In this document: positions 1 to 36,324 of the stretch, piece after piece | How the letters are laid out: every line of letters starts with the position of its first letter | Numbering within the stretch: the stretch's first letter is position 1 | Assembly (NCBI GenBank): GCA_013151235.1 | Contig: JAADIO010000059.1 | Coordinates: 1-36,324, forward strand | Source of the DNA: Deltaproteobacteria bacterium | GTDB taxonomy: Bacteria; CG2-30-53-67 | Length of the DNA: 36,324 nt | Direction of reading: 5' to 3' | Notes under the pieces: generated by a model | What the model was told of the DNA's origin: nothing | Database searches by the model: none | Seen by the model: the letters and a program-made list of their open reading frames with translations, nothing else | Position numbers and translations under genes: made by a program

Positions 1-53
1 GAACGGTGTAAGTGATTGATATTCCGTTCGTGTGGTTCGGCAAGTTTAATGGA

Positions 54-86
54 CCGTTCGTGGTGAGCCTGTCGAACCATGAACGG
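54..86. repeat. Palindromic repeat, REP-like
   Basis: The 11-base arms CCGTTCGTGGT and ACCATGAACGG are reverse complements except for one base, with 11 bases between them. A second GAACGG/CCGTTC pair lies at 1-6 and 24-29, so the window may open inside a small cluster of such elements. Its position directly upstream of a gene start fits an intergenic dispersed repeat. Copy number in the genome cannot be seen here. Confidence 0.45.
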
Positions 87-130
87 AATCCAGAAAACGA
101 CTTTTTACGACTTCATCAAAGGAGATCCTG

Positions 131-622
131 ATGAAATTTCGTACTTTTCTGTCCATCCTCCTGTTGCTGGCCTTTGCTTCCGCCTCCCAGGCAGTCATCT
201 ATAAATGGGTAGATCATCAGGGGGTCGCTCATTTCACCGACGCCCAGGAAAAAATCCCTACGGCCTACCGGAACGAGGCGGTCGATTTCAACCGGGTCAA
301 GGCCGCGGGAAGTGTTACATACGATCCGGCCTCCGGAAAGGGTACGTCGTCACAGCCCCCATCGGTCGAGAAAGCCGCAAAAAACCCCACGGTAATTCTC
401 TACATGACCGACTGGTGACCCCACTGTACGGAAGCGAAGAGGTACTTCGCGAAGAACAATATCCCGTACAGGGAGGTCAACGTGGAAAAAAGCGAGCAGG
501 GCAGACAGGAGATGCTGCAGAAAAGCGGCGGATTCAGAGGGATCCCGTTGATCGACATCAACGGAACAATTCTGCGGGGCTTTTATCCCGACGCTGTGGA
601 ACGGGCACTGAAAGCACACTAA
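131..622 (+). CDS. Exported DUF4124-glutaredoxin selenoprotein (in-frame TGA read as Sec)
   Basis: Read through the TGA at 416-418, this frame gives 163 residues ending at TAA 620-622. Residues 1-21 are a signal peptide (cleavage after SQA). Residues 22-60 match DUF4124 (IYKWVDxxGxxHFTD). Residues 87-163 are a glutaredoxin domain: a beta strand (TVILYMTDW), the redox motif Sec96-Pro-His-Cys99, the cis-Pro segment RGIPLIDI and a closing GF plus helix. Glutaredoxins have Cys-Pro-x-Cys here, so TGA falls exactly on the catalytic N-terminal Cys. A SECIS-like hairpin follows at 434-450. The start at 131 has AAAGGAGA upstream. The likely role is thiol-disulfide exchange in the periplasm. A recent nonsense mutation is the alternative, but the 67 downstream codons are intact and conserved in pattern. 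A histidine kinase gene follows after 57 bases. An ordinary gene caller would stop at 418 and miss the catalytic half. Confidence 0.88.
434..450 (+). promoter_or_regulatory. Bacterial SECIS-like hairpin
   Basis: A perfect 6-bp stem, GCGAAG with CTTCGC, closes the five-base loop AGGTA. The stem begins 15 bases after the TGA at 416-418, and the loop GG lies 23-24 bases after it. Bacterial SECIS elements sit inside the coding sequence just downstream of UGA and expose a loop GGU read by SelB; E. coli fdhF has GG about 19-20 bases after its UGA. Geometry and loop sequence therefore fit, and the element is also coding sequence of the glutaredoxin domain. Confidence 0.8.
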
Positions 623-679
623 TCTCCGCCCAACGGAGGATCTCTCCTGTATATCTGATTCTTCTCCGGGAGGGCCGGA

Positions 680-1771
680 ATGCCGGCAATATCAAAAGTT
701 ACGATGTTCTTCTGCCTGTTCTTCACCCTGATCGGACTGCCGGTTTCCGCCCTCCCGCTGAAAGCGGCATCGTCCCTTCCCGACCTCATCTCTCTCTCTC
801 CCACCCTGCCGCAGATTCTCGGATGCGGGTTTCTGCTCATCCTGGGGATCGTGATCATTTTCTATCTCCGGTATCGGCAGATACAAACAATTCGAACCCT
901 GCGCCGTCATGCCGAAAGGGTCGCCGATGGAGATTTCAATCCCCGGGTCCCCCTTCAGCACCACAATGAACTTGGACGGCTGGCAGAGGCCTTCAACCGG
1001 ATGGCCGACGCCATGGAAGAGCGGACACAGGCCCTCACGAGAACCAACCGGGAGCTCAAAGACCAGGATGCCCGGAAGACCCGATTCCTCGATGTCGTCG
1101 CCCATGATCTGCGCACCCCCCTCACCTCCATCAAGGCCTATTCGGAACTGCTGTTGCGATATCCGGATGAATCTCCTGAAACGCAGAGGGAATTCCTCAA
1201 TATCATTCAGAAGGAATCGGACCGGATGGCGGCCCTCATCAATGACTACCTCGATCTGACCAAGCTGGAAAGCGGCATCCTCTCTTATCATTTCCGGAAA
1301 GTTAAGCTGGACGATATGATCCATGAATCGGTCCGGGTCCACCAGGCGGAATGCCGGCTCAAGGAAATGGAGATCATTCCGATGATCGACGGCCCCCTCC
1401 CCCCTCTCCGGGCCGATCCCGATCGATTAAACCAGGTCTTCACAAACCTGATCCATAACGCCATCCATCATTCCCCCCCAAAAGGGAAGATCACCATTTC
1501 CGCCTCCGTAAAAGAGGAGAACGGAAACACATGGATCGAAGTCGCAGTTGCCGATGAGGGACCGGGGATCCCCGAAGAATATCATGGGATGATCTTCGAC
1601 AAATTCCGTCAGATCGACACCACCAAACTGCCTACGAAAGGCGGGGTCGGTCTCGGCCTCCCGATCTCGAAGGAAATTCTTCGACGCCATCAGGGAACGA
1701 TTCGGGTCGACCCGGACAATCAGCGGGGGGCCTGTTTCCGGTTCCGTCTCCCGCTTTCCTTCTCCGATTGA
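680..1771 (+). CDS. Sensor histidine kinase (HAMP-HisKA-HATPase)
   Basis: This 363-residue inner-membrane kinase has an N-terminal hydrophobic segment (about 7-24) and a second membrane helix (about 46-64), with only some 20 residues between them. It therefore has almost no periplasmic sensor domain. A HAMP linker (about 62-115) leads to a HisKA helix with phospho-acceptor His142 in VAHDLRTPL. The ATPase domain carries the N box NLIHNAIHHS, the G1 box DEGPGIP and the G2 box GGVGLGLPIS. GGAGGG precedes the ATG. No response regulator lies beside it, so it is an orphan kinase. It sits 57 bases after the selenocysteine glutaredoxin gene and may be co-transcribed with it; a redox-signalling link between them is speculative. 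Confidence 0.9.
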   Translation: MPAISKVTMFFCLFFTLIGLPVSALPLKAASSLPDLISLSPTLPQILGCGFLLILGIVIIFYLRYRQIQTIRTLRRHAERVADGDFNPRVPLQHHNELGRLAEAFNRMADAMEERTQALTRTNRELKDQDARKTRFLDVVAHDLRTPLTSIKAYSELLLRYPDESPETQREFLNIIQKESDRMAALINDYLDLTKLESGILSYHFRKVKLDDMIHESVRVHQAECRLKEMEIIPMIDGPLPPLRADPDRLNQVFTNLIHNAIHHSPPKGKITISASVKEENGNTWIEVAVADEGPGIPEEYHGMIFDKFRQIDTTKLPTKGGVGLGLPISKEILRRHQGTIRVDPDNQRGACFRFRLPLSFSD

Positions 1772-1955
1772 TCACCCGGTTTGACGAAATGCCCCTTCTC
1801 TGATTCACTATAACCGTACATGAACTCCGGCAAGGCGGAATGCCGCTATGATAACGCAAATGAAATGGGTAACAATCACCCTTGCCATGATCCTGTTGGC
1901 GGGCACGCCCTCTATCAGGGAACAAAATGCCGGGAAAAACGGAGAGGGGAAGATC

Positions 1956-4082
1956 ATGGAGACTCATGGAAAAACACCGAATCACCTAATCCGCGAAAAA
2001 AGCCCTTACCTCCTTCAACATGCCTGGAATCCGGTGGAGTGGTATCCCTGGGGGGAAGAAGCCCTCACCCGGGCAAAGAAGGAACATAAGATCATCTTTC
2101 TCTCCATTGGATATTCCACCTGTCACTGGTGTCATGTCATGGAGAAGGAATCCTTCGAAAATGAGGCGATCGCAGCCCTGCTCAACGATAATTTCATCTG
2201 TATCAAAGTCGACCGGGAGGAGCGACCCGATCTGGATCAGATCTATATGGCCGCCGTACAGGCAATGACCGGAAGCGGCGGCTGGCCGCTCAACGTTTTC
2301 CTTACACCGGATTTGAAACCTTTCGCGGGGGGGACCTATTTCCCTCCGGAGGATACACCCTGGGGGCAGATCGGAATAGAAACCCTTTTGACCCGGGTTG
2401 CCGATTTGTGGCGTGAAAATCCGGAAACGGTTGTAGAAAATGCGGAAAGATTGACACAGGCAATCCGCAACGCTCGGGAAAAAGGTCCCAGCGGCAAGAT
2501 TTCCGCCGCCTTGTCCCGGCATGCCTATGAATCAATCGCAGAAAATTATGACAACCTCTATGGAGGGTTTGGCCCGGCCCCCAAATTCCCACAGGGAATG
2601 ACCCTCTCCTTTCTGCTCCGTTATCACCACCGCACCGGAAATCCGACAGCCCTCTCCATGGTGGAAAAAACACTACAGAAGATGGCACAGGGAGGAATAT
2701 ACGACCAGTTGGGAGGAGGTTTCCACCGTTACTCCACCGACGAACGCTGGCTCGTTCCTCATTTCGAGAAGATGCTCTACGACAACGCCCTCATGGCCCA
2801 GGTCTATCTGGAGGCCTTCCAGGTCACGGGCTTTGAAAAATACTCCACAACTGCCCGTGAAATCCTTGACTATGTATTACGTGACATGACGGCACCTGCG
2901 GGCGGGTTTTACTCCGCCGAGGACGCCGACAGTGAAGGAGAAGAAGGTACCTTTTACGTCTGGACACCAAAGGAGGTAGAGGAAGTGCTGGGAAAGCAGA
3001 AAGGGAGCATCTTCAACCGGTTTTACGGCATCTCTCCCCCCGGGAATTTTACGAAAGGGAAGAGCATTCCGAACCGATGGATCGATGAAGCGAGTTTTGC
3101 CAAAGATCGGAAGATCCCCTTGACGGAACTTCGGGACATCCTCCTCCACGGGAAAAAGAGGCTGTTCCAGGCACGGACAGAGCGCGTTCGCCCCCGCCGG
3201 GACGACAAGATCCTCACCGCCTGGAATGGAATGATGATCGGCGCCCTTGCCTATGCGGCAGAGGTCCTGGATGAACCCCGCTATGCCCGTGCCGGGGAGA
3301 AGTCAGCCCGGTTTATCATGAAGAATCTTATGGAGGGGAAGGACCTCCTCCGGCGCTACCGGGACGGGGAAGCAAGATACCCCGGCTATCTTGATGACTA
3401 TGCCTTTTTTGTTCAGGGTCTGATCGAGCTCTACCAGGCCACCTTCAATCCCGAATGGATCACGACGGCCCTTTCATTAAACCGGAAAATGGTGGAGCGT
3501 TTCTACGACCCGAAGGAAGGAGGATTCTTTTTTGCCCGTGAAGAGGACCCCACCCTCCTGACCCGGAACAAAGAGTTCCACGACGGCGCCAAACCAGCGG
3601 GAAACGCCATCGCCCTGCTGAACCTCTTGCGTCTTGCAGAATTCACCGGCAGGAAGGATTTACGGGGGATGGCGGAGAAGACCTTGAAGGGGATGACGGC
3701 CGGAATCAAGGAATTTCCCGCTGCTTTCCCGCAAAGCCTGACGGCCCTGGAATTTCTCCTCTCCTCCCCCTTTGAGATTATCGTGGCGGGATCACCAAAA
3801 AATGAGGAGACCCATGCACTGATCCAGGCCGTCACCGCTCCCTTCGTTCCAAACAAAGTCGTCGCCCTGGCCGGAGAGAAGAAAAGCAATCTCGTAAAGA
3901 CACTACCCTTCCTGACGGGAAAAACAAGCATCCAGGGAATACCGGCCGTCTATATCTGCAGGAACCACACCTGTCAACGTCCCCTGACCGACCCGGTGGA
4001 GGTGGACAGAGCCATGAAAAACAGCGGAATGGTTCAGGGACCGGCCCTGCGGATCTCGATCGGAACCTCTTCGGAAAAGTGA
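1956..4082 (+). CDS. DUF255 thioredoxin-domain protein (YyaL/SPATA20 family)
   Basis: The 708-residue protein begins with the family signature ([22 protein letters not shown]) and a thioredoxin-like domain with Cys56-His-Trp-Cys59. A long alpha/alpha-barrel region resembling N-acylglucosamine 2-epimerase or glycosidase folds follows (for example [14 protein letters not shown] and SAEDADSEG). It ends with the Cys-containing motif [11 protein letters not shown]. The molecular function of the family is not established. The start at 1956 is chosen because GGAGAGGGG lies 6 bases upstream and the protein then begins as usual for the family. In-frame ATGs at 1848 and 1860 would add a hydrophobic segment ([14 protein letters not shown]) that could act as a signal peptide, so export is possible. 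Its 3' end overlaps the convergent PEP carboxykinase gene by 49 bases. Confidence 0.9.
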
Positions 4083-5605
4083 TCAAAATATTCCTTGAAT
4101 TGTCCTACAAGTTCCCGTGCCCGGGTGTCATAGAGTCCACGGTCTTTCCACAATTGCCGGGGATCCAGAAACTCCGGCGGAAGACCTTCACAAACCTCGG
4201 GAACCTCGAACCCGAAAACCGGCTCCTTCCGCATGGGCACGGAATCGAGTTTGCCCGACAGAACAGCCCGGACAATGGCACGGGAATGCTCAATCCCGAT
4301 CCGGTGCCCCTCGCCGAGTGGACCGCCTGTCCACCCGGTATTGATCATCCAGCACTGCACATGGTGCCTGGCAATCTTTTCACCCAGGATTCTTGCATAG
4401 ACCAAGGGGGAAAGGGCCAGAAAGGGGGCTCCAAAACAGGGATTAAAGGTGGGCACCACTCTCCCCTCTTCAATTTCAGAGGTGTATCCCAGCAGATAAA
4501 AATAAAGAGCCTGTTCCGTATTCAGGCAGGCCACAGGCGGCATAACCCCCGAGACATCTCGGGTCAGCATGAAGAGATGTTTCGGATGGGCACCCCGGCC
4601 GGAGGCCACGGCATTCTCAATGGCCGTGATATGGTAAGCGGCCCGGGTATTCTCCGTTAAAGCCGTATCGGAAAGATCGATCCGTCGCGTCTCCATATCG
4701 ATGGTCACATTTTCCAGAACGGTGCCAAACCGTTCCACACAGGCCTGGAGAGCAGGATTTTTTTCGATGGTCAATCCCGCCACCCGACTGTAGCAGCCTC
4801 CTTCGAAATTAAAAACTCCGTCATCGGACCAGCCGTGTTCATCATTCCCGATGAGACGCCTCCCCTCCACCAGGGCAAGGGCCGTCTTCCCCGTCCCCGA
4901 GAGCCCGAAGAAAACCGCCACATCGTTTTCATCGTCACAACCGGTATTCACTGCACAGTGCATGGGAAGGATGTTCCCCTCCGAAAGGAAGGCATAATTC
5001 AAGATGGTAAAGGAGGAACGCTTGATCTCTCCGGCATAGCTCGTCCCCCCGATGAGGATCATCTTCTCCCCGAAGTTTACAATGACAAAGGTTTCGGAAT
5101 GGGTCCCGTCGAACTCGGGAAAGGCATGGAACCGGGGGACGTCGATGATCGTACACTCCGGCTCATGGTGGGTCAGTTCTTCGGGATCGGTACTCTGTAT
5201 AAACAGGTTGCGGGCATAGAGGCTGTGCCAGGCGTTTTCCGAGATCACCCGGATCGGGACCCGGTACTTCGGGTCGGCCCCGGCATAGCAGTCCTGGACG
5301 AAGATATCCTTCCCCTGGAGGTAGGCCTTGAGGCGGTTATAGAGTGAATGAAAATGGTCCTCCTCGAAGGGTTTGTTGGTCTTGCCCCAGAGGATATGGC
5401 TGGGGTTGGCCGGGTCCCGGACCACATACTTGTCTTCACGGCTCCGTCCCATATGGTGCCCCGTCCGGACCACGATCGGCCCCTTGTGGGCCACGAGCCC
5501 CTCCCGCCGTTTGACGATCTCTTCATAGAGCGCCCCCGTGGGGAGATTCCAGTAGATGTTCCCGACGTTACGGAAACCGAGTTTCTTCATCTGGTCATTG
5601 TTCAT
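4034..5605 (-). CDS. pckA: Phosphoenolpyruvate carboxykinase (ATP), divergent
   Basis: The 523-residue protein has the order of ATP-dependent PEPCK: the PEP/oxaloacetate Arg in [10 protein letters not shown] (Arg47), [10 protein letters not shown] (186-196), His216, the P-loop GLSGTGKTA (234-242), IGNDEHGW (252-259) followed by [12 protein letters not shown], and TENTR. The reaction is oxaloacetate + ATP to PEP + CO2 + ADP in the cytoplasm, linking the TCA cycle to gluconeogenesis or anaplerosis. Several positions are unusual. Compared with E. coli PckA, the Mn ligand Lys213 is Arg196, Thr256 of the P-loop is Ala242 and Asp268 is Asn254, while the His232 and Asp269 equivalents remain. The usual TAKxxGTE segment is TSEIEEG. 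It may be a specialised subfamily with altered metal or nucleotide use. AGGAAGGA lies about 11 bases upstream of the ATG. Confidence 0.85.
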
Positions 5606-5740
5606 GAATTTCCGCGTTCCTTCCTTTCTGCGATGCTCGGCTTCATGGAGGGGACCCCGCTCCCCCTCCGGGGGAGTTAGGAAAAACCTCTCCCAGGTCT
5701 ATCGGTTCGCAATACATTTAAGGGAGTGCCCTGTTTTTTC

Positions 5741-5812
5741 TTTGTGCCTCTGCCCCTCTGCCTCTTGCTCTTGCCTTCCCCGTGCCCCCGTGCCCCCCGT
5801 GGTCAATGGCTT
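5741..5812. repeat. Pyrimidine-rich low-complexity tract in the pckA leader
   Basis: The plus strand is almost wholly C and T with repeated TGCCTCT, TGCCC and GTGCCCC units. In the pckA transcript it reads as a G-rich purine tract with runs of four to six G separated by CAC. It lies between the predicted pckA promoter and the start codon, in a gene-free stretch of about 340 bases (5606-5942) that otherwise holds only that promoter and a terminator. G-runs could stack, but a compact fourth run is lacking. Confidence 0.45.
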
Positions 5813-5847
5813 TTGACTTTGCCTCTGTACCTTTGTCGTTGCGTTGT

Positions 5848-5876
5848 AATTTATGCAAGAAGAAAGAGGATGTCAA
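5848..5876 (-). promoter_or_regulatory. Sigma70-type promoter for pckA
   Basis: On the minus strand TTGACA (5871-5876) and TAAATT (5848-5853) are separated by 17 bases. It lies immediately after the terminator of the upstream porin gene and would give a leader of about 240 bases before the pckA ATG at 5605. Confidence 0.55.
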
Positions 5877-5911
5877 TAAAAATCCCCGGCGGGAAAAAAC
5901 CCCGACGGGGA
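5876..5911 (-). terminator. Rho-independent terminator of the FadL-family gene
   Basis: On the minus strand TCCCCGTCGGG and CCCGCCGGGGA form an 11-bp stem with one mismatch and a T-rich loop, followed by TTTTTATT. It begins about 30 bases after the stop codon at 5943. Confidence 0.8.
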
Positions 5912-5942
5912 TTGGTCGGAACCGAAAACAACCGCAACCCGA

Positions 5943-7304
5943 TCAGAACCGGTAGGAAAGCTGAAGGTCAATGCTGTCTTCCACCAGTTGGATGCGGGTC
6001 TTGCTGGTCGCCGCAAATCCAAGGTTCTGGTACGCCTTGGGCACATCCTTCTTCCCGGAAAGATCTCTTTTGAAGGCATGCATATAGGCCGCCGCAATGC
6101 CCCAATGGTCACCCAGATTATAGCTCGCGCCAAGACTGGCGTGCTGCTCTACCGTGACGGGGAGGGCAACATTATTAAAGACGTCCGCTTCGTTGATGGG
6201 AGACTTGGCATATTCATATCCGGCCCGAACCGTCAGGGCATCGTTGACGGCATAGCGCCCACCGAGGGCGAAAACCCACTGGTCATCCCAGCCGAAATTC
6301 AGGTCAATACTGCTGGGGTGGTCGATCACTGTTCCCAAACCGTTTTTCCGTACGAAATTGCCGGAGAGTTTAACGGCGTCGTGGGTGGCGGACCAGTTGA
6401 TCCATTTGACGTCGAATTCCAGCGTCAGTGCCTCCAGGGGGGTCACGGCAACACCGAGGGCAAACTGCTGAGGAAATTCAAGATCAAGCTTTACCGTCCC
6501 TGGAGACTCCACGGAAGCAAGATAACCACCGGAAGCAAGATTCTTGACATCACTGTCTCCAATACGATATTTCATTTCCGGTAAGTACTGCCTCGATGTG
6601 TAGGAACCGCCGACGGTAATCATGTCGTTTATCTTGTAGATCGCCCCGATGTTGGCGCCCAGACCATAGACACCTTCTGCCCGCCCAAGGTCAAGATTGA
6701 TTCCACCTAATGACGGAGCAGCAAAGGTCTCCTGGATATCGAGGAGCTGCCAGTCGATGCTGACACCGGCGCCGACGGACAACCGTTCATTCACGTTCCA
6801 GGCAATCGCCGGCTGGACCTTGGCAAAGATAAAGGTGGAGGAAACACTGGCGTCCTTAAATGCTCCTCCAGCGTCAATCACATCGTAGTCAACTCCAAGA
6901 CCTCCCGTTGCGAAAAAACCACCCCCGAAGAAGACATCGTCCCGATTGAAGGCCGGGGCCGTCCAGCCGAGGGCCGGCAGGGCGTAAAGTTCGGAGCCGC
7001 CTCCCGTCTCTTCACCGGGACCGGCAAAGGCCGAGGGAGAAACAGGTAGATCTGTAAAATCGAGCTGACGCCGTGGCATAAAAAATTCACCGTTGAAGTC
7101 GGCCCGGCTCCCGATAGTCGCCATGCCTGCAGGGTTGGAGATCGCAGTAATGGCATCTTCCGGCACTGCCGTCACGGCACCGGCCATCCCCTTCTGGGTG
7201 GCCCCGACCCCGATCAACTGGGCGCCGTTGGTGGCAAAGGCATTAAAGGGAAAGAAAAAACTTAAAGATAAAACAAATGCAGCAAACATCATAAAGCGTT
7301 TCAT
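5943..7304 (-). CDS. FadL/OMPP1-family outer-membrane transport protein
   Basis: The 453-residue precursor has a signal peptide of about 24 residues (cleaved at AFA-TNG). It begins with the family-typical NGAQLIGVGATQKGMAGAV and ISNPAGMA segments and ends in Phe (LQLSYRF), as expected for a BAM-inserted beta barrel. FadL/TodX proteins form a 14-strand barrel plugged by an N-terminal hatch and import hydrophobic compounds such as long-chain fatty acids or aromatics. The Asn-Pro-Ala motif is present. GGAGGG precedes the ATG. It appears monocistronic, with its own predicted promoter near 7463-7492 and a terminator at 5876-5911. The substrate cannot be told from the sequence. Confidence 0.88.
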   Translation of the reverse strand: MKRFMMFAAFVLSLSFFFPFNAFATNGAQLIGVGATQKGMAGAVTAVPEDAITAISNPAGMATIGSRADFNGEFFMPRRQLDFTDLPVSPSAFAGPGEETGGGSELYALPALGWTAPAFNRDDVFFGGGFFATGGLGVDYDVIDAGGAFKDASVSSTFIFAKVQPAIAWNVNERLSVGAGVSIDWQLLDIQETFAAPSLGGINLDLGRAEGVYGLGANIGAIYKINDMITVGGSYTSRQYLPEMKYRIGDSDVKNLASGGYLASVESPGTVKLDLEFPQQFALGVAVTPLEALTLEFDVKWINWSATHDAVKLSGNFVRKNGLGTVIDHPSSIDLNFGWDDQWVFALGGRYAVNDALTVRAGYEYAKSPINEADVFNNVALPVTVEQHASLGASYNLGDHWGIAAAYMHAFKRDLSGKKDVPKAYQNLGFAATSKTRIQLVEDSIDLQLSYRF

Positions 7305-7462
7305 GTCCGCCCTCCTTGAATGATTTTCCTGCTACATAAAAAAACAAACAAACCCCGCGTCTTGACTTTTCGGTTCCTCAATCACCCCCTTTGCCTGTAT
7401 CGGAAATAGAATAATGTCCTCCGTGAACTGCATTTCTCATGCCGTTTCTTATAATCGCCTAA

Positions 7463-7492
7463 GTTATATCGCCTATCCGGATGAATTGTAAA
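7463..7492 (-). promoter_or_regulatory. Possible promoter of the FadL-family gene
   Basis: On the minus strand TTTACA (7487-7492) and TATAAC (7463-7468) are 18 bases apart. The octamer TAGGCGAT occurs twice, 14 bases apart, at 7468-7475 and 7454-7461, and could be a direct-repeat operator or a duplicated -10 region. The 7305-7700 interval otherwise holds only this and the palindrome at 7611-7707. Confidence 0.4.
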
Positions 7493-7610
7493 GCTTTTTC
7501 AACCTTCCCCTCTTTGGATCCCTCGATTCACGATACAGCACCAAGACAGCATTCCGCACGATCATGAGGAATCTTTTTCCCAAAAGAGGAAAAATTTTTC
7601 CACTTCCCCT

Positions 7611-7707
7611 CACTAAAGTAGCCCTATTCGTAAATACGGTGACATTTGAGTGCCGCAGAGCGGCCCTCTCGGTGCGTCACAGTATTTACGAACAGAACCA
7701 CTAAGGA
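7611..7707. repeat. Large palindromic intergenic repeat
   Basis: Arms TTCGTAAATACGGTGAC (7627-7643) and GTCACAGTATTTACGAA (7676-7692) pair with one mismatch. The symmetry continues outward less perfectly (CTAAAGTAGCCCTA against TAGAACCACTAAG) and inward (CCGCAGAG against CTCTCGG). The right outer part (7686-7705) recurs with one mismatch at 17331-17350. It overlaps the stop codon of the gene ending at 7701. It looks like a dispersed palindromic element and may act as a transcription end. Confidence 0.6.
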
Positions 7708-8750
7708 TATCCAATAATCCCCAAAAGCGATTTATAGATCCGCCCTGAAAAATTAGGGTCCCGAGCCATAAAAGCAGCCCCGGTCCTGAAAGGGTCATCC
7801 CAAAGGTAGAACCGCATCCGCCAGAACTGATCCAGGATCCCGATCCGGATTTCCCCCTTTTCCACATAGACCAGGATCTCAACAGGAAACTGGGTCAAAT
7901 GATACAGGCCGCTGCAGGAGTCCGGATCCCGGGATGAAGGCCATTTCAGCCCGGTATAGTTCAGTGTCAGGTTTTCGATATGGCGGTTCGTCACTCCCAT
8001 GAGGCAGGCCCGGTCGGCAATCATATCCCGATATACCGGGTGCCAGCCGTTCATGTTGATCCGCATTCCCTTCTCCAGACGGTCGCAGACCTTCTTGATG
8101 GCCCCCGCCGGATCTCCCGTAAGGGGAATGTGCCGGATTACATCAAACTGATCCTGCATCCCTCTCCAGAAAAAGCGTATGTCCCGGTCGTTCCGGACCG
8201 GCGGGAGCTGTTCCGTCAGGATTGTCCCTTCCATCCCCTTGATGCAGAAGGTCACCAGGTCCTTCTTCACCACATTGGCCATCGCCACCATCTTGTCCTG
8301 CTCCGCGAAGGGAAGATCTGCGAAAAAGACCTTTGCCAGCAGCTCGGGGTTCGTAAAAACCACAACCACCGTTTCTCCTTTCCGGTAGACACCGATCCGG
8401 ATCGGAAGAAACATCAGGTAGCGGGCCCCCTCCGCGAGAACCGCCCGGTCGTAGTCCTCATTCCGAATCAGGTAGACCCGGGCCCGAGTCCCACAGGCGC
8501 TGGGAATGTCGAGGTCCCAAAAGGTGATGATTTCCCAATCCGACTGCTGCACATTCGATTCGATCCGGCGGCAGACCGAATCGAAGGGGGCCTCCATCTC
8601 CAGCGCCTTCTGGTAGAGTCCATAGCTCTTTCCCGGGTCAAGACGTTCCTTGATATCACGGCGAAAATCTTTCAGGAAGGCCCGGGCGGAAAGAGGGAAA
8701 CATTGCAGGAGTAGTAAGCACGCAAGGAGAAAGGAGAAAATCGATCGCAT
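7701..8750 (-). CDS. Exported protein of unknown function, DUF302-like (paralogue 1)
   Basis: This 349-residue protein has a clear signal peptide (about 24 residues, ending SARA). No enzyme motif was recognised. A central segment, LPIRIGVYRKGETVVVVFTNPELLAKVFF, resembles the DUF302 fold, in which a short motif IRIxVYE is followed by a strand ending in NP. It is a distant paralogue of the next gene upstream (8918-9958): both share RIGVY...NPELLA, MGVTNRH/LGITNRY, PVEILVY/PLELVIY and WRMRFYLWD/WRMQLYFWD in the same order. The two probably arose by duplication and act in the periplasm or at the outer membrane. GGAGGC precedes the ATG. It has six or more Cys residues, unlike its paralogue. Confidence 0.75.
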   Translation of the reverse strand: MRSIFSFLLACLLLLQCFPLSARAFLKDFRRDIKERLDPGKSYGLYQKALEMEAPFDSVCRRIESNVQQSDWEIITFWDLDIPSACGTRARVYLIRNEDYDRAVLAEGARYLMFLPIRIGVYRKGETVVVVFTNPELLAKVFFADLPFAEQDKMVAMANVVKKDLVTFCIKGMEGTILTEQLPPVRNDRDIRFFWRGMQDQFDVIRHIPLTGDPAGAIKKVCDRLEKGMRINMNGWHPVYRDMIADRACLMGVTNRHIENLTLNYTGLKWPSSRDPDSCSGLYHLTQFPVEILVYVEKGEIRIGILDQFWRMRFYLWDDPFRTGAAFMARDPNFSGRIYKSLLGIIGYP

Positions 8751-8847
8751 GATGCCTCCGAAAGATTGGTTCGTCGAAATGCAGCACAGAGGCTGAAAAA
8801 ATCAATGATTATAAAACAAACGGACTTTTTAAGGTGTGTCGGAGAAG

Positions 8848-8877
8848 AAAAACCCCTGCCGGAATTACCGGCAGGGG
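8848..8877 (-). terminator. Rho-independent terminator
   Basis: CCCCTGCCGG and CCGGCAGGGG form a perfect 10-bp stem with a 5-base loop, followed on the minus strand by TTTTT. It lies about 40 bases after the stop of the gene at 8918-9958 and separates it from the paralogous gene downstream. Confidence 0.88.
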
Positions 8878-8917
8878 GAGAATTAAAGATGCAACAGGTT
8901 TCATCCCGCCGGGAAAA

Positions 8918-9958
8918 TCACTTCCCCTTCACCATATCCTCAATATCACCGAAAATGGTGGAAGGAATGAGCGTATTTTTGGCGAAAGCAAGATAACCGG
9001 AATCCCAGAAGTAGAGCTGCATCCGCCACATCTCACCATACTGAGCGATTTGCCATTTGCCGTCCTTCCCTTTGTAGATTACTAACTCCAACGGCAGAGC
9101 CGGGGCATGATCAACGCCGGGATACTTGTTGTTATCCGCCTTGGCACTGAAACGGAAATCGGAATTGATGTTAATGCACTTGGTCTCGGTGTACCGGTTG
9201 GTAATCCCGAGCCAGGCGGCCTTGCCGTCGAACTTCTTGACGGCCACAACATGGAACCCTTTGTCCGTATCCGCCTGGCGACTGGCCGCAGCCTTACTCT
9301 TCAGGTCACCAATAATCGTATCGAGGCTCGTCGAACCATCGACCTCCTTGACCGTCAGCAGGCTTTCCCGGAAATCACGGAACTTGGCCATCATCTTGGC
9401 CGGACCGTCGCCGTCGTACCCGCGGTACTTGCTCAGCTTTCGGATCGGCTCCTGCTGTGTGCTGACTGCCTTGCCCGGCACGGCCCGGATGACCTGGACC
9501 AGTTCATTCTTGGCAGCGGAAGCTGCGGCCATCAGGGCATCGTTATTTTTCACGCCATCGAAATAAACATTGGCCAAGGCATCCGGATTGGCGATATTGA
9601 TATTGACCTTACCGTAAGCCTCGTAAACCCCGATTCGCAGGATCAGGACCGATATGGCATCGGCCGGCATGTTTCCCAGGGCCGCCTGATTGAAGACCGG
9701 GGAAGTCAGAATATAGGTCCGGGCCTTCTGCGCATTTTCGGGAACGGCAATGTCCATCTTGCCGAGAAGCTCCAGATTCGATTTTGCAATGCTTTGTTCA
9801 AGGGCTGCCGTCACCTCGGGAAAATCGTCATCCGCCTCGAGGACCTTCTGAAAGACCCCGACCTTGACGCTCTTTGCCATGGCCGTTGAGGCAAACGCAA
9901 GCATCAGAAAAACAGCAAACAAATTAACAATTATCCCTTTGTTGCGTATCCAGCTCAT
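8918..9958 (-). CDS. Exported protein of unknown function, DUF302-like (paralogue 2)
   Basis: The 346-residue protein has a signal peptide ending in AMA-KS (about residue 29). The ATG at 9958 is chosen over a TTG 18 bases upstream because GAAGGAGGGA lies 6 bases before it and the TTG would overlap this site. It contains RIGVYEAYGKVNINIANPDALANVYF, a DUF302-like strand-turn-strand, then LGITNRYTETK, LPLELVIYKGKDGKW and a Trp-rich WRMQLYFWDSG motif. All of these are mirrored in the neighbouring paralogue at 7701-8750. It has its own terminator at 8848-8877. No function can be assigned; secretion and a domain with two alpha/beta layers are the only supported statements. Confidence 0.78.
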   Translation of the reverse strand: MSWIRNKGIIVNLFAVFLMLAFASTAMAKSVKVGVFQKVLEADDDFPEVTAALEQSIAKSNLELLGKMDIAVPENAQKARTYILTSPVFNQAALGNMPADAISVLILRIGVYEAYGKVNINIANPDALANVYFDGVKNNDALMAAASAAKNELVQVIRAVPGKAVSTQQEPIRKLSKYRGYDGDGPAKMMAKFRDFRESLLTVKEVDGSTSLDTIIGDLKSKAAASRQADTDKGFHVVAVKKFDGKAAWLGITNRYTETKCININSDFRFSAKADNNKYPGVDHAPALPLELVIYKGKDGKWQIAQYGEMWRMQLYFWDSGYLAFAKNTLIPSTIFGDIEDMVKGK

Positions 9959-10175
9959 AAGTATTCCCTCCTTCAACCAATGTTAAAAAACTTTTTTCCT
10001 CCCTGATCCATAACGAACCGGTCTCCTCCCCCTCGCCCCCCCTTTCCTGAAAGTATAAAACGATCCCTCCAACCCTATTATTCCGGTCACTCCGGAAAAA
10101 CCCACATTAAATTAGCATATCTTAATTATTTCATAACCTCTTATTTTTACAGGTTTTTCCCGAAAGCTTTCCGTC

Positions 10176-10204
10176 AACTTACCGGAAGATATTGTCGCTG
10201 TCAA
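10176..10204 (-). promoter_or_regulatory. Possible sigma70 promoter
   Basis: TTGACA (10199-10204) and TAAGTT (10176-10181) lie 17 bases apart on the minus strand just after the lpdA stop. They could drive the exported-protein gene starting at 9958 through a leader of about 210 AT-rich bases, which hold nothing else I can recognise. Confidence 0.35.
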
Positions 10205-10215
10205 GGATTTTCATC

Positions 10216-11619
10216 TTACCTCTCTTTCGGCTTGGGTAGATGAATACAGATCCCATGTACGGCATGAGCCGTCTCCATGACCACCTCGGAGAGGGTCGGA
10301 TGAGAATGGATCGTATCCCCCAGGTCCCTGACCGTCCCGCCCAGTTTCATGACCAGGGCACCTTCCTGAACGATATCCGAGGCATGGGCGCCCAGTATAT
10401 GCATCCCGAGAAGACGGTCGGTCTTCGCATCGGCCACGATCTTGGCCATCCCCGTGATCTTTCCCATGGCATGGGATTTCCCCAGTCCGCGGTAGGGGAA
10501 GGTCCCGACGGCGACGTCGAATCCCTTCTCCCGCGCCTGCGCCTCCGTCAATCCCACGGTCCCGATCTCGGGCATGGTGAAGATCGCACCGGGAACAACA
10601 CTGTAATCGACGGGACTTTCCTTTCCGAGGGCGTTCTCCGCTGCGGCGATCCCCTCGGTGGAGGCAACGTGGGCCAGCAGGATTCCCCCCGTCACATCCC
10701 CTATTGCGTAGATGCCGGGGACGCTGGTCTCCAATTTCTCATTGACCTCGATATTCCCGCGGGGACCGACCTTCACGCCTGCGGCGTCCAGGTTCAGACC
10801 GTCCGTATTGAAGGTCCTGCCGATGGAGACCAGCACCTGGTCGGTGATGATCTCCTTGCCGGAGGCGAGCGAGGCAACCATCTTCCCTTCCCCGTTCTCC
10901 TTCACCGATTCGATCTTTTCATCGCAGTAAAGCTTGATCTTCTTCTTTTTCAGTTCCCGCTCGAGAAGAGCCGTGATCTCCTCGTCCACGAGAGGAATGG
11001 CATGGGGCATCATCTCGACCATGGTGATCTTCACCCCGAGGGCATTGAGGATGAAGGCAAACTCGCAGCCGATCACCCCGGCACCGATCACCAGGAGGGT
11101 CCCGGGGAGTTTTTTCAGAAAAAGCGCATCGTCGCTGGAGATGATCTTCTCCCCGTCCAGGGGAAAGACGGGGATGTTCGCCGGACGAGAGCCGGTCGCC
11201 AGGATGATCCTGTCGGCGGCCACATCCTCCGTCCCGCCCTCACGCAACTGCACGGTCACGGTCCGGGCATCCCTGAGGCTCCCCGTCCCCTCGATGAGGC
11301 GGATCTTATGACTCTTGAAAAGTGACCGGATCCCCTTGACCTGGGTGGAGACCACCTTGTCTTTCCGTTTCATCATGGCCTCCAGGCTGTAGGTCACCTC
11401 GCCTGCAACCTCTACCCCGTAGTCCCTGGCATGACGCACCATTTCCAAAGCCTCGGCCGAGTAGACCAGCGCCTTCGTGGGGATGCACCCGCGGTTCAGG
11501 CAGGTTCCCCCCACCTCGTCGTTTTCCACCACCGTCACCTCGGCGCCGAGCTGTGCCGCCCGGATCGCCGCCACATATCCGCCGGGGCCCGCCCCGACAA
11601 TCACAACATGTTCCGACAT
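10216..11619 (-). CDS. lpdA: Dihydrolipoyl dehydrogenase (E3/L-protein)
   Basis: This cytoplasmic flavoprotein of 467 residues reoxidises dihydrolipoamide with NAD+ for 2-oxoacid dehydrogenases or the glycine cleavage system. The FAD fingerprint GAGPGGYVAAIRAAQ is at residues 9-23. The redox disulfide is Cys40/Cys45 in GGTCLNRGCIPTK, the NAD fingerprint GAGVIGCEFA is mid-protein, and the C-terminal active-site motif is HSHPTLSE. Length and order are typical. AGGGAGAA precedes the ATG. The gene for lipoyl carrier GcvH lies directly upstream on the same strand, separated by a terminator, so the two probably work together. No gcvT or gcvP is seen in the window. Confidence 0.95.
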   Translation of the reverse strand: MSEHVVIVGAGPGGYVAAIRAAQLGAEVTVVENDEVGGTCLNRGCIPTKALVYSAEALEMVRHARDYGVEVAGEVTYSLEAMMKRKDKVVSTQVKGIRSLFKSHKIRLIEGTGSLRDARTVTVQLREGGTEDVAADRIILATGSRPANIPVFPLDGEKIISSDDALFLKKLPGTLLVIGAGVIGCEFAFILNALGVKITMVEMMPHAIPLVDEEITALLERELKKKKIKLYCDEKIESVKENGEGKMVASLASGKEIITDQVLVSIGRTFNTDGLNLDAAGVKVGPRGNIEVNEKLETSVPGIYAIGDVTGGILLAHVASTEGIAAAENALGKESPVDYSVVPGAIFTMPEIGTVGLTEAQAREKGFDVAVGTFPYRGLGKSHAMGKITGMAKIVADAKTDRLLGMHILGAHASDIVQEGALVMKLGGTVRDLGDTIHSHPTLSEVVMETAHAVHGICIHLPKPKER

Positions 11620-11671
11620 ATCTTATTCTCCCTGCTCAACCATTGCCATAAATAAACCGACAGACCTGAAA

Positions 11672-11701
11672 GAAAAAAAAAGGGATTCACGTTGAATCCC
11701 T
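11672..11701 (-). terminator. Rho-independent terminator after gcvH
   Basis: On the minus strand AGGGATTC and GAATCCCT form a perfect 8-bp stem around a 5-base loop and are followed by nine T. It lies about 30 bases after the gcvH stop and before lpdA, so lpdA needs read-through or its own promoter. Confidence 0.9.
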
Positions 11702-11729
11702 TTCAAAGCATTTATCAGGATGGAACCCA

Positions 11730-12116
11730 TCAGTCGCTCTCTTCCTCCACGAAGGCCTGGTAGGCCTCTGCTCCCATCAGTCCCTTCAACTCGGAGGGAT
11801 CTGAGAGCTTGATCCGAACGATCCACCCGTCTCCGTAAGGGGCCTCATTGATCGTCTCCGGGGCATCTTCTATATCCTCGTTGACTTCGATTACCGTCCC
11901 GCTCACGGGAGACAGCACCGACGATGTGGCCTTGGTCGATTCCACTTCGGCCACTTCTTCCCCGGCCTCCACGTCGTCGTCGATTTCCGGGACATCAACG
12001 TAGACGATATCGCCCAAGCTCTCCTGCGCATAGTCCGTAATCCCGACCGTTCCCTCATCCTCTTCGACACGGACCCAAGTGTGATCCTTTGAATATTTCA
12101 GATCCTCAGGATTCAT
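11730..12116 (-). CDS. gcvH: Glycine cleavage system H protein
   Basis: The 128-residue lipoyl carrier has the full family pattern: YSKDHTWV, GITDYAQESLGDIVYVDVP, lipoylated Lys62 in EVESTKATSSV, SPVSGTVIEVNE and the C-terminal GWIVRIKL. It shuttles the aminomethyl group between the P and T proteins and is reoxidised by dihydrolipoyl dehydrogenase, encoded next. AAGGAGGAA precedes the ATG. It stands without gcvT or gcvP here, as is common when gcvH also serves lipoate assembly or is dispersed in the genome. The protein is very acidic, which is usual for the family. Confidence 0.95.
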   Translation of the reverse strand: MNPEDLKYSKDHTWVRVEEDEGTVGITDYAQESLGDIVYVDVPEIDDDVEAGEEVAEVESTKATSSVLSPVSGTVIEVNEDIEDAPETINEAPYGDGWIVRIKLSDPSELKGLMGAEAYQAFVEEESD

Positions 12117-12176
12117 ATCTATTCCTCCTTCTCATGCAGATTCTTTATGGATACAGCCCTCAACAAAAGTGGAGTG

Positions 12177-12206
12177 ATCTTATCGAACAACCCTTTCTCG
12201 TGTCAA
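12177..12206 (-). promoter_or_regulatory. Sigma70-type promoter for gcvH
   Basis: TTGACA (12201-12206) and TAAGAT (12177-12182) are 18 bases apart on the minus strand, about 60 bases upstream of the gcvH ATG. The position suits a leader carrying only the ribosome binding site. Confidence 0.5.
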
Positions 12207-12308
12207 GTCTAAAAAACCAGGAAAACAAAGCAGGAACCAAGGTGAAAAACCGGCCTTCACAAAACCGGGCCTTCCCTGCAGATCCCCGGGGAGGCGTTGA
12301 AAAAACCC

Positions 12309-13076
12309 TCAGAAAAACCAGAACCGTTTTCGTCGCGGGAAGGCCTCCACCACGGCCGCCTCGATCTCTCCTCCGGCAAGGACGATCTCCGGATGATCCA
12401 CCACGAATCTTCGGGCCGTCTCCCTGCCGACCAGGTTCTCGGCCACCTTCAGGGCCGGAAGAAGAGAGGGGTTCCGCCATCCGGTCGAGTGGGCATCGGA
12501 AGCGATAAAATGGACCCCGCCCGCCTCGATCAGCGCCCGGGAGAACCACTCACTCTCTTTCCCGAATTCCCCGGTCACGCTCATGGCCGTGATCTGGCAG
12601 AGAGCGCCGGCGGAGAGGAGTTCCAACAGGATGGAAGGGTTCCGGAGGATCGGGAGATTCCGTTCCGGGTGGGTGATGATCGGAAGATAGCCGTTGCTGA
12701 TCAAGTCGAAGACCAGGCCATGAAGATTCTTCGGCAATACACGGGAGGGGAGTTCGAGAAGAAAATACTTTCCATGGTTCAGGGTCACGCCTTTCCCCTG
12801 GGCGAACCGTTCCGGCAGATCCGGGACCAGATGGAGATCGGACCCGGGATAAAGTTTCAGGGGAATCCCCTCTTCTTCGAGCAGGTTCCGGGTCCTCTCA
12901 AAAACCGAGAGAATTAATTCCCGATCGGTGGAAAACATCTCCTGAAACAGGTGGGGCGTAGCAAAGATCGCCGTCACCCCCTCGGCCAGGGCCAAACGGC
13001 ACATCTGAATCGTCTCTTCCGGATTGTCCGCACCGTCATCAAGACCGGGAAGGATATGGCAATGGATATCAATCAT
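12309..13076 (-). CDS. PHP-family tyrosine-protein phosphatase (CpsB/YwqE type)
   Basis: The 255-residue cytoplasmic metal-dependent phosphatase starts with the metal-binding motif IDIHCHILPGLDDGA. It continues with ATPH, a Glu in FLLELP, THPERN and the closing SDAHS, which together form the PHP trinuclear site. CpsB/YwqE enzymes dephosphorylate the bacterial tyrosine kinases that control capsule or exopolysaccharide export. No such kinase or polysaccharide gene is nearby. The start at 13076 is chosen because GGGAG lies 8 bases upstream and the protein then begins at the conserved motif; an ATG 18 bases earlier would overlap this site. It points away from moaC and is probably monocistronic. 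Confidence 0.88.
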   Translation of the reverse strand: MIDIHCHILPGLDDGADNPEETIQMCRLALAEGVTAIFATPHLFQEMFSTDRELILSVFERTRNLLEEEGIPLKLYPGSDLHLVPDLPERFAQGKGVTLNHGKYFLLELPSRVLPKNLHGLVFDLISNGYLPIITHPERNLPILRNPSILLELLSAGALCQITAMSVTGEFGKESEWFSRALIEAGGVHFIASDAHSTGWRNPSLLPALKVAENLVGRETARRFVVDHPEIVLAGGEIEAAVVEAFPRRKRFWFF

Positions 13077-13241
13077 CAAACAAGCTCCCGGCATTCAGCA
13101 ACCACTCATCAGCACTCTTCAACAGAAGATACACGGCTTGCCGGGACGGCGTCAACCCAAAATCAATCTGTAAACGCTTGATTTCAGGAAGGGGATAGGA
13201 TAATATCGGGCCAGTTACTCTGTTGGTGAGGAACATTTCTC

Positions 13242-13721
13242 TTGTCCGAGCTCACACATTTCGACGAAGACGGCCGCGCCAGAATGGTCGATGTCTCCGC
13301 CAAGGACGAAACGGAGCGGGTGGCCGTGGCCCGGGGTTCGATTGCCATGAAGCCCGAGACCTTCCGGCTGATCGAAGACCGCAGGATCGCCAAGGGGGAC
13401 GTCCTGGGGGTAGCCCGGGTGGCCGGGATCATGGCGGCGAAGAAAACGTCCGGGATCATCCCCATGTGCCACGCACTGAACCTTACCGGGATCGATATCT
13501 ACTTTCAGCCCGACGAGAAAAACTCCCGCATCGGCATCGAAGCGGAAGTCCGGATCGTCGGGAAGACCGGCGTGGAGATGGAGGCCTTGACGGCCGTCTC
13601 CGCGGCGGCGCTCACAATCTACGACATGGCCAAGGCCGTGGACCGGGGGATGGTGATCTCCGAGATCCGCCTGATGAAGAAGAGCGGCGGTAAGAGCGGA
13701 AGTTATGTGCGGGAGGGATAA
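13242..13721 (+). CDS. moaC: Cyclic pyranopterin monophosphate synthase (molybdenum cofactor)
   Basis: The 159-residue enzyme converts the radical-SAM product of MoaA into cyclic pyranopterin monophosphate, the first stable intermediate of molybdopterin synthesis. It has the conserved start ([21 protein letters not shown]), the active-site run [15 protein letters not shown], and [25 protein letters not shown]. The initiation codon is TTG at 13242, because the family begins a few residues before LTHFD and no ATG precedes it; GTGAGG lies about 10 bases upstream. Other moa genes are not in the window. The radical SAM gene that follows after 53 bases is of a different family and is not MoaA. Confidence 0.94.
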
Positions 13722-13774
13722 ATTTTCCCTGCCCCCCTTTCACCAAAAAGATACAGAAACCGGGAGGGTATATC

Positions 13775-15517
13775 ATGCGCATCAAACTGATCGATCCGGC
13801 ATTGAAACAGTCTCACATGAAGCACAGCCGCAAGGAAGTGCAGGAGCTCTGGTTCCCGCGCCTGAGCCTGCCGATCATCGCCGCGCTGACACCGCCGGAA
13901 CACGCGGTGACGATCACCGACGAAACGGTGGAGCCGCTCGACATCAACGACAGGCCCGACCTCGTCGGGATCGGCGCCATGAGTACCTATATCCCGAGGG
14001 CCTACGAGATCGCGGACGACTACCGGAAGCGGGGAGTCCCTGTGGTGATCGGCGGAATCCACGCCTCCCTCATGCCGGAGGAAGCGCTGCAGCACGCCGA
14101 CGCCGTGGTCGTGGGAGAGGCGGAGAACCTCTGGGGGCGGGTCCTCGCCGATGCCGAGGCCGGCAAAATGAAAGGGATCTACAAATCAGACCGGCCGGCG
14201 GAGATGGACCGGGTCCCGATGCCGCGGCTCGACCTTTTGAGACGGGACCGCTACATGACAGCCAATTCCCTTCAGACCACCCGGGGCTGCCCGTTCTCCT
14301 GCGACTTCTGTTCCGTGACGGAATTCTTCGGAAACACCTACCGGTTCCGGCCGGTCGGGCAGGTCGTCGCCGAGGTACGCCGCCTGAAGGAGGATTTTAA
14401 CGCGAAGTTCATCGCTTTCGTTGATGATAACATCGTGGGAAATCCGAAATACGCCAAAGAGCTCTTCCGGGCATTGATCCCCCTGAAGATCAAGTGGGGC
14501 AGCCAGGGATCTCTCACCATGGCAAAGGACGACGAGCTGCTTGACCTTGCGGCGAAGAGCGGATGCGTCTCGATGTTTGTCGGGATCGAATCGATCTCCG
14601 AGGCGAGCCTGAAGGCGGCGAACAAGAAGATCAACAAGGTCGCCGACTACGAGAAGTCCATCGCGAAAATCCATGATCACGGGATCATGATCAACGCCGG
14701 TTTCATTTTCGGTTTCGACACCGACGATGAGGGAGTCTTCGAACGGACGGTCCGTTTCGTACAGAAGAACCGGCTCACACTACCGACCTATCACATCCTC
14801 ACTCCGCTGCCGGGCACCCACCTTTTCCACCGGCTGAAGGAGGAGGGGCGGATCTTCGATTTCAACTGGGCGAACTACAACTCGGGCAATGCCGTCTTCA
14901 CCCCCCGGCTCATGAGTCCGGAGACCCTGCAAGAGGGGTATTTCTGGGCCTTTCATGAAACATACACCCTCTCATCGATCGCGCAGAGGGTCTTTCACCC
15001 GCAGCCGAGACTCTTTCAGCGGACGGCACTGAATCTCGCTTACCGGCGGATCGTCCGGCGGAGTCCGGAAGGTAACCTTTCCCCGTTTTCCGAGATCTTC
15101 AACCGGATTCCGGAGATCATCCCATCGAGGGAAAAGATCTCCACCGCGATTGAACTTTCCACCCGCGGTGCTCGGGAGACAACGAACCGGATCGTCGATT
15201 TTCTAAAAATACAAATTTGCAAGATCGGAACGGAGCCGATCTTCCAGTTCGACCTGCAGGGCGTCCTGGACCGGGTCTCCGCCCGCAAGCTATGGAAGAA
15301 GAGCCGGATGGCGCTCAACCGCGGGGCCGAGATGGTCGTGATCAATTTCCAGGAGGTCCGGGCGGTCACACCGAATGCCCTGAAAATTCTTCTCTTCAGG
15401 ACGAGAAGAATCCGGAAGTTCCACCAGAAAATCCGCCTGATCAACATCGATCCGAACTATGTGGATGCCGTGCGAAAAATTACCGGTTTCCAGGTTTATG
15501 CCCGGGAGAGGCGGTAG
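13775..15517 (+). CDS. B12-binding radical SAM protein with C-terminal STAS-like domain
   Basis: The 580-residue protein starts with a cobalamin-binding-type Rossmann domain (about 1-135, including VGIGAMSTY and VVIGGIHASLMPEEAL). It continues with a radical SAM barrel whose 4Fe-4S ligands are Cys172, Cys176 and Cys179 (GCPFSCDFC), then VDDNI, GIES and GFIFGFDTDD. A DUF4070-like region follows. Residues about 487-580 read as a STAS domain (FDLQGVLDRVSARKLW, VVINFQEVRAVTPNALKILL, a terminal TGFQV). STAS domains bind partner proteins or small ligands and are not a usual part of this family. The reaction is unknown; relatives methylate or rearrange lipids, tetrapyrroles and natural products. GGGAGGG precedes the ATG. 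It lies between moaC and an exported protein and may be in one transcript with both. Confidence 0.88.
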   Translation: MRIKLIDPALKQSHMKHSRKEVQELWFPRLSLPIIAALTPPEHAVTITDETVEPLDINDRPDLVGIGAMSTYIPRAYEIADDYRKRGVPVVIGGIHASLMPEEALQHADAVVVGEAENLWGRVLADAEAGKMKGIYKSDRPAEMDRVPMPRLDLLRRDRYMTANSLQTTRGCPFSCDFCSVTEFFGNTYRFRPVGQVVAEVRRLKEDFNAKFIAFVDDNIVGNPKYAKELFRALIPLKIKWGSQGSLTMAKDDELLDLAAKSGCVSMFVGIESISEASLKAANKKINKVADYEKSIAKIHDHGIMINAGFIFGFDTDDEGVFERTVRFVQKNRLTLPTYHILTPLPGTHLFHRLKEEGRIFDFNWANYNSGNAVFTPRLMSPETLQEGYFWAFHETYTLSSIAQRVFHPQPRLFQRTALNLAYRRIVRRSPEGNLSPFSEIFNRIPEIIPSREKISTAIELSTRGARETTNRIVDFLKIQICKIGTEPIFQFDLQGVLDRVSARKLWKKSRMALNRGAEMVVINFQEVRAVTPNALKILLFRTRRIRKFHQKIRLINIDPNYVDAVRKITGFQVYARERR

Positions 15518-15553
15518 AAGTGAACATTCCTGCATATTAAGGAGACCAAATCA

Positions 15554-17314
15554 ATGCAACATCAGGAGCGTGGCATCATTTGTTTCAGCGTACTTTCTTT
15601 GCTTCTCTTACTCTCCGGGCTCTTTTTCACTGCCCCCGCCACGGCCGGTCTCCAGTCCGAACTGACGGCGCGGCTCAATACCGCCTATCCCCACTTCACG
15701 GGCAAGATCATCGGGGGATCGGGGAAAACCCTTGTAGTAAAACAAACTTCCGCCGGGCCCGTACAACCGGGGGCAACGCTCCTCGTGAGGGGAAAAACGG
15801 AAGTCAGGGTCCTTTCCGTTCGAGGAACGTCACTGAAAACGGAAATGGAGCAACCCGAAAAAATCCGGCCCGGCGAGACGGTCACCGGGCTTCCTCGGCC
15901 GTTGAAAACGGCGCTGGTCCCACTATCGAAGAATGCGCTGCAGTATCTCCTTCTGCATCCCTTCCCGAAGGGCGAAATCGAAACCGTCCGGACCGAGGAT
16001 GTACTCACGGCCATGATCGAAATGGGAATCACTGATTTCAGCACCATCCAGCCGGAAGAGCTGTCCGGACTCCGCAAAATTCTGAATGTCGACCTGATCC
16101 TTCAGGTCAAGACGATGGAAGGTCTTGGAGAGAAACTGCTCCGAATCGCCCCAGTGCCCGAACCGGGAGGAAGTTCCTTTCCCCCCTTCTCGGTCCTGCT
16201 GAACCAGGGAACCTTCCCCGCCGCCATAAAGGCTGCAACGTCGGCATCGCTCGTGCCGCAGCAAGTCGCGCCCCCAATGCCGGTCATGCTCCCGGCGAAA
16301 CCGGGAAGCCCCGCAGCCTTTGTGCCCCTCGTGCCGGAACAGCAGGAACCCAAACCGGCGCCGGCCCTGCAACCGTCGGCAACGCCTTCCACCACACCCT
16401 CCGCCCACCGGATGCCGGAACTTTCCGGTTTCAACAGCCCGGATCGCTGGGTCCGTATATTGGAGTTATCCGATGAAGTCGTCTCCATGGCGACGGGAAG
16501 TCTGACGGGTCTCGGGAAAAAAGAACTGGCTCTTTCTTTCCCCGGCGAGATCAGAATTTATTCCTACTCGGAAAGAAAAAACCGTTTCCGGGAACGAAAA
16601 ACCTTGGAAAGTGAGGATCTCGACACCCTCTTCCGGATCGAAACCTATGATGTCAACGGAGACGGAGAGGATGAGGTCATTGGTGACACCGACCGAGGGG
16701 TCGTACTCATTACCGTACAGGGAGAAAATCCGAAAATCGTAGAGAAGCAGAAAGGGATCGTCATTCGGAAGATCGGAGACAATCTCTTCTCGCAAAAAAT
16801 CGCCGACTTGACCGAAGGAAACCCGGTGATCCACCCGGTCTCCTGGAACGGACGGAGATGGGTCGAAGGAGGGGACATCAAAATCCCTGACGGTGCCGAC
16901 CTTTTCTCCCTGGTTTCACTCTCCTCCGCCCCGCCACGATTTATCGATTCGGACCACCGGCTCACCGGCGCCGGGAAGAGCGCACGCCATTCGGGTTACG
17001 GACGTTGCAACATCGCCCGGTTGCTCAAAATCGATTTTCCGGTTACCGGGCGGTCCCTGACCGTTCCCTTCGGGGAACTCCTTTTTTCCAACACCACCGG
17101 CAGCACCTTCAAAATCGGCAAAGTCAACTACCCGACCGGCGGCAAGGTCATCTTCCTGTCCAAAGAGGCGGCGCCAATCTCCTCTCCCCCCTTCCTCGGG
17201 TATGTCGCAGACATCGCACTTTACGACATGGACGGAGACGGAACGGATGAAATCTTCGTCTCCGAGATCAGCTCCGGTCTGACGGGAACAAAAACGTATA
17301 TTCTACGGTATTAG
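15554..17314 (+). CDS. Exported FG-GAP/VCBS-like repeat protein
   Basis: The 586-residue precursor has a signal peptide of about 31 residues (ending TATAG). The first 200 residues form a mixed alpha/beta region with an apparent small-barrel segment and a part resembling lipoprotein or flagellar-assembly accessory proteins (VRTEDVLTAMIEMG, LRKILNVDLILQV). A Pro/Ala-rich linker lies at about 225-290. The C-terminal half contains integrin-like Ca-binding loops, DVNGDGEDEV and DMDGDGTDEIF, typical of FG-GAP/VCBS propeller blades. It probably acts in the periplasm or on the surface; the role is unknown. AAGGAGA precedes the ATG, 36 bases after the radical SAM gene. The end of the gene abuts a 20-base repeat also found at 7686-7705. 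Confidence 0.8.
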   Translation: MQHQERGIICFSVLSLLLLLSGLFFTAPATAGLQSELTARLNTAYPHFTGKIIGGSGKTLVVKQTSAGPVQPGATLLVRGKTEVRVLSVRGTSLKTEMEQPEKIRPGETVTGLPRPLKTALVPLSKNALQYLLLHPFPKGEIETVRTEDVLTAMIEMGITDFSTIQPEELSGLRKILNVDLILQVKTMEGLGEKLLRIAPVPEPGGSSFPPFSVLLNQGTFPAAIKAATSASLVPQQVAPPMPVMLPAKPGSPAAFVPLVPEQQEPKPAPALQPSATPSTTPSAHRMPELSGFNSPDRWVRILELSDEVVSMATGSLTGLGKKELALSFPGEIRIYSYSERKNRFRERKTLESEDLDTLFRIETYDVNGDGEDEVIGDTDRGVVLITVQGENPKIVEKQKGIVIRKIGDNLFSQKIADLTEGNPVIHPVSWNGRRWVEGGDIKIPDGADLFSLVSLSSAPPRFIDSDHRLTGAGKSARHSGYGRCNIARLLKIDFPVTGRSLTVPFGELLFSNTTGSTFKIGKVNYPTGGKVIFLSKEAAPISSPPFLGYVADIALYDMDGDGTDEIFVSEISSGLTGTKTYILRY

Positions 17315-17330
17315 GGCATGCCGTGAGACC

Positions 17331-17350
17331 CTTAGTGGTCCTGTTCGTAA
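17331..17350. repeat. Copy of the 20-base repeat at 7686-7705
   Basis: CTTAGTGGTCCTGTTCGTAA is the reverse complement of 7686-7705 with one mismatch. Both copies lie right at the 3' ends of genes. Here only one arm of the larger palindrome is visible. Confidence 0.5.
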
Positions 17351-17363
17351 AAGGGACTTGGGT

Positions 17364-18896
17364 TCAGGAACCCTCCTCCACGGACACATTCTCCATGCTC
17401 TCCTCATAACGGCAGACCCGGTTTCGCCCGGATCGTTTTGCGATATAAAGGGCCTGGTCACTGTGGCCGATCAACTCCTCACGAGTCTCGGCATCCTCGG
17501 GATAGGCGGCGACACCGATACTGACGGTGATCCGTAAAACCGTTCCTCCCCCAGGGGGAGAAATCTTCATCCCTTCAATGGCCTTGCGAATCCGCTCCGC
17601 AGCAATCTCCGCCTTTTCTCCCTCCGTTTCGGGAAGGATCACCACGAACTCCTCACCGCCGTAACGGGCGGGAGCATCCATTTCCCGGGTACTTTTCCGA
17701 AGGATCCCGGCAAGTTCGCTTAAAACCTGATCCCCCACGGGATGGCCGTAGGTGTCATTGAAATGCTTGAAATGATCGATATCGAGCATCAGGAGACTGC
17801 AGCAGCGCCCGTAACGGCCGCATCGCCGGACCTCTTCCTCCATACGCCGCTGAAACTCCCGGTGATTGAAGAGTCCCGTCAGGCCATCGGTAATCGCCAG
17901 CCGCCGGGTATATTCCTGCAGACGGGCGTTCTCAATAGCCAACCCCGTCTGGAAGGTATAGGTTAAAATCAGGTCCTCGTCCTGGGGAGAAAAGGGACCG
18001 TGCTTTCCCCCGTTGAGCAGGATCAGCAGGCCATTGAACGCTTCCAGGTGCATGATCGGCACCGTCAGAAGGTGGTGGAATTCCTCCGCAGGAAAAGGAA
18101 GATCCGTGATCTTCTCTGCAAGGTCCTCTGATTGCAGGTTCAGCACATGCTGTGCAAGAAGCACACCCGACAGCGTTTCCCCCACGCCCCCCGAAAGATC
18201 GATGGATTCCACAGCCAGATCGCCCGCGCAATAGACCCGATCGATCTTCTGCAGGTCCTCTTCCACCAGAAGCAGCAGGGACGCATCACTCCGCAGGAGA
18301 AACTGGGCGTGATCGGTCAGCTTCTGAAAAAGAAAATCAAGGGAAGGCTCCGACGAAAGGGAGAGGGTCGCTTCGTTTAAGATATTCAATTGCCGGATCT
18401 GCCGTTCTTTTTCGAGGAAGGCCTCGGCATTGCTCAGGGCGGACCCGGCCTCCTCGGCGAAAAAACGCAGCAACCCGATCTCTTCTTTCGAAAAGGCCCC
18501 GGCTTGAAAACGGAAAAAATAGAGAATCCCTCTTTCCCCCTCTCCTGCGGCAAGAGAGAAACAGTAGATCGACTCGATCTCCTCTTTCCCGGAACCGGGC
18601 AGATCGGGAAAGGAAGCGCACCCATCGACACTCACCACGTCCCGTACCTTCTCCCGGGTCAGCGCCGGGATGCTTTGCGTAAAGGTCTCACTCAATCCCC
18701 GCGAGAAAACCTCGCAGGATTCGTTTCGGTCTTCCCGGAAAAGGGCCAGGGCCGTCCCTGCACCTCCGGAAAGAATGGAACCTTCCTTCAGAATCGATTC
18801 GATCACGATGGATCGTGCCAGCGAAGAATGAATCTTCTGAAAGGAATGCAGGAGTGCGGGTAAATGTTTCGGGTATGAGAACAGTTCAGAAGACAT
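17364..18896 (-). CDS. GAF-GGDEF diguanylate cyclase
   Basis: The 510-residue cytoplasmic protein has no membrane helix. Two GAF-like regions (about 20-165 and 185-330) precede a GGDEF domain beginning at DGLTGLFNHREF. The active-site loop is RYGGEEF, a functional variant of GGDEF, and the inhibitory I-site RxxD is present as REMD five residues upstream. It should therefore make cyclic di-GMP from two GTP with product inhibition. The ATG at 18896 is chosen over a TTG 27 bases upstream, though neither has a strong ribosome binding site. A near-consensus promoter lies upstream at 18970-18999. It is a stand-alone gene. Confidence 0.9.
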   Translation of the reverse strand: MSSELFSYPKHLPALLHSFQKIHSSLARSIVIESILKEGSILSGGAGTALALFREDRNESCEVFSRGLSETFTQSIPALTREKVRDVVSVDGCASFPDLPGSGKEEIESIYCFSLAAGEGERGILYFFRFQAGAFSKEEIGLLRFFAEEAGSALSNAEAFLEKERQIRQLNILNEATLSLSSEPSLDFLFQKLTDHAQFLLRSDASLLLLVEEDLQKIDRVYCAGDLAVESIDLSGGVGETLSGVLLAQHVLNLQSEDLAEKITDLPFPAEEFHHLLTVPIMHLEAFNGLLILLNGGKHGPFSPQDEDLILTYTFQTGLAIENARLQEYTRRLAITDGLTGLFNHREFQRRMEEEVRRCGRYGRCCSLLMLDIDHFKHFNDTYGHPVGDQVLSELAGILRKSTREMDAPARYGGEEFVVILPETEGEKAEIAAERIRKAIEGMKISPPGGGTVLRITVSIGVAAYPEDAETREELIGHSDQALYIAKRSGRNRVCRYEESMENVSVEEGS

Positions 18897-18969
18897 AGGG
18901 ATATCAATTTTCCCGTTGGGCAAACACCAGTCACGGCCGTTCGCGAAGAATCACTGATTTCTATAATTC

Positions 18970-18999
18970 ATTATAATCGCAGGGGTTTTCTCCTGTCAA
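18970..18999 (-). promoter_or_regulatory. Consensus sigma70 promoter of the diguanylate cyclase gene
   Basis: On the minus strand both hexamers are perfect, TTGACA (18994-18999) and TATAAT (18970-18975), with an 18-base spacer. It lies about 75 bases upstream of the start codon at 18896 and suggests constitutive, fairly strong transcription. Confidence 0.8.
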
Positions 19000-19088
19000 C
19001 AGGGATAAATTTTCAAAAGGTGCGATGCATCTTTTTAAAATTTATCATCATTCTTACCGCTTGAAGGAACAGGGAGGGAAATTCATTT

Positions 19089-20339
19089 TCAGGACTTGCC
19101 GGAACACCGTACAAGGAGAACAACATTGGCGCCACCGAAAGCAAAGGAATTGGAAACAACCGTTGAAAACCTTCCGCGCAAGGGCCTTCCCCGGACAAAG
19201 TTCAGGCGGCAATCCGGATCAGGATCGTCCAGGTTCCGGATCGGAGGAACCTGCCCGATCCGTGCCGAGAGGAGGGAGACAATCAGTTCCACCGCGCCGG
19301 AAGCCCCGAGCATGTGCCCCGTCATCGACTTTACAGCACAAACCGGCAGACGCTCTATCCCGGGACCGAAGACCCGTCTCAGTGCCTTTGCCTCAACCCG
19401 GTCGTTTAAGGCCGTTCCCGTGCCGTGGGCATTCACGAGATCCACTTCATCGGGGCCGATCCCCGCCGCACGCAGAGCGGCCCGCATCGCCCGAACCATC
19501 CCCTCCCCCGTCGGATCGGGTGCGGTCATGTGATGCGGATCGGTTGCGGTTCCGCAGCCGACGAGTTCTCCGAGGATTGCCGCCCCGCGCGCCTCGGCAT
19601 GGCCCCACCGTTCCAGGACAAGAATCCCCGCCCCTTCGGCAATGACGAATCCCTCCCGATGCCGATCGAAGGGACGGCAGGCGTTTTCGGGATCTTCATT
19701 CCGGCGGGAGAGGGCCCGGGCCCGGGCGAAACCGCCGAGGATGATGCGGGTCACCGGCGCCTCGGCACCCCCGGTAAGGACAACATCGACCTCATCCGTT
19801 TTAATCATGCGGGCCGCCTCGACCACGGCATGGGCACCGGAGGAACAGGCCGTCGAAACGGCCAGGGCCGGTCCCGTAAGTTGATATCTCTGCGCAATGG
19901 CCGAGGGGGCCTGGTTGATCAGGGAGGAGACGGTAAGCCGGGGTGAAAGGGAGTGATAGCCTCTCTCTCCATAGTTTTGAAAATTGCTTTCGAGGGTTCC
20001 GATCCCGCCTCGGCTCGATCCGATCACCACACCCGTCCGTTCCCGTTCCCGGACGGAGACTTCCAGACCGGACTGCAACACCGCCTCTTCACAGGCGGCA
20101 AGGGCAAAAAGAGCGAAGGAATCCAACCCCCGCAACAGCTTTGAGGACATTCCGGGCAGGAGATTCAAAGGAGGAACCTCCCCGGCAATCCGGCAGGGCA
20201 ATCCCTCCGCGTCAAAGCGGGTCACGGGGCCGATTCCTGACCGCCCTGCGAGGAGCCCCTCCCAGGTTGCATCAAGATTGCTCCCCAAGGGGGTCACCGC
20301 CCCCATCCCGGTAATGGCGATTCGCTTGTTTATTTGCAT
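19089..20339 (-). CDS. Beta-ketoacyl-ACP synthase, FabF-like
   Basis: The 416-residue condensing enzyme has the Cys-His-His triad of KAS I/II: Cys in STACSSGAHAV, His in NAHGTGT and His in VKSMTGHMLGASG, plus the C-terminal SNSFAFGGANV. It condenses an acyl chain on the Cys with malonyl-ACP. It stands alone, without acyl carrier protein, ketoreductase or dehydratase genes. It is somewhat divergent from housekeeping FabF (for example VSSLINQAPSAIAQ and ALSRRNEDPENACRPFD), so it may serve a specialised lipid or polyketide rather than bulk fatty acid synthesis. It is transcribed divergently from hypE across a 157-base gap. Confidence 0.88.
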   Translation of the reverse strand: MQINKRIAITGMGAVTPLGSNLDATWEGLLAGRSGIGPVTRFDAEGLPCRIAGEVPPLNLLPGMSSKLLRGLDSFALFALAACEEAVLQSGLEVSVRERERTGVVIGSSRGGIGTLESNFQNYGERGYHSLSPRLTVSSLINQAPSAIAQRYQLTGPALAVSTACSSGAHAVVEAARMIKTDEVDVVLTGGAEAPVTRIILGGFARARALSRRNEDPENACRPFDRHREGFVIAEGAGILVLERWGHAEARGAAILGELVGCGTATDPHHMTAPDPTGEGMVRAMRAALRAAGIGPDEVDLVNAHGTGTALNDRVEAKALRRVFGPGIERLPVCAVKSMTGHMLGASGAVELIVSLLSARIGQVPPIRNLDDPDPDCRLNFVRGRPLRGRFSTVVSNSFAFGGANVVLLVRCSGKS

Positions 20340-20496
20340 GGGTTTTCTTTTTATTGAATATTGATTTTCAGCTTTTGCAAGTTAAACAAATACGGTAATG
20401 GATTCCACCGTTACAGTCAACAGGAGATCCGTCAGGGACAAAGAGTGCTGAAAATCACAGGCTTGCCATTTTTTCGATTTTCGGTAAATATAGGAC

Positions 20497-21495
20497 ATGA
20501 AAAAAATTCTGCTGGCCCACGGAGGCGGTGGAGAAGAAACACGGGGACTGATCAACGGCATCTTCCGGAAAGAGTTGTCCAATCCCATTCTGAACGGGAT
20601 GGAGGACGCAGCTCTTCTTTCTTTTGATTACGCGAAGATCGCCTTTACGACCGACTCCTTCATTGTCGATCCCCCCTTTTTTCCCGGCGGGAACATCGGC
20701 AACCTCGCTGTCGCAGGAACCGTGAACGATCTTTCCGTCATGGGCGCCAGGCCCCGATATCTCTCAGCGGGATTTATTCTGGGGGAAGGGTTCAGGCTTT
20801 CCGATTTAAAGAAGATCGTCACCGCCATGGCGGAAGAGGCCGAGGTGGCCGGCGTCAAGGTTGTGACCGGCGACACGAAGGTGATGCCGGGCGCTGATTT
20901 CTCCGGTATTGCCATCAACACCGCCGGTCTTGGAGAAGTCGTCCGGGAGGGGCTCTCGGCCTCCAATCTTTGCCCCGGAGATACCCTCATCCTTTCGGGA
21001 ACGGTGGGCGATCACGGTGCCTGCATCCTCGCCGCACGGGAGGGAATCGATTTTCAGCTCTCCATTGAAAGCGACTGTGCTTCCCTCTGGCCGATGCTGA
21101 AAGGGATCCTTTCATCGCATCCCGATCTGCACGCCCTGCGCGATCCGACACGGGGCGGCTTGGCCGGCGTGCTGACCGAATGGGCCGAGGCATCCTCGGC
21201 TACGATCGAGATCGACGAAGAGAAGATCCCCATCCAGGACGCCGTCCGGGGAACCTGCGAACTTCTCGGCATGGATCCCCTCCACTTCGCCTGTGAAGGG
21301 AGGGCCGTGATTGCCGCGGCAGGGAACGGGGATGCGATCCTTGCAAAGCTGAGGGACCACCCGCTGGGCCGTAAGGCAGTGATCATCGGCCGGGTCGTTT
21401 CAAAGGACCGGCCCCGGGTAATTCTGAAAACTTCCTGGAACACGCGGCGGATTCTGGATCCCCCTTCGGGCGAACTCCTCCCCCGCATCTGCTGA
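20497..21495 (+). CDS. hypE: Hydrogenase maturation protein HypE
   Basis: The 332-residue protein of the PurM/SelD-like superfamily begins at LLAHGGGGEE and has the ATP-site Asp-rich segments TTDSFIVDPPFFPGGNIG and VTGDTKV. It ends in PRIC, whose C-terminal Cys is carbamoylated by HypF and dehydrated to thiocyanate, giving the CN ligands of the NiFe site. The complete C-terminus shows the gene is functional in outline. It resembles SelD in fold, but the C-terminal Cys and the context with hypA and hypF decide the identity. The gene is first in the plus-strand hydrogenase locus, 12 bases before hypA. Confidence 0.95.
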   Translation: MKKILLAHGGGGEETRGLINGIFRKELSNPILNGMEDAALLSFDYAKIAFTTDSFIVDPPFFPGGNIGNLAVAGTVNDLSVMGARPRYLSAGFILGEGFRLSDLKKIVTAMAEEAEVAGVKVVTGDTKVMPGADFSGIAINTAGLGEVVREGLSASNLCPGDTLILSGTVGDHGACILAAREGIDFQLSIESDCASLWPMLKGILSSHPDLHALRDPTRGGLAGVLTEWAEASSATIEIDEEKIPIQDAVRGTCELLGMDPLHFACEGRAVIAAAGNGDAILAKLRDHPLGRKAVIIGRVVSKDRPRVILKTSWNTRRILDPPSGELLPRIC

Positions 21496-21507
21496 AAGGC
21501 CGAGAGC

Positions 21508-21867
21508 ATGCACGAATTATCCGTTGTACAGAGCCTGCTGGAGACCATCGAAAGTTATGCCGCAGAACAGAAAGCCACAACCGTGACGAAGGTCATCGTC
21601 CGGAACGGCCCCCTCTCGGGCGTCGTTCCCGATCTTCTCCGTACAACCTTCGACACCTTCAAGGAGAAGACCATCGCCGAAGATGCGGAACTGGTGATTG
21701 GAGAAAATCCCCTGCTCATCCAATGCCATGACTGCAAGCAGGAAGTACGGAGCATGATCCAGAAATTCGCCTGCCCCATTTGCGGTTCCCGGAACGTCGA
21801 TGCCCGGGGGGGAGACGACCTGATCCTCGAACGGCTGGAGATGGATGTTGCCGATGATCCGGATTGA
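21508..21867 (+). CDS. hypA: Hydrogenase nickel insertion protein HypA
   Basis: The 119-residue protein begins with the nickel-binding Met-His-Glu (MHELSVVQSLLE). Its zinc site is formed by two CxxC pairs (CHDC and CPIC). HypA delivers Ni to the hydrogenase large subunit together with the GTPase HypB; hypB is absent from the window. Its last 23 bases overlap the start of hypF, suggesting translational coupling. Confidence 0.95.
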   Translation: MHELSVVQSLLETIESYAAEQKATTVTKVIVRNGPLSGVVPDLLRTTFDTFKEKTIAEDAELVIGENPLLIQCHDCKQEVRSMIQKFACPICGSRNVDARGGDDLILERLEMDVADDPD

Positions 21868-24076
21868 ACTCCGCCTCCGGGGCGCCGTCCAGGGGGTCGG
21901 TTTCCGCCCTTTCATCTACCGGACCGCCCGGCGTCTCGGACTCTGCGGTTATGTGGTCAACGAACCTTCGGGGGTAACAATCGAGGCGGAGGGAACCCGG
22001 GAGAAGATCGACCGGTTTTTGAAGATCATCGAAAGCGATTCCCCACCCCTTGCGAAAATTCTCCACCGGACCACCGCCTTTATCCCCCCGGCAGGATACA
22101 ACGACTTTGAAATCCGTCGAAGCGAAGAGGGAGGCGACCGGAAGGCCGTCCTGATTCCCGATCTCTCCACCTGCAGGGTCTGTACGGAGGAACTCCTCGA
22201 TCCCGGGAACCGTCGATACCGCTATCCTTTTATCAACTGCACCGACTGCGGCCCCCGCTTCTCTATTATCGAAGGACTTCCCTACGACCGTTCCCGGACG
22301 ACGATGAAGAGATTCACCCTCTGCCCCGACTGCCGGAGAGAATATGAAGATCCCGGCAACCGCCGGTTTCATGCCGAACCGAACGCCTGCCCGGTCTGCG
22401 GCCCTCGGGTCCGGCTGATTGACCCTGCCGGGAAGGAGATCGCCGACGGAGGCAAGGCGATCGACCGGCTGCTCGCAGAGATCCGGCGGGGGAGGATCGC
22501 AGCGATTAAGGGAGTCGGCGGATTTCATCTCGTCTGTAACACCACATGCGAGGCATCGGTATTCCTCCTGCGAAAGCGGAAAGGACGGTCGAACAAACCC
22601 TTCGCCGTCATGTTCAAGGATCTCGACCAGGTCCGCCGCTATGCCGATCCGACGGAGGAAGAAGAGACCCTCCTCTCCTCCCCGGAGCGGCCCGTCGTCC
22701 TGATCCGCAAGAGAGAAGGTCAACTCACGGCCGTCTCACCGGGTCTTGCAACCGTCGGAGCCTTTCTTCCCTACTCCCCCCTCCATACCGTTCTCCTTTC
22801 CGCCCTTCCCTTCCCCATCGTCGCCACTTCGGGAAACTTCTCGGAAGAGCCGATCGTCAAGGGGAACGAAGAGGCAGAAAGACGTCTTTCCCCCCTGGCC
22901 GATTTTCTCCTTCTTCATAACCGGCCGATCCGCCGCCGCTGCGACGACTCCGTCACCAGAATCATCGGGAAGAAACCACGACTGTTGCGGCGGGCAAGGG
23001 GATTCACGGCAACACCGATGATCCTGCCCGCAAAGAGAAAAGAGAAGATTCTTGCCGTGGGCGGTCAGTTGAAGAACACCTTCGCCCTCGCCTTCGACGA
23101 CCAAGTGATCGTGAGCCCCCACATCGGAGACCTGGAGACACCCGAGGGGATGGACCACTTCGAGTCTGCACTTTCGGATCTCTGCAGGATCTACGACTTC
23201 ACGCCGGACCGGATCGTCCACGACCTTCATCCCGGCTACGCAACCACCCGCTGGGCAAGAGGGCGGGCCGACATCGAAACAACCCCGATCCAGCATCACT
23301 ACGCCCATATCCTCTCCTGCATGGCGGAACATGGTCTGACGGATACGGTCACGGGGATCGCATGGGACGGCACCGGTTATGGACCCGACGGGACGGTCTG
23401 GGGCGGAGAGGTCCTCCGCTGTACCCCCACGGAATATGAACGGCTCTTCCACTTCCGTCCCTTCCCCCTTTTGGGAGGGGACAAGGCCGTCTTCGAGCCC
23501 CGCCGCGTCGCGCTGGCCCTGCTGATGGAGATCTACGGGGAGCGGGCCTTCGCCATGGACCTTCCCCCCATCCGGGCCTTCCGGCAGGCGGAACTCCACT
23601 TCCTCGAAAAAGCGTGGGAGAAAAGGATCAACGCCCCCCTGACCTCCTCGGTGGGGCGGCTCTTCGACGGCGTAGCCTCTCTTCTCGGCATCGTTCAGAT
23701 CCTCAATTACGAAGCCGAAGGAGCGATGAAGATCGAGGATCGGGTCCTTCCCGGCATAGATGGCCATTACCGCTATAACTTTGAGGAAGGGATAATCGAC
23801 TGGCGGCCCCTGATCGAAGAGCTGATCCACGACCGGGAGCAGGAGAAGGTTCCCGCCCGTTTCGTGAATACCCTGGCCCGAATCATCATCGATTGCGCCC
23901 ACCGGGCCGGCCGGAAAAGAATTTGCCTCTCGGGCGGCGTATTTCAGAACCGGCCTCTCACCGAACGGGCGGAGAGACTGTTGCGGAAGGACGGCTTTTC
24001 GGTTTTCACACAGAGCCGTATCCCCTGCAACGACGGCGGGCTCTCCCTGGGCCAGGCCTACTGGAGAACGCCATAG
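21845..24076 (+). CDS. hypF: Carbamoyltransferase HypF
   Basis: The 743-residue protein has the full domain set. An N-terminal acylphosphatase domain (about 3-92, GAVQGVGFRPFIY) is followed by two zinc fingers, each CxxC-x18-CxxC (CRVC...CTDC and CPDC...CPVC). A YrdC-like nucleotide-binding domain (about 200-380) and a Kae1-like C-terminal domain (HHYAHILSCMAEHG, AWDGTGYGPDGTVWGGE, SGGVFQN, CNDGGLSLGQ) complete it. It uses carbamoyl phosphate and ATP to carbamoylate the C-terminal Cys of HypE. The ATG at 21845 has GGAG five bases upstream and lies inside the end of hypA. Confidence 0.96.
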   Translation: MLPMIRIELRLRGAVQGVGFRPFIYRTARRLGLCGYVVNEPSGVTIEAEGTREKIDRFLKIIESDSPPLAKILHRTTAFIPPAGYNDFEIRRSEEGGDRKAVLIPDLSTCRVCTEELLDPGNRRYRYPFINCTDCGPRFSIIEGLPYDRSRTTMKRFTLCPDCRREYEDPGNRRFHAEPNACPVCGPRVRLIDPAGKEIADGGKAIDRLLAEIRRGRIAAIKGVGGFHLVCNTTCEASVFLLRKRKGRSNKPFAVMFKDLDQVRRYADPTEEEETLLSSPERPVVLIRKREGQLTAVSPGLATVGAFLPYSPLHTVLLSALPFPIVATSGNFSEEPIVKGNEEAERRLSPLADFLLLHNRPIRRRCDDSVTRIIGKKPRLLRRARGFTATPMILPAKRKEKILAVGGQLKNTFALAFDDQVIVSPHIGDLETPEGMDHFESALSDLCRIYDFTPDRIVHDLHPGYATTRWARGRADIETTPIQHHYAHILSCMAEHGLTDTVTGIAWDGTGYGPDGTVWGGEVLRCTPTEYERLFHFRPFPLLGGDKAVFEPRRVALALLMEIYGERAFAMDLPPIRAFRQAELHFLEKAWEKRINAPLTSSVGRLFDGVASLLGIVQILNYEAEGAMKIEDRVLPGIDGHYRYNFEEGIIDWRPLIEELIHDREQEKVPARFVNTLARIIIDCAHRAGRKRICLSGGVFQNRPLTERAERLLRKDGFSVFTQSRIPCNDGGLSLGQAYWRTP

Positions 24077-24209
24077 GGGCCAGGGCATCGGGAATTCAAG
24101 GGCGCAAGGAAAAAAATAAACCTTCCCAAATGGACTCATTATCGCTTATGATCCTGCCCGCAACGACATAAAGCGGAAACTTACAAAACAACGTACAGGG
24201 AGAATGGTC

Positions 24210-24728
24210 ATGACGGAGAAGAATCACCTCGGAGAAATTGTCGCCAAACGGATCGAACACCTGCGTGCACGCCCGAAGGTTGCCATTTATAAGCCGAAGA
24301 TCTCATCGAGACATGTCCGCAATCTCTACACCGAGTCGGAGGTACGCGGGCACATCGTCAAATCGGACTACCCGGAACCGGCCGGGGGGGAGAACCTCGC
24401 CCCGAATCCGATCGAACTCCTCCTGTCGGCCATGGCCTCCTGTATCGAGGCCGCTTTCTACGAATTCGCCGAATACGAAGGACTGACGATCCACTCCATC
24501 ACGGTGGACATCAAAGGGGAACTCGATCTGCGGGGACTCTTTATGGTGGATGAGACCGTCGATGCCGGATTCCGGGAGCTGGCCTACACCTTCCGGATCG
24601 AGACCCCCGACCCCGCCGAAAAGGTGAAAAACCTGGCGGAAAAAGTCGTCGACCATTGCCCCGTTGTCGATAGTCTGCGGAGGCCCATCAACATCCACGG
24701 TGAAATCGAGATCCGGAAGCCGGAATAA
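24210..24728 (+). CDS. OsmC-family protein
   Basis: The 172-residue cytoplasmic protein has the OsmC/Ohr arrangement: a segment NPIELLLSAMASCIEAAF with the first conserved Cys, and a second Cys in HCPVVDSLRRPI. Family members reduce organic hydroperoxides through this Cys pair. The GENLAPNPIELLLSAMASC layout resembles the YhfA/OsmC branch. The start at 24210 is chosen over an ATG 6 bases upstream because AGGGAGAA then has normal spacing. It is embedded between hypF and the hydrogenase structural genes, so a role in protecting or assembling the enzyme is possible but only inferred. Confidence 0.88.
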   Translation: MTEKNHLGEIVAKRIEHLRARPKVAIYKPKISSRHVRNLYTESEVRGHIVKSDYPEPAGGENLAPNPIELLLSAMASCIEAAFYEFAEYEGLTIHSITVDIKGELDLRGLFMVDETVDAGFRELAYTFRIETPDPAEKVKNLAEKVVDHCPVVDSLRRPINIHGEIEIRKPE

Positions 24729-24788
24729 ACAACAAAATTCGCGTATTACAATATTTGATATTTGCAAGAATTTATTTGCAATCCGGAT

Positions 24789-24817
24789 TTGACAATTCGT
24801 ACATTTGGTGCTAATTC
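24789..24817 (+). promoter_or_regulatory. Possible promoter of the hydrogenase structural genes
   Basis: TTGACA (24789-24794) and TAATTC (24812-24817) are 17 bases apart in the 190-base AT-rich gap before the small-subunit gene. The -35 hexamer is perfect and the -10 is weak, which would suit an activator. Two copies of ATTTGCAA lie upstream, about 13 bases apart. Confidence 0.45.
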
Positions 24818-24920
24818 TTTATTGCACCTGCATTTCCCATCAATCCAGGAGGTCCGGAAAAAGATTTTATGCCGTCATCATCGGGATGAAGAATTATCCG
24901 TTTGCCGAAGGGAGGCGTTC

Positions 24921-26021
24921 ATGGATGGGTCACACAGACATGAGGTTGGTTCCCCGGAAGAAACGATTTATGAGTCCTTGGTCCGAAAGGGGTATTCCCG
25001 AAGAGACTTTCTGAGGTTCTGCACCGCCGTCACCGCCGCCCTCGCCCTTCCCGCCCCTTTCGTCTCCAGGGTCGCCGAAGCACTTGAAACCAAGAAGAAA
25101 CCGATCCTCGTCTGGCTGGAATTTCAGGACTGCGCCGGAAACTCCGAGGCACTTCTCCGGGCGACGAAACCGACGGTCGGAGAACTCATCCTCGATATCC
25201 TCTCGATTGAATACCATGAAACAATCATGGCGGCGGCAGGACACCAGGCGGAAAAATCTCTGGCCGACGTCGTGGCGAACCATAAGGGGAACTACATCGC
25301 CGCCGTGGAAGGATCGATCCCGATGAAGGACGGCGGTGTCTACTGCTGTATCGGGGGCCGGTCGGCAAAGGATATCGTAACCGAGGTCTGCGGCAATGCC
25401 ATGGCAACCATTGCCATGGGGACCTGCGCCTGCTTCGGCGGTCTCCCCGCCGCGGCACCGAACCCGACCTCCGCCGTCGGCGTCTCCGCAGCCCTCCCCA
25501 ACATTCCTGTCGTAAATCTCTCGGGCTGCCCCGTCAACGTGGAAAACATCACCGCAACGATTGTTTATTTCCTGACCTTTGGTACGCTCCCCCCCCTCGA
25601 CAAGTTCGGCCGTCCCCTCTTCGCCTACGGAAAACGAATTCACGACAACTGCGAACGCCGGGCGCATTTCGACGCCGGACAGTATGTCCGGGAATGGGGC
25701 GACGAGGGACACCGGAAGGGGTGGTGTCTCTATGAAATGGGGTGCAAGGGGCCGGAGACCTTCCATAATTGTCCTCGCATCAAATACAATGACGGGACGA
25801 GTTGGCCCGTCGGATCGGGACACGGCTGTATCGGCTGTTCCGAACCGGCCTTCTGGGACGGGATGACGCCCTTCTACGAACGTCTCCCGCAACCACCCGG
25901 CTTCGGTGTAGAAGCGACGGCCGACAAGGTCGGGCTCGGCATCACCGCCGTAACGGGCGCAGCCGTGGCGGCCCATGGGATTGGGAGGATGATTACAGGC
26001 AAGAACACCCGGAAAGACTGA
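24921..26021 (+). CDS. [NiFe] hydrogenase small subunit, Tat-exported, membrane-anchored
   Basis: The 366-residue precursor has a Tat signal (SRRDFLRFC, Arg27-Arg28) and a C-terminal hydrophobic anchor (about 337-355). It carries the electron-relay clusters. Distal cluster ligands are His241, Cys244, Cys269 and Cys275; medial 3Fe-4S ligands are Cys284, Cys303 and Cys306. Proximal ligands Cys71, Cys169 and Cys203 are present, but the second residue of the usual CxxC motif is Asn74 (DCAGNSE) and an extra Cys171 sits two residues after Cys169. The start at 24921 has AAGGGAGG five bases upstream and gives a normal Tat n-region. With the large subunit and cytochrome b it forms a periplasmic group 1-type enzyme passing electrons from H2 to quinone. 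The subgroup cannot be settled by eye. Confidence 0.93.
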   Translation: MDGSHRHEVGSPEETIYESLVRKGYSRRDFLRFCTAVTAALALPAPFVSRVAEALETKKKPILVWLEFQDCAGNSEALLRATKPTVGELILDILSIEYHETIMAAAGHQAEKSLADVVANHKGNYIAAVEGSIPMKDGGVYCCIGGRSAKDIVTEVCGNAMATIAMGTCACFGGLPAAAPNPTSAVGVSAALPNIPVVNLSGCPVNVENITATIVYFLTFGTLPPLDKFGRPLFAYGKRIHDNCERRAHFDAGQYVREWGDEGHRKGWCLYEMGCKGPETFHNCPRIKYNDGTSWPVGSGHGCIGCSEPAFWDGMTPFYERLPQPPGFGVEATADKVGLGITAVTGAAVAAHGIGRMITGKNTRKD

Positions 26022-26061
26022 CGGCTGCTCTGCGTAAAGGGGATGCTTTTCAACGGTAAAG

Positions 26062-26168
26062 CAAAAAGTTCCGGCTGCAAGGCGCGAAGGTTTTGAAGAG
26101 CGAGGCGTACTTTGTGGTACGTTGAAGCGAACTCAAAACCTGATAAACGCAGCAGACGGACTTTTTAC
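26062..26168. repeat. Long imperfect palindrome between hydrogenase small and large subunit genes
   Basis: The 107-base element folds on itself: an outer arm AAAAAGTTCCGGCTGC pairs with GCAGACGGACTTTTT with small bulges, GGTTTTGA pairs with TCAAAACC, and an inner CGTAC/GTACG closes a six-base loop. It fills most of the 174-base gap between two genes that are normally only tens of bases apart. The 12-base end GACTTTTTACGA also occurs at 99-110. It resembles a dispersed palindromic repeat and would form a strong hairpin in the operon mRNA. Confidence 0.7.
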
Positions 26169-26195
26169 GAAGCCGCAGAGAAAAGGAGAGATTCC

Positions 26196-27905
26196 ATGGT
26201 AAAGATCGCAATCGATCCGGTCACCAGAATCGAAGGACACCTGAGAATTGAAGCAAAGGTGGAAGGCGGAAAGGTCGTCGATGCCTGGTCGTCGAGTACC
26301 ATGTTCCGGGGGATCGAGCTGATTCTCAAGGGCCGCGACCCCAGGGATGCCTGGGCCTTTACCCAACGGGCCTGCGGCGTCTGCACCACCGTCCACGCTT
26401 TTGCTTCGATCCGGGCGGTGGAAAACGCCCTCGATATCACGATCCCCGATAATGCCCGGATCATCCGGAACATCATCTCGGCCGTCCAGTTCGTGCAGGA
26501 CCATGTGATTCATTTTTACCATCTCCATGCCCTCGACTGGGTTGATATCATCAGCGCCCTTTCGGCCGACCCGGCAAAGACCGCGGCCCTGGCCCAGTCA
26601 ATCTCGGACTGGCCGAATTCCTCCGTCACCTACTTCCGGGAGACCAAGGCAAAGATCCAGACCTTCGTCGATTCAGGACAGCTCGGCCCCTTTTCCAATG
26701 CCTACTGGGGACATCCGGCTTACAAACTTCCGCCCGAGGCCAACCTCATGGCCGTCTCCCACTATCTGGAGGCCCTCGACTGGCAGCGGGACATCATCCG
26801 GATTCACGCCCTCCTCGGCGCCAAGAATCCCCACCTGCAGACCTTTCTCGTGGGAGGGATGGCGGTCCCCGTCGACCCGAACAGCCAGAACGCACTGAAC
26901 GCAGGGAGTCTCGCCTTCATGAAGGAACTGGCAACGAAAATCCGCCGGTTCGTGGAACAGGTCTACATCCCCGACCTGCTCGCCGTAGCCTCCTTTTACA
27001 AGGAGTGGGCCGCGTACGGCGGCGGCGTGGGCAATTATCTCGTCTATGGAGAATTCCCGAACAACAACGTAAGCAACACCGACAACCTATGGCTTCCCCG
27101 GGGGATCATCATGAACCGCGACCTCTCCACGGTCCTCCCCGTGGACCAGGAGAAAATCCGTGAATACGTCACCCACTCCTGGTATGAATACCCGGAAGGG
27201 AACGCAACGGGGAGACACCCCTATGAAGGGGAAACAAACGACCGGTACACGGGGCCGAAACCGCCTTACGACTTTCTGAACACGGATGCCGAATACAGCT
27301 GGCTCAAGGCTCCCCGCTACGAGGAGACCTCCATGGAGGTCGGTCCCCTGGCCCGGATGCTCGTGGCTTACGCCTCGGGTCATGCAGAGGTCAAGGCAGC
27401 GGTCAATCTCGTCCTGGGCAAACTCGGCGTCGGGCCGGAGGCGCTCTTCTCCACCCTCGGCCGGACGGCGGCACGCGGCGTGGAGACTCTCGTCATCGCC
27501 GACAGGCTCCCCGGCTGGATCGATGAACTTGCCGCCAACATGAAGAAGGGGGACCTGCGGGTTCATGCCGACGAAAAATGGGACCCTGCAACCTGGCCGA
27601 AAACGGCACAGGGATACGGCTGGTATGAGGCCCCCCGGGGGGCATTGGGACACTGGATCAAAATCAGGAAGACCAAGATCGACAATTACCAGATGGTCGT
27701 GCCGAGTACCTGGAACGGCTCTCCCATGGACGCCGGGGGCAAAAAAGGTCCCTGGGAGGCCGCGATCATCGGGACCCCCGTAGCGGATCCGGAGAAACCG
27801 CTGGAGATCCTCCGGACCGTCCACTCCTTCGACCCCTGCATGGCCTGCGCCGTCCATGTCATCGATCCCGAAGGGAAGGAAGTGATCCGAGTCAAGGTGA
27901 TCTAA
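26196..27905 (+). CDS. [NiFe] hydrogenase large subunit
   Basis: The 569-residue catalytic subunit holds the Ni-Fe site between the N-terminal L1 motif RACGVCTTVH (Cys60, Cys63) and the C-terminal L2 motif DPCMACAVH (Cys548, Cys551, His554). The 15 residues after His554 are the peptide removed by the maturation protease encoded downstream. Both L2 codons are Cys codons, so this is not a NiFeSe enzyme. The start at 26196 follows AAGGAGAG and the family-typical protein start IDPVTRIEGHLRIE; an upstream in-frame ATG would begin inside the palindromic repeat. It catalyses H2 oxidation in the periplasm, co-exported with the Tat-carrying small subunit. Confidence 0.97.
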   Translation: MVKIAIDPVTRIEGHLRIEAKVEGGKVVDAWSSSTMFRGIELILKGRDPRDAWAFTQRACGVCTTVHAFASIRAVENALDITIPDNARIIRNIISAVQFVQDHVIHFYHLHALDWVDIISALSADPAKTAALAQSISDWPNSSVTYFRETKAKIQTFVDSGQLGPFSNAYWGHPAYKLPPEANLMAVSHYLEALDWQRDIIRIHALLGAKNPHLQTFLVGGMAVPVDPNSQNALNAGSLAFMKELATKIRRFVEQVYIPDLLAVASFYKEWAAYGGGVGNYLVYGEFPNNNVSNTDNLWLPRGIIMNRDLSTVLPVDQEKIREYVTHSWYEYPEGNATGRHPYEGETNDRYTGPKPPYDFLNTDAEYSWLKAPRYEETSMEVGPLARMLVAYASGHAEVKAAVNLVLGKLGVGPEALFSTLGRTAARGVETLVIADRLPGWIDELAANMKKGDLRVHADEKWDPATWPKTAQGYGWYEAPRGALGHWIKIRKTKIDNYQMVVPSTWNGSPMDAGGKKGPWEAAIIGTPVADPEKPLEILRTVHSFDPCMACAVHVIDPEGKEVIRVKVI

Positions 27906-27921
27906 GAGGAAGGAGACCGTC

Positions 27922-28578
27922 ATGCCCCGAGAACGCATCCGCACCTACGCATGGGAGATCCCGGTCCGCCTCACCCACTGGGTGAATTTCCTCTGTATCA
28001 TCATACTGGTCGTCACCGGCTTTTACATCGGAAGGCCCTATGTCCGGACCGGCAGTCCGTATCTCATGGGGTGGATGCGATTCATTCACTTCACAGCCGC
28101 TTATCTCTTCGTGATGAGCCTGTTGGTCCGAATCTACTGGGCCTTTGCCGGAAACAAATATGCAAGCTGGCGGGTCTGGCTCCTCCTCACAAAGCGGCAA
28201 TGGAAGGATTTTTGGGGAGCATTGAAATTCTATCTCTTTCTCAGCAAGCATCCTCCCTCCGCCGTAGGACATACGGCCATCGCCGGGTTCACCTACTTTT
28301 TCGTCTTCCTCCTTTTCGGGTGGCAGATCCTCTCCGGCTTTGCCCTCTATTCTCTTTCTCATACGGGAGTCCTCTGGCTCTACCTGGGCGGCTGGCTGAC
28401 GGGTGTGATGCATCTGCAAACGATCCGTCTCTACCATCACCTGGCGACATACGCCATTATTTCCTTTGCCGCAGCCCATGTCTACATTGCCTGGTACCTG
28501 ACACTGAAAGAGCGGAACGGATTAATGGGATCGATCTTTGACGGGTATAAGTTTGTGACGGGGAAAGAATGGGAGTAG
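27922..28578 (+). CDS. Hydrogenase cytochrome b subunit (HyaC/HupC family)
   Basis: The 218-residue integral membrane protein has four predicted helices. Candidate heme ligands are His in RLTHWVNF (helix 1), His in RFIHFTAAY (helix 2), and a His pair YHH plus AAHVYIAWY near the end. It anchors the hydrogenase and passes electrons from the small subunit to the quinone pool. AGGAAGGAG precedes the ATG, 16 bases after the large-subunit stop. Confidence 0.94.
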   Translation: MPRERIRTYAWEIPVRLTHWVNFLCIIILVVTGFYIGRPYVRTGSPYLMGWMRFIHFTAAYLFVMSLLVRIYWAFAGNKYASWRVWLLLTKRQWKDFWGALKFYLFLSKHPPSAVGHTAIAGFTYFFVFLLFGWQILSGFALYSLSHTGVLWLYLGGWLTGVMHLQTIRLYHHLATYAIISFAAAHVYIAWYLTLKERNGLMGSIFDGYKFVTGKEWE

Positions 28579-28633
28579 TTATCGTAAGGAACCTGAGCGG
28601 TAACTCCAAGAAAAAAACTATGCGAAATTTCCT

Positions 28634-29176
28634 ATGAACGATACACACCAGGGAAAGATCGCCGTGGTCGGTATCGGGAACCTGCTTCTCACCGATGACG
28701 GGATCGGGATTCATGCCCTGCGGGAATTAGAAGCACGCTATCGATTCCCCGGTCATGTCGATCTCCTCGACGGGGGGACGATGGGGCTCGACCTCCTCCC
28801 CTTTTTAGAGGGAAAGGACCGGATCCTCTTTTTGGATGCCGTCAGTTTCGGAAAAGCTCCGGGGACGATCGGTGAACTGAACAACGGAGAGATCCCCGGC
28901 TTCTTCGCAACCAAGCTTTCCGTCCATCAGATTGCTCTGCCTGATCTGTTGGGAGCCGGCAGGCTCCTCGGTACGCTCCCGGAACGGATGTGCCTGATCG
29001 GGATCGAACCGGAAAGCATCGAAAGCGGATACGGTCTCAGCCCTACGCTGGGGGAACAACTGGAAGGTTATCTGACCGCCGTTCTCGAAAGACTGGCCGA
29101 ATGGGGCGTTCATCCATCCGCCGTTGAATATGAGAATGACGAGCGGTGCCGGTCCATGAAAGCACCGACGACTTGA
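28634..29176 (+). CDS. Hydrogenase maturation protease (HyaD/HybD family)
   Basis: The 180-residue nickel-dependent endopeptidase removes the C-terminal peptide of the large subunit once Ni is inserted. It has GIGNLLLTDDGIGIHAL, the central LDAVSFG and the His in SVHQIALPDLL, supplying the three Ni-sensing ligands; Asp is used at the first position, where Glu is typical. The ribosome binding site is poor. A five-codon reading frame starting at ATG 28621 ends in an ATGA overlap with this start, so coupling by re-initiation is conceivable. Confidence 0.93.
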   Translation: MNDTHQGKIAVVGIGNLLLTDDGIGIHALRELEARYRFPGHVDLLDGGTMGLDLLPFLEGKDRILFLDAVSFGKAPGTIGELNNGEIPGFFATKLSVHQIALPDLLGAGRLLGTLPERMCLIGIEPESIESGYGLSPTLGEQLEGYLTAVLERLAEWGVHPSAVEYENDERCRSMKAPTT

Positions 29177-29204
29177 CCCTTGACTCCGAAACCCTGGTTT
29201 TATT

Positions 29205-29483
29205 ATGTGCCTTGCCATCCCCTCCCGCATCACGGAGATTGAGAACCTCACCGCCACCATCGATGTTCTGGGCGCCGCCCGCAAGATCAGTCTTATCCTC
29301 CTGCCCGAACCGGCCGCCGTAGATGACTATGTTCTTGTCCACGCAGGATTCGCCCTTCAGAAGATCTGCAGGGAGGATGCCCTCGACTCGATCCGGATCC
29401 TCCATGAGATCGCACGGCAGATGGAGGAGGAAGATCCGTTGAAGGTGCAGGAAAGACCTGAATCCCCCGGCAAAACTCCATGA
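29205..29483 (+). CDS. hypC: Hydrogenase maturation chaperone HypC
   Basis: The 92-residue protein begins with the essential Met-Cys (MCLAIPSRI), whose Cys2 binds the Fe(CN)2CO unit, and has the family segment DYVLVHAGFALQKI. HypC carries iron between HypD and the large-subunit precursor. The acidic tail of about 20 residues is longer than the minimal family core. Its usual co-directional partner hypD lies next to it but on the opposite strand, with 40 bases between the stops. Confidence 0.95.
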   Translation: MCLAIPSRITEIENLTATIDVLGAARKISLILLPEPAAVDDYVLVHAGFALQKICREDALDSIRILHEIARQMEEEDPLKVQERPESPGKTP

Positions 29484-29523
29484 TCCTCCCGCAACACTTT
29501 CCGATCACAAACAGGGTTGAAAA

Positions 29524-30633
29524 TCAGACCTGCCGGAACCGGTAATAGGCGTTGCAGGCGCCTTCGGAAGAAACCATGCAGGCCCCCGCCGGATGATCGG
29601 GGGTACACCCCTTTCCAAAGAGGGTGCAATGAAGCGGTTCCGCCTTGCCCCGAAGGACCTCCCCGCAGAGACAGGCAGGATGTTCACAAGGTTCTCCGAC
29701 AGGGAGAACATCTTCATAGACGATTTCCGCATCAAACCGGGCGTATTCCTCTTTCAGACGAAGGCCGCTTTCCGGAATCGACCCGATCCCCCGCCAGGAA
29801 AAGCTCTTTCGGGGAACAAAATATCTCTCCATCAATTCCTGCGCCTTGGGATTCCCTTCAAAATCAACGGCCCGGTCGTACTGGATTTCCACCTCCCGCC
29901 TGCCTTCCGCAGCCTGGCGAACAATCATGAGCACACTTTCGAGAAGATCCACCGGTTCAAAGCCGGAAACCACGATGGGAACTTCGTATTGTGCTGCGAT
30001 GGAACGATAGATCCCGGCCCCGGTAATCACGCTGACATGACCGGGGGCAATGAAGGCCTGCACTTTCACATGATCATCGGCCATGATCGCATGGAGGGCC
30101 GGAGAGATCAACACATGGTTGACGTGAAAGAAGATGTTCTCCCGCTCCTCCTTTAGAACCCGATCCACAAGCGCCGCAGTTAAAGGCGCCGTCGTTTCGA
30201 AACCGATCGCGAAATAGACAATTCTTTTCTCCGGATTTGCTCCGGCGATTTTCAGAACCTCCAGGGGGGAATAGACGGTCCGCACATCCCGTCCCCCCGC
30301 CCGTTCCAGAATCAGGGAACTCTCCGAACCGGGCACCCGCATCATATCGCCCAGGGTCACCAGGATCACGCCCTCCTGCCGGGCCAATGCAATGGCATGG
30401 TCGATCCTCCCCTTCGGCATGATGCAGACGGGACAGCCCGGCCCGTGCAGAAAAGAAATTCCATCCGGCAGCAACTGGTGCAAACCGTAGTGCATGATCA
30501 CATGGGTATGCCCGCCGCAGACCTCCATGATTCGAAGGGACGGACCCGCCTCTTCACAAATCCGGGCGGCCAGGGCGGTGATCGCTTCCCCGCTTCGGAG
30601 ACTCTGAAAGTCACCGGTCAATCGCCGTTCCAT
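29524..30633 (-). CDS. hypD: Hydrogenase Fe-ligand assembly protein HypD
   Basis: The 369-residue protein with a C-terminal 4Fe-4S cluster is the scaffold where CN and CO are fitted to iron. It has IMEVCGGHTHV, HGPGCPVC, FEPVDLLE and the cluster Cys-rich end (CLCG, CTLFGKGC, GACMVSSEGAC). The ATG at 30633 with GTGGAGGA upstream is preferred over an in-frame codon 18 bases earlier. It is convergent with hypC, which is unusual because hypC and hypD normally lie in tandem. The start abuts a broken RelE-like fragment and no clear promoter was found, so expression may depend on nrdJ read-through. Confidence 0.94.
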   Translation of the reverse strand: MERRLTGDFQSLRSGEAITALAARICEEAGPSLRIMEVCGGHTHVIMHYGLHQLLPDGISFLHGPGCPVCIMPKGRIDHAIALARQEGVILVTLGDMMRVPGSESSLILERAGGRDVRTVYSPLEVLKIAGANPEKRIVYFAIGFETTAPLTAALVDRVLKEERENIFFHVNHVLISPALHAIMADDHVKVQAFIAPGHVSVITGAGIYRSIAAQYEVPIVVSGFEPVDLLESVLMIVRQAAEGRREVEIQYDRAVDFEGNPKAQELMERYFVPRKSFSWRGIGSIPESGLRLKEEYARFDAEIVYEDVLPVGEPCEHPACLCGEVLRGKAEPLHCTLFGKGCTPDHPAGACMVSSEGACNAYYRFRQV

Positions 30634-30639
30634 TGGATC

Positions 30640-30760
30640 CTCCACGGTCAATCTTCCCTTTTCCGAAACGGTAGATCACGCGAAACCGACCGATTCGATA
30701 ACTCATCAATCCCTCCGGTTTATTTTTCAGGGCTTTCCCGGCGAAAGGCTTCGAAACAAA
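30640..30760 (-). pseudogene. RelE/ParE-family toxin remnant
   Basis: A minus-strand frame here reads VSKPFAGKALKNKPEGLMSY followed by RIGRFRVIYRF. This matches the middle of RelE/ParE toxins (pattern PxxGKxLKxxxxGxxxYRxGxxRxIY). The N-terminal helices and the last strand are missing: the 5' side runs into the nrdJ terminator and the 3' side into the ribosome binding site of hypD. No antitoxin gene is adjacent. It appears to be a leftover of a decayed toxin-antitoxin locus. Confidence 0.6.
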
Positions 30761-30787
30761 AATAGGAGGCCCCGGCAAAGGGCCTCC
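30757..30787 (-). terminator. Rho-independent terminator of nrdJ
   Basis: On the minus strand GGAGGCCC and GGGCCTCC form a perfect 8-bp stem with a 7-base loop, followed by TATTTTTGTTT. It lies about 60 bases after the nrdJ stop and just before the RelE-like remnant. Confidence 0.85.
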
Positions 30788-30846
30788 CCGTGTCTTGAGC
30801 CAACCGCCCCCCAAGGTCGGGCGGCAACCTTGTTATCCTCGTTTTC

Positions 30847-33408
30847 TTAGCCGCACTTGGAGTAACCACAGGAAAGACATTTGAGACACCCTTCCGCCCG
30901 CTCCAGGGTCCCCACAGCCCCGCAGTCGGGACAGGTTGTCTGTTTGACGACCACTTGGTCCGTCTCAACATGCAACTTATGTTTGCCGTTTTTTCCGTTC
31001 GTCTTCATGTAGCGCCGCTCCAGGATCCGGGCGATGGCATCGGGGATGGAACGGACCAGCCCGTCCTTCTGAAAGATCGGATAATCCCCGCCGATCCCCT
31101 TGAGCTGACGGACGATCTTCTCTACAGGAACTCCATAACGAAGAGAGAGTGAAACCAGACGTCCGATCGCCTCGGTCTTCGCCATCGTCGACTGTCCCGA
31201 TTTACCGATCGTTGCAAAAACCTCGACCGGTTTGCCTTCCACCTCGTTTACGGTGATGTAAAGGGTGCCGTGACCCAGTTTCATCTTGGCGGTAAATCCC
31301 TCGAGAATGGCAGGACGTGACAAAACCCGTTCCGCCCGCGCTGGTATGGACCTTTGCGATTCAGGGACGGATAATGGCTCAGAACGCTCACTATCTTCCT
31401 TCCCCACGTTCAGGACCTGTCCCGCCTTGCTCCCGTCCCGGTAGATGGTAACCCCCTTGCAGCCGGTCTCATAGGCCCGGATGTAGACCTCCTCCACATC
31501 TGAGATGGTGGCGTCATGGGGGAAATTGACGGTTTTGGAGACGGCATTATCCGTATATTTCTGGAAGGCCGCCTGCATCCGGATATGCCACTCCGGAGTC
31601 ACATCGTGCGCCGTAACGAAGACCTCCCGGACCTCGCGGGGGACCTCCTCCATCCCCTGGAGCGTACCCTTTTCGGCAATTCGGGCCATCAATTCTTCGG
31701 AATAGAACCCCTTCTCGATGGCAATCTTCCGGAAGGACTCGTTCACCTCAATCAGTTTATCGTTGTCCATCACATTTCGGTAATAAGAGAGAGCAAAGAT
31801 CGGCTCGATCCCGGAAGAACAGTTTGCAATGATCGAAAGAGTCCCCGTGGGGGCGATGGTCGTCATCGTGGCGTTCCGCACCTTCGGCATCCCCTTGTTG
31901 TCAAAAATACTTCCCTTGAAGTTGGGGAAGGCCCCCCGGACGGCAGCCAGTTCCTTCGAGGCTGTTCGGGCCTCCTTCCGGATAAACGACATGACCTTCT
32001 CGGCAAGGTCGATCGCCCGCTCCGAGTTATAGGGAATATTCAGGGCGATAAGGAGATCGGCCCATCCCATAATGCCGAGACCGATCTTCCGGTTCCCCTG
32101 CACCCGGTCCCGGATCTTTTTCAGGGGGAACTTCGACATATCAATCACATTATCCAGAAAATTAACCGAGGTATGCACAATACGGGAAAGTTGCTCATAG
32201 TCGACTTCCGGAAATCCGTCCCGGGATTTGACCACCCGTGCCAGATTGATGGACCCGAGGTTGCAAGCCTCGTAAGGAAGGAGGGGCTGCTCGCCGCAAG
32301 GGTTGGTCGATTCAATCTCCCCCAAAAGAGGCGTCGGGTTGTCCCGGTTCAGGCGATCCAAGAAGACAATCCCGGGATCACCGTTCTTCCAGGCCAGTTG
32401 AACGATCTCGTCGAAGACCTCCTTCGCATCAAGCTGCCCCGCCAATCCCTTTGTATAGGGATCGACCAGATCATAGGGTTTCCCGGCCTTGGCCGCTTCC
32501 ATAAAAGCCTCGGTCAGCCCGACGGAAAGGTTAAAATTATTGAGGCTTCCGTCATTCTCTTTGGCATGGATAAACTCAAGGATATCGGGATGATCCACCC
32601 GGAGTATCCCCATGTTCGCTCCCCTGCGGGTCCCCCCCTGCTTCACCTGCTCCGTCGCCGTATTGAAAATCCGCATGAAAGAGATCGGACCGGAAGCAAC
32701 CCCGCCGGTGGAACCGACCTGTGAGTTCTTGGGCCGGAGACGGGAGAAGGAGAAACCGGTACCGCCGCCCGACTTGTGGATCAGGGCCGCATGTTTCAGG
32801 GAATCGAAAATCCCCTCCATGGAATCATCCACGGGAAGAACAAAGCAGGCGGAAAGCTGCTGCAACTCCCGGCCGGCATTCATCAGGGTCGGAGAGTTGG
32901 GCAAAAACTCGAGATTGGTCATCAACCGGTAAAAAATCCGGGCTTTCTCCGGCACGTTGGCCTTTTTATCGTAGATCCGCTCCGCCCCGGCAATGTTCTT
33001 CGCCACCCGGAGAAACATATCCTTCGGGGCCTCGAGCGGTCGGTTCTTTTCATCTTTTTTCAGATAGCGCCGCTCCAGAACACGAACAGCATTTGGAGAA
33101 AGATCAAGGGAAGGTAAAGATTCCGAGGGAGTCACGGGGAAAGCCACCGCAGGCATGCGCTTGATCCCGTAATACATCAGCTTCGCTTCGATCAGTTTCT
33201 GCATGACCGGCTGCGTCAGCGGCTTATTCTTGTGGGAGGCAAACTCCTTTTCAATATCCCGGCTGATCATCGAAGCCACCTCTTCACTGCCGTGATTGCC
33301 CCGGACCAGGGCATCGACAAAGGAATCCCGGTCCCATACGGAAGCAAGCTCCTCCCGGTTTCGATCCAGGACTTCACCAACCGACTCTACACCTTTTTTG
33401 CCTGACAT
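30847..33408 (-). CDS. nrdJ: Adenosylcobalamin-dependent ribonucleotide reductase (class II)
   Basis: The 853-residue enzyme reduces ribonucleotides with B12 and works with or without oxygen. The active-site cysteines are in place: Cys188 (SACFVLPV), thiyl Cys371 in NPCGE and Cys382 in ACNLGSIN, with the 11-residue spacing of class II enzymes. KSGGGTGFSFSRLRP and PTGTLSIIANCSSGIEP are also typical. A TSCPD domain lies at about 700-800 and a C-terminal zinc-ribbon tail has CPDC and CLSCGYSKCG, which likely re-reduces the active site. The N-terminal 90 residues may be a degenerate ATP-cone. GGGAGGAAA precedes the ATG. Two NrdR-box-like sites overlap the predicted promoter, and a leader of about 200 bases separates it from the gene. 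Confidence 0.95.
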   Translation of the reverse strand: MSGKKGVESVGEVLDRNREELASVWDRDSFVDALVRGNHGSEEVASMISRDIEKEFASHKNKPLTQPVMQKLIEAKLMYYGIKRMPAVAFPVTPSESLPSLDLSPNAVRVLERRYLKKDEKNRPLEAPKDMFLRVAKNIAGAERIYDKKANVPEKARIFYRLMTNLEFLPNSPTLMNAGRELQQLSACFVLPVDDSMEGIFDSLKHAALIHKSGGGTGFSFSRLRPKNSQVGSTGGVASGPISFMRIFNTATEQVKQGGTRRGANMGILRVDHPDILEFIHAKENDGSLNNFNLSVGLTEAFMEAAKAGKPYDLVDPYTKGLAGQLDAKEVFDEIVQLAWKNGDPGIVFLDRLNRDNPTPLLGEIESTNPCGEQPLLPYEACNLGSINLARVVKSRDGFPEVDYEQLSRIVHTSVNFLDNVIDMSKFPLKKIRDRVQGNRKIGLGIMGWADLLIALNIPYNSERAIDLAEKVMSFIRKEARTASKELAAVRGAFPNFKGSIFDNKGMPKVRNATMTTIAPTGTLSIIANCSSGIEPIFALSYYRNVMDNDKLIEVNESFRKIAIEKGFYSEELMARIAEKGTLQGMEEVPREVREVFVTAHDVTPEWHIRMQAAFQKYTDNAVSKTVNFPHDATISDVEEVYIRAYETGCKGVTIYRDGSKAGQVLNVGKEDSERSEPLSVPESQRSIPARAERVLSRPAILEGFTAKMKLGHGTLYITVNEVEGKPVEVFATIGKSGQSTMAKTEAIGRLVSLSLRYGVPVEKIVRQLKGIGGDYPIFQKDGLVRSIPDAIARILERRYMKTNGKNGKHKLHVETDQVVVKQTTCPDCGAVGTLERAEGCLKCLSCGYSKCG

Positions 33409-33602
33409 CGCGATTTCCTCCCTCAGGGTAGCCAGTACCTAATCTTTTAAAGATAAAATCTGTCTGTATGGATTGGGTTGAAGATAATTACGGAATGATC
33501 TTTTCTGCAGGTCTTCCGGGACATGATGAATACCGGCGTCCTTTTCTCCACAACAACCTCCCGGAATGCCCACAGGATATTAACAGGATGTTCACAAGAA
33601 TC

Positions 33603-33654
33603 ACACAATGTTGTATATGAGTTGGGACTATACCACAATATTTAGTGATGTCAA
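33603..33654 (-). promoter_or_regulatory. nrdJ promoter with two NrdR-box-like operators
   Basis: On the minus strand TTGACA (33649-33654) and TATAGT (33627-33632) are 16 bases apart. The spacer (33633-33648) contains CACAATATTTAGTG, close to the NrdR-box palindrome (ACAC-AT-rich core-GTGT). A second similar site, ACACAATGTTGTATAT, lies at 33603-33618, 30 bases away, about three helical turns. NrdR binds paired boxes of this spacing and represses ribonucleotide reductase genes when dATP/ATP is high. The regulator gene itself is not in the window. Confidence 0.72.
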
Positions 33655-33721
33655 GACTTTTATCTCAGAAAGTGCATGTGGATTATGGACCCTTGCAGTA
33701 CGGGGAAAAGCTCCGGGTCAC

Positions 33722-33799
33722 AAAGAGGTCAAGTCTGCTTTTGGCTCTTTTGGTTAGCATCTTTTTCAATAAGAGCCAAAAGCAGACTTGACCCCTTTG
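33722..33799. repeat. Near-perfect inverted repeat, REP/RAYT-type
   Basis: The 28-base left arm (33722-33749) and its partner (33771-33799) are reverse complements except for one base. The core arm is GGTCAAGTCTGCTTTTGGCT, with a 21-base loop. No transposase or coding frame lies inside. GGTCAAG-type arms of this sort are reminiscent of repeats associated with REP-tyrosine transposases; this attribution is from memory. It lies between the nrdJ promoter and the tRNA-Sec fragment. Confidence 0.7.
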
Positions 33800-33813
33800 C
33801 TGTGTGTATAAAA

Positions 33814-33880
33814 TGGCGGGAGAGGGCGGGAATCGAACCCACCAGGCGGGGTGTTAAGCCGCCCCACCGGATTTGAAGTC
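33814..33880 (-). tRNA. selC: Truncated tRNA-Sec gene (3' part), probable attachment-site remnant
   Basis: The minus strand reads from the anticodon loop to the 3' end of a selenocysteine tRNA. It has loop CTTCAAA with anticodon TCA (33874-33876), a long variable arm (GGCGG pairing with CCGCC), a T arm with GGTTCGATTCC, an 8-base 3' acceptor strand CCTCTCCC, a discriminator G and an encoded CCA. The extra-long acceptor and variable arm with anticodon TCA identify tRNA-Sec. The 5' acceptor strand, D arm and the 5' anticodon stem beyond GA are missing: upstream of GACTTC the sequence is unrelated AT-rich DNA. Tyrosine recombinases often use the anticodon-loop-to-3'-end part of tRNA genes as the core site, so this is most simply the 3' duplicate left at one end of an inserted element. 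Confidence 0.85.
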
Positions 33881-33935
33881 TATTTTGATATGATTTGTAT
33901 GGATTAGCCAAGGTCAATAAAAGCATAAAAAACAC

Positions 33936-34008
33936 TTGATTTGTCAAAGAGTTACATGCTATGTTGATTCATGGAAATCAACCTTGATTTTTGGCGTTTC
34001 GTGAAACG
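33936..34008 (+). promoter_or_regulatory. Possible promoter and operator palindromes of the toxin-antitoxin pair
   Basis: TTGATT (33936-33941) and TATGTT (33960-33965) are 18 bases apart, with TGC giving an extended -10. Two perfect palindromes follow: GTTGATT/AATCAAC (33963-33982) and CGTTTC-GT-GAAACG (33995-34008). YgiT/HigA-type antitoxins often repress their own promoter through such sites. The assignment rests on position only. Confidence 0.35.
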
Positions 34009-34104
34009 TACAAAACCAGAACAAGACCAAAAAATGAGTATCCCCGATATTCCGCTTGACGGATGAATTAACATAATGTTAACTTCAGGATACAGGACAG
34101 CGGG

Positions 34105-34416
34105 TTGAAAAAGGCACCGGATCAATTCAGCAGAAGCGAGGCTCTCAAACATATCCGGGAAAACTGGGTCAAGGGGTCGATTCTCTCCAGCAGGCATTTC
34201 AGGGAACGGCTGATCGAAAGAAATATCACCATGCAGGATGTGGCTTATGCCGTGAAGCATGGGAGAATCGAAGACCCGCCGGACCTCCACCCGAAAACAA
34301 ATGAATGGTGCTACAGGGTGAAGGGAAGAACAGTCGACAAGATACCGGTCACGGTCGTCATCGAACTGGGAGATCCGGATATCAACCGGCTGGTAACGGT
34401 CTATCCGGGAGAATAG
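34105..34416 (+). CDS. DUF4258 protein, probable toxin
   Basis: The 103-residue protein has the DUF4258 core (SRHFRERLIERNITMQDVAYAVKHGRIED, then a strand-rich half ending in NRLVTVYPGE). DUF4258 proteins resemble RelE/BrnT-type small toxins and are often next to a YgiT-type antitoxin, as here. The start codon is TTG at 34105 with AGGACAG upstream. Its stop is two bases from the antitoxin start. Which RNA or other target it acts on is unknown. It is the first gene to the right of the tRNA-Sec fragment. Confidence 0.75.
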   Translation: MKKAPDQFSRSEALKHIRENWVKGSILSSRHFRERLIERNITMQDVAYAVKHGRIEDPPDLHPKTNEWCYRVKGRTVDKIPVTVVIELGDPDINRLVTVYPGE

Positions 34417-34418
34417 CG

Positions 34419-34916
34419 ATGAAGTGCATCAGTTGCGGCGCAAGGATGAAGAAAAAGATCGGCAACTATCGTTATGACGAATCCGGCCTGAAGGATGTGA
34501 CCCTGGCCGGGGTGCCGATATATACATGCCGTTGCGGGGAGATCTCTCCCCTGATCCGGAATACCGATGAACTGCACCGGGTCATTGCGTACATGCTCAC
34601 AAAGAAGACGGCTCCCCTAACCGGCCCCGAGTTCCGTTTTCTCCGGAAAGAGATGGGAATGAACGCCAAAGAGATTGCAAAACTCCTCGGGGTGTCACCG
34701 ATAACGGTTTCACGGTGGGAGACCGGCAACAAGAATATCGGAAACTCCAACGACCGGCTGATCCGCCTGATCTATATCCGGCACCTGGAAGGCCTCTGTT
34801 CAAAATTCATCGATACGGATATGAAAACGGTTCTGTACAACATCACCCCTGAACACTCCGGGAAAGTCACCATCCCCGTCGACCGGCTCCCCGATCTGCT
34901 TCCCTGTACGGTCTGA
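34419..34916 (+). CDS. YgiT/MqsA-type antitoxin (zinc finger + HTH)
   Basis: The 165-residue protein has an N-terminal zinc-finger-like part (MKCISCG, then YTCRCGE) and an XRE-family helix-turn-helix at about 62-105 (FRFLRKEMGMNAKEIAKLLGVSPITVSRWETG). This is the MqsA/YgiT layout, where the N-domain binds the toxin and the HTH represses the operon. The second zinc pair is CxC rather than CxxC. About 50 extra C-terminal residues follow the HTH. GGGAGA precedes the ATG. The toxin-first gene order matches mqsRA and higBA loci. Confidence 0.85.
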   Translation: MKCISCGARMKKKIGNYRYDESGLKDVTLAGVPIYTCRCGEISPLIRNTDELHRVIAYMLTKKTAPLTGPEFRFLRKEMGMNAKEIAKLLGVSPITVSRWETGNKNIGNSNDRLIRLIYIRHLEGLCSKFIDTDMKTVLYNITPEHSGKVTIPVDRLPDLLPCTV

Positions 34917-35141
34917 TAACCACGATTGCCCTGAAATCCCGGTCGGAACCTGCTGAAAAATCCGGTGTCTTCATTTTTCTGCGCGACTTTTCCCTTTCTC
35001 AAGTTACTGATATAACAGAATGTCTTCAAAGAGTGGCGAGTTGCACCATCTGTCGGCACCTGAGCATACTCTCATAGCAACAAGGGGCACCAAGAAAATC
35101 GCCAATAACACCATACGGTTAGCCTATGCCACAAACAAACC

Positions 35142-35170
35142 TTGACAAACGGTTATTTTTTGAGTATTTT
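35142..35170 (+). promoter_or_regulatory. Sigma70-type promoter of the PEP-CTERM gene
   Basis: TTGACA (35142-35147) and TATTTT (35165-35170) are 17 bases apart, 34 bases before the ATG at 35204. The preceding gap (34917-35141) shows no other recognisable feature. Confidence 0.65.
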
Positions 35171-35203
35171 GCTCTTGCGTATACAACCAAGGAGGGAAAG
35201 GCG

Positions 35204-35974
35204 ATGAAAAATTTTTCTGGGAAGATGGTTTCGCGGTTGGCGGCGGGGGTTTTCGCTGTCTTGGTTATTTTCTGCTTTTTGGCTGGGAGCGCGGAGGCGG
35301 TGTCTACCGTTACCGCTCGTATTGAGCCGTATGGAGAACAGATCGGGCTTCGGGATGCCGGATATTACAACGGCATCTACATAATTGACATTGACGGCAA
35401 GGACTATCAGGCGATGCTGAATTTGCCGGATTTACCGCTTATTGGTGGTTTTGGAATGGGTAACTCTACGGATTTCCTGCCGTTCCAGGCGGAGCTGTAT
35501 GATTTCGCCGATATTCAGGCGACTGGCGGGCCGTATCCGGACCGGATCACGGCTTCGGAGTATAACCAGAGCGCTGATGTATTTGTTACCGCTCTTTTGG
35601 GATACAACCCGCCGGATCCGCTCTGGGCTGCGGGGCTCGGGGATTGCCTTTGGGAATCCATATATGGCACAATTGGTGCGTTCCAAGGAGACCCGACATT
35701 ATCTTACTCGAGTCGGGTATATGATACATCAACAGGTATGACGATGTATGACGCCTACAAGACGCTGTGGCCCCTCAATCCGAATATGGATTGGAGCGGA
35801 GATATGTGGGTTTTGTCTGAAGTGCAAGGGGTAGAGCAAAATTTTTTTGTCTTCGCCACGCCTGTGGGGCTTGCGGGTGGGGCTCCGGTGCCGGAACCGG
35901 CGTCGCTTTTCCTCATCGGGACGGGTATCGTCGGGATTCTGGCGATACGGTCGTCAAAGAAAAGGTGGCAATAA
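35204..35974 (+). CDS. PEP-CTERM sorting-domain protein
   Basis: The 256-residue precursor has a signal peptide (about 33 residues, ending AEA) and a C-terminal PEP-CTERM tripartite tail: VPEPAS, a hydrophobic helix (LFLIGTGIVGILAI) and a basic end (RSSKKRW). Such proteins are cut and sorted to the surface or the exopolysaccharide matrix by exosortase, which is not encoded here. The middle part is a beta-rich domain of unknown function. The start at 35204 has AAGGAGGG upstream; an earlier in-frame start would include the promoter. Codon use and GC content are lower than in the left 33 kb, fitting a transferred segment. Confidence 0.88.
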   Translation: MKNFSGKMVSRLAAGVFAVLVIFCFLAGSAEAVSTVTARIEPYGEQIGLRDAGYYNGIYIIDIDGKDYQAMLNLPDLPLIGGFGMGNSTDFLPFQAELYDFADIQATGGPYPDRITASEYNQSADVFVTALLGYNPPDPLWAAGLGDCLWESIYGTIGAFQGDPTLSYSSRVYDTSTGMTMYDAYKTLWPLNPNMDWSGDMWVLSEVQGVEQNFFVFATPVGLAGGAPVPEPASLFLIGTGIVGILAIRSSKKRWQ

Positions 35975-35978
35975 CCAC

Positions 35979-36010
35979 AGCGGGACGCGAATGCGCCCCG
36001 CTTTTTTTTT
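35979..36010 (+). terminator. Rho-independent terminator of the PEP-CTERM gene
   Basis: AGCGGG-A-CGC and GCG-C-CCCGCT form a stem with one internal mismatch and a GAAT loop, followed by nine or more T. It starts five bases after the stop codon. Confidence 0.88.
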
Positions 36011-36058
36011 GCTGAAAATGTTTCTTTTGCCCACTTGTTTCATCCTCTCAGGCGATAC

Positions 36059-36324
36059 TTAATTAAAATCGTATTTGCACAATACCCCACCAACATTGCC
36101 AGCATATTTCCCTCCCGGACAGGATGCGTCTTTTTCAAGCGACCAAAACATTGAGAATGGAGCCGTACATACTGGATTGGTATTTTGCGTGCAGTAATAT
36201 ATCCCTTCGTTAAAAAAAACACCTGGACCTGTTGATTTTGGTATCAAAGGAAGAGATGGCATAAATTTCTTTATCTCCGTGTTTACAGCCGGATTCTGCG
36301 GATACAAATCAAAGAAACCGCAAT
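36059..36324 (-). CDS. 3' end of an unidentified gene (pilin-like tail?)
   Basis: A minus-strand frame is open from the right edge to a stop at 36059, giving the last 87 or so residues of a protein that starts outside the window. It is rich in Gly, Asn and aromatic residues with five Cys in the visible part (for example YYCTQNTNPVC, DASCPGGKY and a final VLCKYDFN). A Cys-containing C-terminal tail of this sort recalls type IV pilin or pseudopilin C-termini, but no family can be assigned. It is convergent with the PEP-CTERM gene. Confidence 0.5.
   Translation of the reverse strand, partial: CGFFDLYPQNPAVNTEIKKFMPSLPLIPKSTGPGVFFNEGIYYCTQNTNPVCTAPFSMFWSLEKDASCPGGKYAGNVGGVLCKYDFN

Follow-up and report, generated by a model that had tools for sequence, protein, structure and literature searches.

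The gene at positions 131 to 622 (forward strand) of the analysed DNA, a stretch of 36,324 nucleotides referred to here as the window, is very probably a genuine selenoprotein gene. Its predicted product joins an exported DUF4124 domain to a glutaredoxin domain whose first active-site residue is specified by an in-frame TGA. Incorporation of selenocysteine (Sec) is deduced by comparison, because the TGA occupies the same column in five genomes, relatives have Cys at this position, the region after the TGA evolves more slowly at the amino acid level, and the genome contains a complete Sec machinery. Judging from its sequence, the product is most likely a periplasmic thiol/selenol oxidoreductase.

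Gene structure and domain composition

The frame that runs from the ATG to the TAA contains a single TGA, which is codon 96 and is followed by 67 codons; under the standard code the frame ends after codon 95. The following features were assigned:

119..124, + strand: possible ribosome-binding site, AAGGAG region just 5' of the ATG (read from the sequence)
131..622, + strand: whole predicted selenoprotein gene; ATG at 131, putative Sec TGA at 416-418, stop TAA at 620-622; product of 163 residues
131..193, + strand: putative signal peptide, residues 1-21, MKFRTFLSILLLLAFASASQA, with likely cleavage after SQA (read from the sequence)
158..271, + strand: DUF4124 domain, residues 10-47 (Pfam PF13511, E 7e-10)
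392..568, + strand: glutaredoxin domain, residues 88-146, spanning the TGA (Pfam PF00462, E 1e-15)
416..418, + strand: in-frame TGA, predicted Sec, residue 96, in W-U-P-H-C; 5/5 orthologues have TGA here, and Cys-type homologues have Cys
425..427, + strand: codon (TGT) of the putative resolving Cys99 of UPHC, invariant across 20 aligned homologues
434..450, + strand: SECIS-like mRNA hairpin with a 6-bp stem (GCGAAG/CTTCGC) and the loop AGGTA, fitting the bSECIS model

The initial annotation had described a DUF4124 head and, after the TGA, 67 intact glutaredoxin codons, and the Pfam matches bear out both. In the read-through protein DUF4124 scores 39.4 bits (gathering score 22), and the glutaredoxin domain, which carries the UPHC motif, scores 58 bits (gathering score 22.9), placing the protein in both families. 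A hydrophobic N-terminus followed by a cleavage site of small residues is found in all five orthologues, that of the window protein ending in SASQA. Among the NCBIfam models the nearest is GlrX_YruB (TIGR02196), a near miss at 81.6 bits against a curated cut-off of 88.55 when C is written in place of U. The protein also falls below the curated cut-offs of the UXX-star families NF041114 and NF041212 (39.9 vs 72 and 48.1 vs 66 bits) and below that of NF041211.

Conservation of the in-frame TGA

The gene is present in five of the eight genomes available for this small phylum (that of the window included). Each copy has one TGA within the match, always in the same column, and the four orthologues from the other genomes are 48-71% identical to the window protein. 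These genomes bear directly on whether a Cys codon (TGT or TGC) was turned into TGA by a fault of sequencing or assembly. The organism is known from metagenome assemblies. The genome that contains the window contig is a draft of 2.62 Mb in 73 contigs, which lends some substance to such an error; the same TGA in five separately assembled genomes refutes it, and the chance that remains is negligible. G002, another genome from this family, contains selA and selB but yielded no orthologue; the gene might be dispensable there, or it might lie in an assembly gap.

Placement of the TGA at the catalytic Cys codon of a glutaredoxin CPHC motif, as first proposed, was confirmed: the CxxC motif (YMTDW-U-PHC) has this codon at its first position, and the comparison with Cys homologues gave no refutation, Cys being found at this column in 15 of 15 homologues (L054-L068) chosen by similarity. 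When Sec is written as Cys in an alignment of 20 rows, the TGA column, W95, C99, P139 and G150 are all invariant. The count for the further rows of the domain tree (34 Cys, 11 Sec) is biased, since part of these rows was selected with a motif demanding C or U at this column. A distant protein from Legionellales (L081), aligned as 'TIPDCDTC', also has Cys at the column.

The TGA might instead be a real stop. The product would then be an exported DUF4124 protein of 95 residues, and the glutaredoxin half would be either a leftover, decaying or unused, or an ORF with a start of its own. This is how the standard code reads the frame, and many DUF4124 proteins carry other C-termini. However, all 10 pairs of orthologues show a smaller dN for the part that follows the TGA than for the part that precedes it; between the window and L051, for example, dN is 0.303 before and 0.114 after the TGA (dS 0.77 and 1.28, respectively), the comparison being of dN alone with several dS values saturated. 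Decay would give the reverse, and a decaying glutaredoxin half was rejected. The constancy of the TGA column, the Cys relatives that read straight through it, and the complete Sec machinery of the window's genome also argue against a stop at this codon, which is considered very unlikely.

Probable decoding of TGA as selenocysteine

The Sec machinery had been named in the initial annotation as a check on the reading, and all of its parts were found. The window's genome encodes selA (620 bits), selB (423 bits) and selD (370 bits), all over curated cut-offs, and a tRNA-Sec (73.3 bits, also over cut-off) that ARAGORN reports as SeC with anticodon tca. A GroEL-like frame on the minus strand beside the tRNA-Sec (L001:1727-2737) appears to finish in unrelated residues; the gene may be broken, or two pieces may have been joined in assembly.

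The selD gene has its own in-frame TGA, within SGAGUACK (L044:1531-1533), where selenophosphate synthetase usually carries its Sec. The SelD of this genome therefore looks Sec-containing, which would provide further and independent evidence that the organism decodes UGA as Sec.

Insertion of Trp, Cys or another residue, by near-cognate read-through or by reassignment of TGA, is conceivable in principle for any in-frame TGA. In the window, however, TGA is the stop codon of 10 of the 18 long ORFs, and the sister orthologue L051 itself ends with TGA; a general change of the code was therefore excluded. The position of the codon, at the catalytic Cys of a glutaredoxin motif, and the Sec machinery with its Sec-type SelD also speak against decoding other than as Sec, and we regard it as exceedingly unlikely.

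The SECIS-like hairpin

The hairpin GCGAAG-AGGTA-CTTCGC begins 15 nt past the TGA, where the initial annotation had placed it, and its loop begins 21 nt past the TGA. The bSECIS model, as quoted in PMC13188914, combines a free-energy criterion with a loop of 3-9 nt that has a G within the first two positions, a stem of 4-16 bp, and 16-37 nt between the UGA and the loop. With a 5-nt loop whose second base is G, a stem of 6 bp and a distance of 21 nt, the hairpin agrees with this geometry, to which the comparison was confined. No Rfam family matched the window at gathering score.

Although position and geometry stand, the hairpin is weak evidence in one sequence: an equal or better stem follows 60 of the 1147 TGAs of the window (5%), and for this reason a single-sequence hairpin was rejected as proof. 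Comparison between genomes gave a clearer pattern. All five Sec orthologues have six or more stem pairs at the same place, and none of the 15 Cys homologues reaches such a score. Under random synonymous recoding such a stem arises in about 22% of trials per sequence, and in all five jointly in 0.05% of trials (p ~0.0005, a figure that presumes five independent orthologues; as they are related, the true chance is higher). Where stem pairs differ, a single strand has changed (a C facing G became T, so that G-C became G-U), and no compensatory covariation was found across the five orthologues.

Structure and proposed function

The AlphaFold2 model of the protein has a mean pLDDT of 84.8, with values mostly of 95-97 in the glutaredoxin part, a disordered linker (residues 61-82) and a helix at residues 2-16. 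Both by profile and by fold the best match in the PDB is 7c10 (target-normalised TM-score 0.90, rmsd 1.2). This is cGrx1 of Clostridium (Alkaliphilus) oremlandii, which according to its authors is a native selenoprotein and has the motif U(C)PxC (PMC7642778). cGrx1 (PDB 7c10/7c12) shares with the window protein the glutaredoxin fold, the U(C)PxC active site and, on the reading preferred here, native Sec. By contrast, its deposited chain is a stand-alone glutaredoxin of 84 residues without DUF4124, and the identity is about 32%. The UXX-star/Distant Grx-like protein 1 selenoproteins (NF041114, NF041212) likewise combine Sec with a glutaredoxin-like fold (PMC13188914); there NF041114 is listed with UxxT, whereas the window protein has UxxC.

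A mechanism can be proposed on this basis. SelB, acting on the SECIS hairpin just 3' of the codon, would deliver Sec-tRNA-Sec to the UGA at 416-418, and the 163-residue product with its signal peptide would be exported, probably to the periplasm. The product has the DUF4124 module at its N-terminal end and, at its C-terminal end, a glutaredoxin near the YruB/cGrx1 type, in which Sec96 would act as the attacking selenolate and Cys99 as the resolving thiol. On exported proteins or small thiols it would most likely reduce disulfides, selenenylsulfides, sulfoxides or peroxides. As for DUF4124, one may guess that it places the enzyme or binds a partner.

Re-reduction might be carried out by a membrane protein of the CcdA/DsbD type or by a thiol, for instance glutathione. 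A DsbD_TM-type (CcdA/DsbD-type) gene and a glutathione synthetase both score over cut-off in the window's genome. Absence of glutathione was considered as a pointer to a non-glutathione reductant, and was dropped because the synthetase is present.

A ThiI-like/NFACT-R_2 gene lies upstream in 4/4 orthologous loci that have upstream sequence, a comparison that leaves aside the window locus, as the window starts 130 bases before the gene. Downstream, a DUF255 (Thioredox_DsbH) gene is found in the window and in L051, L052 and L053, with a histidine kinase gene between in the window and L051. A neighbour of thioredoxin fold is at most suggestive of redox work.

In the window (1848-4082) the DUF255 gene forms a single ORF of 744 aa. 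In L051 (3695-5898) it is divided into two overlapping ORFs in different frames, which might result from a frameshift or from an assembly error.

Sec and Cys forms among exported glutaredoxins

Exported glutaredoxins with Cys at the TGA column occur in Gammaproteobacteria, Desulfobacterota and Nitrospirota, most of them with a DUF4124 head. These Cys-type DUF4124-glutaredoxins have the same parts in the same order as the window protein (signal peptide, DUF4124, glutaredoxin), and share with it the invariant W, both Cys positions of the motif, P139 and G150. They differ in that the catalytic residue is Cys, and in that a hairpin of equal quality is found in 0/15 of those tested. At E 1e-25, no Sec form was detected among 395 genomes of Desulfobacterota (the phylum of L059).

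The initial annotation had supposed that periplasmic Sec proteins of glutaredoxin fold are uncommon. The N-terminus is indeed of export-signal type, but the protein is less isolated than this implied: in a sample of 296 Nitrospirota genomes (the phylum of L066), exported W-U-P-x-C glutaredoxins were found in six (L111, L114-L118), all six of which contain selA. Close relatives of these proteins have Cys at the catalytic position. Like the window protein they have a signal- or anchor-type N-terminus, the W-U-P-x-C motif and a related glutaredoxin domain. Unlike it, they do not form a single clade with the window's group, and the two that were scanned gave no Pfam match to DUF4124. A simple fold of the sequence after the TGA gives strong hairpins in some of the six (L114, L115) and not in others.

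The Sec glutaredoxins of Nitrospirota indicate, as far as sequences can tell, that members of the exported glutaredoxin family have repeatedly switched between Sec and Cys. The domain tree requires four Sec/Cys changes, of which at least three are forced by supported branches, although it rests on 80 columns and many of its forks are open; several gains of Sec, or gains together with losses, are both possible explanations. A broader proposal sees the exported glutaredoxins as a lineage, spread over two or more phyla, in which Cys and Sec would have replaced each other several times, together with a dedicated exported route of Sec-based reduction in which the DUF4124 head would set the partner or location; this is offered tentatively, at somewhat less than even odds.

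No mention of DUF4124 together with selenocysteine or glutaredoxin was found in the open-licence papers searched, and the consulted passages of a 2026 catalogue of prokaryotic selenoproteins have no entry for a DUF4124 Sec glutaredoxin. Sec glutaredoxins and Cys-type DUF4124-glutaredoxins are already known; the combination of Sec with DUF4124 did not turn up in those papers. With this gene an exported protein architecture that is widespread would gain a form with Sec, and a poorly known phylum would provide an example of a gene that gene-finders are predicted to truncate. Natural Sec/Cys pairs in an exported glutaredoxin would also make the benefit of Sec outside the cytoplasm testable.

Distant glutaredoxin matches, several of them with one TGA, were also observed in G080, G055, G092 and G038 (L029, L033), and are probably other Sec glutaredoxins.
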